Assembly (NCBI RefSeq): GCF_014644295.1
Contig: NZ_BMKK01000008.1
Location: 62,001 to 126,000, forward strand
Source of the DNA: Emticicia aquatilis
Lineage (GTDB): Bacteria; Bacteroidota; Bacteroidia; Cytophagales; Spirosomataceae
Direction: 5' to 3'
Length of the DNA stretch: 64,000 nt
Made by a program: the position numbers and the translations under genes. Positions within the stretch are counted from its first letter, which is position 1. Each line of letters starts with the position of its first letter. The notes beneath the pieces were generated by a model. The model worked only from the letters and a program-made list of their open reading frames with translations. It made no database searches and was not told where the DNA came from. Shown here piece after piece: positions 1 through 64,000 of the stretch.

Positions 1-810
1 CCTGAATTTATGAAAGCAGGTTACGAAGCACAGTTGAAATCAATTGTTATGCTTAAAAATCAAGCAAAAACATTACCGATAACTACAAAAAAGACGGTTT
101 ATGTACCGAAAAGATTTGTAGCTGCCAGTCGTAACTTCTTGGGTATGGAAACACCTGCTTCGGAAGATTATCCAGTAAATTTGGAAATCGTGAAAAAGCA
201 TTTTAATGTAACCGATAATGCCGAAGAAGCGGATTTTGCCTTAGTTTTCATCGAAAATCCAAAGGCTTCGATAGGTTACGACAAAGAAGATACTAAAAAT
301 GGTGGAAACGGCTATGTACCAATCAGTTTGCAGTACAGTGATTATAAAGCCGATGATGCCCGTGAGGTGAGTATTGCAGGCGGAGATATTTTAGAGAATT
401 TCACGAACCGTTCGTACAAAGGAAAAACAGCAAAAGTACCAAATATCACCGATATGCAATTGGTGCTAAATACAAAAGCCAAAATGAAAGGCAAACCAGT
501 GGTGGTGGTAGTGAATACGACTAACCCAATGGTTTTCTCTGAAATTGAGCCATCTGCTTCGGCTATTTTGTTGAGTTTTGGTGTGCAAGACCAAGCCATT
601 ATCGAAACCATTGTGGGTAAAAATGAGCCATCGGCACTTTTGCCAATGCAAATGCCAGCCAATATGAGCGTAGTAGAAAAACAAGCCGAAGACGTACCTT
701 ATGATATGACTTGTCATAAAGATTCGGAAGGAAATGCCTATGATTTCGGCTTTGGTTTGAACTGGAAAGGTATCATCAAAGATGCAAGGGTGGCGAAGTA
801 TAAGAAATAA
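1..810 (+). CDS. Glycoside hydrolase family 3 protein, C-terminal part (5' truncated by window)
   Basis: The reading frame is open from the first base (Pro-Glu-Phe before the first Met at 10), so the gene starts upstream and only about 270 C-terminal residues are visible. The opening stretch with SIVMLKN...LP matches the start of the GH3 C-terminal alpha/beta sandwich that follows the TIM barrel in beta-glucosidases and xylosidases. Later come a KPVVVVVNTTNP strand and a carboxyl region with YDFGFGLNW, close to the usual GH3 closing YPFGyGLsY. Substrate cannot be told because the barrel with the nucleophile Asp lies outside the window. A bidirectional terminator follows the stop codon. Confidence 0.8.
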   Translation, partial: PEFMKAGYEAQLKSIVMLKNQAKTLPITTKKTVYVPKRFVAASRNFLGMETPASEDYPVNLEIVKKHFNVTDNAEEADFALVFIENPKASIGYDKEDTKNGGNGYVPISLQYSDYKADDAREVSIAGGDILENFTNRSYKGKTAKVPNITDMQLVLNTKAKMKGKPVVVVVNTTNPMVFSEIEPSASAILLSFGVQDQAIIETIVGKNEPSALLPMQMPANMSVVEKQAEDVPYDMTCHKDSEGNAYDFGFGLNWKGIIKDARVAKYKK

Positions 811-826
811 GTAAAAGCCATATAAC

Positions 827-861
827 AAAAATGCCTTGCCCCAATAGAGCAAGGCATTTTT
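827..861. terminator. Bidirectional intrinsic terminator between convergent genes
   Basis: A perfect 13-bp inverted repeat, AAAAATGCCTTGC and GCAAGGCATTTTT, surrounds a short loop between the GH3 gene and the convergent gene whose 3' end is at 883. The A-run and T-run on the two sides make it usable in both directions. Confidence 0.9.
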
Positions 862-882
862 GTTGTTTAGTAAATTTAATTT

Positions 883-1314
883 TTAGCTCGTATGGTCAGA
901 GACAATCAACCATTTGCCGTTGATTTTTTTGAGTACGAGCGTAAAATAACCACCAACGTCGCCTTTTTCTGGGCGAGTGAGATGCCATTTCCCCAGTACC
1001 CAACAGGTAGTTTTTGAATGAAAATCGGTTTTCTGAATATCGAATTTTAACGTACCCATCGTAGCTCGGTCGGGGTAGCTTTTGTTATATCGGTCAAGTG
1101 TTGCCTTCCAGCCATAAACAACTCCCTTCGAACCAATAAACATGAGCGAGTCAGACTTCCAATAATCTTCCATAAAGGCACTGATATTTCCATCGTTCCA
1201 ATTTTTATTTTGACGTGCCAAAACGCTCAATACTTCATTGCGTTCATTGGTAGATTGAGCGACAGACTTTAGTGTAAAAAGTATAAAAAAGCATAATAAG
1301 AAGCTATTTTTCAT
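883..1314 (-). CDS. Secreted NTF2-like / DUF4440-SnoaL-type protein
   Basis: 143 residues with an N-terminal signal peptide (SFLLCFFILFTLKSVAQ). The rest has the layout of the SnoaL/DUF4440 NTF2-like fold: an N-terminal helix (VLSVLARQNKNWNDG), the FMEDYWKSDSLMFIG stretch typical of these proteins, and C-terminal strands (GYFTLVLKKINGKWLIVSDHTS) with the common GKWLIVSDH ending. Such proteins are small cone-shaped dimers that bind or isomerise small molecules, and many have no known substrate. The gene stands alone on the minus strand, convergent with the GH3 gene. Fold assignment is fairly safe; function is unknown. Confidence 0.75.
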   Translation of the reverse strand: MKNSFLLCFFILFTLKSVAQSTNERNEVLSVLARQNKNWNDGNISAFMEDYWKSDSLMFIGSKGVVYGWKATLDRYNKSYPDRATMGTLKFDIQKTDFHSKTTCWVLGKWHLTRPEKGDVGGYFTLVLKKINGKWLIVSDHTS

Positions 1315-1346
1315 CGGTTTAGGTTTGGTTTATAGATGAGTTTTGA

Positions 1347-1913
1347 TTATTTAGTTTTTAAAAATTCGTCAACAAAGTGTTGTTTTTGTTTAGGTTTTAG
1401 AAATTTTTCGGTGTTATATTCCTTTGATTTATTTTTTGCAATTGATAACGACTTCCAATTTTCATCTTGTGCCATTTTACCAATAAAAACGATTTGCCCA
1501 ACATGATACGGATAATGTGCGAGTTGTCGATTGATTGCCTCCGAAACACTGTGCCCTTGATTTCTGATATAAATTATTTTATCTAAATCTTCGACCACTA
1601 AACTATCTAAGGCATTAAAAAGACATTGCCAACCTTCATTCCATTTATCCACTAATTCACTTCTGTCTTTAATATCATTTTCAAATTCGGCATCTCGATT
1701 TCTCCACTCTTTTTCTCCATCCGAAACCATAAAATCAGTCCATCTTGAGAGCATATTGCCCCAAAGATGTTTCACAATCATGCTGATACTATTACTTTCG
1801 GAATTATATTGCCAAAATAACTGCTCATCAGTCAATTGTTCAAATGTTTTTTCGCCAAGTAATTTATAATATTCAAATTGTTTTCTGGCACTCACAATGT
1901 AATCGCTTGTCAT
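1347..1913 (-). CDS. DUF1572 / DinB-like family protein
   Basis: 188 residues, cytoplasmic, no signal peptide. The pattern of an N-terminal FEYYKLLGEKTFEQL helix, then IVKHLWGNMLSRWTDF with a conserved His, and later NRQLAHYPYHVGQIVFIGK with a second His pair, is that of DUF1572 proteins in the DinB/YfiT four-helix superfamily, where three His side chains bind a metal. Bacillithiol or mycothiol S-transferases belong to this superfamily, but DUF1572 members are uncharacterised. It lies 32 bases upstream, in transcription order, of the NTF2-like gene, and the two may share a transcript. Family call is good; function open. Confidence 0.75.
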   Translation of the reverse strand: MTSDYIVSARKQFEYYKLLGEKTFEQLTDEQLFWQYNSESNSISMIVKHLWGNMLSRWTDFMVSDGEKEWRNRDAEFENDIKDRSELVDKWNEGWQCLFNALDSLVVEDLDKIIYIRNQGHSVSEAINRQLAHYPYHVGQIVFIGKMAQDENWKSLSIAKNKSKEYNTEKFLKPKQKQHFVDEFLKTK

Positions 1914-1960
1914 TTTCTGTAAATTTTATCGAAAAACTATAAATTCCTTTAAATCAGATT

Positions 1961-1968
1961 TATCTTTG
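1961..1968 (+). promoter_or_regulatory. Bacteroidota -7 element for the lipid kinase gene
   Basis: TATCTTTG is an exact match to the TAnnTTTG -7 box of Bacteroidota sigma-70 promoters. It lies 29 bases before the GTG start at 1997. No good -33 TTG is visible. Confidence 0.6.
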
Positions 1969-1996
1969 CACGAAAGCATAAATCTATTAAATTTTC

Positions 1997-2866
1997 GTGA
2001 ATAAACAAGCAATTTGGTTTATTGTAAATCCGATTTCGGGAGGCAAGAAAGTACACCAGTCAATAGTTGAACTGATTGATATTCAATTAGATAAGCAATT
2101 ATATTTACCTAAAATATGCTATACCGAATATGCAGGACACGCTACTGAAATTGCAGCAGATGCCGTTAAAAATAAAATACCAATAGTGGTAGCGATTGGC
2201 GGAGATGGTACTGTAAATGAAGTGGGAAAAGCCCTGATTCACACCAATACCGCTTTAGGAATTATTCCGACGGGTTCAGGTAATGGCTTAGCAAGAGAGT
2301 TGGGAATCCCGATGAAAGCTGCAAAAGCCATTGAATCGCTGAATACGCCTGTAAGCAAGCAAATTGATGTATGCTATGCCAATGAAGTACCTTTTTTCTG
2401 TACGGCAGGCATTGGTTTTGATGCTCACTGTGCCGATATTTTTTCAAAAATGAAGGGCCGTGGATTGATAAATTATGTAAAAGTTGGCTTTTCGGAATTT
2501 TGGAAATATCAACCTTTAAAGTGTGTTTTTGGAGCAAATATTTACGAGGTTTTTAGTATAACTTTCGGTAATGCCAGTCAATTTGGGAACAATGCCTACA
2601 TTACTCCAACTGCAATTATTGATGATGGTTTGATTGATTGTACGATAATTAACCCACCGTCGGCTTTGCAGGCTTTACCCATGATTGCTCAATTATTTAA
2701 CGGAAATATTCATTCATCTGACCTTTCAGAGAATTATAGAGGAACAAAGTTTAAGGTTTCAAACGACCAAAACTTCTTGATTCATTACGATGGTGAGCCT
2801 CTACAATTGAATACAAACGAGTTGACTATCAGTATTTCAGAGAAATGTTTAAGAGTAATAATATGA
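1997..2866 (+). CDS. Diacylglycerol kinase family / lipid kinase (YegS-like)
   Basis: 289 residues starting at a GTG codon, supported by the -7 box 29 bases upstream and by homology beginning immediately (WFIVNPISGG). The diacylglycerol/sphingosine kinase catalytic fold is shown by the N-terminal NPISGG motif, the nucleotide-binding GGDGTVNEV motif near residue 75, and the IPTGSGNGLAREL stretch near 95. Members phosphorylate diacylglycerol or related lipids with ATP at the inner face of the membrane; the true substrate in Bacteroidota is not known. The stop codon overlaps the next ATG (ATGA), so the SUI1-like gene is probably translationally coupled. Confidence 0.9.
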   Translation: MNKQAIWFIVNPISGGKKVHQSIVELIDIQLDKQLYLPKICYTEYAGHATEIAADAVKNKIPIVVAIGGDGTVNEVGKALIHTNTALGIIPTGSGNGLARELGIPMKAAKAIESLNTPVSKQIDVCYANEVPFFCTAGIGFDAHCADIFSKMKGRGLINYVKVGFSEFWKYQPLKCVFGANIYEVFSITFGNASQFGNNAYITPTAIIDDGLIDCTIINPPSALQALPMIAQLFNGNIHSSDLSENYRGTKFKVSNDQNFLIHYDGEPLQLNTNELTISISEKCLRVII

Positions 2867-3204
2867 AAAATAAAAAAGGTAGCCCACAGGGAGTTGTGTA
2901 TTCGACAAACCCTGATTTTGAATTTAATTTCGGGGAAGACGAAGACCCCGAAACACTTCCTGCCCAACAACAAAATTTTAAGATTTGGCTGGACAGAAAA
3001 GGTGGTAATAAGATTGTCAGTCGAGTAGATGGATTTATAGGAAAAGATGAAGATTTACAAAGTCTAAGAAAGAAACTCCAAAATCTTTGTGGTAGTGGCG
3101 GCACTGCCAAAGATGGTGAAATTCTGCTACAAGGCGACCACCGTGATAAAATCTTAACCTTTTTGCTCAAAGAAGGCTATAAAGCCAAGAAGGCTGGCGG
3201 ATGA
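2863..3204 (+). CDS. SUI1/eIF1-like translation factor (YciH family)
   Basis: 113 residues from the ATG at 2863, chosen because it forms an ATGA overlap with the lipid kinase stop; an in-frame ATG at 2845 would lie inside that gene. The C-terminal 80 residues carry the SUI1 fold: LDRKGGNKIVSRVDGF, then LQSLRKKLQNLCGSGGTAKDG with the GTGG/GSGG-type turn, then ILLQGDHRDKILTFL with the conserved QGDhR. In E. coli YciH biases initiation-codon selection and is related to eIF1. The acidic N-terminal 30 residues look unstructured. Confidence 0.9.
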   Translation: MKNKKGSPQGVVYSTNPDFEFNFGEDEDPETLPAQQQNFKIWLDRKGGNKIVSRVDGFIGKDEDLQSLRKKLQNLCGSGGTAKDGEILLQGDHRDKILTFLLKEGYKAKKAGG

Positions 3205-3224
3205 GATTTTGAATTAAGAATGTA

Positions 3225-3240
3225 GCGGGCGGCGTTCCGC
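3225..3240. repeat. Palindromic repeat, GCGGGCGGCGTTCCGC family (intergenic copy)
   Basis: The GC-rich core sits in an AT-rich gap and is flanked by GAATTAAG and AATTATGAATT arms. Near-identical cores recur in reverse orientation inside the nitrate reductase gene (38984-38996) and inside the flavoprotein gene (49884-49898). Confidence 0.7.
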
Positions 3241-3311
3241 AATTATGAATTAAAAAAGAGTTGCAAGAATGAATTAGAACTGAAGTATCATTCACTCAAT
3301 AACGCATAAAT

Positions 3312-3965
3312 ATGACTGAGCATCAAATAAAAGTAGAAAGAACAGCACGATACTATACTTTGGGGGAGTTGAATGAAAACACAAAAACGATTTGGTTTGT
3401 AGTACATGGATATGGTCAATTATCGCAGTATTTTATTAAGAAATTTGCCAGTATTGTAGATAATCAAACTTTTATAGTTGCTCCAGAAGCTCCATCGAGG
3501 TTTTATTTAGGTGAAGATTTTAAAAGGGTAGGAGCTTCGTGGATGACTCGTGAATTACGCCAGTCGGAGATTGATGATAATAATGATTATCTGAATGCTC
3601 TTTACGATAGTTTATTAAAAGACCATGATTTAAACAATATTAGTATCAATATTTTGGGTTTCTCGCAAGGGTGTGCTACTGTTTGTCGATGGTTAGATAC
3701 TGGACAAATTAAGTGTAATCGACTACTACTTTGGGCTGGCTTTTTTAGCAATGGAATTAGAGAAGTAATTGAACCAGAAAAACTAAAAGATGTAGAAACC
3801 TATTATATTTATGGCGATAAAGATGAGTTTTTGGTTGCTTATCCCGAGATTACAGAGAAGTTTATGGCTACCATGATTCAAGACTTTAATCCTAAGGTTA
3901 TACGTTTTGATGGAAAACATACGGTCGATGAACCTACACTTAAATCAATTATCGCAGGATTTTAA
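3312..3965 (+). CDS. Alpha/beta hydrolase, phospholipase/carboxylesterase-like
   Basis: 217 residues, no signal peptide. The fold is indicated by FVVHGYGQLSQYF (oxyanion region) near residue 30, the nucleophile elbow GFSQGCATVCRW around residue 118, the acid strand YYIYGDKDEFL near 172, and the catalytic His in FDGKHTVDEPTL close to the end. Length and order fit the small cytosolic carboxylesterase/phospholipase family (Pfam Abhydrolase_2). The substrate is not evident. Its last four bases overlap the convergent MOSC gene, so there is no room for a terminator between them. Confidence 0.85.
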   Translation: MTEHQIKVERTARYYTLGELNENTKTIWFVVHGYGQLSQYFIKKFASIVDNQTFIVAPEAPSRFYLGEDFKRVGASWMTRELRQSEIDDNNDYLNALYDSLLKDHDLNNISINILGFSQGCATVCRWLDTGQIKCNRLLLWAGFFSNGIREVIEPEKLKDVETYYIYGDKDEFLVAYPEITEKFMATMIQDFNPKVIRFDGKHTVDEPTLKSIIAGF

Positions 3966-4441
3966 GCTAAACTTACTGAGTCTCCGATTTTGATTTTTCC
4001 GCTTTTGATGACTATACACGTGATACCTCCGTGACCACGCATGGCGTTGTAGCCACCTGTTCCGAGGTTTTGCTCCATTCTACTACATGGATGACAATAA
4101 CCTGTCATTTTCAGAATGGCATCGCCAATTTTGAATTCTAAATTATTGAGAGCCAAAAGATTAAGCCCAGAAACAACGATATTTCTACGCAAAAGTGCTG
4201 GGTCAATGCTTTCTTTTTGAAGCATTTTGCTTACCGCTTCAATATGTTCGGCTTGAATAAGTGTTACTTGGCGTTTTTTGCTACTTCCTTTATATCTATC
4301 GCCAATGATTCCTTTTTTCTCAGAAACCTCAATTTCATCTACTTCCACGATTTCTCCACGAGAAGTTGGGCCAGGGCGATAACTCAACCATTCTACTTTT
4401 CCTGCGTGGGCGAAAGTCTGCATCAATTCTTTTATTTCCAT
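3962..4441 (-). CDS. MOSC domain protein
   Basis: 159 residues forming almost only a MOSC (molybdenum cofactor sulfurase C-terminal) beta barrel: VEWLSYRPGPTSRGEIVEV at the start, GDRYKGSSKKRQVTLIQAEHI, then LLRRNIVVSGLNLLALN, and the conserved Cys region GYCHPCSRMEQNLGTGG. The family binds pterin or carries sulfur and includes YiiM-like and mARC-type proteins acting on N-hydroxylated compounds. It lies 3 bases downstream of endonuclease III in the same direction. The specific reaction is unknown. Confidence 0.85.
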   Translation of the reverse strand: MEIKELMQTFAHAGKVEWLSYRPGPTSRGEIVEVDEIEVSEKKGIIGDRYKGSSKKRQVTLIQAEHIEAVSKMLQKESIDPALLRRNIVVSGLNLLALNNLEFKIGDAILKMTGYCHPCSRMEQNLGTGGYNAMRGHGGITCIVIKSGKIKIGDSVSLA

Positions 4442-4444
4442 GAT

Positions 4445-5104
4445 TTACAAATGAGGCGTATCAAATTTCTGTTTTTCGTAGGCTTGGCAGAATGGTTTTA
4501 GATTACATTCTCCGCATTTGGGTGTACGAGCCACACAAATATACCGACCATGAAGAATAAGCCAATGGTGAGCAACCGCAATTTTATCTTTTGGAATATG
4601 CTTGATTAATTGTTTTTCTACTAAAAGTGGAGTTTTTGCCGTTTTCGGAACCAAACCCAAACGATGTGACACCCTAAAAACGTGCGTATCAACCGCCATA
4701 GCAGGTTGATTGAAGATTACCGAAACGATAACATTGGCCGTTTTACGTCCAACTCCAGGCATTTTTTGCAAATCTTCAATCGTGTTTGGCACTTCCGAGT
4801 TAAAATCATTGACCAAAATACGAGCCATTCCAACCAAATGTTTGGCTTTGTTGTTAGGGTAACTTACGCTTCTTATGTATTCAAAAACTTCATCAGCGGT
4901 TGAAGCTGCCAGACTTTCAGGCGTAGGAAAACGAGGGAAAAGCTTCTCTGTAACTATATTTACTCGTTTATCAGTACATTGTGCTGACAAAATTACGGCA
5001 ACCAATAATTCATAAGGATTTGAATAGTTAAGTTCGGTTTCGGCTTCAGGATAATTAGTGCTGAAATACTCAACTAATTCATTATATCGTTCTTTTTTTT
5101 GCAT
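4445..5104 (-). CDS. nth: Endonuclease III (DNA glycosylase/AP lyase)
   Basis: 219 residues from the ATG at 5104; an in-frame ATG at 5128 would overlap a 10-bp hairpin, so the shorter form is preferred. All hallmarks are present: the helix-hairpin-helix LQKMPGVGRKTANVIVS with catalytic Lys, AVDTHVFRVSHRLG with catalytic Asp, and a C-terminal [4Fe-4S] loop C-x6-C-x2-C-x5-C (CVARTPKCGECNLKPFC). It excises oxidised pyrimidines and nicks the abasic site in base excision repair. It is followed closely by the MOSC gene and preceded by the VWA gene, all on the minus strand. Confidence 0.95.
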   Translation of the reverse strand: MQKKERYNELVEYFSTNYPEAETELNYSNPYELLVAVILSAQCTDKRVNIVTEKLFPRFPTPESLAASTADEVFEYIRSVSYPNNKAKHLVGMARILVNDFNSEVPNTIEDLQKMPGVGRKTANVIVSVIFNQPAMAVDTHVFRVSHRLGLVPKTAKTPLLVEKQLIKHIPKDKIAVAHHWLILHGRYICVARTPKCGECNLKPFCQAYEKQKFDTPHL

Positions 5105-5121
5105 TCTTGAGCCATTATTAA

Positions 5122-5144
5122 AGAACAAGTTAAAAACTTGTTCT
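5122..5144 (-). terminator. Hairpin between the VWA gene and nth
   Basis: AGAACAAGTT and AACTTGTTCT pair perfectly over 10 bp with a 3-base loop, immediately at the VWA stop codon. On the minus strand it is followed by TTTAATAA, a weak T-run, so it may terminate partially or protect the mRNA end. Confidence 0.5.
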
Positions 5145-6246
5145 ACTTTACATTCTTTCTTCTATTTCTTTGGAAATCTTCCAATACAAAGCCACCTAAA
5201 CCATTTAAACCGCTGTAATATGCACGGCCATTATTCACTTGTGTGAATTGCTGCACGAATTGCTTCAAATATGGGTCAGAGGCAATCATGAAAGTAGTAA
5301 TCGGAATTTCCAAACGACGGGCTTGTGCCGCAATCGTCAGAGTCTTGTTCACAATTTTACGGTCGAGTCCGAAGCTATTTTTATAGTAATTGATTCCTTC
5401 TTTTAGGCAAGTCGGTTTTCCGTCGGTAATCATAAAAACCTGCTTGTTTTTGGTTTTTCTTCTACGCAATAAATCCATTGCCAGTTCTAAACCCGCCACT
5501 GTGTTTGTGTGATAAGGCCCCACTTCGAGATAAGGAATATCTTTGAGCTGAATCTGCCAAGCATCGTTTCCGAAAACTAAAATATCAAGTGTGTCTTTCG
5601 GGTATTTGGTACGAATCAGTTCGGCCAGAGCCAAAGCCACTTTTTTGGCGGGTGTGATACGGTCTTCTCCATAAAGAATCATAGAGTGCGAAATATCAAT
5701 CATAAGCACGGTTGAAGTTTGAATCTTTGATTCTCGGTCAACCACTTCTAAGTCGCTTTCGAGGAGCATGAAGTCGTCAATTCCACCGTTGATTTGGGCA
5801 TTTTTCAGTGATTCTGTCATTGAAATTTGGTCGAGTGTATCGCCAAATTGAAACGAACGAATATCACTACTTAGCTCATCTCCTGTACCCGTATATGGGG
5901 TATGGTGACTTCCACTCGATTTGGTACGTTTGAGTTTACCAAAGATTTCATCGAGCGACTGTTTCCTGATACCCTGCTCACTTTTGGCAGTCATTTTGAA
6001 AGTACCAGCTTCTTGGTTTTCTTCGGTGATATAGCCTTTTTTCTTGAGGTCGTCAATGAAATTCGCCATACCGTAATCATCGCTTGTTAGCTGATATTGG
6101 CGGTCGAGGTCGCTCATGTAGGCAAGTGCTTGTGTCACATCTCCAGCTGTGATGAGCAATAATTGCTGAAAAATATTGAGTAGTTGCTCAAATTTATTAT
6201 CACCCTTCATTTCGGGTTTGAACTCAGAAAAACGGAAACCTTTCAT
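5143..6246 (-). CDS. VWA domain protein (CoxE/chelatase-D-like type)
   Basis: 367 residues, cytoplasmic. The N-terminal 170 residues are helical and charged (FEQLLNIFQQLLLITAGDV, then a linker rich in Ser/Gly/Thr). The C-terminal half is a von Willebrand A domain with the MIDAS motif D-x-S-x-S visible in VLMIDISHSMILYGEDR, the Thr in TNTVAGLELAMDLL, and the distal Asp in QVFMITDGKPT. Such proteins usually work with a MoxR-type AAA+ ATPase to insert cofactors or remodel complexes; no such ATPase is in this window, so the partner lies elsewhere. Confidence 0.8.
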   Translation of the reverse strand: MKGFRFSEFKPEMKGDNKFEQLLNIFQQLLLITAGDVTQALAYMSDLDRQYQLTSDDYGMANFIDDLKKKGYITEENQEAGTFKMTAKSEQGIRKQSLDEIFGKLKRTKSSGSHHTPYTGTGDELSSDIRSFQFGDTLDQISMTESLKNAQINGGIDDFMLLESDLEVVDRESKIQTSTVLMIDISHSMILYGEDRITPAKKVALALAELIRTKYPKDTLDILVFGNDAWQIQLKDIPYLEVGPYHTNTVAGLELAMDLLRRRKTKNKQVFMITDGKPTCLKEGINYYKNSFGLDRKIVNKTLTIAAQARRLEIPITTFMIASDPYLKQFVQQFTQVNNGRAYYSGLNGLGGFVLEDFQRNRRKNVK

Positions 6247-6615
6247 GTGGTATTTTAAGTCGAAAAATGTCAGAAATTGAAGTGCTATTTCTAATAAACG
6301 CTTTTTATAGAGAGATAGTTTTGCTTCACGTCAAAAAGCATAAAACCAACAAAATATTGATAAAATTACCGATTATTTATATTCAAAAAAAAGAAAAATA
6401 AACATTGTTTTGCTCATTTGGGTCAATCCTGAATGCAAATTTTACTTTGGCATAGCTTTTGGGAATTTGGGTTTCCGCTTCCAACATTTTCTACTTTCTA
6501 CTTATTTATACACAAATGATACCGCTTGGTAAGTTTATGGTTTTTATTGTTAGGGTGGTATATTTTTTGAAACTCTCTGGCATGTATAATATTGCTTTCC
6601 TAATAATTTATAAAC
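6247..6615. other. 369-base intergenic region upstream of the surface-protein genes
   Basis: AT-rich spacer between the divergent VWA gene (minus) and the secreted propeller-like gene (plus). A 64-codon open frame at 6459-6653 runs into the next gene and has no protein-like features. TATATTTTTTG shortly before 6616 resembles a -7 box but is one base too long for TAnnTTTG. I see no repeat or terminator. Confidence 0.4.
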
Positions 6616-8346
6616 ATGAAAAAAGCGTTTACGCCTACTTTTCGCATTTCTGAAATAAATGTTTTTCAGAAATTATCATCTTGCAAACTACTCTTGGTTA
6701 GTGCTTTTTTGCTTCTTTACTTTAGTGGTTTTAAAACTTTAGCACAGACTTGTAAGGTAACAGATTTCCTTTATCTGAACGACCCACAAGACTACCAAAC
6801 CCAAGGATTTGTTCATAAATTAAAAATCGGTTCGGGTGGTACACTAACTGAAGTTCCAAATGGTTTAGGGAATACCCCTTGGTTTCCACAAGGTGGTGGA
6901 TTAGGTTCACCACATGGGTTGGGTCAAGATTTGAATGGTAATCTTTACATTGGGGCAAATTCAGATACAGGTCCAATTGCTAAAATTACTTGCGATGGTA
7001 CTTTAGTAAACCTAAATTTTATAAATGATGCTGGGTTCAATATTGTTTCAAAAGATGGGTACTTATTTGTAAACTCTTCAAGCAGCAATCGTATTAGTCG
7101 TTATGCCCTTTGCGATGGTTCTGCTCAAGGATACGTAACCCTCAATGGAAGCACTCAGCTTGACTGGGGACTTTTTATTAGTCCAAATGGGACTTTTTAT
7201 GCAACGACAGGCGTTGACCCTGCATTTGCAAGTGCTACTGGTAAGAAAGCAATTTATAGATTTACTCCTACTGACGCTGATTTTACTAATCATACTGATT
7301 ATCAACCATTGGTATCTTCAAATGACCTACCTCCTGGAGCAGCAGCTAAAAACTTATCAATCCCCGCAGGAGGAGCATGGCTTTGGGGAATTACTGCCGA
7401 TAATGCTGGTAATATGTATGTGATAGCCGAAGACCCTTGGTTTAATCATCAAGGTACAACTTGGACGGGATTTACTTGGATATTAAAATATGACCCTAAT
7501 GGTAATTTAGTAGCGTGGACAAAAGATGAACAAACAACGACACCTAAAGTTGGCTTTAAAGGTGGTCGTGGTATTCTTTATTATCCTGCAGCAGATGTAT
7601 TGTATGTGGCCGCTGGACAGAATGGCGATTGTGTTTCTATGATTAAGCCATCAGATTTATCTTATATCGGTGCAGCAGCAGGTAATGTTCCAAACCAAAA
7701 TCCTAAAACTCTACGAATAGCTTCAGAGGCCTGCCCTGTATCAGCTTCAACAGTTGTAGATACAACTTTATGTAATTTGAAAGTTGGAGATAAGCTGTTT
7801 TTATCTCAGCTTATAGGTAAATGTAGTGCTCCAATTTGTGGTGGAACGTGGGCTGCCGATGCCGCCAATGTGGGTATGACTTTCAACCAATGTGACTTGA
7901 GTTTTACAGTAAATAATCTTTCGGGTTGTGGTAAGTTCACTTTGACGAATACAGGTGGAAGTTGTGGCGATTTTACAATTCAAGTGAATATTTCTTTCGT
8001 TGATATAAAAGCACCAGTTATTGCTGGTAGTCAGACTGTCTGCTCAACCGTTAAACCCTCAGCTTTTACAGTATCTACACCTGCGGTGAGTAGTGGAACA
8101 ATTACTTATCAGTGGCAGAAGAGTACAACTTCATGTACTACCGGATTTAGTGATATTGCAGGTGCAACAAGTAGCACTTATGACCCTCCAACCACTTTAT
8201 CACAAACAACTTATTATAGGTTAATTTCATCCTCAGCAGCAGGCTGCTCTCCAGCAACTAAACTGTGTAGTGATATAAGTAACTGTGTTACAGTTACGGT
8301 TAATGCAGTAACGCCTTGCGGCACCGTTACGGTAACAAAAAACTAA
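6616..8346 (+). CDS. Secreted beta-propeller-like protein with C-terminal Ig/PKD-like modules
   Basis: 576 residues. A hydrophobic export segment (SCKLLLVSAFLLLYFSGFKTLAQ) ends near residue 43 after an unusually long 20-residue charged start. Residues 45-370 have repeating strands with DLNGNLYIGAN, DNAGNMYVIAED and ADVLYVAAGQNGD, as in NHL/SMP-30-like six-bladed propellers. Residues 375-460 form a Cys-rich module (CNLKVGDKLFLSQ...CGGTWAAD), and 465-570 an Ig/PKD-like module with YQWQKS. There is no recognisable type IX sorting domain. It lies 53 bases before the giant adhesin gene in the same direction, so the two are probably co-transcribed and co-exported. Ligand unknown. Confidence 0.65.
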   Translation: MKKAFTPTFRISEINVFQKLSSCKLLLVSAFLLLYFSGFKTLAQTCKVTDFLYLNDPQDYQTQGFVHKLKIGSGGTLTEVPNGLGNTPWFPQGGGLGSPHGLGQDLNGNLYIGANSDTGPIAKITCDGTLVNLNFINDAGFNIVSKDGYLFVNSSSSNRISRYALCDGSAQGYVTLNGSTQLDWGLFISPNGTFYATTGVDPAFASATGKKAIYRFTPTDADFTNHTDYQPLVSSNDLPPGAAAKNLSIPAGGAWLWGITADNAGNMYVIAEDPWFNHQGTTWTGFTWILKYDPNGNLVAWTKDEQTTTPKVGFKGGRGILYYPAADVLYVAAGQNGDCVSMIKPSDLSYIGAAAGNVPNQNPKTLRIASEACPVSASTVVDTTLCNLKVGDKLFLSQLIGKCSAPICGGTWAADAANVGMTFNQCDLSFTVNNLSGCGKFTLTNTGGSCGDFTIQVNISFVDIKAPVIAGSQTVCSTVKPSAFTVSTPAVSSGTITYQWQKSTTSCTTGFSDIAGATSSTYDPPTTLSQTTYYRLISSSAAGCSPATKLCSDISNCVTVTVNAVTPCGTVTVTKN

Positions 8347-8399
8347 AAGTTCGAAAACACATACCACTGAAATAACAGAAAAAATAAAACATTCTTACG

Positions 8400-11300
8400 A
8401 TGAAAATATTTATTCATAAATTAAAAAGCCTTGACGGTGTTGGTAGCTATACTAACACTAAAAGGCTTTATACAACATTATCAATTAGCATTTTGCTTTC
8501 ATTGATAAGTTTTATATCAGTTGGACAAGGAACTTTTAGTTGGTTTAATGGTACAACTGGCAATACTTGGGCAGCTACTGATGTGACCAAATCGTACACG
8601 ATTTCGTGTGGTACTGGATGTACAGTTACAGTGACCATGACCATTATTGACCCTAATAATAGGAACTGTGACCCAGATACATATAACACAAATCCATTTG
8701 ATGCTGGGGGAGGATGTTTACCTTACCCTGGAGTAAGTGGACAAACAGACAATGTAACTGGTAATGGAAATATACTTGACCCATGGGATTCTGATTGTGC
8801 TCCGTTTTATACACAGACTAATGGTGCTTATGGCTTGAATTACCTTACATTTGCCATGAACTCGTTTACTCATTTAGAGGATGTTATTGTTAGGTTTACA
8901 TTCTCAAAACCAGTATTTTTAAATGCCTTTACAATTGGAGATATTGATGGAAGAACTTTACTACAAGATAGAAACCAAAATCTAACAGGCTCACCTTCCA
9001 CACTTTCTGTCTATGAATTACCAGGAAATTCATACCAAGATGAGGTAACTGTTACGGCCATAGGTCCGATGGGAAATGTGCCAGTTAATTATAGTGCTTT
9101 AGGAAGCTTACTAACGCAATCAGGTCAAACTGTAAGATGTACTTATGATAATACTGCTACAAATCTAACACCTGATGACCCCAGAGGAACAATAACGGTT
9201 AATACAAGTGATGCTATCACGCAATTAGATATAGCTTATTCAAATGGTCCAGACGATGCAGCTGCTGAACAAGCAAATCCAACTTGGTATAATTGGTGGG
9301 TTAATGGCGGAACATACACTTTATCTGATGGTAGAACGATTACACAACCAGCAAAAGGTGCTACTAACGGTGTAAGTGATAACCAAGCCATTAGAATTTC
9401 TGGATTTACCTTCACGGCTTGTCCAGATTTTGCATTTACTCGTACAAATGCAACGGTTTGTGCTGGAAATACAGCAACAATAGGTATTGTTCCTTCGAAT
9501 GGAGCCACACCATATACATACAGCTGGACTGGACCAAATGGTTTTACTTCTACAAGCCAAAATCCTTCGATTCCAAATGTTACGACAGCACAAGGTGGAA
9601 TATACACTGTAACAGCAATCGATGCAAATGGTTGCACAGGTACTTCTACTGCACAGGTTACCGTCAATCCTTTGCCAACAGCAGGTATTACAGGTACAAA
9701 TAATTTGACCTGTACTACAACGAGCGTGCAACGCACAGCGACGGGTGGCGGAACTTACTCATGGTCAAATGGATTAGGTACATCTGCTACAGTAAATATT
9801 ACTACAGCAGGTACCTACACTGTAACAGTCACAAATTCAACGACAGGCTGTTCAGCTACCGCCACTACGAGTGTAACGTTAAATAATACCCCACCCACAG
9901 CAGGCATTACGGGTACAAATAACTTGACCTGTACTACAACGAGCGTGCAACGCACAGCGACGGGCGGGGGAACTTACTCATGGTCAAATGGATTAGGTAC
10001 ATCTGCTACAGTAAATATTACTACAGCAGGTATTTACACAGTTACTGTGACCGATGCAACAAATGGTTGTACTGCTACTGCCACTACGAATGTAACTTTA
10101 AATAATACTCCACCCACAGCGGGCATTACGGGTACAAATAACTTGACCTGTACTACAACGAGTGTGCAACGCACAGCGACGGGCGGTGGAACTTACTCAT
10201 GGTCAAATGGATTAGGTACATCTGCTACAGTAAATATTACTACAGCAGGAATTTACACAGTTACTGTGACTGATGCAACAAATGGTTGTACTGCTACTGC
10301 CACTACGAGTGTAACATTAAATAATACAGCACCAACAGCAGGAATTACAGGTACAAATAACCTAACCTGTACAACAACGAGCGTGCAACGCACAGCGACG
10401 GGCGGGGGAACTTATTCATGGTCAAATGGATTAGGTACATCTGCTACAGTAAATATTACTACAGCAGGTAATTATACAGTTACTGTAACAGATGCAACTA
10501 ATGGTTGTACTGCTACCGCTACTACGAATGTAACGTCAAGTAATACCTCACCCACAGCAGGTATTACAGGTACAAATAATTTGACCTGTACTACAACGAG
10601 CGTGCAACGCACAGCGACGGGTGGCGGAACTTACTCATGGTCAAATGGATTAGGTACATCTGCTACAGTAAATATTACTACAGCAGGTACCTACACTGTA
10701 ACAGTCACAAATTCAACGACAGGCTGTTCAGCTACCGCCACTACGAGTGTAATGTTAAATAATACCCCACCCACAGCGGGCATTACAGGTACAAATAACC
10801 TAACCTGTACTACAACGAGCGTGCAACGCACAGCGACAGGCGGGGGAACTTACTCATGGTCAAATGGATTAGGTACATCTGCTACAGTAAATATTACTAC
10901 AGCAGGTATTTACACAGTTACTGTGACCGATGCAACAAATGGTTGTACTGCTACTGCCACTACGAATGTAACTTTAAATAATACTCCACCCACAGCGGGC
11001 ATTACGGGTACAAATAACTTGACCTGTACTACAACGAGTGTGCAACGCACAGCGACGGGCGGTGGAACTTATTCATGGTCAAATGGATTAGGGACAGCCG
11101 CAACAGTAAATATTACAACAGCAGGTACTTATACAGTTACCGTGACTGATGCAACAACAGGTTGTACTGCCACTGCTACAACAAGTGTAACAACTGGGGG
11201 AATCACAGGGATTACAGTACAACCAAGTACATGTACTCCTGCTACTAACTCATATAGTGTTTCAGGTAGTATTTCGTTTACGAATCCACCAACAACTGGA

Positions 11301-14300
11301 ACATTAACAGTATCTATTGGTTCACAATCAGTTGTATTCAATGCACCATTTACAAGTCCAATTTCATATACAATAACAAATTTGCCATCTGATGGGGCAA
11401 GTCATACAGTATCGGCCGACTTTAGTACAAGTTCTTGTCCAGTTACGACTACTTATACAGCACCTGTAAGCTGTGCTTGTCCTACTACGACATATCCTAT
11501 TTGTGCGGGAGAGAGCTATACACTTACTGCCCAAGCTGGTTTAGCAAGCTATCAATGGTATTTAATTAATGGAACTGATACAACTGCAATTGCTGGAGCA
11601 AATTCTCAGACATATATAGCTACAGCAGTTGGAAAGTATATTTGGAAAGGTACAAATACTGCTGCTTGTGCAGTAGCATTGTGTTGCCCAGTAAATTTAG
11701 TACAAGGTAATTGCTATGGCAGCATCGGTGATTACGTATGGAGCGATTTGAATAATGATGGCCAACAAACATCAGGTGAACCAGCACTTTCAGGCGTAAA
11801 AGTATATTTACTGAATGCTTCTGGTGTGAAGATAGACTCAACGGTGACTGATGCGACAGGAAAATATTTGTTTGATAGTCTAACGACGGGCAGTTACCGA
11901 GTACAATTCGTAGCCCCAGCAGGAACGATAGCCTCGAAACAAAACACAGGAGCCGATGCGACTGATAGTGATGCCAACAAGTTGGGATTGAGCCAGTTAA
12001 TCAGCATTGACACGAGTAAATTACCGACAGACAGTTTACGCAACAACTTAAACATAGATGCGGGTTTTGTACCAGTAGGTTCAATCGGCGACTATGTGTT
12101 CAATGACAAAGATGGCGATGGTATCCAAGACCCAACGGATGCACCATTAGCAGGTATCAAAGTATATTTATTAGATGCGACGACAGGGGCGAAGTTAGAC
12201 TCGACCGTAACAGGGGTTAATGGTTTATATAAATTTGATAGTTTGCTAACAGGTAACTACAAAGTATCTTTTGTGATACCAGTAGGTAGTGAAGCTTCAC
12301 CTAAGACAGCAGGTGGCGACCCAACAAAAGACAGCAACATCAATCCAAATGGAACAACGGATGTAATAGCAATAGACGCAACGAAACCATTGGGCGACCC
12401 ATTGCGAGACAACACGAGTATAGATGCAGGTATCAAGCCAGCGTACGGCAGCATCGGTGATTACGTATGGAGTGATACCAATAATGATGGCCAACAAACA
12501 TCAGGTGAACCAGCACTTTCAGGTGTAAAAGTATATTTACTAAATGCTTCGGGTGTGAAGATAGACTCAACATTAACTGATGCGACAGGAAAATATTTGT
12601 TTGATAGTCTAACGACAGGCAGTTACCGAGTACAATTCGTAGCCCCAGCAGGAACGATAGCCTCGAAGCAGAACACAGGAGCAGATGCAACTGATAGTGA
12701 TGCCAACAAGTTGGGATTGAGCCAGTTAATCAGCATTGACACAAGCAAGTTACCAACAGATAGTTTACGCAACAACTTAAACATAGATGCGGGTTTTGTA
12801 CCAGTAGGTTCAATCGGCGACTATGTGTTCAATGATAAAGATGGCGATGGTATCCAAGACCCAACGGATGCACCATTAGCAGGTATCAAGGTATATTTAT
12901 TAGATGCCACCACCGGAGCGAAGTTAGACTCGACCGTAACAGGAGTTAATGGTTTATACAAATTTGATAGTTTACTGACAGGTAACTACAAAGTATCTTT
13001 TGTGATACCAGTAGGCAGCGAAGCTTCACCTAAGACAGCAGGTGGCGACCCAACAAAAGACAGCAACATTAATCCAAATGGCACAACGGATGTAATAGCG
13101 ATAGACGCAACGAAACCATTGGGCGACCCATTGCGAGACAACACGAGTATAGATGCAGGTATCAAGCCAGCGTACGGCAGCATCGGTGATTACGTATGGA
13201 GTGATACCAATAATGATGGCCAACAAACATCAGGCGAACCAGCACTTTCAGGCGTAAAAGTATATTTACTGAATGCTTCTGGTGTGAAGATAGACTCAAC
13301 GGTAACTGATGCGACAGGAAAATATTTATTTGATAGTCTAACGACAGGCAGTTACCGAGTACAATTCGTAGCCCCAGCAGGAACGATAGCCTCGAAGCAA
13401 AACACAGGAGCGGATGCAACAGACAGCGATGCCAACAAGTTAGGATTAAGTCAACTAATCAGCATTGACACAAGCAAATTACCGAGTGATACTTTACGCA
13501 ATAACTTACAGATAGATGCAGGTTTCGTACCAGTAGGTTCAATCGGCGACTATGTGTTCAATGACAAAGATGGCGATGGTATCCAAGACCCAACGGATGC
13601 ACCATTAGCAGGTATCAAGGTATATTTGTTAGATGCCACCACAGGAGCGAAGTTAGACTCGACCGTAACAGGGGTTAATGGTTTATATAAATTTGATAGT
13701 TTACTGACAGGTAACTACAAAGTATCTTTTGTGATACCAGTGGGTAGTGAAGCTTCACCTAAGACAGCAGGTGGCGACCCAACAAAAGACAGCAACATTA
13801 ATCCAAATGGCACGACGGATGTAATAGCAATAGACGCAACGAAACCATTGGGCGACCCATTGCGAGACAACACGAGTATAGATGCAGGTATCAAGCCAGC
13901 GTACGGCAGCATCGGTGATTACGTATGGAGTGATACCAATAATGATGGCCAACAAACATCAGGTGAACCAGCACTTTCAGGCGTAAAAGTATATTTACTG
14001 AATGCTTCTGGTGTGAAGATAGACTCAACGGTAACTGATGCGACAGGAAAATATTTGTTTGATAGTCTAACGACAGGCAGCTACCGAGTACAATTCGTAG
14101 CCCCAGCAGGAACGATAGCCTCGAAGCAAAACACAGGAGCAGATGCAACTGATAGTGATGCCAATAAGTTGGGATTGAGCCAGTTAATCAGCATCGACAC
14201 TAGCAAATTACCGACAGATAGTTTACGCAACAACTTAAACATAGATGCAGGTTTTATACCAGTAGGTTCAATCAGTGACTATGTGTTTAATGATAAAGAC

Positions 14301-17300
14301 GGTGATGGTATCCAAGACCCAACGGATGCACCATTAGCAGGTATCAAGGTATATTTGTTAGATGCCACCACAGGAGCGAAGTTAGACTCGACCGTAACAG
14401 GGGTTAATGGTTTATATAAATTTGATAGTTTACTGACAGGTAACTACAAAGTATCTTTTGTGATACCAGTAGGCAGCGAAGCTTCACCTAAGACAGCAGG
14501 TGGCGACCCAACAAAAGACAGCAACATTAATCCAAATGGCACGACGGATGTAATAGCAATAGACGCAACGAAGCCATTGGGCGACCCATTGCGAGACAAC
14601 ACGAGTATAGATGCAGGTATCAAGCCAGCGTATGGTAGTATCGGTGATTACGTATGGAGCGATTTGAATAATGATGGCCAACAAACATCAGGTGAACCAG
14701 CACTTTCAGGCGTAAAAGTATATTTACTAAATGCTTCTGGTGTGAAGATAGACTCAACGGTGACTGATGCGACAGGAAAGTATTTGTTTGATAGTCTAAC
14801 GACAGGCAGTTACCGAGTACAATTCGTAGCTCCAGCAGGAACGATAGCCTCGAAGCAAAACACAGGAGCAGATGCGACAGACAGTGATGCCAACAAGTTA
14901 GGATTGAGCCAGTTAATCAGCATCGACACTAGCAAATTACCGACAGACAGTTTACGCAACAACTTAAACATAGATGCTGGTTTCGTACCATTAGGTTCGA
15001 TTGGTGATTATGTGTTTGAAGATAAGGATAAATCTAATACTCAAACGGCGGGTGATACTCCACTGGCAGGAGTCAAGGTGTATTTACTTAATGCCACAAC
15101 TGGTGCTAAACTTGATTCTACAACATCTGATATCAATGGTTTGTATGTATTCGATAGTTTGGTAGCAGGCAATTACAAAGTACAGTTTGTGGCTCCTTCA
15201 GGAACATTATTGGCTGATAAGGCTTCTGGAACAGATATTACAAAAGATTCTAATCCAAACCCTTTGACTGGAATTACTGATACAATTACGCTTGATACCT
15301 CAAAACCATTAGGCGACCCAGCACGTGATAACAAGACTATTGATGCGGGTATTCAATTAATTCCTGCTTTTGGTTCGATTGGTGATTATGTCTGGACTGA
15401 TACGAATAATAATGGTAAGCAAGATTCGGGCGAAGCTCCGATAGCAGGTGTGAAAGTGTATTTGTATGATGCTACAGGAACAACCAAACTTGATAGTGCC
15501 TTGACAGATGGAGCTGGAAAATACCTCTTTGATAGCTTATTAACAGGCAATTATTTGGTAAAATTCATTGCACCCGCAGGTACAATTGCAGCTAAACAAA
15601 ATATTGGAGCTGATGTAACTGATAGCGATGCAAATGCTTTAGGTTGGTCACAGTTAGTGAGTATTGATGTAACAAAGGCTGAAACTGATACTTTACGTAA
15701 TAATTCACAAATAGATGCAGGCTTTGTGCCAGTAGGTTCGATTGGTGATTATGTTTTCCAAGACAAAGATAATTCTAATACTCAAACCACGGGGGATGTT
15801 CCATTGGAGGGTGTGAAGGTTTACTTACTTGATGCAACCACAGGAACGAAACTTGATTCGACACTAACCGATGCTAATGGCCTTTATAAATTTGATAGCC
15901 TTATAGCTGGTTCTTATAAAGTTCAAGTAGTTATTCCAACTGGAACATTGCCAGCTACCAAAGATACGGGTGGAGATGATACGAAAGATTCTGATATTAA
16001 TCCAACAGGTATTACAGATACAGTTGTAATCGATACCACAAAACCAATTGGCGACCCTGCACGTGACAACACAAGCGTGGATGCTGGTTTACAAGGTATT
16101 CCTCAATATGGTAGTATCGGAGATTATGTATGGTCTGATGCCAATAACGATGGCCAACAGGGCGTAGGTGAATCCCCAATAGCAGGCGTAAAAGTATATC
16201 TTTACGATGGCACAGGTACAATTAAGTTAGATAGTGCAATCACTGATGCTGCAGGAAAATATCTATTCGATAGCCTTCTGACAGGTTCATATAAGATAAA
16301 ATTTGCAACACCAGCTGGTACAGTTCCAACATTCCAAAATACTGGCAGTGATGTAACCGATAGCGATGTAAATGATTTAGGTTGGAGCCAGTTAATCAAG
16401 ATTGATGTAACGAAACCAACGACTGACTCTTTACGTAATAATACACAAATAGATGCAGGCTTTGTTCCACTTGGCTCGATTGGCGATTATGTATTTGAAG
16501 ACAAAGATAATTCTAATACGCAAACGCCAGGCGACCAACCAATAGCTTGTATAAAAGTGTATTTATTAGATGGTGTGACGGGTGTTATTTTAGACAGCAC
16601 AATGACTGATGCCTCAGGTAAGTATTTGTTTGATAGCTTATTAGCAGGAAGTTATAAAATACAATTTGAAGCTCCGATTGGTGGAACTTTTGTAACAAAA
16701 ACTTCTGGAACTGATACAACCAAGGATTCTAATCCTGATGCGACTGGACTAACAGATGCGATTATAATTGATACCACTAAACCATTAGGCGACCCAGCAC
16801 GAGACAATACAAGTATTGATGCTGGTATGAAACTCGTAGGCCCATTTGGCTCGATTGGAGACTACGTTTGGCTCGACACCAACAATAATGGTCAACAGGA
16901 TTCGGGTGAAGCTCCAATTGCAGGTGTGAAAGTTTATCTCTACGATGGTACAGGTTCAGTAATTATGGACAGTACAGTAACTGACGCAGCAGGAAAATAC
17001 CTATTCGATAGCTTATTTACGGCAACGTATAAAATCAAATTTGTAGCACCTGTCGGAACAATCGTTACCAAACAAAATTCAGGTGCAGATGTAAGCGATA
17101 GCGATATTAGCAATGCAGGTTGGTCGCATCCAATTACAATTGATGTAACAAAAGCTGAAACTGATACATTACGCAACAATCTAAAAATTGATGCAGGTTT
17201 TGTACCAGTTGGCTCAATTGGAGATTACGTATTCCAAGATAAAGACGATTCTAATACCCAAACGGCTGGAGATTTACCAGTACAAGGTGTAAAAGTATAT

Positions 17301-18977
17301 TTACTAAATGCAGCTGGTGTTAAGATAGATTCGACGATTACTGATGGAAATGGTTTGTATAAATTTGATAGTTTACTTGCAGGCACATACAAAGTTCAGT
17401 TTGTAGCCCCTGATGGAACAAACATAGTAACTAAAAATTCTGGAACTGATACTGCAAAAGACTCTAATCCAGACCCTTTGACTGGTATCACAGACTCAAT
17501 TGTGCTGAATACAAACGCTCCAGTAGGCGACCCAACTCGTGATATTACACAAGTTGATGCAGGTATCAAAGGACAATTACAGTATGGTTCGATTGGTGAT
17601 TATGTATGGACCGATACTGACAATGATGGTCAGCAAGATTTGGGCGAAGCTCCGATAGCGGGTGTGAAAGTATTGTTGTATGATGCCACAGGAACTATCT
17701 TATTAGACAGCACCACGACTAATGGATTGGGTAAATATTTATTCGATAGCCTACTTACGGGTGATTATCGAGTGAAATTTATTGCACCAGCAGGAATGAT
17801 AGCCGCAAAAGCTAATACAGGAAGTGATGTGACAGATAGCGATGCAAATGCTTTAGGATTATCGCCAATCGTAAGTATTGATGTAACAAAAGCTGAGACA
17901 GATATACTTCGTAATAATCCTCAAATTGATGCAGGTTTTGTGCCTGTTGGCTCAATCGGAGATTATGTTTTTGCTGATAATGATAAATCAAACACACAAA
18001 CAGCAGGCGATACGCCAGTGGCAGGTGTGAAAGTGTACTTACTTGATGCAGTAACGGGTGCGAAGCTCGACTCGACAGTAACGAATATCAATGGACTCTA
18101 TAAATTTGATAGTCTATTGGCAGGAAACTATAAGGTACAGTTTGTGGCACCTACGGGTACGGCATTAGTAACTAAAGATAGCGGTACTGATGATACAAAA
18201 GACTCTGACGCTGATACAACTGGCACAACGGGAACTATTACAGTTGATACTACTAAACCAGTTGGAGATGTTGCTCGTGATATTACATCGGTTGATGCTG
18301 GTTTAACATACAAAGTTGATTTGAAGTTGACAAAAATTGCCACAGGAGATTGTAAACGAAAAGCTGGCGATGTTGTAAGCTTCAAAGTAATGGTTAAACG
18401 TCAAGATTTGATTGTAATCGATGTTGCAGCAACAGTAAAAGATAGTCTATCTGCTAACTTTGAGTTTGTCAGTGCAACTGCAACCGAGGGTACATATAAC
18501 AATGCAACTGGTATTTGGAGTGGTATCTCATTGGCTAAGGGAGATTCAGCGGTCTTGACTCTAAATGCAAGAATCAACCAAGGAGCAACTGGATTGGTTT
18601 GTAACGATGCTTGGATTCAGACTATGGACAAAGATGACTTTGATTCGATTGCTGGAAATAAAGTTGAGTCAGAAGATGATTTTGCCAGAGCTTGTGTGAG
18701 TGTTCCGTTGCCAGTTTGTACGGCACTTGGAGAAAAAGCTGAACTCACAGCACCAGCAGGATATACATCTTATCAATGGTTCAAAAATGGTCAAGCCATC
18801 ACAGGAGCAACGAGTAGTACATACATGGCTACAACTTTCGGTGAATATACCGTAACTGTTAACAACGGAAGTTGTCCATCAACAGGTTGTTGTCCGATTT
18901 ATGTCGATGAATTCTGCGATTGTCCACCAACTATTTGTGTGCCTTTCGTGATTCAAAAAACAAAATCTAAAAAGTAA
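8400..18977 (+). CDS. Giant repetitive surface adhesin with Ig/PKD-like and SdrD B-like repeats
   Basis: 3525 residues. An export helix lies near residues 25-43 (LSISILLSLISFISVGQG). Residues 44-335 are a unique N-terminal domain, possibly the binding head. An Ig/PKD-like module (338-427) leads into seven tandem 73-residue modules (428-938), then a Cys-containing spacer, then 18 SdrD B-like domains (about 1107-3303) as nine A-B pairs, each with DxNxDG- or DxDxDG-type calcium loops (DTNNDGQQTSGE, DKDGDGIQDPTD). A DUF11-like domain (3304-3440), a YQWFKNG Ig-like module and a Cys-rich tail ending VIQKTKSKK follow. Calcium-stiffened stalks of this kind hold an adhesive head away from the cell. 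There is no LPxTG and no clear type IX domain. Confidence 0.85.
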   Translation: MKIFIHKLKSLDGVGSYTNTKRLYTTLSISILLSLISFISVGQGTFSWFNGTTGNTWAATDVTKSYTISCGTGCTVTVTMTIIDPNNRNCDPDTYNTNPFDAGGGCLPYPGVSGQTDNVTGNGNILDPWDSDCAPFYTQTNGAYGLNYLTFAMNSFTHLEDVIVRFTFSKPVFLNAFTIGDIDGRTLLQDRNQNLTGSPSTLSVYELPGNSYQDEVTVTAIGPMGNVPVNYSALGSLLTQSGQTVRCTYDNTATNLTPDDPRGTITVNTSDAITQLDIAYSNGPDDAAAEQANPTWYNWWVNGGTYTLSDGRTITQPAKGATNGVSDNQAIRISGFTFTACPDFAFTRTNATVCAGNTATIGIVPSNGATPYTYSWTGPNGFTSTSQNPSIPNVTTAQGGIYTVTAIDANGCTGTSTAQVTVNPLPTAGITGTNNLTCTTTSVQRTATGGGTYSWSNGLGTSATVNITTAGTYTVTVTNSTTGCSATATTSVTLNNTPPTAGITGTNNLTCTTTSVQRTATGGGTYSWSNGLGTSATVNITTAGIYTVTVTDATNGCTATATTNVTLNNTPPTAGITGTNNLTCTTTSVQRTATGGGTYSWSNGLGTSATVNITTAGIYTVTVTDATNGCTATATTSVTLNNTAPTAGITGTNNLTCTTTSVQRTATGGGTYSWSNGLGTSATVNITTAGNYTVTVTDATNGCTATATTNVTSSNTSPTAGITGTNNLTCTTTSVQRTATGGGTYSWSNGLGTSATVNITTAGTYTVTVTNSTTGCSATATTSVMLNNTPPTAGITGTNNLTCTTTSVQRTATGGGTYSWSNGLGTSATVNITTAGIYTVTVTDATNGCTATATTNVTLNNTPPTAGITGTNNLTCTTTSVQRTATGGGTYSWSNGLGTAATVNITTAGTYTVTVTDATTGCTATATTSVTTGGITGITVQPSTCTPATNSYSVSGSISFTNPPTTGTLTVSIGSQSVVFNAPFTSPISYTITNLPSDGASHTVSADFSTSSCPVTTTYTAPVSCACPTTTYPICAGESYTLTAQAGLASYQWYLINGTDTTAIAGANSQTYIATAVGKYIWKGTNTAACAVALCCPVNLVQGNCYGSIGDYVWSDLNNDGQQTSGEPALSGVKVYLLNASGVKIDSTVTDATGKYLFDSLTTGSYRVQFVAPAGTIASKQNTGADATDSDANKLGLSQLISIDTSKLPTDSLRNNLNIDAGFVPVGSIGDYVFNDKDGDGIQDPTDAPLAGIKVYLLDATTGAKLDSTVTGVNGLYKFDSLLTGNYKVSFVIPVGSEASPKTAGGDPTKDSNINPNGTTDVIAIDATKPLGDPLRDNTSIDAGIKPAYGSIGDYVWSDTNNDGQQTSGEPALSGVKVYLLNASGVKIDSTLTDATGKYLFDSLTTGSYRVQFVAPAGTIASKQNTGADATDSDANKLGLSQLISIDTSKLPTDSLRNNLNIDAGFVPVGSIGDYVFNDKDGDGIQDPTDAPLAGIKVYLLDATTGAKLDSTVTGVNGLYKFDSLLTGNYKVSFVIPVGSEASPKTAGGDPTKDSNINPNGTTDVIAIDATKPLGDPLRDNTSIDAGIKPAYGSIGDYVWSDTNNDGQQTSGEPALSGVKVYLLNASGVKIDSTVTDATGKYLFDSLTTGSYRVQFVAPAGTIASKQNTGADATDSDANKLGLSQLISIDTSKLPSDTLRNNLQIDAGFVPVGSIGDYVFNDKDGDGIQDPTDAPLAGIKVYLLDATTGAKLDSTVTGVNGLYKFDSLLTGNYKVSFVIPVGSEASPKTAGGDPTKDSNINPNGTTDVIAIDATKPLGDPLRDNTSIDAGIKPAYGSIGDYVWSDTNNDGQQTSGEPALSGVKVYLLNASGVKIDSTVTDATGKYLFDSLTTGSYRVQFVAPAGTIASKQNTGADATDSDANKLGLSQLISIDTSKLPTDSLRNNLNIDAGFIPVGSISDYVFNDKDGDGIQDPTDAPLAGIKVYLLDATTGAKLDSTVTGVNGLYKFDSLLTGNYKVSFVIPVGSEASPKTAGGDPTKDSNINPNGTTDVIAIDATKPLGDPLRDNTSIDAGIKPAYGSIGDYVWSDLNNDGQQTSGEPALSGVKVYLLNASGVKIDSTVTDATGKYLFDSLTTGSYRVQFVAPAGTIASKQNTGADATDSDANKLGLSQLISIDTSKLPTDSLRNNLNIDAGFVPLGSIGDYVFEDKDKSNTQTAGDTPLAGVKVYLLNATTGAKLDSTTSDINGLYVFDSLVAGNYKVQFVAPSGTLLADKASGTDITKDSNPNPLTGITDTITLDTSKPLGDPARDNKTIDAGIQLIPAFGSIGDYVWTDTNNNGKQDSGEAPIAGVKVYLYDATGTTKLDSALTDGAGKYLFDSLLTGNYLVKFIAPAGTIAAKQNIGADVTDSDANALGWSQLVSIDVTKAETDTLRNNSQIDAGFVPVGSIGDYVFQDKDNSNTQTTGDVPLEGVKVYLLDATTGTKLDSTLTDANGLYKFDSLIAGSYKVQVVIPTGTLPATKDTGGDDTKDSDINPTGITDTVVIDTTKPIGDPARDNTSVDAGLQGIPQYGSIGDYVWSDANNDGQQGVGESPIAGVKVYLYDGTGTIKLDSAITDAAGKYLFDSLLTGSYKIKFATPAGTVPTFQNTGSDVTDSDVNDLGWSQLIKIDVTKPTTDSLRNNTQIDAGFVPLGSIGDYVFEDKDNSNTQTPGDQPIACIKVYLLDGVTGVILDSTMTDASGKYLFDSLLAGSYKIQFEAPIGGTFVTKTSGTDTTKDSNPDATGLTDAIIIDTTKPLGDPARDNTSIDAGMKLVGPFGSIGDYVWLDTNNNGQQDSGEAPIAGVKVYLYDGTGSVIMDSTVTDAAGKYLFDSLFTATYKIKFVAPVGTIVTKQNSGADVSDSDISNAGWSHPITIDVTKAETDTLRNNLKIDAGFVPVGSIGDYVFQDKDDSNTQTAGDLPVQGVKVYLLNAAGVKIDSTITDGNGLYKFDSLLAGTYKVQFVAPDGTNIVTKNSGTDTAKDSNPDPLTGITDSIVLNTNAPVGDPTRDITQVDAGIKGQLQYGSIGDYVWTDTDNDGQQDLGEAPIAGVKVLLYDATGTILLDSTTTNGLGKYLFDSLLTGDYRVKFIAPAGMIAAKANTGSDVTDSDANALGLSPIVSIDVTKAETDILRNNPQIDAGFVPVGSIGDYVFADNDKSNTQTAGDTPVAGVKVYLLDAVTGAKLDSTVTNINGLYKFDSLLAGNYKVQFVAPTGTALVTKDSGTDDTKDSDADTTGTTGTITVDTTKPVGDVARDITSVDAGLTYKVDLKLTKIATGDCKRKAGDVVSFKVMVKRQDLIVIDVAATVKDSLSANFEFVSATATEGTYNNATGIWSGISLAKGDSAVLTLNARINQGATGLVCNDAWIQTMDKDDFDSIAGNKVESEDDFARACVSVPLPVCTALGEKAELTAPAGYTSYQWFKNGQAITGATSSTYMATTFGEYTVTVNNGSCPSTGCCPIYVDEFCDCPPTICVPFVIQKTKSKK
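9681..11195 (+). repeat. Seven tandem 219-bp coding repeats (73-residue Ig/PKD-like modules)
   Basis: The landmark base before ACCTGTAC recurs at 9707, 9926, 10145, 10364, 10583, 10802 and 11021, exactly 219 bases apart. Each unit encodes AGITGTNNLTCTTTSVQRTA followed by a GGGTYSWSNGLGT segment and a TYTVTVT strand. The last unit loses its linker after SVTTGG. Units 1 and 5, 2 and 6, and 3 and 7 share private variants. Confidence 0.95.
11718..14993 (+). repeat. Four near-identical 729-bp repeats plus a fifth half unit (SdrD B A-B pairs)
   Basis: Unit starts at 11718, 12447, 13176, 13905 and 14634 are exactly 729 bases apart. Each unit is a 360-bp A domain (YGSIGDYVWSD) followed by a 369-bp B domain (GSIGDYVFNDKDGDG). 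Units differ by scattered, mostly silent, substitutions. The fifth A domain continues into diverged pairs that run on to about 18307. Confidence 0.95.
14994..18307 (+). repeat. Diverged SdrD B-like domains (continuation of the repeat array)
   Basis: Nine further domains of the same A-B alternation: A-type starts at about 15372, 16110, 16848 and 17586, with B-type domains between (GSIGDYVFEDKD, GSIGDYVFQDKD, GSIGDYVFADND). Spacing stays near 738 bases, but nucleotide identity to the first array is much lower, so this part is older. Confidence 0.85.
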
Positions 18978-18986
18978 TTAGAAAAA

Positions 18987-19074
18987 AAGAGGCTTTCTCA
19001 GAAGAAAAATTAGATAAATAATAGATAAAATCCCGTTAAATATTATTTAATAATACCTTTTGAGATAGCCTCTT
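18987..19074. terminator. Long-loop inverted repeat between convergent surface-protein genes
   Basis: AAGAGGCTTTCTCAGAAG at 18987-19004 is complementary, with a few mismatches, to the stretch 19056-19074 ending GATAGCCTCTT. It lies between the stop codons of the adhesin and of the ELWxxDGT gene, with an A-run before it, and probably ends both transcripts. Confidence 0.6.
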
Positions 19075-19077
19075 AAT

Positions 19078-21936
19078 CTAATTATTATCTTTTTCACATC
19101 CGTTAACGTATGCCTTATATATACCTCCATTCTCTACCTTAAAACCAGGGTTTAATAAGATTGATTTTCCTGCATCATGTTTAATATTTGCTCCATTGTT
19201 AATAATACTTGTCGAAAAAATATTATTAGCAACTTCTATCTTTTTTGTTATTCCCGATTGATAACTATCTGAAAGTGTTTTTTCGAGAGGGCAATAGGTA
19301 TAACTCCATAATTCTTCACCATTTATGCCGTCATCAGCTGAAAAAAAGAGTTTATCATTAAAAAAATAAAAGTTTTTAGGATTTGAACTTCCACTACCAA
19401 TATGAATATCTTTAACTAATTGAGTTTGTAAATTATCGCTTGCCCATAATTCGCATCCGTTAGCATCGCAGCCTTTGAAAAAAAGATTATCAGTTGTACT
19501 AAATAAATCAGAACAAGAAATCGACAAAAAAATATTTGTTCCAATATTAGTACCGTCGGTTCTCCAAAGCATATTATTTGCTTTAAAAAACAGATAATCC
19601 TTAAAAACTACTATTTCAAAATTGTTTTGAGAACTTAGATTAAGACTCAAAGGTTTTATTAATTCAATAATATTTCCATCTGTTCTATAAATGCCTTCAC
19701 CTTGGATAGGGTCATTGGCTGCAAAATATACAAATCCATTATAATTAACGAATTTGTTATAGATTATTCCACTGCCAAAGTTTTTCAAAATAATGGTTCC
19801 TACATCTGTACCATTACTTTTCCATAATTTTTTTCCATTGTCAGTTATGAATAAGAGTGTACCATTTGCATTAAAAAAATAATTAAATATCGTACTGCTT
19901 GAGCCAGCAGTTATTTCTTTAACTTTAACAGTTCCGCTGCTTTCTCCATTACTTTTCCAAAGCTCATCTCCGCTATATTCGCTGTTTGCCGAAAAGAATA
20001 GTGTGCCGTTTACATCTGTCAGGAATTTAGGATTTGAACCCCAAGAAAAATTAATTGTTTTCACTTTAAAAGCAGAAGTGCCAATCATTGACCAAAGTTC
20101 GATACCAAAAACATCTTTAAATGTAAAAAAAAGACGATTGTTGGACAAGGTAAAATTGGCAGGATATGAACTTTCTCGACCTTCTGAGCGAATTTTATAA
20201 ACACCAGTAGGTCTAATTTCCCAAAGCTCTGTGCCATTAGTCATAACATAGCCTTTTCCATTAAAACTTACTAAACCATTAAAATTTTGGGTCGAGTCTA
20301 TTGTAAATTCATGATGCAATGAAGTAGCCGATGTGATAGCGTCTGTTTCCCATAGCTCAACCCCAGTTTTTTCATTTCGGGCTAAAAAGAAAATTTTATT
20401 ACCCGCACTAATAATATTTTTAGGAGAAGAAGAAGCTTGTTCTGTATTTACATCTTTCAAGAGAAATGTGCCATTTTGAGTACCATCAGTTCTCCAAATT
20501 TCATAGCCATGTATATCATCATAAGCTAAAAAGAAAATGATATTTGATGTTTGACCAAGTATTTTTTGAAAAACAAAAGAAGATTCAGTTTGATAAGTAG
20601 CTAAATCTATGGCAGCGTTTCCATCATAAACAAAGAATTTTTCTTGATTCAAATCGTTTTTTCCTGTAAAGAATAGTTTATCGTTTGTCGTATGAAACTT
20701 GTAAACTTCATAAGTGGAATTATGAGTATAAAATAATGATGAATTGATGCCATCGGTCTGCCAAATATCTTTACCAATCGTAAAGTATAATTGATTATTT
20801 AATTTGGCAAAATAACTAACTACATTATAGTAGGTTTTATTGGGAATGATAATTTTTTCGGCATAATTTGATGCTCCTACTCTAAATAATCGAGTTTGAT
20901 ATTCGATATACCCCAAACCAATTAATTGATTATTTATATTATTGAATCCTCTGGGGTTAGAATTATCTCCGTTTGAAGCAAAATTTGAAATAGCATAAGT
21001 GCCATATTGAGTGCCATCAGTTCGCCAAAGTTCTCCCTTATTTGTATCTGAGCCATTAAAATATAAAACACCATTTATTTCTAAAAACTCACTAAAATTA
21101 CTTGTTGAACGATAGCCAGCATCATATTCTGTATATTTTGATGTTCCTGCAATTGTTCCATTACTTTTCCAAAGCTCAATAATATTTGTATAACCTGATG
21201 GAATTACTTTGAAATGCTCAATAATTAGTTGATTGTTCAATCTTATAAACCTTTGCGAGGCGAAGTATCTCGGCTCTGAGGTTAAATTTGCTAAATAGTT
21301 TACTGTATTCCCATCTGTTTTCCATAATTGCTCTGTTCGGTTTGAGGTATTATCAGTAAAACTTATAAAGTAAAAAACACCTTCAATATCTAAAAAAGTA
21401 GTTTCTACTTCACTTGAAGTAAAGAGACCTTTTAAAAATATTGTGCCGAAAGTAGTGCCATCAGTTCGCCACAAATCTATGCCATCTGTGTCATAATTAT
21501 CTTTTTGAGATACAAAAAAAAGATAATTTTTACCTTTATAAAACTTTCCAAAATTTCCTTGTGCAAATGTTCCAATATCACTTTTAAATTTTATTGTACC
21601 ATTAACTGTGCCATCACTTAGCCATAAATCCCTATGATATTCGGAACCGGAAGCAAAAAAAAGTTTACCGTTCCATCCCGTCATTCGTTCAAAACCAGTT
21701 GGGGCATTTGCTTGACCAGTATTGATAAGTTCTATTGTACCAGAGGTCTGCCCATCCGAAACCCATAAAGATTTTATACCAGTTTCAAGATTTTTAGTAG
21801 AGAAATAAAAAGAATTTCCAACGATACAGGTATTTTCGATAACTATATTTTTATTAGATACTGCAATATCTTTCACAATTTCTTGTGCCAATAAATTGTA
21901 TGAAATTAGAGTAATAAATATACAGAGGGACTTCAT
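19078..21936 (-). CDS. ELWxxDGT repeat secreted protein with 3-coathanger-like C terminus
   Basis: 952 residues. A signal peptide (LCIFITLISYNLLAQ) is followed by about 20 copies of a 40-50-residue unit containing ELWRTDGT, ELWKSNGT or similar and a following FNAxx/FFxA strand, as in the ELWxxDGT (hyalin-like) repeat family, predicted to form beta propellers. The last 60 residues (ISTSIINNGANIKHDAGKS, LNPGFKVENGGIYKAYV) match the repeated-turn 3-coathanger stack found at the C terminus of many exported Bacteroidota proteins. It is probably at the cell surface or secreted; ligand unknown. It is convergent with the adhesin gene. Confidence 0.85.
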   Translation of the reverse strand: MKSLCIFITLISYNLLAQEIVKDIAVSNKNIVIENTCIVGNSFYFSTKNLETGIKSLWVSDGQTSGTIELINTGQANAPTGFERMTGWNGKLFFASGSEYHRDLWLSDGTVNGTIKFKSDIGTFAQGNFGKFYKGKNYLFFVSQKDNYDTDGIDLWRTDGTTFGTIFLKGLFTSSEVETTFLDIEGVFYFISFTDNTSNRTEQLWKTDGNTVNYLANLTSEPRYFASQRFIRLNNQLIIEHFKVIPSGYTNIIELWKSNGTIAGTSKYTEYDAGYRSTSNFSEFLEINGVLYFNGSDTNKGELWRTDGTQYGTYAISNFASNGDNSNPRGFNNINNQLIGLGYIEYQTRLFRVGASNYAEKIIIPNKTYYNVVSYFAKLNNQLYFTIGKDIWQTDGINSSLFYTHNSTYEVYKFHTTNDKLFFTGKNDLNQEKFFVYDGNAAIDLATYQTESSFVFQKILGQTSNIIFFLAYDDIHGYEIWRTDGTQNGTFLLKDVNTEQASSSPKNIISAGNKIFFLARNEKTGVELWETDAITSATSLHHEFTIDSTQNFNGLVSFNGKGYVMTNGTELWEIRPTGVYKIRSEGRESSYPANFTLSNNRLFFTFKDVFGIELWSMIGTSAFKVKTINFSWGSNPKFLTDVNGTLFFSANSEYSGDELWKSNGESSGTVKVKEITAGSSSTIFNYFFNANGTLLFITDNGKKLWKSNGTDVGTIILKNFGSGIIYNKFVNYNGFVYFAANDPIQGEGIYRTDGNIIELIKPLSLNLSSQNNFEIVVFKDYLFFKANNMLWRTDGTNIGTNIFLSISCSDLFSTTDNLFFKGCDANGCELWASDNLQTQLVKDIHIGSGSSNPKNFYFFNDKLFFSADDGINGEELWSYTYCPLEKTLSDSYQSGITKKIEVANNIFSTSIINNGANIKHDAGKSILLNPGFKVENGGIYKAYVNGCEKDNN

Positions 21937-22044
21937 TGTTTTATTGTGTAGTAAGATGTAAAATTAAATGATAATTGAATTTTTAAAGCAAATATAATTA
22001 AACTTCTAAATACCATTTTAAGCTTTACAGTTTTGTGAACAAAA

Positions 22045-22073
22045 AAAGACCCTTTGAAAACCAAAGAGTCTTT
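22045..22073 (-). terminator. Intrinsic terminator of nirBD
   Basis: AAAGAC-C-CTTTG pairs with CAAAG-A-GTCTTT (one mismatch) around a short AAAAC loop, with a run of T on the minus strand. It lies 56 bases after the nirD stop codon. Confidence 0.8.
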
Positions 22074-22128
22074 CCGATATACTTTAACCTATGATGAATA
22101 ATAAAAGCTTTGAAACCTTTACTTACAA

Positions 22129-22473
22129 TCAAATACTTACAAATACCATTCCATCTTCAATCTTCACAGGATAAGTCTTTATTTCGTAGGCATCTCCACT
22201 CAAGCATTGGCCTGATTCGAGCGAGAAAGTTTTCTTGTGAAATGGGCAAGCCACTTTGGGTTCATCTCCCGCCGAACCTATCATTCCTCGTGCCAAAACC
22301 ATTTGTTGTCGATGCGGACAAAGGTTCTGAGTTGCATACCATTCACCACGACGAGTGAAATTAAAAATCGCTATTTGTTCGTCGTTTATCAAAACACATC
22401 CACCGCCATTTTCAGGTATTTGCGTAACCGAACAAGCCATTACCCATGTTTCTGTTGCTGTTTCTACTGTCAT
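22129..22473 (-). CDS. nirD: Nitrite reductase small subunit, Rieske-type
   Basis: 114 residues from the ATG at 22473, chosen because GGGGGAAGAG lies just upstream of it; an in-frame ATG at 22497 would add eight residues before the family's usual start. The fold is that of NirD: a Rieske-like beta domain with the cluster motifs CPHRQQ and CPFHKK. Both Cys-x-His pairs are kept here, although many NirD proteins have lost them, so this copy may hold a [2Fe-2S] cluster. It pairs with NirB to reduce nitrite to ammonium in the cytoplasm and lies just downstream of nirB. Confidence 0.9.
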   Translation of the reverse strand: MTVETATETWVMACSVTQIPENGGGCVLINDEQIAIFNFTRRGEWYATQNLCPHRQQMVLARGMIGSAGDEPKVACPFHKKTFSLESGQCLSGDAYEIKTYPVKIEDGMVFVSI

Positions 22474-22567
22474 AATTTCTCTTCCCCCAAAGAGCATATT
22501 TTTATTTTTTATTAAAATTTATCAAACTTTTAACTCTAAAATGAAGCGTTTCGTCATTAACTCATGA

Positions 22568-25093
22568 CTATTTTACCCATTCCAAAGCACGTTTTTGGTC
22601 ACGTAATGGTGTGAAAGCTACACTTGGGTCTTTTACTTCTGGAGCATTGACAAAATGACTGAAACGCTTGCGAATGCTCTCGTTTTCAATCGCTTCTTTC
22701 CACTCACATTTATAGTTATTTATCAGGCCTGCCATTTCTGTTTCTAATTCTTCGGCAATACCTAAGCTATCATTCACCACAACATCTTTCAAATACGCAA
22801 TGCCGCCGTCCATTTTATTGAGCCAAGTAGCTGTTCTGGTCAAAGGTTCGGCAGTTTTTATATAAAACATCAAGAATCTATCAAGATATTTCACGCAATC
22901 TTCTTTTGAAATATCGATTGCAATCAATTGAGCGTGTTGCGGTTTTGCACCGCCATTGCCACAAACATAAAGATTCCAACCTTTTTCGGTAGCTATAATT
23001 CCGAAGTCTTTTGCTTGGGCTTCGGCACATTCACGAACACAACCCGAAACCCCGCCTTTAAATTTATGCGGTGCTCTGATGCCTTTGTAGCGGTTTTCGA
23101 CCTCAACGGCAAAAGTCACCGAATCGTGTAAACCGAAGCGACACCAAGTAGAGCCTACACAAGATTTTACTGTACGCAATGCTTTGCCGTAGGCGTGACC
23201 TGACTCAAACCCAGCGGCTATCAACTCCTCCCAAATAACAGGTAAATCATTGAGATGAGCCCCGAATAAGTCGATACGTTGTCCGCCAGTTATTTTGGTG
23301 TATAGGTTATATTTTTTTGCGACCGTTCCGATAACAATGAGTTTTTCGGGAGTAATTTCACCTCCTGGAATTCGAGGTACAACCGAGTAAGTTCCGCCTT
23401 TTTGGATATTCGCCAAAAAACGGTCGTTTGAGTCTTGGGCAATATCATTTCCTTTGGCGAGAATCATGTCATTCCATAAACTTGCCAAAATTGAGGCTAC
23501 GGCTGGCTTACAAACTTCACAACCATCACCTTTACCAAATTTATCTAAAACACCCTCATATGACTTTATCTCATTAATTTTTACTAAATCGAAAAGCTCT
23601 TGTCGAGTATAATCGAAGTGTTCGCAAATGATATTTCGGACATAGATTCCTTGCTCTTTCATTGTGCCGAGCATCAAGTCTTTTACCATTGGCACGCAAC
23701 CACCACAGCCTGTTCCTGCTTTCGTACACTTTTTCAGTCCATCTACACTATGTACTTCATTTTCTGCAACTTCGTGGCAAATTTGTCCTTTCGTTACGGC
23801 TTCGCAAGAGCAAATCAAAGCATCGTCTGGTAAGCCCATTACTCCCGCACCACTATCTTCTTCGCCGCCTCTGGCACCAAGTATCAAGTTTTCTGGGTCT
23901 TTCGGAAGCACCAATTTATTATTAACAGTTTGCAGAAGCATATTGTATTGCTCAGCATCACCCACCAAAATTCCTCCCAACAACAATTGGTTATCGTTTG
24001 ATATATTGATACGCTTATAAATACCTTTCGATTTATTTTCATAGACAATCGTCTGGCAGTCAGGCTCCGAAATAAACGCATTGCCAAAACTCGCCACATC
24101 AACGCCAATCAATTTTAGTTTGGTTGACATGTCGTAAGCTTTGAATTCCTTCGCTCCGTTACACAAATTGGTGGCAACAATATCAGCCATTTCGTAGCCA
24201 GGTGCAACCAAGCCATAAATCATGTGGTCGTGTAAAGCACATTCTCCAATCGCAAAAATATGTGGGTCAGAAGTTTGAAGTTTATCATTGACCACTATTC
24301 CACCACGAGAACCAACTTCTAAACCCGATAAACGAGCTACTTCGTCACGAGGTTTGATACCCGCCGAAATAACAAGCATATCCACTTCAAGTTTTGAGCC
24401 GTCAGCAAAATTCATGGCTGTAATGATGCCATCGCCCGCAATCTCTTGTGTATTTTTATTGAGGTGAATTTGTAAGCCTAAACTTTCGAGTTTTGCCTTC
24501 AGAATATCAGAGCCAGCTTGGTCTATTTGGCGAGGCATGAGGCGAGGAGCAAATTCAATGACGTGGGTTTCTTCTAAGCCTAAATCGAGTAGTGCTTTGG
24601 CTGCTTCTAAACCCAACAGTCCACCTCCAATTACTGCACCTTTGCGGGCTTTTTTTGCGTGTGCTTGCATCATGCCGAGGTCTTCTATGGTGCGATACAC
24701 AAAAACACCATCTTTCTCAACACCTGGAATAGGAGGCACAAAAGCAGCAGAACCAGTGGCCAGCACTAAATAATCATAAGAAACAATAAGCCCATGATGC
24801 GATGAAACCGTTTTGGCTTCTCGGTCTATATTCGTGATTGGGTCGGAGAGGTGAAGTTTAATACCGTTATCGAAGTACCAGTCGAGCGGAGCCATTGTTA
24901 GGTCGTCGGCTGTTTTGCCTGCGAAGTATTCACTGAGGTGAACTCGGTCGTATGCAGGTCGTGGTTCTTCGCCAAAAACCGTAATATCGAGCGTAATATC
25001 TTTGGCTTTGGCAATAAGTTTTTCGCAAAACTTATAACCCACCATGCCGTTGCCCACCACAACGACACGGAGAACGTTAGTTCCGTTTGTCAT
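22568..25093 (-). CDS. nirB: Nitrite reductase [NAD(P)H] large subunit
   Basis: 841 residues, full length. FAD/NAD-binding domains fill residues 8-300 (VVVVGNGMVGYKFCEKL; GAVIGGGLLGLEAAKALLDLG). A BFD-type [2Fe-2S] region begins near 428 (CSCEAVTKGQIC, then GTGCGGCVPMVKDL). The nitrite/sulfite reductase half with sirohaem-[4Fe-4S] ligands is at about 640-690 (KSCVGSTWCRFG and SGCVRECAEAQ). It moves electrons from NAD(P)H through FAD and the cluster to sirohaem and reduces nitrite to ammonium. It has its own promoter and a structured leader and is followed by nirD. Confidence 0.97.
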   Translation of the reverse strand: MTNGTNVLRVVVVGNGMVGYKFCEKLIAKAKDITLDITVFGEEPRPAYDRVHLSEYFAGKTADDLTMAPLDWYFDNGIKLHLSDPITNIDREAKTVSSHHGLIVSYDYLVLATGSAAFVPPIPGVEKDGVFVYRTIEDLGMMQAHAKKARKGAVIGGGLLGLEAAKALLDLGLEETHVIEFAPRLMPRQIDQAGSDILKAKLESLGLQIHLNKNTQEIAGDGIITAMNFADGSKLEVDMLVISAGIKPRDEVARLSGLEVGSRGGIVVNDKLQTSDPHIFAIGECALHDHMIYGLVAPGYEMADIVATNLCNGAKEFKAYDMSTKLKLIGVDVASFGNAFISEPDCQTIVYENKSKGIYKRINISNDNQLLLGGILVGDAEQYNMLLQTVNNKLVLPKDPENLILGARGGEEDSGAGVMGLPDDALICSCEAVTKGQICHEVAENEVHSVDGLKKCTKAGTGCGGCVPMVKDLMLGTMKEQGIYVRNIICEHFDYTRQELFDLVKINEIKSYEGVLDKFGKGDGCEVCKPAVASILASLWNDMILAKGNDIAQDSNDRFLANIQKGGTYSVVPRIPGGEITPEKLIVIGTVAKKYNLYTKITGGQRIDLFGAHLNDLPVIWEELIAAGFESGHAYGKALRTVKSCVGSTWCRFGLHDSVTFAVEVENRYKGIRAPHKFKGGVSGCVRECAEAQAKDFGIIATEKGWNLYVCGNGGAKPQHAQLIAIDISKEDCVKYLDRFLMFYIKTAEPLTRTATWLNKMDGGIAYLKDVVVNDSLGIAEELETEMAGLINNYKCEWKEAIENESIRKRFSHFVNAPEVKDPSVAFTPLRDQKRALEWVK

Positions 25094-25102
25094 TTTGAAT
25101 TA

Positions 25103-25119
25103 TGTTTTCCTACGTTTGC
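25103..25119 (-). promoter_or_regulatory. Leader box shared with the porin-nrt leader
   Basis: On the minus strand this reads GCAAACGTAGGAAAACA. The porin leader has GCAAACGTAGGGAAAACA at 30965-30982, a single-base insertion apart, and a weaker copy at 31087-31098. Here it ends 9 bases before the nirB ATG, so AGGA could also serve as a ribosome-binding site. Confidence 0.65.
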
Positions 25120-25126
25120 TGCATTC

Positions 25127-25162
25127 ATTGACTCAGTACGTTTCCCCCATTCTGAAGTCAAT
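25127..25162 (-). ncRNA. nirBD leader hairpin exposing TGGGGG
   Basis: On the minus strand ATTGAC-t-TCAG pairs with CTGA-GTCAAT, a 10-bp stem with one bulged T. The 15-base loop contains TGGGGG (25144-25149). It falls inside the predicted 5' untranslated region, between the promoter at 25212-25242 and the ATG at 25093. The same loop sequence caps three hairpins in the porin-nrt leader. Confidence 0.6.
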
Positions 25163-25186
25163 TATGCTTAAATTTATTTCTTTAAA

Positions 25187-25204
25187 ATAAGTATAAATAC
25201 TCAT
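25187..25204. promoter_or_regulatory. Palindromic operator candidate, nirBD promoter
   Basis: ATAAGTA-TAAA-TACTCAT is an inverted repeat of two heptamers, each fitting the NarL half-site TACYYMT. It lies just downstream of the nirB -7 box, close to the likely transcription start. Similar sites occur at 29575, 30870 and 35838. Confidence 0.6.
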
Positions 25205-25211
25205 TTTTATT

Positions 25212-25242
25212 CAAATATATGTTTCGAGTTTCTAAAAAGCAA
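25212..25242 (-). promoter_or_regulatory. nirBD promoter (TTG-N20-TATATTTG)
   Basis: On the minus strand a TTG (25240-25242) is followed after 20 bases by TATATTTG (25212-25219), an exact Bacteroidota -33/-7 pair. It lies in the 239-base gap between the restriction endonuclease gene and nirB, so nirBD can be expressed apart from the genes upstream. Confidence 0.75.
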
Positions 25243-25332
25243 ATTTTTATTTGGTAAAATTTGATTTTTGTAGTTAATGTTTTGGTAAATTGTATTTATT
25301 GCAGAATAAATATGAAATGCTTTATAAGTGGG

Positions 25333-26037
25333 CTAATTTAATGATTTTAATCTTTCTAACTCTATCTTCATTTTTTCAATTACATCTTTGTTTCCAATTT
25401 CTCCATCAAGACTGAAAATGATAAAAACCTTTCCTCCAAAGTCATTTGTAAAATCTTGAAAACTCCTTCTCATTCGTTCAGAAGGAGAATAATTTCCAAA
25501 GTTTGCTTTTGCTGTAATTGGCTTTATTTGAATACCAATTGCTTTATTTTCAATAAAACCTAAATAATCAATGTCTCCTGCATGGTCAAGCTCCGAAGAA
25601 CTTTCTTCAAATTGAATTTCGGGAAAAATTTTAGCTAAACCATCATATATTACAGATTTCTCACGTATATAACCATCAAAGGTTCGATTAATTGTAAGGT
25701 TATAGATATAGTCAATGCAATCATCTAATGTAAGTTGTGCAAATGCTTCTTGCCATTCAGGAATAACTACACCAATAATTTTTTCATGTAGCCTGACCCC
25801 AAGTTCTTGTAGGTTTTCAGTCGTTATTTTGGTATTATTTTTACCATCTGTATAGGCATTTTCAAAATACCATTTTTGCCATTCTTGAATAGTTTTGGGT
25901 TGACACTCTCTAATTAGTGCCATTACAGCACCAACTTTATTTGGGCGAGATAATTGGTAAGTTTGACAAGCATAATTTAGAACTTTTTCCTTTTTGCCAA
26001 AGTCAAGAGAATATTTTGGGGCTTCTTTCTTTGCCAT
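25333..26037 (-). CDS. MjaI-family Type II restriction endonuclease
   Basis: 234 residues, cytoplasmic. The middle stretch CIDYIYNLTINRTFDGYI and the following IYDGL are characteristic of the MjaI family (Pfam RE_MjaI), whose founder recognises CTAG. The PD-(D/E)xK-type nuclease core can be read as Asp in GDIDYLG followed by the strand AIGIQIKP, where Gln replaces the usual Glu. It starts one base after the stop of the methyltransferase gene, the usual tight R-M arrangement. Family is recognised from motif memory, not from a search; CTAG specificity is inferred from the family. Confidence 0.75.
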   Translation of the reverse strand: MAKKEAPKYSLDFGKKEKVLNYACQTYQLSRPNKVGAVMALIRECQPKTIQEWQKWYFENAYTDGKNNTKITTENLQELGVRLHEKIIGVVIPEWQEAFAQLTLDDCIDYIYNLTINRTFDGYIREKSVIYDGLAKIFPEIQFEESSSELDHAGDIDYLGFIENKAIGIQIKPITAKANFGNYSPSERMRRSFQDFTNDFGGKVFIIFSLDGEIGNKDVIEKMKIELERLKSLN

Positions 26038-26038
26038 T

Positions 26039-27148
26039 TTAGAATGCTAAAGTTTGTTGTCCTTTTATTATACTTGTATTTTGAACATATCCAAAACTCA
26101 TTTCTGGAGTAGTAGAATATGTTGTAAGTATCTGATTATCCGTTTGTTGGATATCTGTAAGAAAATTCAAAAGTAGATTAGTTTCTTGACTTGTCATTAC
26201 TGGAAATTTGTAATGCTCATTGAAATGTTTGAAATCTGTATCATTTGAAAGCATACGTTTCTCAACAAAATCAATGTGCGATTTTAATCTTTCACGAATA
26301 AAATCATTAATCAGATTAATTTTATCGGTATATAAATTATTATAAATAGTATCAGATAAGTTTTCGTCAATCTCAAATCCAATACTATTTCTATTAAGCA
26401 TCATGGAAGCCAACGTAGTAGTACCAGTGCCAATAAATGGGTCTAAAATGGTATCGCCTTTGGCAGAATACATATTAATTAATCGATAAGGAATTTCAAA
26501 AGGGTAAGCACCACTACGTTCCCGGGTATTACTGGTATTCATTTTTTGATTAGTACCACGAATTTCCCATAAATCAGAAAACCATTGATTTCGCTCCTCC
26601 CAAAAGAAAGCACTTTCTTGGCGATTTTTCTTTTCTTTTTCAGTCTTGAATACTCTTTTACCTCCTTTTCTAAATATGAGTATATGTTCGTGTTCAAGTG
26701 TAACATAAGCCCCGGCCGCAAGCATACCAGAACCCATAAATTTATTAGGTGAGTTGGTCGGTTTACGCCAAATAATTGCAGGAAGGCAAGAAAAGTTTTT
26801 CTTTAAGAAAAACTGAATAATACGTGAATGATTTGAAAAAAGCTGAAATTCGCCATTGATTGTTCTAGTAGCATCACCTATATTTATACAGACAAATGAA
26901 CCGTTTTTTGTCACTCTGTTTACTTCTTCCCAAACCTTATCGAGTTCTATGTGCATTAATTCAAAAGCTATTTTACCGTCTTGATTCTTAATTGCCTCCG
27001 CAATTGCAGGATTTTGTTTACTCATAATTTCATCCCACATTTCAATCATTGGATATGGAGGAGAGGTAACAACTAAATCTATGGAATTATCCTGCACTTG
27101 GTGCATTTGCTGAGCAAGCCCAAAGTGTATTTCATGTTTTGTTTGCAT
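26039..27148 (-). CDS. Type II DNA methyltransferase, probably N4-cytosine
   Basis: 369 residues. Motif IV comes first (VVTSPPYPMIEMWDE, SPPY being typical of N4-cytosine enzymes), and the AdoMet-binding motif I is C-terminal (ILDPFIGTGTTTLASMML, then NSIGFEID), giving the beta-class order. FVCINIGDA and the PTNSPNKFMGSG stretch lie between. About 110 C-terminal residues have no motif I recognise. It is the modification partner of the MjaI-like nuclease, one base downstream. It starts only 42 bases after the NarL-like regulator stop, so it may be transcribed from that gene's promoter. Confidence 0.85.
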   Translation of the reverse strand: MQTKHEIHFGLAQQMHQVQDNSIDLVVTSPPYPMIEMWDEIMSKQNPAIAEAIKNQDGKIAFELMHIELDKVWEEVNRVTKNGSFVCINIGDATRTINGEFQLFSNHSRIIQFFLKKNFSCLPAIIWRKPTNSPNKFMGSGMLAAGAYVTLEHEHILIFRKGGKRVFKTEKEKKNRQESAFFWEERNQWFSDLWEIRGTNQKMNTSNTRERSGAYPFEIPYRLINMYSAKGDTILDPFIGTGTTTLASMMLNRNSIGFEIDENLSDTIYNNLYTDKINLINDFIRERLKSHIDFVEKRMLSNDTDFKHFNEHYKFPVMTSQETNLLLNFLTDIQQTDNQILTTYSTTPEMSFGYVQNTSIIKGQQTLAF

Positions 27149-27190
27149 AAAACAAAAATAGGGTGAAAATTCAATTTCTCCAATCTAATT

Positions 27191-27844
27191 TTACTCTACT
27201 GCCAATCTAACCAGCTCTGCGGTGTTTTTAACATCGGTTTTACGGAGAATATTTGCACGGTGATTTGAAACCGTTCGGACACTCAAAGATAACTTTTCGG
27301 CGATTTCTTGGCTGCTCATGCCTTCGGTAATGTATTTCAAAATTTCACGCTCTTTCTTAGAGATTTTGGCAAATAAGCTGGTGTTTTTGAGTTTTGGAGT
27401 AGTTTTTTGTTTACGTTGAGCCAAAAGTCCATCAATAATCATGGCCGAAACCGTAGGAGGGAAGTATTTGTTGCCCGCCGAAACACTCTCAAGTGCTTTT
27501 AAGATTTCTTCTTTGCTGGTATCTTTTAATAAATACCCCATCGCACCGTTTTCGACTGACGTAACCATGTATTCGGGGTTATTGTGCATCGAAAAAATGA
27601 GTGATTTTGTAGCAGGGTGTTTGTCGGAAAGAATTTTGGCTACTTCAAAACCCGACATTTGGGGCATGGTGAGGTCGAGCAAAACGATGGTAGGCTTCAG
27701 GTTTTTTACTTTTTCGATAGCTTCGATGCCATCTGAAGCTTCGCCGACAATCTCGATGTTTGGCTCTTCCTCAAGCAGATTCTGAATACCCTTTCGTACA
27801 ACCGCATGGTCATCTACGATGAGTAACTTAATTTTGTTTGTCAT
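27191..27844 (-). CDS. NarL-like response regulator (REC-LuxR HTH)
   Basis: 217 residues. The receiver domain carries the acidic pair (LIVDDHAVVRKG), the phosphorylated Asp in VVLLDLTMPQMSG style (TIVLLDLTMPQMSG) near residue 57, and the conserved Ser and Lys later (LIFSMH; LLKDTSKEE). The C-terminal 65 residues are a LuxR/FixJ helix-turn-helix (KEREILKYITEGMSSQEIAEKL; SVRTVSNHRANIL). It lies downstream of the P-box histidine kinase, so the pair resembles NarX/NarL and should control nitrate genes. Palindromes at 25187, 29575, 30870 and 35838 are candidate binding sites. Confidence 0.9.
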   Translation of the reverse strand: MTNKIKLLIVDDHAVVRKGIQNLLEEEPNIEIVGEASDGIEAIEKVKNLKPTIVLLDLTMPQMSGFEVAKILSDKHPATKSLIFSMHNNPEYMVTSVENGAMGYLLKDTSKEEILKALESVSAGNKYFPPTVSAMIIDGLLAQRKQKTTPKLKNTSLFAKISKKEREILKYITEGMSSQEIAEKLSLSVRTVSNHRANILRKTDVKNTAELVRLAVE

Positions 27845-28027
27845 ATTGTATCTTGTTTAGTGTTGATGCGTTTTGTTGGTTCATTGTATTGTATTTGGAA
27901 AACTGGAGAATTGGTTATTGGAAAACAGGTCAATTTAATATTGATTCATGCTGACCAATATTAAAGTATAGCCCACAAATCAATAACAAATAACTAATTT
28001 CCCAGTAACTAAACGACCAGAAACCAC

Positions 28028-29479
28028 TCAAAGGCTATCGTTAATAATAGGAATTTTTACAAAAATACTCGTTCCTTTGCCTACTTCTGAATCAATCTTT
28101 ATCGTTCCGTTGAGAAGCCTAACACGGGTTTGTAAGTTGCCCAATCCATTTCCTCCAAATCGGCTTTTCTTGGTTTTTTTCATGTCAAAGCCTTTGCCGT
28201 CGTCAACCACCGAAAGTGTAATATATTTATTCTTTTCGTTTGATAAAGTTATCGATACCTTTTTGGCTTTGGCGTGTTTCATAATGTTATTGAGTGTTTC
28301 TTGCGTAATTCTATACAAGTTATTCTCAATTTTGTTAGGAATCGTTATGTTTTCGGTCAAATCATTGAACGAGGCTCGAAAATCAGCACCTTTGGCGGTT
28401 CGTTCGAGCAGCAGTCTGATGGCCGAAGAAAGTCCAAAATCTGTCAGTACTGAAGGCATCAAATTGAACGATACCGTGCGAGTGGCCTCAATAGTCTCAT
28501 CAATTAGTTTTTGGTGTTCTTCAAACGACTTTCGTTGTTTTTCATTCACAAAGGGCAAACTTTTCAGTTGTTCGCTATCGAGTTTGAGGCCAGTAAGCAT
28601 TTGCCCAATGCCATCGTGCAATTCACGAGCCAGTCGTTTGCGTTCTTCTTCTTGGCCTTCGAGCAGAGCCGTTGAGCGTACGTTGTCTTCTTTTCGTATC
28701 AAAATAAACTTTTCCTCGGTGGCTTTGACCAAATCTTTTTGGGTCGAAACCAGTTGTTCGTTGGTTTCTTCGAGTTGTTGATTTTTGGTCTGTAATTCTT
28801 GTTCCGATTCCTTGATTCTGAGAATGACTTCCTGCACGTATCGTACGAGTGGTATAAAAATCAGAAAAGCTTCAAGAACAAGCGTTAAAATTGTAAATCC
28901 AAAGAGTATAAATTCGATTCGCTTGACGTTCTCTACCCTTTCTTTTGCCTCAATATCATACTGCGATACAATCTTATCCATGATTTTCAGAAAATCACGT
29001 TCGTTGGTAAGCATATTCTTGATAATGTTGTGGCTACTTTGGGCGGTATAATTTTTTTGAGCAACACTATCGGCATTGATACTGATTACCTGAAATTTAG
29101 GCTCAATTTCGTCGAATAACTTTTGTATGGCACTACTATTTTTTACAAAATAAGTTTTTTCCAAGCCCAGTTTGCCATTTTTTAGGCCATAATGGCATTT
29201 TACCCAAAGATTTAGTGTTTCGCTAAAATCATTTTCGTAAAAAGCGGCTTCTTCGGCATACTGCGTTTTATTGGTCAGTAAGATGGCCATTTTGCATATC
29301 CTCTGGCTTAGCATACGCTGCCTACCCGCTAAATTTACAACGTGGGCATCATCGCTCGATTCGTTGAGCGAACGCTGAATTAGCATTTGCCCAAACAACG
29401 AAAGCAGTGCCACCACAAAGAGTGCCACCATGTAAAGACGTGTTAATCGCTGCGATACTTGCTTGTCGAGATTTTGCAT
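28028..29479 (-). CDS. NarX-like sensor histidine kinase (PilJ/P-box sensor, HisKA_3)
   Basis: 483 residues. TM1 is near 15-35 and TM2 near 190-215, enclosing a periplasmic helical domain whose start (NLAGRQRMLSQRICKMA) matches the P-box of nitrate sensors NarX/NarQ and the PilJ N-terminal domain. A coiled coil (LQTKNQQLEETNEQLV) leads into the HisKA_3 dimerisation helix with the phosphorylated His (RKRLARELHDGIGQMLTGL), then an HATPase_c with the N box (LNNIMKHAKAK) and G boxes (VVDDGKGFD; GLGNLQTRV). The P-box argues for nitrate or nitrite as ligand. It is followed by the NarL-like regulator after a 183-base gap. Confidence 0.9.
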   Translation of the reverse strand: MQNLDKQVSQRLTRLYMVALFVVALLSLFGQMLIQRSLNESSDDAHVVNLAGRQRMLSQRICKMAILLTNKTQYAEEAAFYENDFSETLNLWVKCHYGLKNGKLGLEKTYFVKNSSAIQKLFDEIEPKFQVISINADSVAQKNYTAQSSHNIIKNMLTNERDFLKIMDKIVSQYDIEAKERVENVKRIEFILFGFTILTLVLEAFLIFIPLVRYVQEVILRIKESEQELQTKNQQLEETNEQLVSTQKDLVKATEEKFILIRKEDNVRSTALLEGQEEERKRLARELHDGIGQMLTGLKLDSEQLKSLPFVNEKQRKSFEEHQKLIDETIEATRTVSFNLMPSVLTDFGLSSAIRLLLERTAKGADFRASFNDLTENITIPNKIENNLYRITQETLNNIMKHAKAKKVSITLSNEKNKYITLSVVDDGKGFDMKKTKKSRFGGNGLGNLQTRVRLLNGTIKIDSEVGKGTSIFVKIPIINDSL

Positions 29480-29574
29480 TCTGAAAAATTAAAGCATTTT
29501 TTTTGAACTAACAAGCCAGCATTCAAAGTTCTTTGTTATATTAAAGTTTTTGTTTCTTTTGTACTATTTGCTTT

Positions 29575-29592
29575 TTAAGTAATTTTACTCAT
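29575..29592. promoter_or_regulatory. Palindromic operator candidate between the sensor kinase and cobA
   Basis: TTAAGTA-ATTT-TACTCAT repeats the nirBD site with a different spacer. It lies 13 bases upstream of a -7 box on the plus strand (29606), a normal activator position for cobA, and 95 bases from the divergent kinase start, so it could serve both. Confidence 0.55.
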
Positions 29593-29605
29593 TTTGTATT
29601 TTATT

Positions 29606-29613
29606 TATATTTG
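29606..29613 (+). promoter_or_regulatory. Bacteroidota -7 element upstream of cobA
   Basis: TATATTTG is an exact TAnnTTTG match, 176 bases before the cobA ATG. No TTG stands at the usual -33 distance, which would suit an activator-dependent promoter. The rest of the 310-base gap (29480-29789) shows no other structure. Confidence 0.5.
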
Positions 29614-29789
29614 TTTGTCTAAAAATAACTAATTTGAAATTTTCTTTGGTTAAAGTATGCTTTGGGCAAATATTAACCTTACTTTTATATCATGAAATAT
29701 ATGGCTACGACCGTATTATTTTTTATTTTAGGGTTTTTATACCTACTAAATCCACCCTTTTTACTTCTAAACATTAATACTCAAAAATT

Positions 29790-30542
29790 ATGCACTCTAA
29801 GCTAACACTCGTGGGGGCGGGTCCGGGCGACAGCGAACTCATCACATTAAAAGCCATTAAGGCTCTGCAAAGTGCAGATGTAGTATTATATGATGCTCTT
29901 GCCAATGATTCTTTGCTCGAATACGCACCAAAAGATGCCATAAAAATCAATGTTGGTAAGCGTAAGGGACAGCACTCGTTTAAGCAAGACGAAATCAATC
30001 ATTTAATAGTCTCGTCGGCACTCGAACACGGCCACGTTGTGCGACTAAAAGGCGGTGACCCATTTGTGTTTGGGCGTGGCTACGAAGAATTAGAACACGC
30101 CAAAGCTTTCGGAATTCCGACTGAAGTTATTCCTGGAGTTTCGAGTTCGATTGGCGTTGCGGCTGCCGTTCAGATTCCGATTACACACCGAGATATTGCT
30201 CGAAGTTTCTGGGTAGTTACAGGGCATACAAGCGATGGCAGCCTACCAAAAGACCTCGAATTGGCAGCACAATCAACCGCTACGGTGGTAGTTTTGATGG
30301 GAATGAGCAAATTGGCCGAAATTGCGGCTATTTTTGATAAGCACGGCAAAGCCAATGTACCAGTGGCGATTATTCAGAATGGAACTACTGGCGAACAAAA
30401 ATCGGTTTTCGGGCAAGTAAGAGATATTGTCGAAAAAGTGCATGAGTCGAAAGTGAGTAATCCTGCTGTTATTATCGTTGGTGATGTTGTTGGCTTGCAT
30501 CCCGAATATGTCGAGGCCTATGTAGCCAGTATGAATTTGTAG
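29790..30542 (+). CDS. cobA: Uroporphyrinogen-III C-methyltransferase
   Basis: 250 residues, the length of monofunctional SUMT without the CysG oxidase/chelatase part. Family motifs run in order: LVGAGPGDSELITLKA, ADVVLYDALAN, the VRLKGGDPFVFGRG box near residue 90, IPGVSSSIGVAA, and VVVLMGMSKL. It uses two AdoMet to make precorrin-2 from uroporphyrinogen III, the first step to sirohaem, which NirB needs. No dehydrogenase/ferrochelatase gene is in the window. A terminator follows the stop codon. Confidence 0.95.
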   Translation: MHSKLTLVGAGPGDSELITLKAIKALQSADVVLYDALANDSLLEYAPKDAIKINVGKRKGQHSFKQDEINHLIVSSALEHGHVVRLKGGDPFVFGRGYEELEHAKAFGIPTEVIPGVSSSIGVAAAVQIPITHRDIARSFWVVTGHTSDGSLPKDLELAAQSTATVVVLMGMSKLAEIAAIFDKHGKANVPVAIIQNGTTGEQKSVFGQVRDIVEKVHESKVSNPAVIIVGDVVGLHPEYVEAYVASMNL

Positions 30543-30575
30543 ATATATATATAAGGTATAGTATATACACCACGG

Positions 30576-30606
30576 TGCCATTCCTTTATCGGGATGGCAT
30601 TTTTTG
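30576..30606 (+). terminator. Intrinsic terminator after cobA
   Basis: TGCCATTCC pairs with GGGATGGCA (one G-T pair) around a short loop and is followed by TTTTTT. It separates cobA from the porin-nrt operon. Confidence 0.85.
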
Positions 30607-30813
30607 TTTCGGTTGGTTTGAGTGTTAATCCTTATCTTTTTTATGGTTGAATTTTAGTTGGTAAAAAATTAAAAAATGCAAAATCAATAAAAATAGGTTT
30701 CAAAAAATGCTAAAAATGAAAAATAAAATTGCATTTTTCTAAAAACAAGTTTCAAAATTAAAAGAATTTTAAGTAAAAATGCCAAAAATGACAAAAATAT
30801 GTTGTTTTGTGTT

Positions 30814-30843
30814 TTGAGTATAAAATATTATTTTCTACATTTG
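30814..30843 (+). promoter_or_regulatory. Promoter of the porin-nrt operon (TTG-N19-TACATTTG)
   Basis: TTG at 30814-30816 and TACATTTG at 30836-30843 are spaced by 19 bases, an exact Bacteroidota promoter. It predicts a transcript start near 30850 and a leader of about 275 nt before the ATG at 31127. Confidence 0.75.
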
Positions 30844-30869
30844 AATAAGCAATAACAAAAACGGTATTA

Positions 30870-30887
30870 TTAAGTATAAATAACCAA
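30870..30887 (+). promoter_or_regulatory. Palindromic operator candidate, porin-nrt promoter (one good half)
   Basis: TTAAGTA-TAAA-TAACCAA: the left heptamer and spacer equal those of the nirBD and narK sites, while the right half keeps only TA-C. It lies 26 bases downstream of the -7 box. Confidence 0.4.
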
Positions 30888-30893
30888 AGAAAA

Positions 30894-31098
30894 TTCTGAT
30901 AGTGGGGGCTATCAGAAAATTAATTGAAAGTACTAATCTATTTATTTAAAACTTCAAATGAAATGCAAACGTAGGGAAAACAACATTAAAAGAACAAAAA
31001 ACTGGTGATAGTCGGAGTGGGGGCTTCGTCTTGAACCAAACAAAAAAACCGACCTGACATGGGGGTGTCAAATCGGCTAACGAATCGCAGAACGTAGG
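30894..31098 (+). ncRNA. Structured leader of the porin-nrt operon: three TGGGGG-loop hairpins
   Basis: Hairpin 1 (30894-30917) has a perfect 9-bp stem, TTCTGATAG/CTATCAGAA, closing a TGGGGG hexaloop. Hairpin 2 (about 31003-31038) closes TGGGGG with GGAG/CTTC plus further pairs. Hairpin 3 (31049-31076) closes TGGGGG with TGACA/TGTCA and has an outer CCGA/TCGG stem. A GCAAACGTAGGGAAAACA box (30965-30982) lies between hairpins 1 and 2, and GCAGAACGTAGG follows hairpin 3 (31087-31098). The layout looks like a cis-acting RNA that binds a protein or controls elongation. I do not recognise it as a known class. Confidence 0.6.
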
Positions 31099-31126
31099 TA
31101 TTTATTCACAATTCAATTCAAAACAA

Positions 31127-32680
31127 ATGAAAAAAAATCTATTTCGCAAGTTTGGGCTTGCAATTTTCTTCGCAGTTTCTTTTTTCAAAGCGTCTTATTC
31201 TCAATTTTCATTACTCGGTCAAGTCAGAACTCGCACAGAAATACGTGACGGATTAGGTAATCTTGCACCTTATGGTACAAAATACTCAGCTTTTACATCA
31301 CAACGTACTAGATTAACCTTTGGTTATAAATGGGACAGAGTAACTTTCGGTATGGCCGTGCAAGATGTGCGTGTTTGGGGGCAAGATGCCTCATCAATCT
31401 CAAATGCCGACGGAGGCAAGTTTGGCGTACACGAAGCATGGGCCGAAATCGTACTGGCAAACTCGGCCGACACAACCGTTAAATTCAAACCAATTCAGAA
31501 TCTTTCATTAAAAATTGGTCGCCAAGAGCTTGTATATGACGATGTTCGTTTACTCGGTAACCTCGATTGGCTACAACAAGCTCGCCGTTTCGATGCAGCT
31601 ATCTTCAAAGCACAGCATTTAGGTTGGGCTTTAGACTTCGGTGGTGGTTTCAATCAAAATGCCGACGCTTTCGGTACAAACGGTACATATTATGTGGGTG
31701 GAAATGCTTCTGCAACGGCACTTTCCAATAAAAATGTTACGTTGGCTATTCCAACAGGATTTTTGCCAACCAGCGGTAAAGGCGGAGCTCCAGTTTTGGC
31801 CAATGCGGCCAGCACAAATGGGCAAAACCAAATGTTCAAGTCGTTTCAAATGGCGTATTTGACCCATAAGTTCAAACAAACGAAACTTTCGGTCTTATTC
31901 TTCAAAGATGATTTCTCGAAATACCGTATTGATAGTTTGGGCAATGCTACACAGGGTTACGTATATGGAAGACGTTATGACCAATCGGGTGTAAATTCTC
32001 GCTTTACTTATGGAGCTATGCTCACTGGGCAATTTGGCAATGCTTCGGCAAAACTCGGTAAAGTTGCATGGCAAGCATTTGGGTATGTGCAATCAGGAAA
32101 AGACCGTGATGGCTTGAAAATTACGAATGCCTACTACTACGGAGCAAATTTGATGATGCAAAAAGGACTTTTAAGTTTCGGCCCAGGCTACGAAGTGCTT
32201 TCTGGAAATGATGGTTTTAATACAAAAGCTGGCGAAACGAGCCGTTTCGACCCACTTTATGGAACACCGCACAAGCATTGGGGTTATATGGATTACTTCT
32301 ATGTTGGAACAGGCTCTCCCGTTGGTGGACTCCAAAATGCTTTCTTTAAAATTAAACATGCCGCCCCACGCCTAACAACTACTTTCGATATTCATTATTT
32401 TGCTTTGGCTGCTGATACGCCAAATAAAATGAAAGATGCTCCAGCAGGTGCAAAAATTTCACCGATGTTGGGCATGGAATATGATTTAGTCTTGAATTAT
32501 TCCCTCAATAAATTCACTTCGGTTGAGTTAGGTTATTCTGTAATGAAAGGAAACAACAGCCTCGAATACGTGAAGCAAAATTCGATGGATAAAACCCGCA
32601 AAACCGGCCAGTGGGGATATTTAATGCTCAATATCCGACCTGATTTCTTCTACTCAAAACCAGTGGCAATTAAACAATAG
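31127..32680 (+). CDS. Outer-membrane porin, alginate-export family-like (nitrate locus)
   Basis: 517 residues. A signal peptide (FGLAIFFAVSFFKASYSQ) is followed by alternating amphipathic strands starting FSLLGQVRTRTEIRDGLG and SQRTRLTFGYKWDRVTFGMAVQDVR, the beta-barrel pattern of the alginate_exp family. The repeated SLKIGRQELVYDDVRLLG motif is common to these porins. The chain ends in an aromatic-rich strand (YLMLNIRPDFFYSKP). As the first gene of the operon with nrtABC it probably admits nitrate or nitrite across the outer membrane; that role is inferred from position. Translation follows a long structured leader. Confidence 0.8.
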   Translation: MKKNLFRKFGLAIFFAVSFFKASYSQFSLLGQVRTRTEIRDGLGNLAPYGTKYSAFTSQRTRLTFGYKWDRVTFGMAVQDVRVWGQDASSISNADGGKFGVHEAWAEIVLANSADTTVKFKPIQNLSLKIGRQELVYDDVRLLGNLDWLQQARRFDAAIFKAQHLGWALDFGGGFNQNADAFGTNGTYYVGGNASATALSNKNVTLAIPTGFLPTSGKGGAPVLANAASTNGQNQMFKSFQMAYLTHKFKQTKLSVLFFKDDFSKYRIDSLGNATQGYVYGRRYDQSGVNSRFTYGAMLTGQFGNASAKLGKVAWQAFGYVQSGKDRDGLKITNAYYYGANLMMQKGLLSFGPGYEVLSGNDGFNTKAGETSRFDPLYGTPHKHWGYMDYFYVGTGSPVGGLQNAFFKIKHAAPRLTTTFDIHYFALAADTPNKMKDAPAGAKISPMLGMEYDLVLNYSLNKFTSVELGYSVMKGNNSLEYVKQNSMDKTRKTGQWGYLMLNIRPDFFYSKPVAIKQ

Positions 32681-32681
32681 C

Positions 32682-32780
32682 CCCCTAACCCCCAATGGGG
32701 GACAATTAGTCAAGGCTTTAAAATTATTTATTAAATAAAAAACATAATTCCTTTAATTCCCCATCGGGGGTTAGGGGCCT
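32682..32780. repeat. Inverted pair of CCCCATTGGGGG-type palindromic repeats
   Basis: CCCCCTAACCCCCAATGGGG at 32682 and TCCCCATCGGGGGTTAGGGG at 32758 are reverse complements apart from a few bases, separated by about 55 AT-rich bases. They fill the gap between the porin stop and nrtA and could fold into one large stem-loop that lowers read-through. Confidence 0.75.
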
Positions 32781-32789
32781 TTTAATCTT

Positions 32790-34013
32790 ATGAAAAATAT
32801 ATTCAAATCAATATTCAAAATTAGCTCCCCATTGGGGTTGGGGGCTGTCATTATCTTAGCTTCTACCATCTCAGCATTCAAATATCCTGCCGCTGAGGCA
32901 ATTAAATTAGGCTTTATTCCACTGACCGACTGTGCTCCGTTAGTGGCAGCAAAAGAATTAGGCTTATTTGCCAAATACGGAGTAAATGTAGAACTAAGCA
33001 AAGAGGCTTCTTGGGCTAATATTCGTGATAAAGTTTTGAATGGCGAGTTAGACGGAGCTCATTGTTTGTTTTCAATGCCTTTATCGGTTTACACGGGCGT
33101 AGGCGGAAAAGCTGGTTCGGAAATGAAAATTGCCATGACACTCAACAACAACGGTCAGGCTATTTCACTCTCGAAGGATTTCTGTGGATTGGTTGGTTTC
33201 AAAGATTTGAAAAAAGTAAACTCGGCTATTACAGAAATCAAAAAACGTAAAGAAGTAACCTTTGCCATGACTTTCCCAGGAGGTACACACGATATTTGGC
33301 TCAGAAACTGGATGGCGGCCGCCGGTGTAAACCAAAAATCAGTAGGTATCATCACGATTCCACCGCCACAAATGGTAGCAAACATGAAAGTTGATAACAT
33401 GGAAGGTTTCTGTGTAGGTGAGCCATGGAATGGGGTGGCAGTAGCACAAAGCGTAGGTTTTACGCACATTGCAAGCCAAGATATTTGGAAAAACCACCCA
33501 GAAAAAGCTTTGGTAGTAAATAGCAAATTTGCGGCAGGCCAAAAAGAGGATTTGAAGAAAGTAATGAAGGCCATCATAGAAGCTCAAAAATGGTTGGATA
33601 ACATGGGAAATCGTAAGAAAGCTGCAGCTTGGTTATCGAAACCATATTACGTAAATGCTCCTGTGGCGGTTTTGGAAGCTCGCTTGTTAGGTTCAAATGA
33701 TTTAGGTTGTGATTTAGGCGTACAAAAATACAAAGATGACTACATGACATTCTACAACAATGGCTTAGTTGCTACTCCTAAAAAATCGTATGCGATGTGG
33801 TTTTTGGCTCAATATGTACGTTTTGGCTACTTAAAATCAGCTCCAGACTATAAAGGCATTGCTGAGAAATTGATTTTAGATGATTTGTTTGCTGAAGTGG
33901 CCAAAGAAATGAGCGTGCCTGTTCAACCAGATATGCAAGCATTCAAAACTACTCTTGACATTAACTTCGACCCGAATAATATCGCTGGGTATTTGTCGGC
34001 AACGAAGAAGTAA
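32790..34013 (+). CDS. nrtA: Nitrate ABC transporter substrate-binding protein
   Basis: 407 residues, NrtA/CmpA type: IKLGFIPLTDCAPLVAAKEL at the start of the mature protein, then YGVNVELSKEASWANIRDKV, LDGAHCLFSMPLSVYTG, the FPGGTHDIWLRNWMAAAGV stretch and EGFCVGEPWNGVAV, all standard for nitrate/bicarbonate-binding members. The signal peptide (about 1-31) contains residues SPLGLGAV encoded by an in-frame palindromic repeat at 32825-32846. There is no lipobox Cys, so it is probably a soluble periplasmic binder. It works with NrtB and NrtC. Its stop codon is the first triplet of another repeat. Confidence 0.9.
   Translation: MKNIFKSIFKISSPLGLGAVIILASTISAFKYPAAEAIKLGFIPLTDCAPLVAAKELGLFAKYGVNVELSKEASWANIRDKVLNGELDGAHCLFSMPLSVYTGVGGKAGSEMKIAMTLNNNGQAISLSKDFCGLVGFKDLKKVNSAITEIKKRKEVTFAMTFPGGTHDIWLRNWMAAAGVNQKSVGIITIPPPQMVANMKVDNMEGFCVGEPWNGVAVAQSVGFTHIASQDIWKNHPEKALVVNSKFAAGQKEDLKKVMKAIIEAQKWLDNMGNRKKAAAWLSKPYYVNAPVAVLEARLLGSNDLGCDLGVQKYKDDYMTFYNNGLVATPKKSYAMWFLAQYVRFGYLKSAPDYKGIAEKLILDDLFAEVAKEMSVPVQPDMQAFKTTLDINFDPNNIAGYLSATKK
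32825..32846. repeat. In-frame palindromic repeat in nrtA signal-peptide region
   Basis: CTCCCCATTGGGGTTGGGGG plus CT. It encodes SPLGLGA inside the nrtA export signal. It belongs to the CCCC-N3/4-GGGG-TTGGGGG family also present in nrtB, narK and several gaps here. Confidence 0.7.
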
Positions 34014-34084
34014 CCCCCCCGCCGACCAATCTGACCGTCCCTAAAGGGGAGCTAAAATATAAAGTTCCTCTTTAGGGGTTGAGG
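34011..34084. repeat. Two palindromic repeats between nrtA and nrtB
   Basis: The first (34011-34052) contains GACCGTCCCTAAAGGGGAGC and is the reverse complement of the composite element at 40985-41023. The second (34067-34084) reads CCTCTTTAGGGGTTGAGG. The nrtA TAA is part of the first. Confidence 0.7.
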
Positions 34085-34119
34085 TTATTCATTCAAATCA
34101 TTTTTAATTTTTTAAAATA

Positions 34120-34920
34120 ATGAAAAAAATACTATCAAAAATATACTCCCCTTCAGGGGTTGGGGGTATTCTTTACTTTCTCGGAAGTATGCTTATCCTC
34201 TTAGGAATTTGGCAATTAGTAACATTCATTACCAAATCAGAAATTCCTGGGCCAGTGGCAACTTGGACAGTCTTTTCTGAAATGTTAGCCGAGCCTTTTT
34301 ATGATTATGGCCCTAACGATAAAGGCATTGGCCTTCAACTTTGGTACTCGCTGCGTCGTGTCTTTTTGGGGTTTGCTTTGGGGAGCCTCATTGCTATTCC
34401 AGCGGGTTTGCTGATGGGTTCTTCTAAAATTGGTATGAAATTACTCAATCCGATTGTGCAGATTTTGCGTCCAGTTTCACCTTTAGCGTGGTTTCCATTG
34501 GGTTTGTTGGCTTTCAAAGCATCTGACCAAGCCACAATTTTTATCATCACCATTACCTCATTGTGGCCAACGCTTATCAATACTGCTTTTGGAGTTTCGT
34601 CATTGCCAGCCGACCATAAAAATGTTGGAAAAGCTTTTGGTTTTTCTCGCTGGAAATACATCACAAAAATTCTATTGCCATTTGCTTTACCTCATATCAT
34701 TACTGGGCTTCGCCTTTCGATTGGTATCGCTTGGGTAGTAATTGTGGCTGGCGAAATGCTTTCGGGCGGTGTCGGAATCGGCTTTTTTGTTTGGGATTCT
34801 TGGAATGGCCTGAGCCTCGAAAAAATCCTTTCCGCAATTCTTATCATCGGAACCGTGGGGCTTTTGTTCGATAAAATTTTCAACGTACTTCAAAAAGCAT
34901 TTAGTTATGAAAGCAAATAA
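34120..34920 (+). CDS. nrtB: Nitrate ABC transporter permease
   Basis: 266 residues with about six membrane segments, BPD_transp_1 fold. FLGSMLILLGIWQLVTFI is the first segment; the EAA-type cytoplasmic loop reads NTAFGVSSLPADHKNVGKAF with GFSRWKYITKILLPFALPHI after it, as in NrtB/SsuC/TauC permeases. Residues 10-17 (SPSGVGG) come from an in-frame palindromic repeat and lie in the cytoplasmic N-terminal tail, so they should not disturb the fold. The gene overlaps nrtC by 14 bases. Confidence 0.92.
   Translation: MKKILSKIYSPSGVGGILYFLGSMLILLGIWQLVTFITKSEIPGPVATWTVFSEMLAEPFYDYGPNDKGIGLQLWYSLRRVFLGFALGSLIAIPAGLLMGSSKIGMKLLNPIVQILRPVSPLAWFPLGLLAFKASDQATIFIITITSLWPTLINTAFGVSSLPADHKNVGKAFGFSRWKYITKILLPFALPHIITGLRLSIGIAWVVIVAGEMLSGGVGIGFFVWDSWNGLSLEKILSAILIIGTVGLLFDKIFNVLQKAFSYESK
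34146..34167. repeat. In-frame palindromic repeat in the nrtB N terminus
   Basis: CTCCCCTTCAGGGGTTGGGG plus GT, encoding SPSGVGG just after the start of nrtB. Same family as the copies in nrtA and narK. Confidence 0.7.
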
Positions 34921-35761
34921 TGAACTTTTAATAGATGATTCTTCATCGTTTCACAAGATAATCACCGAAACCAGTATCGAAGTCAAAGACGTTACTGTTT
35001 CGTTCAAATCGAAAGGTAAAGGCACATTTACGGCCGTAAAAGACATTGATTTGACCATCAAAAAAGGCGAAATCGTTAGTATCATTGGTCACTCAGGTTG
35101 TGGAAAATCAACCTTAATGAATACAATTTCGGGTATGGTGGCTCCATCTTCTGGAGAAGTGATTGCCAACGGAAAAACAGTAAAAGGCCCAGGCCCAGAC
35201 CGAGGAATCGTATTCCAAAACTACTCACTTTTACCGTGGCTCACTGTTTATAAAAATGTTTTCGAGGCAGTTGATTCCGTTTTACCGCATCTTTCTAAAG
35301 CTGAAAAAATAGAATTAGTTGAGAAAAACCTCAACATGGTAAACCTTTGGTCGCATAAGGATAAACTTCCGAGCCAATTATCTGGAGGAATGAAACAACG
35401 GGTGGCCATCGCTCGTGCATTTGCTATCAATCCGAGTATTTTGTTGCTTGATGAACCTTTCGGAGCATTAGATGCCTTGACAAAAGGCTCTATGCACATT
35501 GAGTTATTGAAACTCTGGAATTTAGATAATCGCAACAAAACAATTGTGATGGTTACGCATGATATCGAAGAGGCGATTTTCTTATCGGATAGAGTAGTGG
35601 TAATGAATAATGGTCCTGCCGCAACCATCAAAGAGATTGTTGATATTCCGCTTGCTCGCCCTCGCAATAAAAAAGACATCATACACTTACCTCAATACAT
35701 CGAAGTTCATGACCGATTACTGAATTTATTATTCGATAAGTTCTCAATCGAAGATTTATAA
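34907..35761 (+). CDS. nrtC: Nitrate ABC transporter ATP-binding protein (NrtC/NrtD type)
   Basis: 284 residues. Walker A GHSGCGKSTLMN near residue 65, Q-loop IVFQNYSLLPW, signature LSGGMKQRVAIARAFA, Walker B ILLLDEPFGALDALT and the switch His in VTHDIEEAIFLSDR are all intact. It lacks the extra C-terminal NrtA-like domain of cyanobacterial NrtC, so it is nearer to NrtD in structure. A 25-residue N-terminal extension precedes the ABC domain. The ATG at 34907 lies inside the nrtB end, giving a coupled overlap. An intrinsic terminator follows. Confidence 0.92.
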   Translation: MKANNELLIDDSSSFHKIITETSIEVKDVTVSFKSKGKGTFTAVKDIDLTIKKGEIVSIIGHSGCGKSTLMNTISGMVAPSSGEVIANGKTVKGPGPDRGIVFQNYSLLPWLTVYKNVFEAVDSVLPHLSKAEKIELVEKNLNMVNLWSHKDKLPSQLSGGMKQRVAIARAFAINPSILLLDEPFGALDALTKGSMHIELLKLWNLDNRNKTIVMVTHDIEEAIFLSDRVVVMNNGPAATIKEIVDIPLARPRNKKDIIHLPQYIEVHDRLLNLLFDKFSIEDL

Positions 35762-35787
35762 TTAGTCATTGGTTGACAGTTTTTACG

Positions 35788-35819
35788 AATCCCTTTTGGC
35801 TTTGCCAACTGGGATTTTT
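35788..35819 (+). terminator. Intrinsic terminator after nrtABC
   Basis: AATCCC-TT-TTGGC pairs with GCCAA-CT-GGGATT around TTT and is followed by a T-run. It separates the porin-nrtABC transcript from narK. Confidence 0.85.
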
Positions 35820-35837
35820 CAATAAATCTGTCAATTT

Positions 35838-35872
35838 TTGAGTATAAATACTTATAAAAATAAGTATAAGTA
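35838..35872. promoter_or_regulatory. Operator candidate upstream of narK with four half-sites
   Basis: TTGAGTA-TAAA-TACTTAT is directly followed by AAAA-ATAAGTA and an overlapping ATAAGTA. The first pair equals the nirBD palindrome; the inner TACTTAT-N4-ATAAGTA has NarL-type TACYYMT/AKRRGTA halves facing inward. I see no clear TAnnTTTG box before the narK ATG at 35908. Confidence 0.6.
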
Positions 35873-35907
35873 ACTAAAATATTAAATACTGTCAATCAAA
35901 GAAAAAA

Positions 35908-37245
35908 ATGAAAACAAGCAACGAAAATAACCGTAGTAATTCCCCATTAGGGGGTGGGGGGTCTCCACTTACATCACTCAATGTGTTGAATTTCTCAGGC
36001 GTTCAGATGCGTACTTTCCACATAACGTGGTTTACATTCTTCATGTGTTTTTTTGGATGGTTTGGTCTTGCACCACTCATGCCAACCATTCGTGAAGACT
36101 TAGGACTTACCAAAGCACAAGTAGGCAATACGCTCATTGCAGCGGTTTCGGCTACTATTATTGCACGTTTGCTAATCGGTCGTTTGTGTGATACTTGGGG
36201 GCCACGCAAAACTTACACGGCTCTACTTATTTTCTCGGCCATTCCAGTGTATTTGGTGGGTTTATCGCACAGCTACGAAACATTCTTGCTATTCAGATTA
36301 GCCATCGGGGTAATCGGTGCTTCATTTGTCATTACCCAATACCATACTTCGGTTATGTTTGCTCCCAATATCAAAGGCACAGCCAATGCCGTAGCAGGAG
36401 GTTGGGGAAATTTGGGCGGAGGAATTACGAATATGCTTATGCCCGTAATTTTTGCTGGAATCGTTGGTCTTGGTTATACAAAAGGCGAGGCTTGGCGTTT
36501 GGCCATGATTGTACCAGGTACATTGCTGCTAATCAGTGCATTTTTATATTATAAATTCACGAAAGATACGCCCGCAGGAAACTACGAAGACATCAACCGT
36601 GAGGTTGCCAAGAAAGAAAAGCCAAACACTATGGAAGTAGTAAAAGATTGGAGAGTGTGGGCTTTGGCTTTTTCTTACTCAATATGTTTCGGAATGGAAA
36701 TCACATTCGATAACGTGGCTGCACTTCACTTTGTCGATAACTTTGGCGTTGACCAAAAACTGGCTGGGCTATTAGCAGGGCTTTTTGGATTCATGAATAT
36801 TTTTGCTCGTGCCTTAGGTGGCATTTGGGCTGATAAAATAGGTAAGAAAAACGGACTTTCGGGTAAAGGAAAACTTTTAGCAGTTTTAATTGCAATCGAG
36901 GGTATCGGTTTAATCTTATTTGCTGGTTCTACTTCACTGCCTTTGGCTATTGCTTCAATGGTTTTGTTTGCTTTATTTCTGAAAATGGCCAATGGTGCAA
37001 CCTACGCTCTCACTCCTTTCATCAATGCACAAAATGTAGGCTTAGTAGCTGGTATTGTTGGGGCTGGTGGAAATATCGGCGGAATGTTGATGGGCTTTCT
37101 ATTCAAATCAGAGAACCTTACTTACGCTGATGCATTTGGGTATATCGGCTACGCCGCAATTGTAGCTGCATTCTTGATTTTAATAACTAAGTTTTCAAAG
37201 GAAGCCAAAGCTGCAAAGACAATTTTAGAGGAAGAATTGGTTTAA
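35908..37245 (+). CDS. narK: MFS nitrate/nitrite transporter
   Basis: 445 residues with 12 predicted membrane segments, NarK/NrtP family. Family signatures are FGWFGLAPLMPTIREDLGLT at segment 1, the motif GRLCDTWGPRKTYTALLI, and two nitrate-signature Gly-rich helices: AVAGGWGNLGGGITNMLMP near residue 165 and GIVGAGGNIGGMLMGFLF near 388. Residues about 11-20 (NSPLGGGGSP) are encoded by an in-frame palindromic repeat in the disordered N terminus. It imports nitrate and may export nitrite. A 41-base gap separates it from nasA in the same direction, so they are likely co-transcribed. Confidence 0.95.
   Translation: MKTSNENNRSNSPLGGGGSPLTSLNVLNFSGVQMRTFHITWFTFFMCFFGWFGLAPLMPTIREDLGLTKAQVGNTLIAAVSATIIARLLIGRLCDTWGPRKTYTALLIFSAIPVYLVGLSHSYETFLLFRLAIGVIGASFVITQYHTSVMFAPNIKGTANAVAGGWGNLGGGITNMLMPVIFAGIVGLGYTKGEAWRLAMIVPGTLLLISAFLYYKFTKDTPAGNYEDINREVAKKEKPNTMEVVKDWRVWALAFSYSICFGMEITFDNVAALHFVDNFGVDQKLAGLLAGLFGFMNIFARALGGIWADKIGKKNGLSGKGKLLAVLIAIEGIGLILFAGSTSLPLAIASMVLFALFLKMANGATYALTPFINAQNVGLVAGIVGAGGNIGGMLMGFLFKSENLTYADAFGYIGYAAIVAAFLILITKFSKEAKAAKTILEEELV
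35940..35963. repeat. In-frame palindromic repeat in the narK N terminus
   Basis: TTCCCCATTAGGGGGTGGGG plus GGGT, encoding NSPLGGGG near the start of NarK. Third coding copy of this family in the cluster. Confidence 0.7.
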
Positions 37246-37286
37246 ATGGAAGGTTGAGGTCTTGAATTATCAAATTAAGTACGATT

Positions 37287-40200
37287 ATGCAAAATAACAG
37301 AAATATTACATCTCCTACAGCTGGAAAGAGCTTTAAAACCACGTGTTGCTACTGTGGAGTAGGCTGTGGAATCATAGCCACCGATTTGGGTAATGGAAAA
37401 ATAAATGTAGAAGGTGATAAAGACCACCCAGTTAACCGAGGGATGCTCTGCTCGAAAGGTATGAATTTGCACTATACCGTCAATGATAAGTCAGACCGAT
37501 TGTTATACCCACAAATGCGAATGAATCGGAGTATGCCGATGCAACGTACCACTTGGGACGAAGCTCTGGAGCGTACTGCTGCTATTTTCAAGACCTTTAT
37601 CAGAAAATACGGCCCCGATTCGGTTGGTATTTACGTTTCGGGACAATGCCTTACAGAGGAATATTACCTTTGGAATAAACTCATGAAAGGCTTCATTGGC
37701 TCCAATAATATCGACACCAATTCTCGTTTGTGTATGTCGTCGGCGGTGGTTGGGTATAAACTCTCGTTGGGTGAAGATTCTGTGCCAGTTTGTTATGATG
37801 ATATTGAGCAGTCAGACTGTATTTTGGTCGAAGGGGCAAACCCAGCTTGGTGTCATCCAATTATTTGGCGTAGGGTAGAGGCTCATAAGGCTGCCAACCC
37901 AAATGTAAAAATCATCACAGTTGACCCTCGTCGAACGCAAACTGCTACTTCATCGGATATTCATTTGCAAATTAATCCAGGCACTGACGTAACGCTAAAT
38001 CATGCTATTGGACGAATTTTAATCGAAAATAATTGGATTGATAATGACTTCATTCAAAATCATACCGATGGGTTTGAAGATTATAAAACAAAGGTTTTTG
38101 AAAGAACCCTCGCCGAATCAGCCGAAATTTGTGGCGTTGATGAAAAACTAATCGTCAAAACAGCCTCATTCATTGCCAAAGCCAAAGGTTTTCTTTCGAT
38201 GTGGACAATGGGACTTAACCAGTCGGTAATTGGAGTAAATAAAAATCTTTCGTTGATTAATCTAAGTCTGATTAATGGTAAAATTGGTAAGCCAGGAAAT
38301 GGTCCATTTTCACTCACTGGTCAACCTAATGCCATGGGTGGCCGTGAAGTTGGTGGACTGGCAAATATGCTGGCATCGCACCGTGAAATTGCCAACCCCA
38401 TTCACAGACTCGAAATGGAAGAGTTTTGGGGAGGAACAACGATTTCTGATAAAATCGGGCTTACTGCTACCGAAATGTTTAAGGGTTTAGAAGAAGGAAA
38501 ACTAAAAGCCATTTGGATTGTTTGTACAAACCCAATGGTGAGTCTTCCCGATGCTCGAATGGCCGAACTGGCCATGAAAAATGCCAAATTTGTGGTAGTT
38601 CAAGATGTTTCTAACAAAGCCGATACAATAAAATTTGCCGATGTGGTGCTTCCTGCGGCTGCTTGGGCAGAAAAAGAAGGCACCATGACCAACGCCGAGC
38701 GGAGAATTACGCACCTCAGCAAAGTTATAGATGCTCCAGAAGAAGCCTTGCCCGATGCCGAAATCATCTGTCGATTTGCCGCAAAAATGGGCTGGAAAAA
38801 TAAATTTACCTACAATAATTTCGGCGAAATATATAAGGAATACACCGAAACTACTCGTGGAACTAATATAGACGTAACGGGCGTGAGTTATGAATTATTG
38901 AAAGAAAGGACTGTGCAATGGCCGTTTAAGAGTTCTGAGTTTAGAGTTGAAAGTGCTGAGTTAGAAAACTCAAAACTCAGAAGCGGAACGCCGCCTGCTC
39001 TTAACTCAGAACTAAACCTTGGTACTCAAAGGCTTTTTGAACGTGGCGAATTTTACACTCCCAACAAACGTGCAAAGATTCATGCCGTGCCCGACGAAAA
39101 TCTCTCCGAGAAATTGACCGAAGATTTTCCTTTGATTTTGCTCACCGGTCGTATTCGTGACCAATGGCACACCATGACCAAAACCGCACGAGTGAATAAA
39201 CTGAATCAGCACATTCCTACGCCATTTGTAGAAATTCACCCAAAAGATGCACAAAAACGGGGGATTGAAGAGGGAGAAATCGTAGAAGTGAACGGAAATC
39301 GGGGGAGCGTAAAAGTAAAGGCAAAAATTACTGACGAAGTAAAACAAGGTACATGCTTTTTACCAATGCACTGGGGCCGAATTTTGGGCAATGATTTTGG
39401 CCGTGCCAACAATATCACAAATGTTTTGGTCGATGCTCGTTCAAAAGAACCAGATTTTAAATTCTCAGCCGTCGAGATAGCGAAATATGTAAAACTAAAA
39501 GAAAAAATCATCATTATCGGGGCAGGCTCGGCTGGACTGGGTTTTATTGCTGCTTACCGAAAACTCAATCAAACCGATGATATTGAGGTGTTTTCAAAAG
39601 AAATTTATCCATTTTATAACCGTGTAATGTTGCCCGATTATATCAGCGGAACTCAATCGTGGGAACAACTCGTGAAACTTCGAGAAGACCAATTTGAAGA
39701 AAATAATATTAAAGTTCATAGAGGAATAGGTATCAATCATATCGACCGCAAAAATAAAGTAGTGGTAGATGATTTGGGCAACGAACACACTTACGATAAA
39801 CTGTTTCTTGGCATGGGAAGTCAGGCGTTTATGCCCAAAAATTTCCCGAAAATGGCAGGAGTTTTCAATATGCGAAGCCGTTTAGATGCCGATACTTTAT
39901 TACCATTTCTCAAGCCGTTGCCCGAGCGAAGTCGAGGGCAACAAGGAGACAGTCTTCTGTGGGTGAGCGAAGCCGAACCCAACCGAAGGCAGGTTGTAAT
40001 CGTAGGCGGTGGGCTTTTAGGCCTCGAAATGGCTGCTTCATTAAGAGAAATCAATGTAAACGTAACTGTTGTGCAGCGTATAGGCCGCTTTATGGACCGT
40101 CAACTTGATGCACTGGGTAGTGATATTTTACACGAAGAAATCGTGGCTCGTGGAATTGATGTGTATTACAACGATGAAGTTGAGCAGTTTTACGGGACAA

Positions 40201-40961
40201 ACAAAATCGAAGGTGTTCGCCTAAAATCAGGTCAAAAATTAGAGTGCAATGCCATTATTGTAGCCGCTGGTACGGTTCCAACCATTCAATTGGCTAAAGA
40301 AGCAGGTTTAGAATGCAATCGTGGCGTGGTGGTTAATGACTATTTGCAAACTTCTGACCCTGATATTTTTGCCTGTGGCGAGATAGCCGAATGGAAAAAA
40401 CAAATGTGGGGCATTACGGCCGCCGCCGAGCAGCAAGCCGAAGTAGTAGCTAAATTTCTGGCAGGCGATTTATCAAGTTTCTACAAAGGCAGCCTTTCTA
40501 TGAATCTTTTGAAAATGCACGGCCTTAATCTATGTTCATTGGGCGTAGTCGAAATTCCTTCTGGAGCTACTGATTATGAGGAGGTTACGTTTATTGATAA
40601 AGCCAAGCATTATTACAAAAAATGTATCATTCATAACGATAGGTTGGTTGGAGCTATCCTGATTGGCGATAAATCGGAGTTTCTCGAATTCAGAGATTTA
40701 ATAGCCAATGGAATAGAACTCTCAGAAAAACGTTTGGCTTTACTTCGTTCGGGCAAAACCTCCGAGCCAGTTTTGGGAAAATTAGTTTGTTCGTGCAACA
40801 ATGTTGGACAGGGAAATCTCCAAAACGCTATCAAAGGCGGATGCACTGATTTTGCTCAACTTTGCCAAAAAACAGGAGCAGGAACAGGCTGCGGAAGTTG
40901 CCGCCCCGAAGTCAGAATGATTTTGGAGAATGTTGGGAAAGAGGCATTGGTGGAGGTTTAA
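37287..40961 (+). CDS. nasA: Assimilatory nitrate reductase fused to FAD/NAD oxidoreductase and BFD domain
   Basis: 1224 residues; typical NasA is about 700-900. An N-terminal [4Fe-4S] ligand set (C20-x2-C23-x3-C27, C55 in GMLCSKG) and the bis-MGD catalytic domain occupy 1-545, and the dinucleotide-binding domain about 615-730 (LILLTGRIRDQWHTMTKTAR). A NirB/NasB-like FAD/NAD module follows (735-1140: IIIIGAGSAGLGFI; VVIVGGGLLGLEMA), then a C-terminal BFD [2Fe-2S] domain (CSCNNVGQGNL; GTGCGSCRPEV). One chain thus carries NAD(P)H-to-nitrate electron flow. Two linkers hold palindromic-repeat-derived insertions, near residues 549-590 and 873-900. Confidence 0.93.
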   Translation: MQNNRNITSPTAGKSFKTTCCYCGVGCGIIATDLGNGKINVEGDKDHPVNRGMLCSKGMNLHYTVNDKSDRLLYPQMRMNRSMPMQRTTWDEALERTAAIFKTFIRKYGPDSVGIYVSGQCLTEEYYLWNKLMKGFIGSNNIDTNSRLCMSSAVVGYKLSLGEDSVPVCYDDIEQSDCILVEGANPAWCHPIIWRRVEAHKAANPNVKIITVDPRRTQTATSSDIHLQINPGTDVTLNHAIGRILIENNWIDNDFIQNHTDGFEDYKTKVFERTLAESAEICGVDEKLIVKTASFIAKAKGFLSMWTMGLNQSVIGVNKNLSLINLSLINGKIGKPGNGPFSLTGQPNAMGGREVGGLANMLASHREIANPIHRLEMEEFWGGTTISDKIGLTATEMFKGLEEGKLKAIWIVCTNPMVSLPDARMAELAMKNAKFVVVQDVSNKADTIKFADVVLPAAAWAEKEGTMTNAERRITHLSKVIDAPEEALPDAEIICRFAAKMGWKNKFTYNNFGEIYKEYTETTRGTNIDVTGVSYELLKERTVQWPFKSSEFRVESAELENSKLRSGTPPALNSELNLGTQRLFERGEFYTPNKRAKIHAVPDENLSEKLTEDFPLILLTGRIRDQWHTMTKTARVNKLNQHIPTPFVEIHPKDAQKRGIEEGEIVEVNGNRGSVKVKAKITDEVKQGTCFLPMHWGRILGNDFGRANNITNVLVDARSKEPDFKFSAVEIAKYVKLKEKIIIIGAGSAGLGFIAAYRKLNQTDDIEVFSKEIYPFYNRVMLPDYISGTQSWEQLVKLREDQFEENNIKVHRGIGINHIDRKNKVVVDDLGNEHTYDKLFLGMGSQAFMPKNFPKMAGVFNMRSRLDADTLLPFLKPLPERSRGQQGDSLLWVSEAEPNRRQVVIVGGGLLGLEMAASLREINVNVTVVQRIGRFMDRQLDALGSDILHEEIVARGIDVYYNDEVEQFYGTNKIEGVRLKSGQKLECNAIIVAAGTVPTIQLAKEAGLECNRGVVVNDYLQTSDPDIFACGEIAEWKKQMWGITAAAEQQAEVVAKFLAGDLSSFYKGSLSMNLLKMHGLNLCSLGVVEIPSGATDYEEVTFIDKAKHYYKKCIIHNDRLVGAILIGDKSEFLEFRDLIANGIELSEKRLALLRSGKTSEPVLGKLVCSCNNVGQGNLQNAIKGGCTDFAQLCQKTGAGTGCGSCRPEVRMILENVGKEALVEV
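38931..39014. repeat. In-frame palindromic insertion in nasA, linker 1
   Basis: Arms AGTTCTGAGTTTA (38931) and TTAACTCAGAACT (near 39002) are inverted with one mismatch and enclose GCGGAACGCCGCC (38984-38996), the core also found at 3225 and 49884. It is read through in frame (SSEFRVESAELENSKLRSGT) between the catalytic and dinucleotide-binding domains. Confidence 0.75.
39909..39992. repeat. In-frame palindromic insertion in nasA, linker 2
   Basis: TGCCC-GAGCGAAGTCGA-GGGCA followed by GGGTGAGCGAAGCCGAACCC. GAGCGAAGTCGAGGG-type repeats are common intergenic palindromes in Bacteroidota; here they encode LPERSRGQQGDSLLWVSEAE just before the NAD-binding VVIVGGG strand. Confidence 0.75.
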
Positions 40962-40984
40962 AAATGCAATTAATCAAAAATAAA

Positions 40985-41023
40985 ACTCCCCTTTAGGGGA
41001 CGGTCCGACGATTCGGTGGGGTC
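40985..41023. repeat. Composite palindromic repeat abutting the next start codon
   Basis: ACTCCCCTTTAGGGGACGGT continues as CCGACGATTCGGTGGGGTC and ends directly at the ATG of the rubredoxin-tailed gene. It is the reverse complement of the element at 34011-34052. Confidence 0.7.
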
Positions 41024-42490
41024 ATGAAAGATTTTTACACAGTCAGAATAAATTTTAAAGGCGGAATTGCTTCGCCTGGTGAGTTGAAATATATTTTAGA
41101 AGCGGCTCAAGAGTCGCAGGTTGATGAGGTGCGTTTTGGACTTCGTCAGCAGTTAATTTTTCACTTGCCGCACCCATTTGCTCGAATTTTCGAGCAGAAA
41201 ATGTTGACTCAGAATATTACGTTTCAATCAGACGATAATGTTTATCCGAATATCATTAGTTCGTACGTAGCCGAAGAAGTTTTTCAGAAAGGCAATTGGC
41301 TAACCGAAGGCATCTACAAAGATATTCTCGATTTGTTTGATTATGATGCCAAACTAAAAATTAACCTATCGGATAACCAGCAAAGTTTTACGCCTTACTT
41401 TTCGGGACATCTCAATTTTATAGCCTCTACAAATCCAAATTTTTGGTATTTATACATTCGACTTCCAAAAACCAATAAAATTTTTAGTTTCGAGAAACTC
41501 ATTTTCTCAAACGAAATTCCAAAACTTTGTAAGTTTTTAGAAGAAAAGATTGCAGGTAAAGAACAACAATTCGAAAATAATATCGACCAACTTTTTAGTA
41601 ATATTCCATCGTTTATTTCACTCGAAAAAGAGACCGAACTCGAACCTGCCAAATTTACATTACCATACTACGAAGGTTTCAATCGCTATGGTAAAAAATC
41701 TTGGCTCGGAATCTATCGCCGAAATGAATATTTCAAAGTGAAATTTTTAATAAAACTATGTGAACTTTGTCAAGAAACCAAAATCGGTGAGATATGCCTC
41801 ACACCATTCAAATCATTGATTATCAAAGGTATTGATGAAGTCAGTCGTGGAAAATGGAGTAATTTGCTTTCAGCATTCAACATCAATGTGCGTCATGCCG
41901 CCAATGAGCTGAATTGGCAAGTTGAAGATGACTCAGACGAAGCTCTTCTTCTAAAACTTGATTTAGTCAAAACCTTCGATGAGCAGGATTTACGAACTTT
42001 TGGTCTTTGCTTTGGTATAAAAACTCGGCCACGTACCGAGGTTTATGCCTCGATTATGGTGCAACGTCGCCGTTTTAAACTTTTTAATGCCATTCCGCTG
42101 CATTATGTTTATGATATTTCATATACCGAAGATTTCAATCCGAATGGACGTACAAAAAAGTATTTCGAGACAAGTATTTTACGTTTTAACCTCAACGAAC
42201 AACTACGTAGAAGTGTACTGGAATACAATAAAATGATTGCCGAAGATGCCATCAAAGCAGCAGGATTACGTGATGACCACAAAGAAGAAGAACTTGCCAA
42301 GCCAAGCACCAAAAAAGTACATCAGTGCAAACATTGCTTTACCATTTACGATTCAGATTTTGGTGATTTATTGAATGATATTCCTGCGGGTGTGCCTTTT
42401 TCAAAACTTCCTGCTACCTACACTTGCCCAACTTGCGAGGCTGATAAAAAGGATTTTAAGGTAGTACAAGTAAAAATGGAAATTATTTAA
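41024..42490 (+). CDS. Nitrite/sulfite reductase-like protein with C-terminal rubredoxin domain
   Basis: 488 residues. The N terminus (VRINFKGGIASPGELKYILE, then RFGLRQQLIFHL) matches the ferredoxin-like half domain of nitrite/sulfite reductases, and a second such half seems to begin near residue 225. I cannot find the sirohaem/[4Fe-4S] ligand pattern C-x5-C...C-x3-C in the middle, so catalysis as a reductase is doubtful. The last 55 residues are rubredoxin-like with two CxxC knuckles (CKHC near 435, CPTC near 467) and a DFGDLLNDIPAGVPFSKLP loop. It directly follows nasA and probably passes electrons in nitrate or nitrite reduction; that role is inference. Confidence 0.7.
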   Translation: MKDFYTVRINFKGGIASPGELKYILEAAQESQVDEVRFGLRQQLIFHLPHPFARIFEQKMLTQNITFQSDDNVYPNIISSYVAEEVFQKGNWLTEGIYKDILDLFDYDAKLKINLSDNQQSFTPYFSGHLNFIASTNPNFWYLYIRLPKTNKIFSFEKLIFSNEIPKLCKFLEEKIAGKEQQFENNIDQLFSNIPSFISLEKETELEPAKFTLPYYEGFNRYGKKSWLGIYRRNEYFKVKFLIKLCELCQETKIGEICLTPFKSLIIKGIDEVSRGKWSNLLSAFNINVRHAANELNWQVEDDSDEALLLKLDLVKTFDEQDLRTFGLCFGIKTRPRTEVYASIMVQRRRFKLFNAIPLHYVYDISYTEDFNPNGRTKKYFETSILRFNLNEQLRRSVLEYNKMIAEDAIKAAGLRDDHKEEELAKPSTKKVHQCKHCFTIYDSDFGDLLNDIPAGVPFSKLPATYTCPTCEADKKDFKVVQVKMEII

Positions 42491-42496
42491 AAAAAG

Positions 42497-42574
42497 ACCA
42501 CGGAGGCATGGATTACACGAATTCACACAGAGAAATTACTCCATGATAATCTATGTAATCCGTGTCTCCGTGGT
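42497..42574. repeat. Palindromic repeat, ACCACGGAGGCA family (copy 1)
   Basis: ACCACGGAGGCATGGATTAC at 42497 pairs with GTAATCCGTGTCTCCGTGGT ending at 42574. It follows the stop of the rubredoxin-tailed gene and may act as a terminator. A second copy is at 48023-48103. Confidence 0.8.
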
Positions 42575-42708
42575 AAATAAAAATATGTTTTCTATACTTA
42601 AAAGAATTCTTTGGCATAGATTTTCGTTAGTTTTGTGTAAATAATGGTTATTAGTCAGTCAACTCCCTAAGCAACCCAATCATAGAGTTAGGAAAGAAAA
42701 CTTTACAG

Positions 42709-42744
42709 CTGTGGACTTGTCGACTATTGACCGTGGACTTTTAA
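42709..42744 (+). repeat. GTGGAC repeat upstream of the thioredoxin-like gene (copy 1)
   Basis: CTGTGGACTTGTCGACTATT continues as GACCGTGGACTTTTAAC. A related sequence lies at 53770-53804 upstream of arginine deiminase, in the same orientation to the gene and ending 11-13 bases before its ATG. Confidence 0.55.
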
Positions 42745-42755
42745 CAAACAAAACT

Positions 42756-44021
42756 ATGTTGAAGAATTTTATTTTTTTGCTGCTTTTTCCAGTCATCACG
42801 TTTGCTCAAAAAACAGTTGGTTTTTCGATGCCAGATAGTGCCGATATTTTTGTAGAATACGGCGATGGAAATATCTTAAAAAAAGCTACTGATTTAATCG
42901 AAAACCCTGATGCTCAAGCCTTTTTAGTAGATTTTCATAAGAAATACCCCAATACATTCGATAAAGACATTCGTTATGTTCATTTGATTTCAGCTAATGT
43001 TGATGATTGGGAAATGAAACTTTACGACGAGCGAAAAAGTCAATTAAATTTCCTAAAAAACTACCCAAATCTTGCTAAACTCAATCCCGAGTTTCAGTCT
43101 TTGGTGGAAGCCAATATCCGTTGGAATTACTGGCATTTATTACTCGCTTACTCAATCATACGCAGTAATATCGATACAAAACTTACGCGTGTGGTCTCAC
43201 TTCCTGCCGTAATGACCGAAGAACTCGACCCTGCAAAAATTAATGACGAAAAACTCATGATGGTCGAAAGTTATCGCAATTTCTTGCCGTTTTTCGTGAC
43301 TTACTTCAATTCACAAGAACAAAAGTTTGTTAAATATTCCGACCAAGTAAAGGCTATTTCAGATAAAGGAAACTATGCCCAAAAATACCTCAAAGGACAA
43401 GTTTTAGATTATACACTCACCAAATTGCTTTATGATAACTGCGGGAAAATCACGGCATCATCAGCCAAATTTTGGATTAGCCAAGTCGCGGCCAATGATT
43501 ACCGAAATATGCTCTTGAATCATTGCAAAGAAACACTCAATAAGAAAGAAGAAGTTGCTAAAAAGAAAGACGAAGGCAAAGATAAATTACCACTTGGCAA
43601 CGATTATCCAGTTTTGACAGGAATAGATGGTAAACAGTTTAATTTTGCTAAATATAAAGGCAAAGTAGTTTATGTTGATTTTTGGGCGAGTTGGTGTGGG
43701 CCATGTCGTGCAGAATTTCCATTTTCAAAAAAGATACATGATGGCTTAACAGAGAAACAAAAGAAAAACATTGTTTTCTTGTATGTTTCGATTGATGAAG
43801 ACCCAAATAACTGGAAAAGTGCGATTGATAATTTGAAACTAAATAATGGCGACCACGGAATTTCGGAAGGTGGTTGGGCTTCGGGTGTTTGTCAGAAATA
43901 CAAAATCAATAGTATTCCACGTTATATGATTATTGACAAGAGTGGAACAATTGTTCGCCCAGAAGCACCTCGTCCGAGTAGTCCTGAAACTTTAGATTTG
44001 CTTTTGAAGTTAATGGAATAG
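42756..44021 (+). CDS. TlpA/ResA-like thioredoxin-fold protein, exported
   Basis: 421 residues from the ATG at 42756, chosen because the signal peptide (LKNFIFLLLFPVITFAQ) begins there; an open frame from 42711 runs through a repeat. Residues 20-270 are a helical domain of no family I recognise. Residues 285-420 are thioredoxin-like, with the active site in VDFWASWCGPCRAEFP and the cis-Pro region YKINSIPRYMIID. It is probably a periplasmic thiol-disulfide reductase, as with other Bacteroidota TlpA-like proteins fused to an N-terminal helical domain. The target is unknown. Confidence 0.85.
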   Translation: MLKNFIFLLLFPVITFAQKTVGFSMPDSADIFVEYGDGNILKKATDLIENPDAQAFLVDFHKKYPNTFDKDIRYVHLISANVDDWEMKLYDERKSQLNFLKNYPNLAKLNPEFQSLVEANIRWNYWHLLLAYSIIRSNIDTKLTRVVSLPAVMTEELDPAKINDEKLMMVESYRNFLPFFVTYFNSQEQKFVKYSDQVKAISDKGNYAQKYLKGQVLDYTLTKLLYDNCGKITASSAKFWISQVAANDYRNMLLNHCKETLNKKEEVAKKKDEGKDKLPLGNDYPVLTGIDGKQFNFAKYKGKVVYVDFWASWCGPCRAEFPFSKKIHDGLTEKQKKNIVFLYVSIDEDPNNWKSAIDNLKLNNGDHGISEGGWASGVCQKYKINSIPRYMIIDKSGTIVRPEAPRPSSPETLDLLLKLME

Positions 44022-44078
44022 AAAGATGTTGTAAGTGAAGGCACAGACAATGACTTGTGAAAGTTCATTCAAATAATT

Positions 44079-44110
44079 TTGCAAGTTTTTCTAATCTTAG
44101 TGTAACTTTG
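44079..44110 (+). promoter_or_regulatory. Promoter of the DUF4834-DoxX-deacetylase operon
   Basis: TTG at 44079-44081 and TAACTTTG at 44103-44110, 21 bases apart, fit the Bacteroidota consensus. The first ATG is at 44131. Confidence 0.7.
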
Positions 44111-44130
44111 TTTTATAAAATTCAGATTCG

Positions 44131-44364
44131 ATGAAATATATCATATTAATTCTGTTGGCGATTGCATTTGTACCTGCCATTCGCCGATTTTTATTCGAGA
44201 TTTTGGTAGGAAATCAAATTGCCAAACAACAAAAACGCTATAACGATTTCATGGAAAAAGAGCGTGGCAAAGAAGGTGAAATTAAGGTGAAAACACCACC
44301 AACGAATTCAAAAAGCAAAGGCTTTGAAGGTGGTCAGTACGTTGATTATGAAGAAGTTAAGTAG
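44131..44364 (+). CDS. Small membrane protein, DUF4834 family
   Basis: 77 residues. One N-terminal membrane helix (YIILILLAIAFVPAIRRFLFEILVG) is followed by a basic, polar tail that ends in FEGGQYVDYEEVK. The closing G-x-Y-V-D-Y-E-E motif is typical of DUF4834, a small Bacteroidota-only family of unknown function. It sits 20 bases after a good promoter and 35 bases before the DoxX gene. Start is unambiguous. Confidence 0.8.
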   Translation: MKYIILILLAIAFVPAIRRFLFEILVGNQIAKQQKRYNDFMEKERGKEGEIKVKTPPTNSKSKGFEGGQYVDYEEVK

Positions 44365-44399
44365 AGCAGTTTGCTAAATTGTTCATTTTATAAATTAAT

Positions 44400-44810
44400 A
44401 TGCTAAAAAAATATTTAAAACCAGCCTCTCTGCCAAACCAAGTAAGTTTGGCAGTTTTAGTTTTACGTCTCAGCTTCGGCTTTTTGATGATTCCACACGG
44501 TTATGATAAACTACAAGAATTCTTAGCGGGCAAGCACGATTTCCCAGACCCTCTGCATGTATCGCCAATGGTTTCACATGGTCTTACAGTTTTTGCCGAA
44601 TTTTTCTGCTCAATTCTTCTGATTTTTGGATTATTTACTCGTCCAGCCCTTGTAATTCTGCTTGGTTGTATGGCAATCATTAGTTTTTCAATTCATGGTG
44701 CAGACCCACTCGGCGATAAAGAACACGCACTATTGTATCTATTTGCGTATCTCTCAATTTTCTTGACTGGAGCAGGGAAATATTCGATTGATGCGAAGAT
44801 ATTTAAGTGA
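44400..44810 (+). CDS. DoxX family membrane protein
   Basis: 136 residues with four membrane helices: VLRLSFGFLMIPHGYDKL (the DoxX start with its GyxKL motif), the FAEFFCSILLIFGLFTRPA helix pair, LLGCMAIISFSIHG, and LLYLFAYLSIFLTGAGKYSID. DoxX-like proteins are linked to quinone or thiosulfate metabolism and oxidative stress in a few species, but most have no tested role. Its TGA overlaps the next ATG (TGATG), so it is coupled to the deacetylase gene. Confidence 0.88.
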   Translation: MLKKYLKPASLPNQVSLAVLVLRLSFGFLMIPHGYDKLQEFLAGKHDFPDPLHVSPMVSHGLTVFAEFFCSILLIFGLFTRPALVILLGCMAIISFSIHGADPLGDKEHALLYLFAYLSIFLTGAGKYSIDAKIFK

Positions 44811-45712
44811 TGCTCAAAATAGCCTATAATCCTATTTATCGCCATCCTCTACCCGAAGGTCATCGTTTTCCGATGCTGAAATATGAGCTGATTCCTGAGC
44901 AATTAATCTACGAAGGCACTTGCACCGAAGAAAATTTCTTTTCACCTACGGAAGTAGATAGACGTTGGGTGTTGAGCGTACACGATGAAAAGTATTTCAA
45001 TGATTTACTCAATCTAAGCATCGACCCTAAGATGGAGCGTCGAATAGGTTTCCCTGTTTCAGAAATGCTTGTGAAACGTGAACTTATTATCACGCAAGGA
45101 ACAATAGACTGTTGTCATTTTGCTTTGAAATATGGAGTTTCAATGAATATTGCAGGCGGAACGCATCATGCGTATGCTGATAAAGGCGAAGGTTTTTGTT
45201 TATTAAATGATGTGGCAGTAGCGGCTAACTATTTGCTTGAAAATCAGATAGTTAATAAGATTCTGGTCGTTGATTTAGATGTGCATCAAGGCAATGGAAC
45301 TGCCGTGATTTTTCAGAATGAACCACGAGTTTTTACATTTTCAATGCACGGAAAAGAAAATTATCCACTCAAAAAAGAAATTTCTGATTTAGATATTGAG
45401 TTACCGACCTACTGCCAAGATGAGTATTATCTTGATATTTTATACGAGACTTTGCCACGTTTGATTGAGAAAGAAAAACCCGAATTTTTATTTTACATTT
45501 CGGGCGTAGATATTTTGGTGTCTGATAAATTGGGCAAATTGAGTGTTTCAATGGAAGGTTGCCGACGTCGAGATGAATTTGTTTTCGAGCAAGCCATCAA
45601 AAATAGATTGCCCATTGTGGTTTCGATGGGTGGTGGGTACTCGCCTCGAATCGCCGATATTGTAGAGGCTCATTGTAATACCTTTCGTTTAGCCGAAAGC
45701 ATGTATTTTTGA
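44810..45712 (+). CDS. Histone deacetylase-superfamily deacetylase
   Basis: 300 residues from the ATG at 44810, which overlaps the DoxX stop; the GTG at 44807 is less likely. HDAC/AcuC-type motifs are visible in order: GGTHHAYADKGEGFCLLND with the catalytic His pair, VVDLDVHQGNGTAVIF with two zinc ligands, FYISGVDILVSDKLGKLSV with the third Asp, and SMGGGYSP with the substrate-side Gly/Tyr loop. Such enzymes remove acetyl groups from lysine or small amines such as acetylpolyamines. The substrate here is not known. Confidence 0.9.
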   Translation: MLKIAYNPIYRHPLPEGHRFPMLKYELIPEQLIYEGTCTEENFFSPTEVDRRWVLSVHDEKYFNDLLNLSIDPKMERRIGFPVSEMLVKRELIITQGTIDCCHFALKYGVSMNIAGGTHHAYADKGEGFCLLNDVAVAANYLLENQIVNKILVVDLDVHQGNGTAVIFQNEPRVFTFSMHGKENYPLKKEISDLDIELPTYCQDEYYLDILYETLPRLIEKEKPEFLFYISGVDILVSDKLGKLSVSMEGCRRRDEFVFEQAIKNRLPIVVSMGGGYSPRIADIVEAHCNTFRLAESMYF

Positions 45713-45771
45713 ATATACTGAAAAATGTTGATTTTGATTAATCTTTGTTTAAAGCAAAATTTAAAAATTAA

Positions 45772-45803
45772 AGTCGGGAATAGTTTGAAACCAATTCCCG
45801 ACT
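45772..45803. terminator. Hairpin between convergent genes
   Basis: AGTCGGGAAT and ATTCCCGACT form a perfect 10-bp stem with a 12-base loop (itself GTTT/AAAC), between the deacetylase stop and the convergent DsbA-like gene. Confidence 0.75.
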
Positions 45804-45834
45804 GAGAGTTATGAGGAGGATAGTATAGAAAACT

Positions 45835-46809
45835 TTATTTTATCTTCCAGATTGCACCGTTTTTAGTCTGGAAAACTTCGAGTAAATTATCTTTTGTTAG
45901 TTGTTTTAATACCTCTTCGGCGTTAGTAAAAGTCTGATTTCTCAACACCGCAAACTCTTTGGCCGTTAAGGTATTATATTTTTGAAACAGCGATTTCCAA
46001 TCGCTTTTAAATACTTGAGGTTGGATGTTCGGAGTCAAAGCGGTAAGTTTGGTGATAAATTCATTATAAGGTCGAGCACCATACATAAACAAAACATTTT
46101 TGGAAGTATCCGAAAAAAATAAACTCGGAAAGCCTCTCACACCCATTTCACGAGCCAAAATCAAATCTTTTTTGAACAACTCCTTTGCCTCACCATCAAA
46201 ATCCTGTTTTAACTGCTGAACATTAAGCCCCACTTCGTTGGCCGCTTTTTCCAAATATTCCCATTTTGTGATATTTTTTTTCTCAAGAAAAACCATTTCT
46301 CTGATTTTTCTCAAAAACAAAATCGCTTTTTGTTTATCCTGAATTTCGGCGGCCTTAAATGCAATCGAAGGAGGATACGAAGATGAAAGTGGGTCTTCGA
46401 GCCAAACATCACCGTCGATAGGCATTTCATAATGATGGCTTACTTCGTCCCAGTGATGAGCCACATCGCTCGGTTTACTGATACCGCCACTATTGTACGA
46501 CCAATCTTTCAACAAACCGCCCATGTGGTATTCAACTTCTACATCAGAGCCATATTCAAGCTTTAATCGGCGTAATTGAGGTTCGATTCCCCAGCAAGAT
46601 GAGCAAATTGGGTCAGTGAAATAGACAATTTTGATTGGTTCTGCTTTCGCTTCTATATTGAGAACTGTCGAATTACTATCAGAAGATTCTACTCCGCAGA
46701 TTCCTGATTCAATATCGCATAAAAGTGGATTTTCGTTAGACATTTTCTTAATGTTTTGTGCGTTACAAATGACTAATCCCAAACAAATGAAGAAAAAGAG
46801 AACTTTCAT
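45835..46809 (-). CDS. DsbA-family thioredoxin-like protein (FrnE/YjbH-like)
   Basis: 324 residues. A signal-like start (VLFFFICLGLVICNAQ) is followed by a DsbA-type fold: IVYFTDPICSSCWGIEPQLRRL carries the CxxC active site near residue 70, a helical insertion follows with YPPSIAFKAAEIQDKQKA, and the cis-Pro loop reads VRGFPSLFF. A second in-frame Met (MSNENPLL) 22 residues on would give a cytosolic form, and cytosolic relatives start like that, so location is uncertain. It is divergent from an HxlR regulator, a common pairing for thiol-stress genes. Confidence 0.82.
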   Translation of the reverse strand: MKVLFFFICLGLVICNAQNIKKMSNENPLLCDIESGICGVESSDSNSTVLNIEAKAEPIKIVYFTDPICSSCWGIEPQLRRLKLEYGSDVEVEYHMGGLLKDWSYNSGGISKPSDVAHHWDEVSHHYEMPIDGDVWLEDPLSSSYPPSIAFKAAEIQDKQKAILFLRKIREMVFLEKKNITKWEYLEKAANEVGLNVQQLKQDFDGEAKELFKKDLILAREMGVRGFPSLFFSDTSKNVLFMYGARPYNEFITKLTALTPNIQPQVFKSDWKSLFQKYNTLTAKEFAVLRNQTFTNAEEVLKQLTKDNLLEVFQTKNGAIWKIK

Positions 46810-46924
46810 TTTACGGTTGTTGAGATTTAAAGTTTATAGTAATTAAAATTTGGTATGATTCTTATGAACCTATTGGTCAAGAAATAATGTTGCAAAAGTG
46901 CAAAGAAGACCAACAACTGTCAAT

Positions 46925-46944
46925 TAGTCAAAAAAATCTGACTA
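46925..46944. promoter_or_regulatory. Inverted repeat, operator candidate for the HxlR regulator
   Basis: TAGTCA-N8-TGACTA, a perfect dyad between the DsbA-like gene and the proposed HxlR start at 46959. Its place and symmetry fit autoregulation by a dimeric winged-helix protein. It also argues that the longer open frame from 46887 is not translated. Confidence 0.5.
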
Positions 46945-46958
46945 CCAATATTATACAA

Positions 46959-47246
46959 ATGAAAGAAGCCAAATGCCCAGCCGAAGAATTACTGAAATCA
47001 ATAGCAGGAAAGTGGAAGCCACAGATTTTGAAGTTAGCTATTGATAATCCGATTCGTTTTAATGCACTTTTACGTCAGCTGGAAGGAGCAACCAAACAAG
47101 CCATTGCAACTGCCTTGAAAGAACTCGAAACCGAAGGGATTTTATCGAAAGAAACAATAAAACTAAAACCTCTACACATTGAATACAGTTTAACAGAGAA
47201 GGGGAAAAAAATAATACCACTCTTGCAACAACTGGAGGATTTTTAA
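46959..47246 (+). CDS. HxlR-family transcriptional regulator
   Basis: 95 residues from the ATG at 46959; the frame is open from an ATG at 46887, but family homology starts at CPAEELLKSIAGKWKPQIL and an inverted repeat lies in the extension. The winged helix is clear: RFNALLRQLEGATKQAIATAL, then LETEGILSKE and the wing EYSLTEKGKKIIPLL. The conserved N-terminal Cys (KEAKCP) is the residue that senses electrophiles or thiol oxidation in HypR/YodB-type members. It is divergent from the DsbA-like gene and may control it. Confidence 0.85.
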   Translation: MKEAKCPAEELLKSIAGKWKPQILKLAIDNPIRFNALLRQLEGATKQAIATALKELETEGILSKETIKLKPLHIEYSLTEKGKKIIPLLQQLEDF

Positions 47247-47340
47247 GAAAATGTTTGTTCTGAAATTAGATTGTTTTGTCTGTACTAATTCAGAGAATAA
47301 CTAAATTTCCTCTTTTTTGACTTTATTTAAAGAAAATTTC

Positions 47341-48012
47341 ATGCAGAATATCGCCAAATACATTGACCATACTTTACTGAAACCAACTGCTACTGAAATG
47401 GATTTCAGGAAACTATGCGAAGAAATTTATCAAAATAGTTTTTATTCGGCCTGTGTGCCGCCATTTTATGTAAGTTTTGTAAAAGAACTACTCGAATATA
47501 GTGATGCTAAAGTTTGTACGGTTATTGGTTTTCCGTTGGGTTATCATTCAACCGAAGCAAAAATAGCAGAAGCTAAAAAAGCATTGGCAGATGGTGCTGA
47601 CGAACTTGATATGGTGATGAATATAAATGCTTTTAAATCAATGGCTTACGAAACTGTAAAGCAAGAAATAAAGGCATTGGCAGAAATTGCACACGATAGC
47701 AACGCCTTGCTAAAAGTTATCATCGAAACTGCCTATTTGGATAATTTTGATATACGAATAGCTTGTGAAATCTGTGAAGAAGCTGGTGCTGATTTTGTGA
47801 AAACTTCAACAGGTTTTGCTCCTAAAGGTGCTGATATTGAGCAAGTTAAGCTCATGCGTGAAGTATTGCCAACTAATATTCAAATCAAAGCGTCGGGCGG
47901 AATTCAAACGTATGAGCAAGCAATGGCTTTCATCGAAGCTGGAGCAACCCGACTCGGAACTTCATCAGGTGTGACTATCGTGAGTGGAGGGTTTGGGTAT
48001 AGTGGATATTGA
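47341..48012 (+). CDS. deoC: Deoxyribose-phosphate aldolase
   Basis: 223 residues from the ATG at 47341 (a TTG at 47317 is rejected). DeoC signatures: IDHTLLKPTATEMDF at the start, VCTVIGFPLGYHSTEAK, DGADELDMVMN, LKVIIETAYL with an active-site Lys, DFVKTSTGFAPKGA with the Schiff-base Lys, and IKASGGIQTYEQAMAFIEAGA near the end. It cleaves 2-deoxyribose 5-phosphate to glyceraldehyde 3-phosphate and acetaldehyde in deoxynucleoside breakdown. It stands without other deo genes. Confidence 0.97.
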   Translation: MQNIAKYIDHTLLKPTATEMDFRKLCEEIYQNSFYSACVPPFYVSFVKELLEYSDAKVCTVIGFPLGYHSTEAKIAEAKKALADGADELDMVMNINAFKSMAYETVKQEIKALAEIAHDSNALLKVIIETAYLDNFDIRIACEICEEAGADFVKTSTGFAPKGADIEQVKLMREVLPTNIQIKASGGIQTYEQAMAFIEAGATRLGTSSGVTIVSGGFGYSGY

Positions 48013-48022
48013 GTATAAAATT

Positions 48023-48103
48023 TACCACAGAGGCACGGAGAACACATAGAAACACAGAGAATATGCTCCGTGAAAACTCTGTGTCCTCCGTGCCTCCGTG
48101 GTG
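48023..48103. repeat. Palindromic repeat, ACCACGGAGGCA family (copy 2)
   Basis: TACCACAGAGGCACGGAGAA at the left and TCCTCCGTGCCTCCGTGGTG at the right are inverted, with internal CTCTGTGT/ACACAGAG pairing. It lies between the convergent deoC and polyferredoxin genes and probably ends both transcripts. Confidence 0.8.
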
Positions 48104-48109
48104 AAAAAA

Positions 48110-49645
48110 TCATTTCTCCATCAAATTCCCTAACAAAACATCAGGAGCAATCATTACTCGTGTACCCGTTTCTGCATTTTCGAGATTCAAAACACCTCTT
48201 GGACAAACCGCCGAACAAACACCACAGCCTACACACGATGAACGCACAATGTCTTGCCCCTTTTGAGCATAAGCCCGCACATCAATTCCCATTTCGCAAT
48301 GCGTTGAGCAGTTACCGCACGAAATACATTGTCCGCCATTGGTTGTGATTCTAAATTTCGATTTGAATCTTTGTATTATTCCAAGATAAGCCGCCAACGG
48401 GCAACCAAATCTGCACCAAACTCTATTTCCCATGAGTGGGTAAAAACCAGTACCAACAACGCCTGAAAATATTGAACCAATCAGGAAACCATAGCTTGAT
48501 TTTAGGCTTTCGGTTGGAATAAAACCGAGTAGATTATAGCTGCCAGTGAAGTAGGTATAAAGCACACCGATGGTCATGATAATGGCAAAAGCCAAAACTC
48601 CATAAATCAGATAGCGTTCTATCTTCCACGCCTTCAAAGATTTATTAGAAAGTTGTCGAAAAGGGTCGCCCAGAGTCTCTGCCAAGCCACCGCAACCACA
48701 AACCCATGAGCAGTACCAACGCTTGCCGAAAAAATAGACCATCACTGGCACTCCAACTACAAAAAGTACAATTCCCCAAACCAATAAAAATATGCCAAAA
48801 GCTCCACTTGCAAGCAATTTATCAATCCTATAATTAAAGAAAAATGAATAGTCGAGCGGCCACATATTTTTCAAATCGGCCGAAGGTAAATTCAGATTCG
48901 ACATGATTTCGGGTAAAATGAAAGCAATACAAGTCTGAAAAAACATAATTGATAAAGTCCTGAAAATCTGATACTTAGAATGTCGATATTTGATAATATA
49001 TCTGATTCCCATTACTAAAACCGAAATCGTGTAGAGGAACCCATACATAAACCAACGGCTCGCTTCTCCACCATTGATGAGTTTACTCACAGGGTCAACG
49101 AGCATTGTCCAATTGGCAATGTATTGCGGCTTGAAATAAAGAGCAATATAGAATAATATCAAAAAAGTACCAATGCCAATACCCAGCCACTTGCGTGTCA
49201 TGGCAGGGTTGAAGTAAATACCATTGTTTTTAATTCCTGCGGGTTTCTGTGCCTCTGGAATTATAAAAAGTAATGCCCCAAAAATAGCCAGACCGAAAGT
49301 CAATAAAAACATAATACCTTTATTATCAACTAAATATCCGTTTGCGGAAGATTTTACGATTGTCAAGATTGTATCTTCATAAATCTTTTTATCCCAAGCT
49401 TGTTGAGCATTATATACTTTATTGAGTTGATTTATGCCTTCTGATAATTCAGCGGTGAAAGTATAGGAATTTGAATAATTTTGGTCAACCATCGAAGCCA
49501 ATTCTATTTTAGCATCGAGAAGGGCATCTTCTTTGAAGTTTTTCTCCAATATTTCATTAGTCAATGTATAATTATTCATGCCCAAAGTGCCAACAAAGAG
49601 CATGAAAGCAGCAAGAAAAATGAAGAGTCCGAGTTTTTGTAGCAT
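48110..49645 (-). CDS. Membrane polyferredoxin (NapH/NosR/CcoG-like 4Fe-4S protein)
   Basis: 511 residues. Several membrane helices (FIFLAAFMLFVGTLGM; GIMFLLTFGLAIFGALLFII; WLGIGIGTFLILFYIALYF; LVWGIVLFVVGVPVMVYFF) frame the NapH-like loop RWYCSWVCGCGGLAETLGDP. The C terminus has two [4Fe-4S] motifs (CISCGNCSTHCEMGID; CVGCGVCSAVCPRGV). Proteins of this type take electrons at or across the cytoplasmic membrane. The partner is likely the flavoprotein encoded four bases upstream. The physiological acceptor is not evident. Confidence 0.85.
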   Translation of the reverse strand: MLQKLGLFIFLAAFMLFVGTLGMNNYTLTNEILEKNFKEDALLDAKIELASMVDQNYSNSYTFTAELSEGINQLNKVYNAQQAWDKKIYEDTILTIVKSSANGYLVDNKGIMFLLTFGLAIFGALLFIIPEAQKPAGIKNNGIYFNPAMTRKWLGIGIGTFLILFYIALYFKPQYIANWTMLVDPVSKLINGGEASRWFMYGFLYTISVLVMGIRYIIKYRHSKYQIFRTLSIMFFQTCIAFILPEIMSNLNLPSADLKNMWPLDYSFFFNYRIDKLLASGAFGIFLLVWGIVLFVVGVPVMVYFFGKRWYCSWVCGCGGLAETLGDPFRQLSNKSLKAWKIERYLIYGVLAFAIIMTIGVLYTYFTGSYNLLGFIPTESLKSSYGFLIGSIFSGVVGTGFYPLMGNRVWCRFGCPLAAYLGIIQRFKSKFRITTNGGQCISCGNCSTHCEMGIDVRAYAQKGQDIVRSSCVGCGVCSAVCPRGVLNLENAETGTRVMIAPDVLLGNLMEK

Positions 49646-49649
49646 GGCT

Positions 49650-51077
49650 TTAGAATATTTTTGAGAAGAGTCCTTTTTTTGATTTTAATGTTAAACTACT
49701 ACCAGTTTCAGCGTTGTATTTTTCCAATATTTCTTTTTCGTACTGTTTGAAAAACTCTGGGTCGAAATTGGCTTTTGGAAGGTTTTCTAAAACATATTCA
49801 ATGCTTTTACCTGACGAAATCCACTCATCCCAAACTTCGTGTCGCATTCTAATTCCAAATGTATTTACGCCCGTAACAGCCTTCGGGCGGCGTTCCGCAC
49901 TATCAGCTTGATAGTTGATTCTTACGCAGATTCTGCCCGAAGAATGTTCCCAATAAAAAGTTTTCGTGTCAACTGGCAATTCGGCAGGGACTTGACCGTA
50001 AGTTTGATACTCAATATCAAAGAATTTAGCCGAGTTGAAGAAAATCCCAGGCTGATATTTAGTTGGTTTACCGCAGATTGTTCGGGCTACTGTTTCGCCC
50101 ATGATTCGGCCTGTGTACCAAATTTGTTCAATATTTTTCCTTCCAACTTGTGGGTTTTCATGTTCCACACAATCTCCAACGGCATATACATCAGGTATGT
50201 TAGTTTCAAGGTATTCATTTACCAAAATTCCACGATTGAGTTTTATTCCGCCAACGCCCAGCACAAAAGCAGGTTTTTCTCTTCCAATCATGTTTCCTTG
50301 TGGCACTTTCAACAAACCAATATTTGGACTAACTCCTACCGTTAAACCCACAAATTGGCATTCAATTTCCTCACCCGATTTTGTTCGTATTGCTTTTACT
50401 TGCCCATTCTCATCTCCAATTATTTCATCTAATTCGCTCGAAAACTTGAGATTTATATGATTTTCTTTGATGTGTCTCGAAATAAAGACTGACTCTTCGG
50501 GCGGCATTACGGCATTCCAAAAACTACTTTCCCGCACTAAAAATGTTACGTCAATTTCTTTTGAATGAAGCATTTCGGCCAATTCTACGCCAATCAGGCC
50601 GCCACCCACAATAACCGCTTTTTTGATTTGGGGTGTTATTTCTTCCAAAGATTCTAAATCTTGGTAGCTGTAAAGCCCCTGCACACCTTTGAGATTTTGC
50701 CCTTTCCAGCCAAATTTATTGGGTGTTGAACCAAGTGCTAAAATCAATTTATCGTAGCTGATTGAGCCACCAACTTTTGCTTCTTTATCATCCGTATCGT
50801 TGGGCAGTCTGAAATATAACTTCTTTTCTTCAAAATCAACTGTTTTAACCCATGCACGTTTCAGCTCAATACGGTTTTTCTCCCAAAACCAATCTTCGTA
50901 GGGTTTTGTATGCTCAAATTTCATGTGTCCCATATAGACGTACATGAGAGCCGTACGAGAGAAAAAATGGTCAGTTTCGCCCGAAATGACAGTAATTTTG
51001 CAATCAGATTGCTTTCTGATATGTCGAGCGGCAGTAATTCCGCTAATGCCATTTCCGATAATAACAACGTGTTCCAT
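49650..51077 (-). CDS. NAD(P)/FAD-dependent oxidoreductase
   Basis: 475 residues from the ATG at 51077 (the frame is open from a TTG at 51098). Pyridine nucleotide-disulfide reductase fold: VVIIGNGISGITAARHI for FAD, ILALGSTPNKFG, VIVGGGLIGVELAEML for NAD(P), and the second FAD motif VYAVGDCVEH. About 150 C-terminal residues lack the redox Cys pair of glutathione-reductase types, so it resembles ferredoxin or rubredoxin reductases. Residues near 393-402 (DSAERRPKAV) are encoded by a palindromic repeat. It lies four bases upstream of the polyferredoxin, probably as its NAD(P)H-dependent electron donor. Confidence 0.85.
   Translation of the reverse strand: MEHVVIIGNGISGITAARHIRKQSDCKITVISGETDHFFSRTALMYVYMGHMKFEHTKPYEDWFWEKNRIELKRAWVKTVDFEEKKLYFRLPNDTDDKEAKVGGSISYDKLILALGSTPNKFGWKGQNLKGVQGLYSYQDLESLEEITPQIKKAVIVGGGLIGVELAEMLHSKEIDVTFLVRESSFWNAVMPPEESVFISRHIKENHINLKFSSELDEIIGDENGQVKAIRTKSGEEIECQFVGLTVGVSPNIGLLKVPQGNMIGREKPAFVLGVGGIKLNRGILVNEYLETNIPDVYAVGDCVEHENPQVGRKNIEQIWYTGRIMGETVARTICGKPTKYQPGIFFNSAKFFDIEYQTYGQVPAELPVDTKTFYWEHSSGRICVRINYQADSAERRPKAVTGVNTFGIRMRHEVWDEWISSGKSIEYVLENLPKANFDPEFFKQYEKEILEKYNAETGSSLTLKSKKGLFSKIF
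49884..49915. repeat. In-frame palindromic repeat in the flavoprotein gene
   Basis: CGGGCGGCGTTCCGC (49884-49898), the same core as at 3225 and in nasA, followed by the dyad ACTATCA-GC-TTGATAGT. It is translated in the C-terminal part of the oxidoreductase. Confidence 0.7.
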
Positions 51078-51257
51078 GAGGGTTGAGTTTTGAAACAATT
51101 TTTTTGATTGCCCGTTTTCGTTTACAAATTTGTGGATTTTGAAGATGCTGGTTTGTCGGCTAACTGACGAAATATACGAAGAAATTTTGGGAATAGTTTG
51201 TAGAGCAATTTTCCAAATTACCTGAGACTGTTACAATTTGGAAAATTGTGTTACGAT

Positions 51258-52187
51258 TCATTTCTCAGGCAAATGTACCTCCGCCATCATACAGCGTGCC
51301 GAACCACCACCGCAAGTTTCAATCATATTGAGGTTAAAGTGCTGAATAACAGCGTATTCTTCAAGTTCGAGTATTTGCGAACGATTCAAGGAATTATAAG
51401 CCGAAGTTGACATTACGAGCAAATTATGCCCTTTCAAACTCTTAACCAGCAACATATTTCCCGCAAATTGATTCATTTGTTCGAGCGAAATTTCAATGAC
51501 GTGTTTGCCGCTATTAGCTAAAGATTCTTTCACTAACAAACGCTCATCTAAATCTGGAATTGACTCTAAACAAATAACCGCAAATGTATCACCCACACAC
51601 ATAACAACATTCGTGTGATACACCTCTTTGCCATGAGCATCAACTGATGTGAATTTTACTAATTTATAATTCATTTGCTTGGCCCAAGCATCCAAAACCT
51701 CTGCATTTGTTCTTGGTGAAACACAGGCATAAGAAGTGCGGTGCATTCGGTCGAGAACCATGCTGCCTGTGCCTTCGAGAAACTTATTTTCTTTCTCAAA
51801 ATGTGTAAAATCCAGCACAACTTCTACATGAAACTTTGTGCGTAAATCGTCAATGATGTCGCTTCTACGTTCCAAACGGCGGTTTTCGGCTTGCATCGGA
51901 TACAAACAAATCTTGCCCGAATGATGAAACGAAATCCAGTTATTCGGAAAAATACTATCGGGCGTATGTGGCTCAAGGGTATCGTCATAGACCATTACAT
52001 TTACACCAGCGGCACGCAATTGGTTTACCATCGCATCAAATTCTCGGAGGGCATCCGCTTGCGTAATGTTATTAGTCAAAGACTTAGCTTTTACATCTTG
52101 AAAAGCATTACTTTCGGCAGTTTGCTCATTAAAAGCAAAATTTACTGGCCGAATCATTAGTATGTTTGAAGTGGTTTGTGCTTGCAT
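51258..52187 (-). CDS. ctlX: CtlX-like amidinotransferase-superfamily hydrolase
   Basis: 309 residues from the ATG at 52187; the open frame reaches 52310 but the extra part is repeat sequence. ILMIRPVNFAFNEQTAESNA is the characteristic start of CtlX (citrulline utilisation hydrolase) proteins. Superfamily residues follow: DSIFPNNWISFH, LEGTGSMVLDRMHRTSYACV, the His in EVYHTNVVMCVGD, and the catalytic Cys near the end in GGGSARCMMAEVHLP. It lies downstream of a second member of the same fold, arginine deiminase, so both may act on arginine and citrulline. The reaction in Bacteroidota is not proven. Confidence 0.87.
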   Translation of the reverse strand: MQAQTTSNILMIRPVNFAFNEQTAESNAFQDVKAKSLTNNITQADALREFDAMVNQLRAAGVNVMVYDDTLEPHTPDSIFPNNWISFHHSGKICLYPMQAENRRLERRSDIIDDLRTKFHVEVVLDFTHFEKENKFLEGTGSMVLDRMHRTSYACVSPRTNAEVLDAWAKQMNYKLVKFTSVDAHGKEVYHTNVVMCVGDTFAVICLESIPDLDERLLVKESLANSGKHVIEISLEQMNQFAGNMLLVKSLKGHNLLVMSTSAYNSLNRSQILELEEYAVIQHFNLNMIETCGGGSARCMMAEVHLPEK

Positions 52188-52195
52188 AAAATTTA

Positions 52196-52327
52196 ATGTT
52201 GAATGATTCAATGATAGAATGAGTGAATAACAGTTTTGAAGTGATAAATTTCTCTTTACAAATGAGTGAATGTTAGAATAAAGTACAAAAAAACTTATTC
52301 TATCATTCACTCATTCTATCATTCAAA
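52196..52327. repeat. GAGTGAATGATAGAAT palindromic repeat cluster (copy 1)
   Basis: Contains ATGATAGAATGAGTGAAT (52211) and, after AATGAGTGAATGTTAGAAT (52261), the inverted TTCTATCATTCACTCATTCT ending in TATCATTCAAAA. The stop codon of the arginine deiminase gene lies inside it. A near-identical unit is at 63118-63186. Confidence 0.8.
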
Positions 52328-53756
52328 ATTGACGAAGTATCGGCATACTCATACAATGTGAGCCGCCTCTGGCTCTTGAAAGTTCGGCCGACGGCAACAT
52401 GATAATTGTATCAGTCAAAGTTTCGGGTGAAAGTTCATTTTTCTCAAATTTTTCGAGCAAATCTGCTGCTCTGATTGTCTGAAAACCTGCTTCACGGAAT
52501 GCTTCAGCGGTTTTATCATTTCGGTCGTAACCGATGGCAATTCCTTCTTTTACTACCAATAAATTACACGAATCTGTCCATTGTTCTCTTGCTCCGTAAG
52601 GGAACTCATTATTGCCCGAATATACAAACTTTACAGGCTCATAACAATTCAAATCATCTTTTGTTATTGATGAAAGCAAGTCTTCGAGGTTGGCAAAGTT
52701 TTTTACTTTTACTACACCATCTTTATTGATAAATTGTTTAATCGTCAATGCTTCGTAGCTTGGTTGTTGGCCGAGTTCTTCCCAAATTGATTGTTTTTCG
52801 GCTTCTTCTTGAATTCTACCGAGCGAGCCAAGCAATACCCAAACATTGCGTTTGATTTGCGTAAAAATAGTATCAATGTGCATGTAATCACGTTTTTGCG
52901 GAATTTTCACAATCGTAACTTTCTGCACTGCATTTTTCTCAAATAATAAATCAATGGCTTGTCTGGCGGCTTCAACCGAAGTTCGTTCGCTGACACCAAT
53001 CAGTAAATGATTCGGAGCAATCATCATCACATCGCCACCTTCGAGCGTATTCAAGCGACCTTCTTGCTCTTCTTCTGGCAATAGAAAATGGTTTTCGTCT
53101 TCCGTAATTTCAATGATTTTTCCTTGTAAATCTTTAAATATGGTATGATTAAAGAATACATATTTTGCCAAAAGCGACTCTCTTGTGCGGGCATATTTGG
53201 CAGGTTTATTGAGCAAAAGATGGTCGTTGACAACAATACCAATATCACGAGTAAAAATCAGATTCGGAATTGGCGGAAAAAGCATTTTATTGTTCGGCAA
53301 AATTCCAGTTATCAGCACTCTGGCCAAATCAATATTTGACATTTGAGCCATTTCGTTCTGAAACTGATATGAACACTCTTCAACTGCACAAACTGCCGCA
53401 ATGAGTTGCGTTCGCACAGCAGGCATTTTCAGAATATCCGAAAGTAATTTCTCGAACTCAATAACTTTATCAGAGTTGAAATATTTTTTGTTGGAAGGCT
53501 TATAAAAATCACGAGATTTATCAGCATCAATTCGTTTGAGTTTTCCTTTAACCTTTTCAGTATCAAGAAAATACAAAAGAATTTTTACATAAAAATCGTA
53601 TTCGTCTCGTCGCATGGTTTCGAGATGCACGATGTCTTCAAAAAGCCAATCTTGGGCTTTTGATGGTACAACTTTGCCCAAACCGCTATCTGGACTATGG
53701 ATAATAAGGCGGCGTAAAGTACCTACTTCGGAAGATACAAATATATTATTGTTCAT
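52323..53756 (-). CDS. arcA: Arginine deiminase-family protein
   Basis: 477 residues from the ATG at 53756; the open frame begins further upstream in a repeat. ADI residues are visible: SEVGTLRRLIIHSPDSGLG at the start, LIFTRDIGIVVND, LEGGDVMMIAPNHLLIGVSERTS, the substrate-binding HIDTIFTQI, and the catalytic Cys in RARGGSHCMSMPI at the end. It hydrolyses arginine to citrulline and ammonium. It is longer than classical ArcA (about 410 residues) through insertions near 60-110 and 310-360, a feature of the Bacteroidota-type proteins. ctlX follows. Confidence 0.85.
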   Translation of the reverse strand: MNNNIFVSSEVGTLRRLIIHSPDSGLGKVVPSKAQDWLFEDIVHLETMRRDEYDFYVKILLYFLDTEKVKGKLKRIDADKSRDFYKPSNKKYFNSDKVIEFEKLLSDILKMPAVRTQLIAAVCAVEECSYQFQNEMAQMSNIDLARVLITGILPNNKMLFPPIPNLIFTRDIGIVVNDHLLLNKPAKYARTRESLLAKYVFFNHTIFKDLQGKIIEITEDENHFLLPEEEQEGRLNTLEGGDVMMIAPNHLLIGVSERTSVEAARQAIDLLFEKNAVQKVTIVKIPQKRDYMHIDTIFTQIKRNVWVLLGSLGRIQEEAEKQSIWEELGQQPSYEALTIKQFINKDGVVKVKNFANLEDLLSSITKDDLNCYEPVKFVYSGNNEFPYGAREQWTDSCNLLVVKEGIAIGYDRNDKTAEAFREAGFQTIRAADLLEKFEKNELSPETLTDTIIMLPSAELSRARGGSHCMSMPILRQF

Positions 53757-53769
53757 TGAGAAATAACAA

Positions 53770-53804
53770 GTTAAAGTCCACGGACAACAGCCCACAGACG
53801 ACAG
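53770..53804 (-). repeat. GTGGAC repeat upstream of arginine deiminase (copy 2)
   Basis: On the plus strand GTTAAAGTCCACGGACAACA continues as GCCCACAGACGACAG. Read on the minus strand it ends GTGGACTTTAAC shortly before the ATG, as the copy at 42709-42744 does. Confidence 0.55.
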
Positions 53805-53838
53805 AATTTATGTTTTAAATCAAAAGTAATGGTATAAT

Positions 53839-53862
53839 CTCCCCTTTAGGGGCGGGGGGTTA
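53839..53862. repeat. CCCC-TTTA-GGGG palindromic repeat
   Basis: CTCCCCTTTAGGGGCGGGGG plus GTTA, an intergenic member of the family found in frame in nrtA, nrtB and narK. Confidence 0.7.
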
Positions 53863-54112
53863 GTAAAAACCAAAATTGGCCATGAATGCCATGAGCTGAA
53901 AGAAGAAAACTGAGATTCGGTGAGGTTTACAAAAATGACGGTATAGTCCTGCGGGCGTGAAACTACAGTTTTCATCACGCAAACGGCTTTTGTGGGCTAT
54001 ATTTTTTTGTATTATTACCATACTATGTTGCAATATTACAAATCATTAAACTTATTTCAAAAGTTTTTCGAGCAAAATTCCTAACTTGCGATGTTCACAT
54101 TTAAGACCCACA

Positions 54113-57100
54113 ATGACCAATTTGTTTAGCCGAAATCGAGAACAATCGCAGTTAATTTTATTTTTTCTTCATAATTTTTTCATCAGTATCGGAACCGTCT
54201 TGGTGTACGTTTCGGCCAATATCATTTTGCTCGAAAATCACCCCGAGTTCTCATTGCCGATTGCCTATATCGTTTCGACATTGGCCATGATGGGTGTCGG
54301 TAAAATCTATGAATATTACGAACACCATTATTTATTGCAAACCCTCAGTATGCGGGTTTTGTTATCGGTTTTGGTGATGTCGATGCTCATGGGCATGATA
54401 GTTTATCTGAGCCATTCGATTTTCACTGCCATTGGCATCATGGTTGGGTTTCGTATCATTTATTTATTGGTCAATTTAGAGTTTTGGGGAGTTTCGGCGG
54501 TGGTTTTTGATGTTCGCCAAAGTAAGCGTATTTTCAGTGTCATTGGCTCGGGCGATGTTCCTGCCAAAGCCATCGGTGCTATTCTTACGGTGCTTATTCA
54601 TTCTACTTCGGTTTTGTCAATTCTGATTTCGGTAGCTTTTTTTACATTTTTATTAGCCTTTTTTACCCAAAAACGTACTTTTCAGCTTACAGAAGTGCCT
54701 GAATCTCAGCCCGAACGCAAAGTGCGTAAACCCGAATCAAAGTATATCCAAGAGTTATTTGGTGGAAGTAGATTGGTGTTTGAGATGTGCGTAGGCTTAG
54801 TTGCGGTTTCGTTGTCGGCCACATGGATTGAGTATAATTTCTTTGTGAATGTCAAATATAAATTTCATAATCAGCACGATGTCATTGCATTCGTAGGCTA
54901 TATTTTGGCTATAACATATTCGATTTCTACGGTTGTGAAACTTTTGATTTCGAGCAAAATGATTGAGCGTTTCGGGCTTCGCAATGCCCTGCTTTTCTTG
55001 CCAGTCGGCACGGTGATGATTTCGGTTTTCTTAGTCGTTTTGTCGTCTCTTCAAAACGATGAAAATGCCTTGTGGATGGAATTTAGTGCGGCTTACTTAC
55101 TTTTTGAAGTGATGCGACGAACCATTTTCGACCCTGTGTTTTTGGTGATGTTTCAGCCACTTACTACCCACCAACGCCTCAAAGGACACACACTCGCTAA
55201 AGGTTTTTATGAGCCGCTCGGTATGGGAATCGCAGGTCTTTTGCTCTTGGCCGAGTATTATTTCGATTTTTCTTTCACTTGGATACACTTCGGTTTTACG
55301 GTTATTTCGGCGTTTTTGGCTTCGTATTACCTCAGCCGAGCGTTTCGTCATTATATTATTGAATTGAAATCGGCTTTGAGCAAGCGTTTCTTGAGCGATG
55401 ATGAATTGGTGATGCAAAAAGATGCCTTCAAGGCAATCTTGAAAAATCTTGTAAGTGAAAAACCCGAAGAAGTTATCAGTGCCATTGATTGGATAACTCG
55501 TTTCGATGCACCAAAATTAGATGCGTACTTGCCAAATTTACTCCAACATTCATCAGAAAATGTGCGAATAGCCGCCTTGCGTGCTGCCGATAAACTTGAA
55601 ATGAGTGCCGAAAGTATCAAAATATTGAGCGATAATATTGCGACCGAACCAAACGCAATTTGCAGACAATTGGGCGGACAAATTTTAAGTAAAAAAGGTT
55701 TTTGGACAGACGAAAAAATAAATGAATACTTAATTTCTGATGATTTGGCATTGACCGAAGGGATTCTGACAACCACGCTCGCCACTCCCAACAAAATTGG
55801 CAAACAGCAACTTGATAAATATTGCTTATCTGAAAGTAGTTTAGAGCAGAAACAAGTGGCCTTGCGACTCATAAAGTCTTTAAAATTAAGTGAATACGAA
55901 GTTTTTGTTTCAGATTGTTTATCGAAAACCGAACTTCAACCCGAAGCTATCAAAGCCGCAGGAAGTTTGGCTACAAAACCGATGATAGTTTCGTTGACAC
56001 AATTATTGTTTAGTCATTCGATGGCCAAACGAGCATTGAAGCAACTTATTGACATTGGCGAAGAAGGCTTCCTCACAATTTCTTCCCTCAAAAGCACCGA
56101 CGATACTTTTGCTCTCAGAAAACTTATCAGTTTTTGTGAGAAATATCAAACCGAAGACTCCCGGAAACTGCTGTTTTATTTAATCGAGAATAAAAATTGG
56201 GAAGTAAGTACGGCTGCGTTGAAGGCTTTGGGCAATTTTGAAAAAAATGAAATCCATCGAGCTTTTTTCGAGCAATCTTTGGAACATGAATTTAAGCACG
56301 TTTATCAACTATTGAATGGTTTTGATTCGATGCCTAAAGACACTTTACAATATGAATTAGACCAAACTTCTGACCGTATTTTTTATATTCTCACCTCTCT
56401 CTACGACCGAGACATCGTGCAAGATGCCATGCAGGGAGTTGAACATTCATCGAAAGAAAAACGAGCTAATGCCCTCGAAATTTTGGATAATATCATTCCA
56501 AGAGAAATTTATAAATGCCTCCACGCTTTGCTCGATGATTCGAATATCGAACAGAAAAAAAGTATTTTTGGTGAATATATCGGCAAAAACACTGAGCTGA
56601 AATCTATTATTTCGGTGATTTTGGATAAAGGTGAACGCTATTTTGGTAATTGGACAATCGCACAGGCATTGCAAGCTTGGAAACCAGCACAAAGCAAGTT
56701 TTCGTTGGGAGAATTAAGTATTTTTGAGGCTTACCTCAATCACCCAAATAGGCTGGTCAAAGAAGCGGCTTTCAAGAAACTTGCCGATAATGAAGTTTTC
56801 AGACAACAACCCGAATTTGAAAAATATATTAAACAGATTGATATGAGTCATTCACACGAAAAAGCTACTGTATCCGAACTCGAACGAGTGATTGTATTGA
56901 AAAATACCCAACTTTTTGCCGAAACTCCCGAAAATGTGCTAACTTCGATTGTGCCAATCATGAAAGAAATTAGTTTCCACGAAGGGAAAACGATTTTCAA
57001 AAAGGGCGAAATCGGCAATTGCATGTATATCATCTATGCAGGCGAAATCGGTATCTATGACCACGAAACGCTGCTCGCAACCTTTACAAAAGGTGATGTA

Positions 57101-57298
57101 TTTGGCGAATTAGCATTGCTCGACGCCGAACCACGCTCTGCATCGGCGGTAGTAGAAAGCGATGTTTTACTTTTCAGAATCGACCAAGAAGATTTCTTTG
57201 ATTTGATGGAAGAACGCAACGAACTTTTGAGAAGAGTGCTACGAATTCTTTGTCAAAGAATCAGAAATCAAAATGACAAAATCAGAAGATTGAGTTAA
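54113..57298 (+). CDS. NTT/MFS-like transporter with HEAT repeats and cyclic-nucleotide-binding domain
   Basis: 1061 residues from the ATG at 54113 (a TTG at 54086 is rejected). Residues 1-430 have about 12 membrane segments (LILFFLHNFFISIGTVLVYV; LPIAYIVSTLAMMGVGKIY; LVAVSLSATWIEYNFFVNVK) like bacterial ATP/ADP-translocase-type (NTT) proteins. Residues 460-920 are helical HEAT-like repeats (SSENVRIAALRAADKL; NWEVSTAALKALGNFEK). Residues 930-1055 are a cNMP-binding domain: ISFHEGKTIFKKGEIG and the phosphate cassette FGELALLDAEPRSASAV. Cyclic nucleotide should gate the transporter. The operon ends with a cyclase, which would supply the signal. The transported substrate is unknown. Confidence 0.82.
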   Translation: MTNLFSRNREQSQLILFFLHNFFISIGTVLVYVSANIILLENHPEFSLPIAYIVSTLAMMGVGKIYEYYEHHYLLQTLSMRVLLSVLVMSMLMGMIVYLSHSIFTAIGIMVGFRIIYLLVNLEFWGVSAVVFDVRQSKRIFSVIGSGDVPAKAIGAILTVLIHSTSVLSILISVAFFTFLLAFFTQKRTFQLTEVPESQPERKVRKPESKYIQELFGGSRLVFEMCVGLVAVSLSATWIEYNFFVNVKYKFHNQHDVIAFVGYILAITYSISTVVKLLISSKMIERFGLRNALLFLPVGTVMISVFLVVLSSLQNDENALWMEFSAAYLLFEVMRRTIFDPVFLVMFQPLTTHQRLKGHTLAKGFYEPLGMGIAGLLLLAEYYFDFSFTWIHFGFTVISAFLASYYLSRAFRHYIIELKSALSKRFLSDDELVMQKDAFKAILKNLVSEKPEEVISAIDWITRFDAPKLDAYLPNLLQHSSENVRIAALRAADKLEMSAESIKILSDNIATEPNAICRQLGGQILSKKGFWTDEKINEYLISDDLALTEGILTTTLATPNKIGKQQLDKYCLSESSLEQKQVALRLIKSLKLSEYEVFVSDCLSKTELQPEAIKAAGSLATKPMIVSLTQLLFSHSMAKRALKQLIDIGEEGFLTISSLKSTDDTFALRKLISFCEKYQTEDSRKLLFYLIENKNWEVSTAALKALGNFEKNEIHRAFFEQSLEHEFKHVYQLLNGFDSMPKDTLQYELDQTSDRIFYILTSLYDRDIVQDAMQGVEHSSKEKRANALEILDNIIPREIYKCLHALLDDSNIEQKKSIFGEYIGKNTELKSIISVILDKGERYFGNWTIAQALQAWKPAQSKFSLGELSIFEAYLNHPNRLVKEAAFKKLADNEVFRQQPEFEKYIKQIDMSHSHEKATVSELERVIVLKNTQLFAETPENVLTSIVPIMKEISFHEGKTIFKKGEIGNCMYIIYAGEIGIYDHETLLATFTKGDVFGELALLDAEPRSASAVVESDVLLFRIDQEDFFDLMEERNELLRRVLRILCQRIRNQNDKIRRLS

Positions 57299-57320
57299 AA
57301 ATATTAAACCCACAATTTCG

Positions 57321-58682
57321 ATGAGTAAAATTGATTTTAGCGATGTTGTAATTGCAACTTCCACGATGGCGGTTGTAATGGGTGTTGTCACAAAAATCTT
57401 AGAAACAAAGACTCGTGACCACAGGCTCCATACTATATTGAACTTTGCGTGGCTCGGAATGATGCTTTTGTCGATGCTGATAAATTTAGCGGGCTACGAA
57501 ACATCCTATTCAACAATTATTTGTTTGACTGTACTGTTTGCTGTTCAGCGTTCAAAAGGCTTTCCGCCTGCCCGAATGTTGTCTATTGCTTTTGTGCCAG
57601 CAGCTTTTGTATATCTCATCAACGACTTTTTTTTATTTCTTACACCCAACTTTTTTAAAGATAACAAAGATTATTTCGATACCGCCCGTGGGTTTGCCTT
57701 TATGTGGGTTTTAGGTTTTACGATTTATGCCCAACGACAAGCCAAACGTGATAAGGTAGTGCGTGATAAAGCCGAAGCAGAAAGAAGAATAATTGAAGCA
57801 AAGAAACAAGAACTCGAATACCAAGTAGCCGAACGCACTGCCGAATTAAGAAAACAGAAAGAATCGCTGGAAGAAGCCCTTGAAGAACTAAAAACTACAC
57901 AAAATCAATTAATTCAAGCCGAAAAAATGGCGTCTTTGGGCGAACTTACGGCAGGAATTGCCCACGAAATCCAGAATCCGCTCAATTTTGTTAATAATTT
58001 TTCAGAAGTTTCGGTTGAACTTTGTCAAGAATTACAAGAAGAACTCGATAAAGATGATTTCGACAAAACTTATATCGCCGAAATTTTGAGTGATATAAGT
58101 CAGAATCAACAAAAAATTACACATCACGGACAACGTGCAGCGAGTATCGTGCGAGGAATGTTGCAGCATTCGAGAGCCAGCAACGGGCAAAAAGAATTGA
58201 CCGATATAAACGCACTGGCCGATGAATACTTACGTCTGAGTTATCACGGTCTAAGAGCCAAAGACAAAACTTTCAATGCCGATTTCAAGACTATTTTAGA
58301 CCCAAATTTGCCAAAAATAGAGATTATACCTCAAGATTTTGGTCGAGTTTTGCTCAATATTATCAATAATGCGTTTTATGCAGTTCAGCAAAAAGCCAAA
58401 CAAGGAATTGAAGGCTACAAACCAACAGTTACGGTAGCCACAAAAGTGAATCCGCAAGAAGATTTAATAGTTACGATTACCGACAACGGTGGTGGAATGC
58501 CCGAAAGCATAAAGACGAAGATTTTTCAACCATTTTTCACCACCAAACCAACTGGACAAGGCACAGGTTTGGGACTTTCGTTGAGTTATGATATTATCAC
58601 AAAAGGGCATGCAGGAACACTCGAAGTTGAAAGCACCGAAGGCGAAGGAACGGAGTTTATCATTACATTACCTTTAAAATAA
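57321..58682 (+). CDS. Membrane sensor histidine kinase
   Basis: 453 residues. The first 145 hold four to five membrane helices (VVIATSTMAVVMGVVTKIL; ILNFAWLGMMLLSMLINLAG; FVPAAFVYLINDFFLFL; ARGFAFMWVLGFTIYAQ) with little outside the membrane. A long coiled coil (150-205) leads to HisKA with the phosphorylated His in ELTAGIAHEIQNPLNFVNNF, then HATPase_c: N box NIINNAFYAVQQ, G1 TDNGGGMP, F box PFFTTKPTGQGTGLGLSL. The catalytic half is nearly identical to that of the next gene. It starts 22 bases after the transporter. The stimulus is probably sensed in or at the membrane. Confidence 0.9.
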   Translation: MSKIDFSDVVIATSTMAVVMGVVTKILETKTRDHRLHTILNFAWLGMMLLSMLINLAGYETSYSTIICLTVLFAVQRSKGFPPARMLSIAFVPAAFVYLINDFFLFLTPNFFKDNKDYFDTARGFAFMWVLGFTIYAQRQAKRDKVVRDKAEAERRIIEAKKQELEYQVAERTAELRKQKESLEEALEELKTTQNQLIQAEKMASLGELTAGIAHEIQNPLNFVNNFSEVSVELCQELQEELDKDDFDKTYIAEILSDISQNQQKITHHGQRAASIVRGMLQHSRASNGQKELTDINALADEYLRLSYHGLRAKDKTFNADFKTILDPNLPKIEIIPQDFGRVLLNIINNAFYAVQQKAKQGIEGYKPTVTVATKVNPQEDLIVTITDNGGGMPESIKTKIFQPFFTTKPTGQGTGLGLSLSYDIITKGHAGTLEVESTEGEGTEFIITLPLK

Positions 58683-58689
58683 GGGCTTT

Positions 58690-60699
58690 ATGAAAAAGTA
58701 CATTTGTTTGTTTTTGTTTATCTCCACTACAAATGTGCTTTTTGCACAATTTTTCAAGGCTGTTTCGGTAGATAGCCTCAAAAATGAACTGACAAAGGCC
58801 AAACACGATACTTCAAAAATCCTGATTTTAGATAAGCTAACTGCTGCCCTAACTGCCAGTAATCCTACACAAGCATTGCGTTATGGGCGAGAAGCGTGGG
58901 CATTGGCAAGCAAAATTAAATATGATAAAGGTAAAATTCTGAGTGCTTTATCGTCTGGGCAAATCATGCTCAATACTTCTGATTATGCTGAGGCACTCAA
59001 TAAGCTTTTAGAAGCAAGGTATTTGGCTGGAAAAAGCCAAATGACAAAAGAAATTGTCAATATAAATCTGAAATTAGCCTTACTTTACACCAATCGAAAA
59101 CAATTTAAAAGTGCTTTAGAGTATCTCTCAAAAGCCCATCTGGTTCGAGATTCTTTGCAAATTCCAGACCTTGATTATTCGCTCAATCAAACCTCTGGAT
59201 ATGTCTATAAAGATATGGGCCAATTTCAGAAAGCACTTGGGTTCTTCAAAAATGCGTATCAAAATTTAATAACAAAGAAAGCCGCACACCAATTATCAAC
59301 AACCAGTTATTATATCGGAAGCACTTTTTCGGCTCTTAATCAAAGAGATTCGGCTTTGGCATATTTCCGTAAAAGCCTTTCTTTTCAAGCAAAATTCCAC
59401 GAAGGACGAGTTTACTATGGTTTAGCCAGTGTTTTTAAGGCTTCTAATCAACTCGATTCGGCGATATTTTATGCAAAAAAAGCACTCACACGCTCCAACG
59501 AAAATCAGTTTATTCCCATTACAGTATTTTCGGCACAACTACTTTCGGAATTATACGAAAAGAAAAATGATTTAAAATCAGCTTTATTCTACACCAAAAT
59601 TGCAACGGCCGAAAAAGATAGCCTTTTTAATGAAGAACAAATTCGACAAATAGAACGTCTTGCGTATGATGAAAAAGAACGTGAGTTAATAATCCAACGT
59701 CGAAGTGAAGTTCATCAAGCAGACCTCGAAGATAAAATCAAAATATATGGTCTTTCGACACTACTCATTATTGTACTTTTGGTGCTTTTCTTCCTTTATC
59801 GAAATAATAAAATCAAGCACAAGGCCAATCAGATATTGCATAGTCAGAAAGAAGAAATAGATACGCAACGAGCCAAAGCAGAAAAAGCCTTGCAAGATTT
59901 GAAAGCCACTCAAGCACAGTTAATTCAATCTGAAAAACTGGCGTCGTTGGGCGAACTTACGGCTGGTATTGCTCACGAAATTCAGAATCCGTTGAATTTT
60001 GTTAATAATTTTTCGGAATTAAGCATCGACCTCGCCCAAGAATTGAAGGAAGAAATAGAAAAAGTAAGTATTCCAGAAAAGGACAAGGAATATATTGATG
60101 AAATCATTGGAGATTTAACCCAAAATCAGCAAAAAATCAATCAACATGGCAAGCGGGCGAGTAGTATTGTGAAAGGGATGTTACAACATTCACGCTCAAG
60201 TTCGAGCGAAAAAGAATTGACCGATATAAATGCTTTGGCAGATGAATATTTAAGGCTCTCCTATCACGGATTGAGAGCAAAAGATAAGTCATTTAACTCT
60301 GATTTTAAAACTGATTTTGACATAAATTTGCCAAAAATCGAGGTAATTCCACAAGATTTAGGTCGAGTATTATTGAATTTATTTAACAATGCTTTTTATG
60401 CGGTAAAAGAAGTCTCACACCTCGAAGGTGTGGGACATCTGGGCAAGGTTTTGGTTTCCACCCAACAGTCTGAAAACCAAGTAATTATAAAAGTAACAGA
60501 CAACGGCATAGGAATGTCAGAAGCCACCAAAGCCAAAATCTTTCAACCATTTTTTACTACAAAACCCACAGGTGAAGGAACAGGTTTAGGGCTTTCATTA
60601 AGTTATGATATTATTACAAAAGGGCATGGAGGTACGCTCGAAGTTGAAAGTACTGAAGGTAAAGGAACAACATTTATCATTAAATTACCTTATATTTGA
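58690..60699 (+). CDS. TPR-sensor histidine kinase
   Basis: 669 residues. A signal peptide (ICLFLFISTTNVLFAQ) precedes tetratricopeptide repeats at about 30-320 (SALEYLSKAHLVRDSLQ; DSALAYFRKSLSFQAKF; DSAIFYAKKALTRS). One membrane helix (IYGLSTLLIIVLLVLFFLY) and a coiled coil follow, then HisKA (ELTAGIAHEIQNPLNFVNNF) and HATPase_c (NLFNNAFYAVKE; TDNGIGMS; PTGEGTGLGLSL). A periplasmic TPR sensor is common in Bacteroidota kinases. The loop after the N box (residues about 574-583, EVSHLEGVGH) is encoded by a palindromic repeat absent from the paralogue. It begins 7 bases after the previous kinase. Confidence 0.9.
   Translation: MKKYICLFLFISTTNVLFAQFFKAVSVDSLKNELTKAKHDTSKILILDKLTAALTASNPTQALRYGREAWALASKIKYDKGKILSALSSGQIMLNTSDYAEALNKLLEARYLAGKSQMTKEIVNINLKLALLYTNRKQFKSALEYLSKAHLVRDSLQIPDLDYSLNQTSGYVYKDMGQFQKALGFFKNAYQNLITKKAAHQLSTTSYYIGSTFSALNQRDSALAYFRKSLSFQAKFHEGRVYYGLASVFKASNQLDSAIFYAKKALTRSNENQFIPITVFSAQLLSELYEKKNDLKSALFYTKIATAEKDSLFNEEQIRQIERLAYDEKERELIIQRRSEVHQADLEDKIKIYGLSTLLIIVLLVLFFLYRNNKIKHKANQILHSQKEEIDTQRAKAEKALQDLKATQAQLIQSEKLASLGELTAGIAHEIQNPLNFVNNFSELSIDLAQELKEEIEKVSIPEKDKEYIDEIIGDLTQNQQKINQHGKRASSIVKGMLQHSRSSSSEKELTDINALADEYLRLSYHGLRAKDKSFNSDFKTDFDINLPKIEVIPQDLGRVLLNLFNNAFYAVKEVSHLEGVGHLGKVLVSTQQSENQVIIKVTDNGIGMSEATKAKIFQPFFTTKPTGEGTGLGLSLSYDIITKGHGGTLEVESTEGKGTTFIIKLPYI
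60412..60436. repeat. In-frame palindrome in the TPR kinase HATPase domain
   Basis: GTCTCACACCTCGAAGGTGT plus GGGAC, an almost perfect dyad centred on the CGAAG stretch, encoding VSHLEGVG in a surface loop between the N box and the following strand. Confidence 0.7.
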
Positions 60700-60736
60700 A
60701 AGTGATTTCAAATGCGATAAAATAGACCGAAATTCT

Positions 60737-61111
60737 ATGAAAATATTAGTTGTTGATGACGAAGAAGATGTAAGAGTACTTTTTGAACAGCGATTCCGTA
60801 GAGAAATTCGTGCTGGCGAATTTGATTTTGCCTTTAGTGGTTCAGGCGAAGAAGCCCTTGAATACCTCAAAGGCCAAGACTTAGAAGCTGTTTTAATACT
60901 TTCCGACATCAATATGCCTGGCATGAGTGGCATCGAACTTTTACGTCAGATTCGCTCAAAATCACCTACTTCGCCGCCAACAATTATGATGATAACCGCC
61001 TACGGCGATGTCCAAAGCCACGACCAAGCGATGGCTTTGGGAGCTAATGATTTTCTGACTAAACCACTTGACTTTACCGAACTCAAACAAAAACTTAAAA
61101 GCTCGCTATGA
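60737..61111 (+). CDS. Stand-alone response regulator receiver protein
   Basis: 124 residues from the ATG at 60737; a longer open frame overlaps the kinase gene but homology begins here ([20 protein letters not shown]). Receiver residues are intact: the acidic pair, the phosphorylated Asp in [13 protein letters not shown] near residue 60, Thr in IMMITAYGD, and Lys in DFLTKPLDF. There is no output domain, so it may pass phosphate on or act by contact. Its TGA overlaps the next ATG (ATGA). Confidence 0.9.
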
Positions 61112-62154
61112 ACGCCAAAATAATGGTAGTTGATGATGAAGCGGACTTAGAGTTGCTCATCAAACAAAAATTCCGCCGACAAATCAGAGAAAAAGTGTAC
61201 GAATTCTCCTTTGCATCAAATGGAGCCGAAGCACTGCGTATATTGCATGAAAACCCAGATATAGATATGGTTTTGAGCGACATCAATATGCCAGAAATGG
61301 ATGGATTGACCTTGCTTTCAAGACTTGCCGAAGAAAGTCCATTGCTCAAAGCAGTGATTGTTTCGGCTTACGGAGATATGGATAATATCAGAGTAGCCAT
61401 GAATCGTGGTGCATTTGATTTTCTGTGCAAACCCATCAACTTTGAAGACTTAGAATTGACCGTTGAGAAAACTCTCAAACACGTTATTCAACTCCGAGAA
61501 ACCCTTCAAGCCATCAAAGAAAATAATATCTTAAAAATGTATGTCGATGAAAATGTACTTAAATTTATGGGAAGCCACGAATTTGAAACATCATTGACGG
61601 CCAACGAAACCATTCAAGCATCAGTGCTTTTTGTGGATATTTGTGGTTTTACAGCTATTTCTGAGAAAGAATCGCCCGATATTGTTGTAAATCTCATCAA
61701 TAAATACTTTGATGTGATGGTCAAAGAAATAATTGGTCAAGGCGGGCACATTGATAAATTTATGGGCGATGCCGTCATGGCTGTTTTTAAGGGCGATTAC
61801 CACCTCGACCGAGCAATTGAAGCGGCGTTGGCCGTTCGGGAGCAAATAAATAATATCGAAGAAAGTCTTCCAAATCATATCAAATACCTTCCTAAAGTTT
61901 CAATCGGTATCAATACAGGTGAGGTAATTTCGGGCAATATCGGCTCGGCCTCACTTCGAAGACTCGACTACACTGTCATCGGAGACGTTGTAAATACAGC
62001 CCAGCGATTACAATCTGCTGCTAAACCAAGCCAGATTTTATTGAGCGAAGAAGCTTACCTAAAAGTCCGAGAATCATTTACTTGTCAAGAAGTAGGTGAG
62101 ATAAATCTCAAGAATAAAGCCTTACCAGTAAAAGTTTATGAGGTTGTTTCTTGA
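61108..62154 (+). CDS. Response regulator with class III adenylate/guanylate cyclase domain
   Basis: 348 residues. The receiver (1-125) has its phospho-site in [12 protein letters not shown] and Lys in [10 protein letters not shown] coiled linker leads to a class III cyclase domain (170-345): first metal Asp in [13 protein letters not shown], second metal Asp and the purine-contacting Lys in [14 protein letters not shown], and the [18 protein letters not shown] stretch with the transition-state Asn. Lys in DKFMGD with Thr in DYTVIG fits ATP as substrate. Phosphorylation by the two kinases upstream should switch cAMP synthesis, and the cNMP domain of the transporter at the head of the operon is the obvious receiver. 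Confidence 0.9.
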
Positions 62155-62255
62155 AAAAATACAAAAAAACGTGCAAAATTTCTGAGAATAGCGGAACAAC
62201 TCGACATTATTTAGAGTTATTATAGATAAGAATAGCATCTTGGCTATTTTGATTG

Positions 62256-62263
62256 TATCTTTG
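62256..62263 (+). promoter_or_regulatory. Bacteroidota -7 element for sufC
   Basis: TATCTTTG is an exact match to TAnnTTTG, 86 bases before the sufC ATG. A TTG at 62240 is closer (13 bases) than usual. Confidence 0.55.
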
Positions 62264-62349
62264 CGGATAATTTGAGGATAAAAGCGGCACGCTGCCCTAA
62301 TCCTGATTCGCAGATATTCACTAAGTTTATCATAAGCAAAATAATAAAA

Positions 62350-63114
62350 ATGCTCACTATCAGTAATTTACACGCCAGAATTGAGGAGAAAGAAATATTA
62401 CGTGGAATCAATTTAGAGATTAAACCAGGCGAAGTACATGCCATCATGGGGCCAAATGGTTCGGGGAAAAGTACTTTAGCATCGGTTTTAGCAGGTCGTG
62501 AAGACTACGAAGTAACCGAAGGTTCTGTTACTTTCAATGGCAAAGACCTACTTGATTTAGCACCTGAAAAACGTGCTGCCGAAGGTATTTTCTTGGCTTT
62601 TCAATATCCAGTTGAGATTCCGGGCGTAACAACCATTAATTTCTTAAAAACGGCTCTCAACGAAATCAGAAAATATAACGGCCAAGAGCCTCTTGATGCT
62701 GCTCAGTTCTTGAAGAGAATGAAAGAGAAAGCAAAATTGGTAAAAATTGATGATGCTCTATTAAAACGTTCACTCAATGAAGGTTTTTCGGGTGGTGAGA
62801 AAAAACGCAACGAAATCTTCCAAATGGCTATGCTTGAGCCAACTTTAGGACTTTTGGACGAGACAGATTCAGGTCTTGATATTGATGCTCTTCGTATTGT
62901 AGCTGAAGGTGTAAATCAACTCCGTGACGAAAAACGCTCTTTCGTAGTAGTTACTCACTACCAACGTTTACTTGACTATATCGTGCCAGACTTCGTACAC
63001 GTACTTTATAAAGGACGCATTGTAAAATCAGGAACAAAAGAATTGGCTCTTGAATTAGAAGAAAAAGGCTACGATTGGATTAAGAACGAAGTGGATGCTC
63101 TTGAGGTAGCATAA
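62350..63114 (+). CDS. sufC: Fe-S cluster assembly ATPase SufC
   Basis: 254 residues from the ATG at 62350, where SufC homology begins (MLTISNLHARIEEKEILRGI); the open frame upstream is not protein-like. Walker A is MGPNGSGKSTLASVLAG, followed by the SufC-specific EGIFLAFQYPVEIPGV, signature EGFSGGEKKRNEIFQM, Walker B LGLLDETDSGLDIDAL and the switch His in VVVTHYQRLLDY. SufC powers the SufBCD scaffold that builds Fe-S clusters, needed here by NirB, NasA and the polyferredoxin. sufD follows after a RidA gene; sufB is not in the window. Confidence 0.97.
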   Translation: MLTISNLHARIEEKEILRGINLEIKPGEVHAIMGPNGSGKSTLASVLAGREDYEVTEGSVTFNGKDLLDLAPEKRAAEGIFLAFQYPVEIPGVTTINFLKTALNEIRKYNGQEPLDAAQFLKRMKEKAKLVKIDDALLKRSLNEGFSGGEKKRNEIFQMAMLEPTLGLLDETDSGLDIDALRIVAEGVNQLRDEKRSFVVVTHYQRLLDYIVPDFVHVLYKGRIVKSGTKELALELEEKGYDWIKNEVDALEVA

Positions 63115-63117
63115 TAT

Positions 63118-63186
63118 TCAATGAGTGAATGATAGAATGAAGGAATATTAAAAATTCTATCATTCACTCATTCTATCATTCAAAAC
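63118..63186. repeat. GAGTGAATGATAGAAT palindromic repeat (copy 2)
   Basis: ATGAGTGAATGATAGAATGA at 63121 and TTCTATCATTCACTCATTCT near 63155 are inverted arms, followed by ATCATTCAAAA. It matches 52260-52327 closely. It fills the gap between sufC and ridA. Confidence 0.8.
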
Positions 63187-63194
63187 TAATTTTT

Positions 63195-63575
63195 ATGCAG
63201 AAAATTCAAGTTAAAGATAGTCCGAGGCCAGTAGGGCATTATTCGCAAGCTATTGTGAGTGGTGGACTTCTTTTTACTTCGGGAATTTTGCCGATAAAAA
63301 TCAAAACGGCCGAAAAATTGCCAGTCGAGTCAAGTATTGAAGTGCAACTGACAGTCGTGTTTGATAATCTGAAACAGATTTTGCAGGAAGTTGGATTAAC
63401 TTCTGATAAAGTAGTAAAATCTACGGTGTATATCACAGGAGGCGAGAATTGGGGAGTTGTAAACGATTTATATGCTCATTTTTTTGGCGAACATCGACCA
63501 ACACGCTCTATTATTCCAGTACCTGAATTACATTTTGGATATAAAGTAGAATTAGAAGCAATTGCAGAATTGTAG
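63195..63575 (+). CDS. RidA/YjgF family deaminase
   Basis: 126 residues, standard RidA size. Family motifs: DSPRPVGHYSQAIVSGGLLF near the start, FDNLKQILQEVGLTSDKVVKSTVYI in the middle, and the C-terminal EHRPTRSIIPVPELHFGYKVELEAIA, containing the Arg that binds substrate carboxylate (TRS) and the usual VELEaiA ending. RidA hydrolyses reactive enamine/imine intermediates made by PLP enzymes. Its position between sufC and sufD is unusual and it may be an insertion accompanied by the repeat just upstream. Confidence 0.92.
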   Translation: MQKIQVKDSPRPVGHYSQAIVSGGLLFTSGILPIKIKTAEKLPVESSIEVQLTVVFDNLKQILQEVGLTSDKVVKSTVYITGGENWGVVNDLYAHFFGEHRPTRSIIPVPELHFGYKVELEAIAEL

Positions 63576-63626
63576 AACAATTTTCCGAAATTGTTCGGAG
63601 AAATTGATTATAGATAATTTTGAATA

Positions 63627-64000
63627 ATGAGTTCAATAGAAAATAAAGACGGTGCAAACCTAAAGGCTGAATTAATAGCCGATTTTCAGACTTCACAGGC
63701 GGTTTTGAATGGTAAGAGTGCTTTGCCAGTTCATCAATTGCGTAGTGAAGCCATGAAAAGCTTCGATAAATTGGGTTTCCCGACGATTCGTCACGAAGAA
63801 TGGAAATATTCGAATGTTAGTAATTTAGTAAAACAAACATTCGATTTTCATACTAAAACCGATTTCAATCAAACAGACCTTGAGAAAATTCCATTGCCGC
63901 ATCTTACTGGTAATGTTTTGTATTTTATCAATGGTGTTTATAATGCTGAGTTATCGCAAATAGCAACTCCTGAGAGTAAACTTCAAGTATTGCCATTTTC
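63627..64000 (+). CDS. sufD: Fe-S cluster assembly protein SufD (3' truncated by window)
   Basis: The frame from the ATG at 63627 is open to the window end, giving 124 residues. The segment LRSEAMKSFDKLGFPTIRHEEWKYSNV is the hallmark N-terminal stretch of SufD (FPtxrdEeWKYt), and NVLYFINGVYNAELSQI begins the beta-helix region. SufD with SufB and SufC forms the scaffold and helps iron entry. It continues past the window. This gene is easily missed because no stop codon lies inside the window. Confidence 0.92.
   Translation, partial: MSSIENKDGANLKAELIADFQTSQAVLNGKSALPVHQLRSEAMKSFDKLGFPTIRHEEWKYSNVSNLVKQTFDFHTKTDFNQTDLEKIPLPHLTGNVLYFINGVYNAELSQIATPESKLQVLPF

Follow-up and report, generated by a model that had tools for sequence, protein, structure and literature searches.

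Hairpins sharing a TGGGGG loop in nitrate assimilation leaders of Emticicia aquatilis and its relatives: a candidate cis-acting RNA

The leader of the nitrate operon of Emticicia aquatilis carries three hairpins that present the same TGGGGG loop on different stems, and similar hairpins stand before the orthologous porin gene in most nitrate loci of the family. On sequence grounds, the best reading of these hairpins is that they represent an undescribed cis-acting leader RNA, of a family absent from Rfam. The window (the whole stretch of 64,000 nucleotides analysed) contains a nitrate assimilation cluster with nirD and nirB on the minus strand and, on the plus strand in order, porin, nrtA, nrtB, nrtC, narK, nasA and a rubredoxin-nitrite-reductase-like gene. 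A LuxR-type DNA-binding response regulator, a PilJ-type sensor kinase and the tetrapyrrole methylase gene cobA belong to the same cluster. Pfam was run on eight of the genes; nirB, nirD, narK and nasA were named from their own sequences. The first gene of the operon encodes an outer-membrane porin of the Alginate_exp family (31127-32680, plus strand), whose ATG lies downstream of the hairpin element.

We propose, with about an even chance of being right, that the hairpins are copies of one cis-acting leader RNA through which a loop-binding trans factor alters translation initiation, coupling the genes of uptake and of nitrite reduction in their response to nitrogen. In each copy, a short stem that drifts freely presents a near-constant loop (UGGGGG in the window), and such copies stand before porin, nrtA, narK, nirB and nirD. 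A putative trans-acting factor, most likely a protein from a gene elsewhere in the genome, would bind the loop, and the bound factor would change either translation initiation at the downstream start codon or what becomes of the nascent mRNA. Uptake and nitrite reduction would thereby follow nitrogen status jointly; transcription would probably be a separate matter, governed by the PilJ-type kinase and LuxR-type response regulator next to these genes. Nitrogen is proposed as the signal because of the identity of the genes that carry the hairpins. A preliminary description had suggested an unrecognised cis-acting RNA controlling nitrate uptake; the undescribed, apparently loop-selected RNA at nitrate genes is retained here, and its control of uptake is something we infer.

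Hairpin 1 (30894-30917, plus strand) has a perfect 9-bp stem and its loop at 30903-30908, 224 nt from the porin ATG. Hairpin 2 (31003-31038, plus strand) has a 5-bp core with mismatched outer pairs and its loop at 31018-31023, 109 nt from the ATG. Both have counterparts in loci L033 and L105, that of hairpin 1 with a changed stem. Hairpin 3 (31049-31076, plus strand) is preceded by seven A and consists of a 5-bp upper stem, a 2x2 internal loop and a 4-bp lower stem, with the loop at 31060-31065, 67 nt before the ATG. It is the porin-leader copy with the most widespread counterparts and the best genome match of model R1, whose training set includes it. All three hairpins are thus confirmed at the positions and with the loop first reported. 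TGGGGG alone is common in the window (16 matches against 15 expected), so the improbable part is that three copies should each be enclosed by a stem of 5 bp or more inside a stretch of 283 nt. Among 20,000 dinucleotide shuffles of the leader, none had three or more same-loop hairpins, 17 had at least two, and 16 had at least one TGGGGG hairpin. Folding of the complete porin leader gave z = -2.3. Because of the preceding run of A, hairpins 1 and 3 resemble intrinsic terminators on the minus strand; a run of A directly 5' of the porin-proximal hairpin was seen in most leaders (window 31042-31078 and counterparts).

Two hairpins of the cluster are additional to those three. In the nirB leader (25128-25161, minus strand), the stem TTGACTtCAG / CTGAGTCAA closes a 15-nt loop, AATGGGGGAAACGTA, that contains TGGGGG; this loop is identical in L033, where the closing stem is different. 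The nirD hairpin, CTCTT-TGGGGG-AAGAG (22479-22494, minus strand), lies directly before the likely nirD start (ATG at 22473) and is also present in L033. The motif AACGTAGG, common to the porin and nirB leaders of the genus, follows hairpin 1 (30968-30975, plus strand), hairpin 3 (31091-31098, plus strand, 36 nt before the porin ATG) and the nirB-leader hairpin (25109-25116, minus strand). The 6.75-Mb genome has two matches to the pattern TGGGGG-N12-42-AACGTAGG, one in the porin leader and one in the nirB leader, and none to the reversed control pattern. As a separate observation, CGTAGG or its complement occurred 13 times in 45 family porin leaders (2.9 expected), 4 times in 39 nirB leaders (0.6 expected) and 7 times in 46 nasA leaders (4.0 expected), with no enrichment before nrtA, narK, the kinase gene or cobA.

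An exact promoter at 30814-30843, followed by a leader of about 275 nt, had been described previously. A Bacteroidota-type match, TTTG-N19-TANNTTTG, does lie upstream of the porin leader (30813-30843, plus strand) and is the only one in the window, but 0.75 matches are expected by chance over both strands. The pattern follows what we take to be the Bacteroidota promoter consensus, and a promoter active at this place is plausible. The 283 nt from this match to the porin ATG at 31127 hold all three hairpins. An ATG at 30958, noted by eye, was considered as the start of a leader peptide and rejected: by eye, it was not kept in L033 or L105. Palindromes resembling AGTATAAATA / GAGTATTTATACTTA were noticed in the window at 30813-30890 and 25180-25210 and recur, by eye, before porin and nirB in several relatives; the LuxR-type regulator may bind there. 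A DNA methyltransferase-like gene and a partner gene (25333-27148, minus strand), both named by eye, separate nirB from the regulator genes; the partner may encode a restriction enzyme. In L033, nirB adjoins the regulator without this pair in between.

We surveyed hairpins of this kind among nitrate loci of the family. NrtA was found in 39 of 222 family genomes and in 15 of 36 genera. Up to 20 kb were taken around 34 NrtA loci and 40 nitrate reductase loci of the order, together with 80 named loci, 16 of which repeat genomes already taken. The family census comprised 51 nitrate loci, six of them without an assessable porin upstream stretch, and used the loops TGGGGG, TGGCGG, TGGCAG, TGAGGG, TGTCGG, TTGGAG, CGGGGG and three similar ones. 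Among assessable loci, hairpins stood upstream of porin in 35 of 45, narK in 17 of 38, nrtA in 10 of 28 and nirB in 5 of 40, with minor counts for nasA (3/41), cobA (1/40) and the rubredoxin gene (1/20). None was found before nirD (0/27), the kinase gene (0/31) or nrtB (0/27). The window's own nirD and nirB hairpins fall outside this count, since the former overlaps the predicted start and the latter has a larger loop. When ten scrambled loops were used as a control, the counts fell to 1 of 45 for porin and 1 of 41 for nasA, and the other genes had none. The loop conservation in orthologous leaders on which the preliminary description had let its reading depend is therefore present. Ten of the 45 porin leaders yielded no hairpin under the criteria applied (L036, L038, L046, L049, L050, L054, L066, L106, L107 and L108). 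A TGGGGG hairpin below these criteria was seen by eye in L036 and L038, and hairpins with CGGGAA or TTGGAG in L049, L050 and L054 of genus g22. Two loci with clusters resembling those of the window's family, L159 and L148, are titled Flavobacterium sp. SUN052 and Cellulophaga sp. BC115SP; mislabelled records or transfer are the likely explanations.

Stems change in a compensating manner. An alignment of 47 hairpins over an 8-bp stem scored 1.05 for covariation, whereas shuffles scored 0.24 and slid versions 0.17-0.29. The value of 1.05 is inflated because the rows had been preselected for pairing of the inner five pairs. Pairing cells made up 83.5% of the stem alignment and 43.6% in shuffles. 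In a selection-free test, every TGGGGG of 35 loci was sorted by place first and then tested for a stem of at least 5 bp. Such a stem enclosed 41 of the 58 sense-upstream sites, 4 of 146 coding sites, 0 of 7 antisense-upstream sites and 0 of 11 other intergenic sites. For TGGCGG the corresponding counts were 15 of 38 (sense-upstream), 3 of 421 (coding) and 0 of 8 (antisense-upstream). This leaves 17 of 58 TGGGGG and 23 of 38 TGGCGG sense-upstream sites without a 5-bp stem. On the opposite strand (CCCCCA), at nearly the same sites, only 26 of 53 had a stem of at least 5 bp; G-U pairs are lost there, which argues for an RNA rather than a DNA element. Applied to 50 phylum-wide hairpins aligned with MAFFT, RNAalifold returned no pairs, probably because bulges shift the lower stems out of register. 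The earlier proposal that differing stems with a constant loop reflect selection on an RNA loop agrees with the compensating stems and the sense-strand bias in orthologous leaders. A cis-acting structured leader RNA is well supported by compensating changes, strand bias and kept position, with RNAalifold negative at the level of the phylum.

The distance between loop and start codon was also kept. Among leaders with a detected hairpin, the 16 repeat loci excluded, the next ATG followed the loop at 55-72 nt in 52 of 59 porin leaders and 8 of 9 nirB leaders; outside the family this count is partly circular, because the loops used there were first noticed near -65. The spacing differs before nrtA (26-45 nt) and narK (11-159 nt), and the rule is thus not universal. 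In twelve loci a TGGGGG or CGGGGG hairpin lies ~200-255 nt before porin (L039, L042, L055, L110-L115, L118, L120 and L159). In all twelve, an ATG at 63-67 nt opens a five-codon ORF, M-(K/E)-(K/N)-x-x-stop, and porin begins ~140-190 nt further on. For L159 the spacing list used a later loop than the mini-ORF count, and the mini-ORFs that the list gives for L034 and L035 begin at an ATG 4 nt upstream of that of porin and out of frame with it. In the Lacihabitans-type loci L050, L053 and L054, a second TTGGAG hairpin was seen by eye, followed ~56 nt on by ATGTAA, a start codon directly joined to a stop. Translation is favoured as the step affected mainly because the hairpin is coupled to a start codon, as spacing and mini-ORF indicate, rather than to porin as such. 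The 140-190 nt between mini-ORF and porin in the twelve long leaders seemingly contain hairpins of their own.

Genome-wide searches were performed with model R1. The model was built from preselected hairpins including those of the window, and its scores on the training loci are therefore partly circular. At E up to 10 it matched the own genome 9 times. Of the five top matches, four lay in the nitrate cluster, all in the training set, and the fourth-ranked one lay before trpF. At E up to 0.1, R1 matched 40 of 222 family genomes. Of 29 newly returned family loci that were inspected, 21 were nitrate loci, several without nrtA. The other eight are read as chance: L090, L096, L097 and L103 lie in same-strand frames, L087 and L089 opposite a frame, and L099 and L104 between genes running on the opposite strand. 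At the level of the order, 23 of 390 genomes had a match at E up to 0.05. Outside the family, G244 and G259 are Xanthocytophaga-type nitrate loci (overlap with L122; distance to nasA). Among 15 other extra-family loci, 13 were examined: four in same-strand frames, four in opposite-strand frames, one at a frame edge and four with no frame of 80 aa; the two further loci were too short.

These results bear on the idea that a general nuclease or its adaptor recognises the hairpins as sites of mRNA processing or stabilisation, which would set the ratios of operon transcripts and not be regulated by nitrate. Copies do sit in intergenic positions of a single operon (ahead of porin, narK and nrtA), where processing sites are expected. 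A general factor would, however, have targets throughout the genome, whereas the inspected matches cluster at nitrate loci, both in the own genome and in the family; the start-codon spacing kept before porin and nirB also speaks against it. We regard processing elements as unlikely.

The trpF match deserves mention. Shortly before the trpF ATG, a hairpin-like stretch with a G-rich loop was present in 11 of 11 genomes of the genus (L070:1501-1542 in the own genome; L227-L237), the loop being TGGGGG in nine, TGGGG in L231 and TTTAGGGC in L237. A second hairpin ~25 nt upstream has a C-rich loop, ACCCCG, ACCCCA or GTCCCG. In L237 both loops were changed together (TAGGGC with GTCCTG). From its sequence, the pair looks like a cis kissing-loop switch.

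Within a genome, the nitrate loop is nearly constant and the stem appears to drift freely. Twenty-three family loci have hairpins at more than one of the four genes porin, narK, nrtA and nirB. A single loop was used in 19 of these loci, and in 22 when loop base 1 was ignored; many of the 23 are close relatives and do not count as independent events. In L039, L110 and L111 the loop was TGGGGG at porin and CGGGGG at nirB; both U-G and C-G could close the loop there. L058 mixed TGAGGG and TGGGGG. Six loci of genus g29 (Runella-type) had TGGCGG only, twice before porin and once before narK; L118 had CGGGGG at porin and nirB, and L203 (Adhaeribacter) CGGCAA at both. There were further exceptions: L036, L037 and L038 carry TGGCGG before nasA and TGGGGG elsewhere, and in L064 the porin loop TGGCAG is the complement of the nirB loop CTGCCA. 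Genus g33 is mixed, with TGGGGG genomes (L055, L112-L114, L120) and one TGGCGG genome (L063). The loop consensus in most of the family is U-G-N-N-G-G, with UGGGGG in the window.

Loops that vary between lineages and mostly agree within genomes are what two pairing RNAs would produce, and the loop might thus kiss the complementary loop of a trans-encoded small RNA, with the lineage-specific loops as a sign of co-evolution. In the same genus, the G-rich trpF loop seems to kiss a C-rich loop, with co-change in 1 of 11 genomes. When the noncoding DNA of 47 loci was searched, however, the only complementary loops were the hairpins' own opposite strand and roughly twelve scattered matches. Three genomes have both TGGGGG and TGGCGG, and one small RNA would pair unequally with the two. 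A partner in cis was likewise not found for the nitrate loops, the nitrate leader having no CCC run. A small RNA is on balance improbable, though it merits consideration. The reader of the proposed leader RNA is more likely a protein than a small RNA, given that some genomes have two versions of the loop and that its positions 3 and 4 vary.

Beyond the family, a hairpin of the same build was found near the porin start in other Cytophagales, Chitinophagaceae and Sphingobacteriaceae. A run of A accompanies a stem that is GC-rich in its lower part, short in its upper part and usually bulged, and the loop is specific to the lineage: TGGCGG in Xanthocytophaga, TGGCAG in Niastella and two loci of family f4, CTGCCA in Rhodocytophaga, CGGCCA in Pontibacter and Botryobacter, CGGCAA in Adhaeribacter, GTCGCA in Mucilaginibacter and TTGGCG in Paraflavitalea. 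By position and build, we judged these hairpins to be homologous to those of the window. Among 100 non-redundant porin leaders, the segment from -95 to -35 folded with z < -2 in 36, compared with 7 for the segment upstream; for the window's own proximal segment, z was only -1.3. Such a hairpin was not seen in the two Flavobacterium leaders read (L191, L193), and AT-rich hairpins in Flavobacterium and others lie outside the hairpin family.

The lineage loops also bear on a G-quadruplex, which the preliminary description had offered as an alternative. The window leader does contain three GGGGG runs, but they are spread over 160 nt and lie within predicted hairpins. Since relatives keep the hairpin with the loops TGGCGG, TGGCAG, CTGCCA or GTCGCA, their G-runs are missing at the same place, and we drop the quadruplex as exceedingly improbable.

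We compared the hairpins with known RNA classes. With Rfam 15, no match exceeded the gathering threshold in the window, and three leader matches were at chance level (E 3.8 to 5); a match to a known family, which would have spoken against a new element, was thus found neither in the window nor in the leader. A search of largely non-subscription literature returned no such element in Bacteroidota.

The closest likeness is to ANTAR-target RNAs, namely the NasR/NasT leaders and the dual hexaloops of EutV: short hairpins with six-base loops, often paired, in nitrate assimilation leaders, with a trans-acting reader implied. An ANTAR-type antiterminator target as in nas or eut leaders would fit these features. 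According to PMC8934654, ANTAR-target hexaloops have A in the first position and G in the fourth. Family loops instead start with U, or with C before some nirB genes and one porin, and those named above for other lineages with U, C or G; the earlier remark that TGGGGG loops break the ANTAR rule holds, position 1 being U. The ANTAR domain (PF03861) was not detected above the cut-off in any of 33 genomes, with one sub-threshold match in G040, although the 14 control genomes were also without it, so that the sensitivity of this search is unproven; within that limit, the count agrees with the earlier statement that no ANTAR protein is encoded. Between hairpin 1 and the porin ATG there was no terminator-like site on the sense strand that a hairpin could overlap, as in ANTAR targets; one such site lies inside the porin gene (31146-31161). 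In contrast to ANTAR targets, copies of the window's hairpin family also occur between genes and near start codons. An ANTAR target is therefore very improbable.

A small tandem-hairpin riboswitch that binds its ligand directly, on the analogy of guanidine-II (mini-ykkC), was also considered. Guanidine-II resembles the nitrate leader in having two small same-loop hairpins in one leader, and nitrate leaders may carry two or three. The terminal loops of guanidine-II are ACGR (PMC2864571); the nitrate-leader loops differ in not being ACGR, in numbering one to three copies and in varying by lineage. Single copies stand before nrtA, nirB and often narK, and a ligand pocket should forbid the observed changes of loop (TGGGGG, CGGCAA, GTCGCA). 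Such a riboswitch would be quite improbable.

Targets of CsrA/RsmA carry GGA in the loop, and their hairpin loops near start codons control translation. Their position is shared by the nitrate-leader hairpins, most of whose loops lack GGA. CsrA/RsmA targets were rejected as a candidate class: TGGGGG has no GGA, although the lineage loop TTGGAG does, and CsrA (PF02599) was found in 0 of 18 genomes, the control being positive in 3 of 14. Phage coat-protein operators and the iron-responsive element are loop-specific and stem-tolerant, and the latter is common to several mRNAs of one pathway. The nitrate-leader hairpins are like both in being loop-specific and stem-tolerant, a comparison by description that claims no sequence relation.

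Taken further, the proposed leader RNA may define a nitrate RNA regulon of Bacteroidota, in which one loop reader acts at start codons, the loop code is swapped by lineage in several targets at once, and part of the family uses a route through a mini-ORF (five-codon or start-stop). We put forward this wider view tentatively and give it somewhat less than an even chance. Bacteroidota are said to initiate translation largely without Shine-Dalgarno sequences, and to our knowledge post-transcriptional control and the regulation of nitrate assimilation have been little explored in this phylum. The element is compact, with many natural variants, a clear loop code and a sharp start-codon spacing, and cultured carriers are among the loci (named strains of Runella, Arcicella, Niastella, Mucilaginibacter and Adhaeribacter). 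The loop could be used as bait for the regulator, which makes translation control in Bacteroidota testable.

The nitrate clusters were searched for a candidate reader. Apart from the kinase-regulator pair, they contained no recurrent RNA-binding candidate that was also present in the own genome. A TrpD2-like protein encoded beside 17 of 75 clusters was considered as RNA binder and rejected, since it is absent from the own genome and occurs in 7 of 24 genomes searched. A Pfam scan of three recurrent neighbours (the TrpD2-like protein, a secreted protein and Nitr_red_assoc) gave no pointer to RNA binding. The TrpD2-like protein had a weak Glycos_trans_3N match (L051, L063, L117, L121, L123, L130-L132 and others). 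The Nitr_red_assoc protein (PF09655) lies beside the cluster in six loci, for example at L109:428-913. By eye, ten loci were seen to encode a LytTR-like response regulator and seven a kinase-like membrane protein, most of them belonging to genus g29 (L051, L052, L056, L057, L059, L061, L107, L109, L111 and L118).
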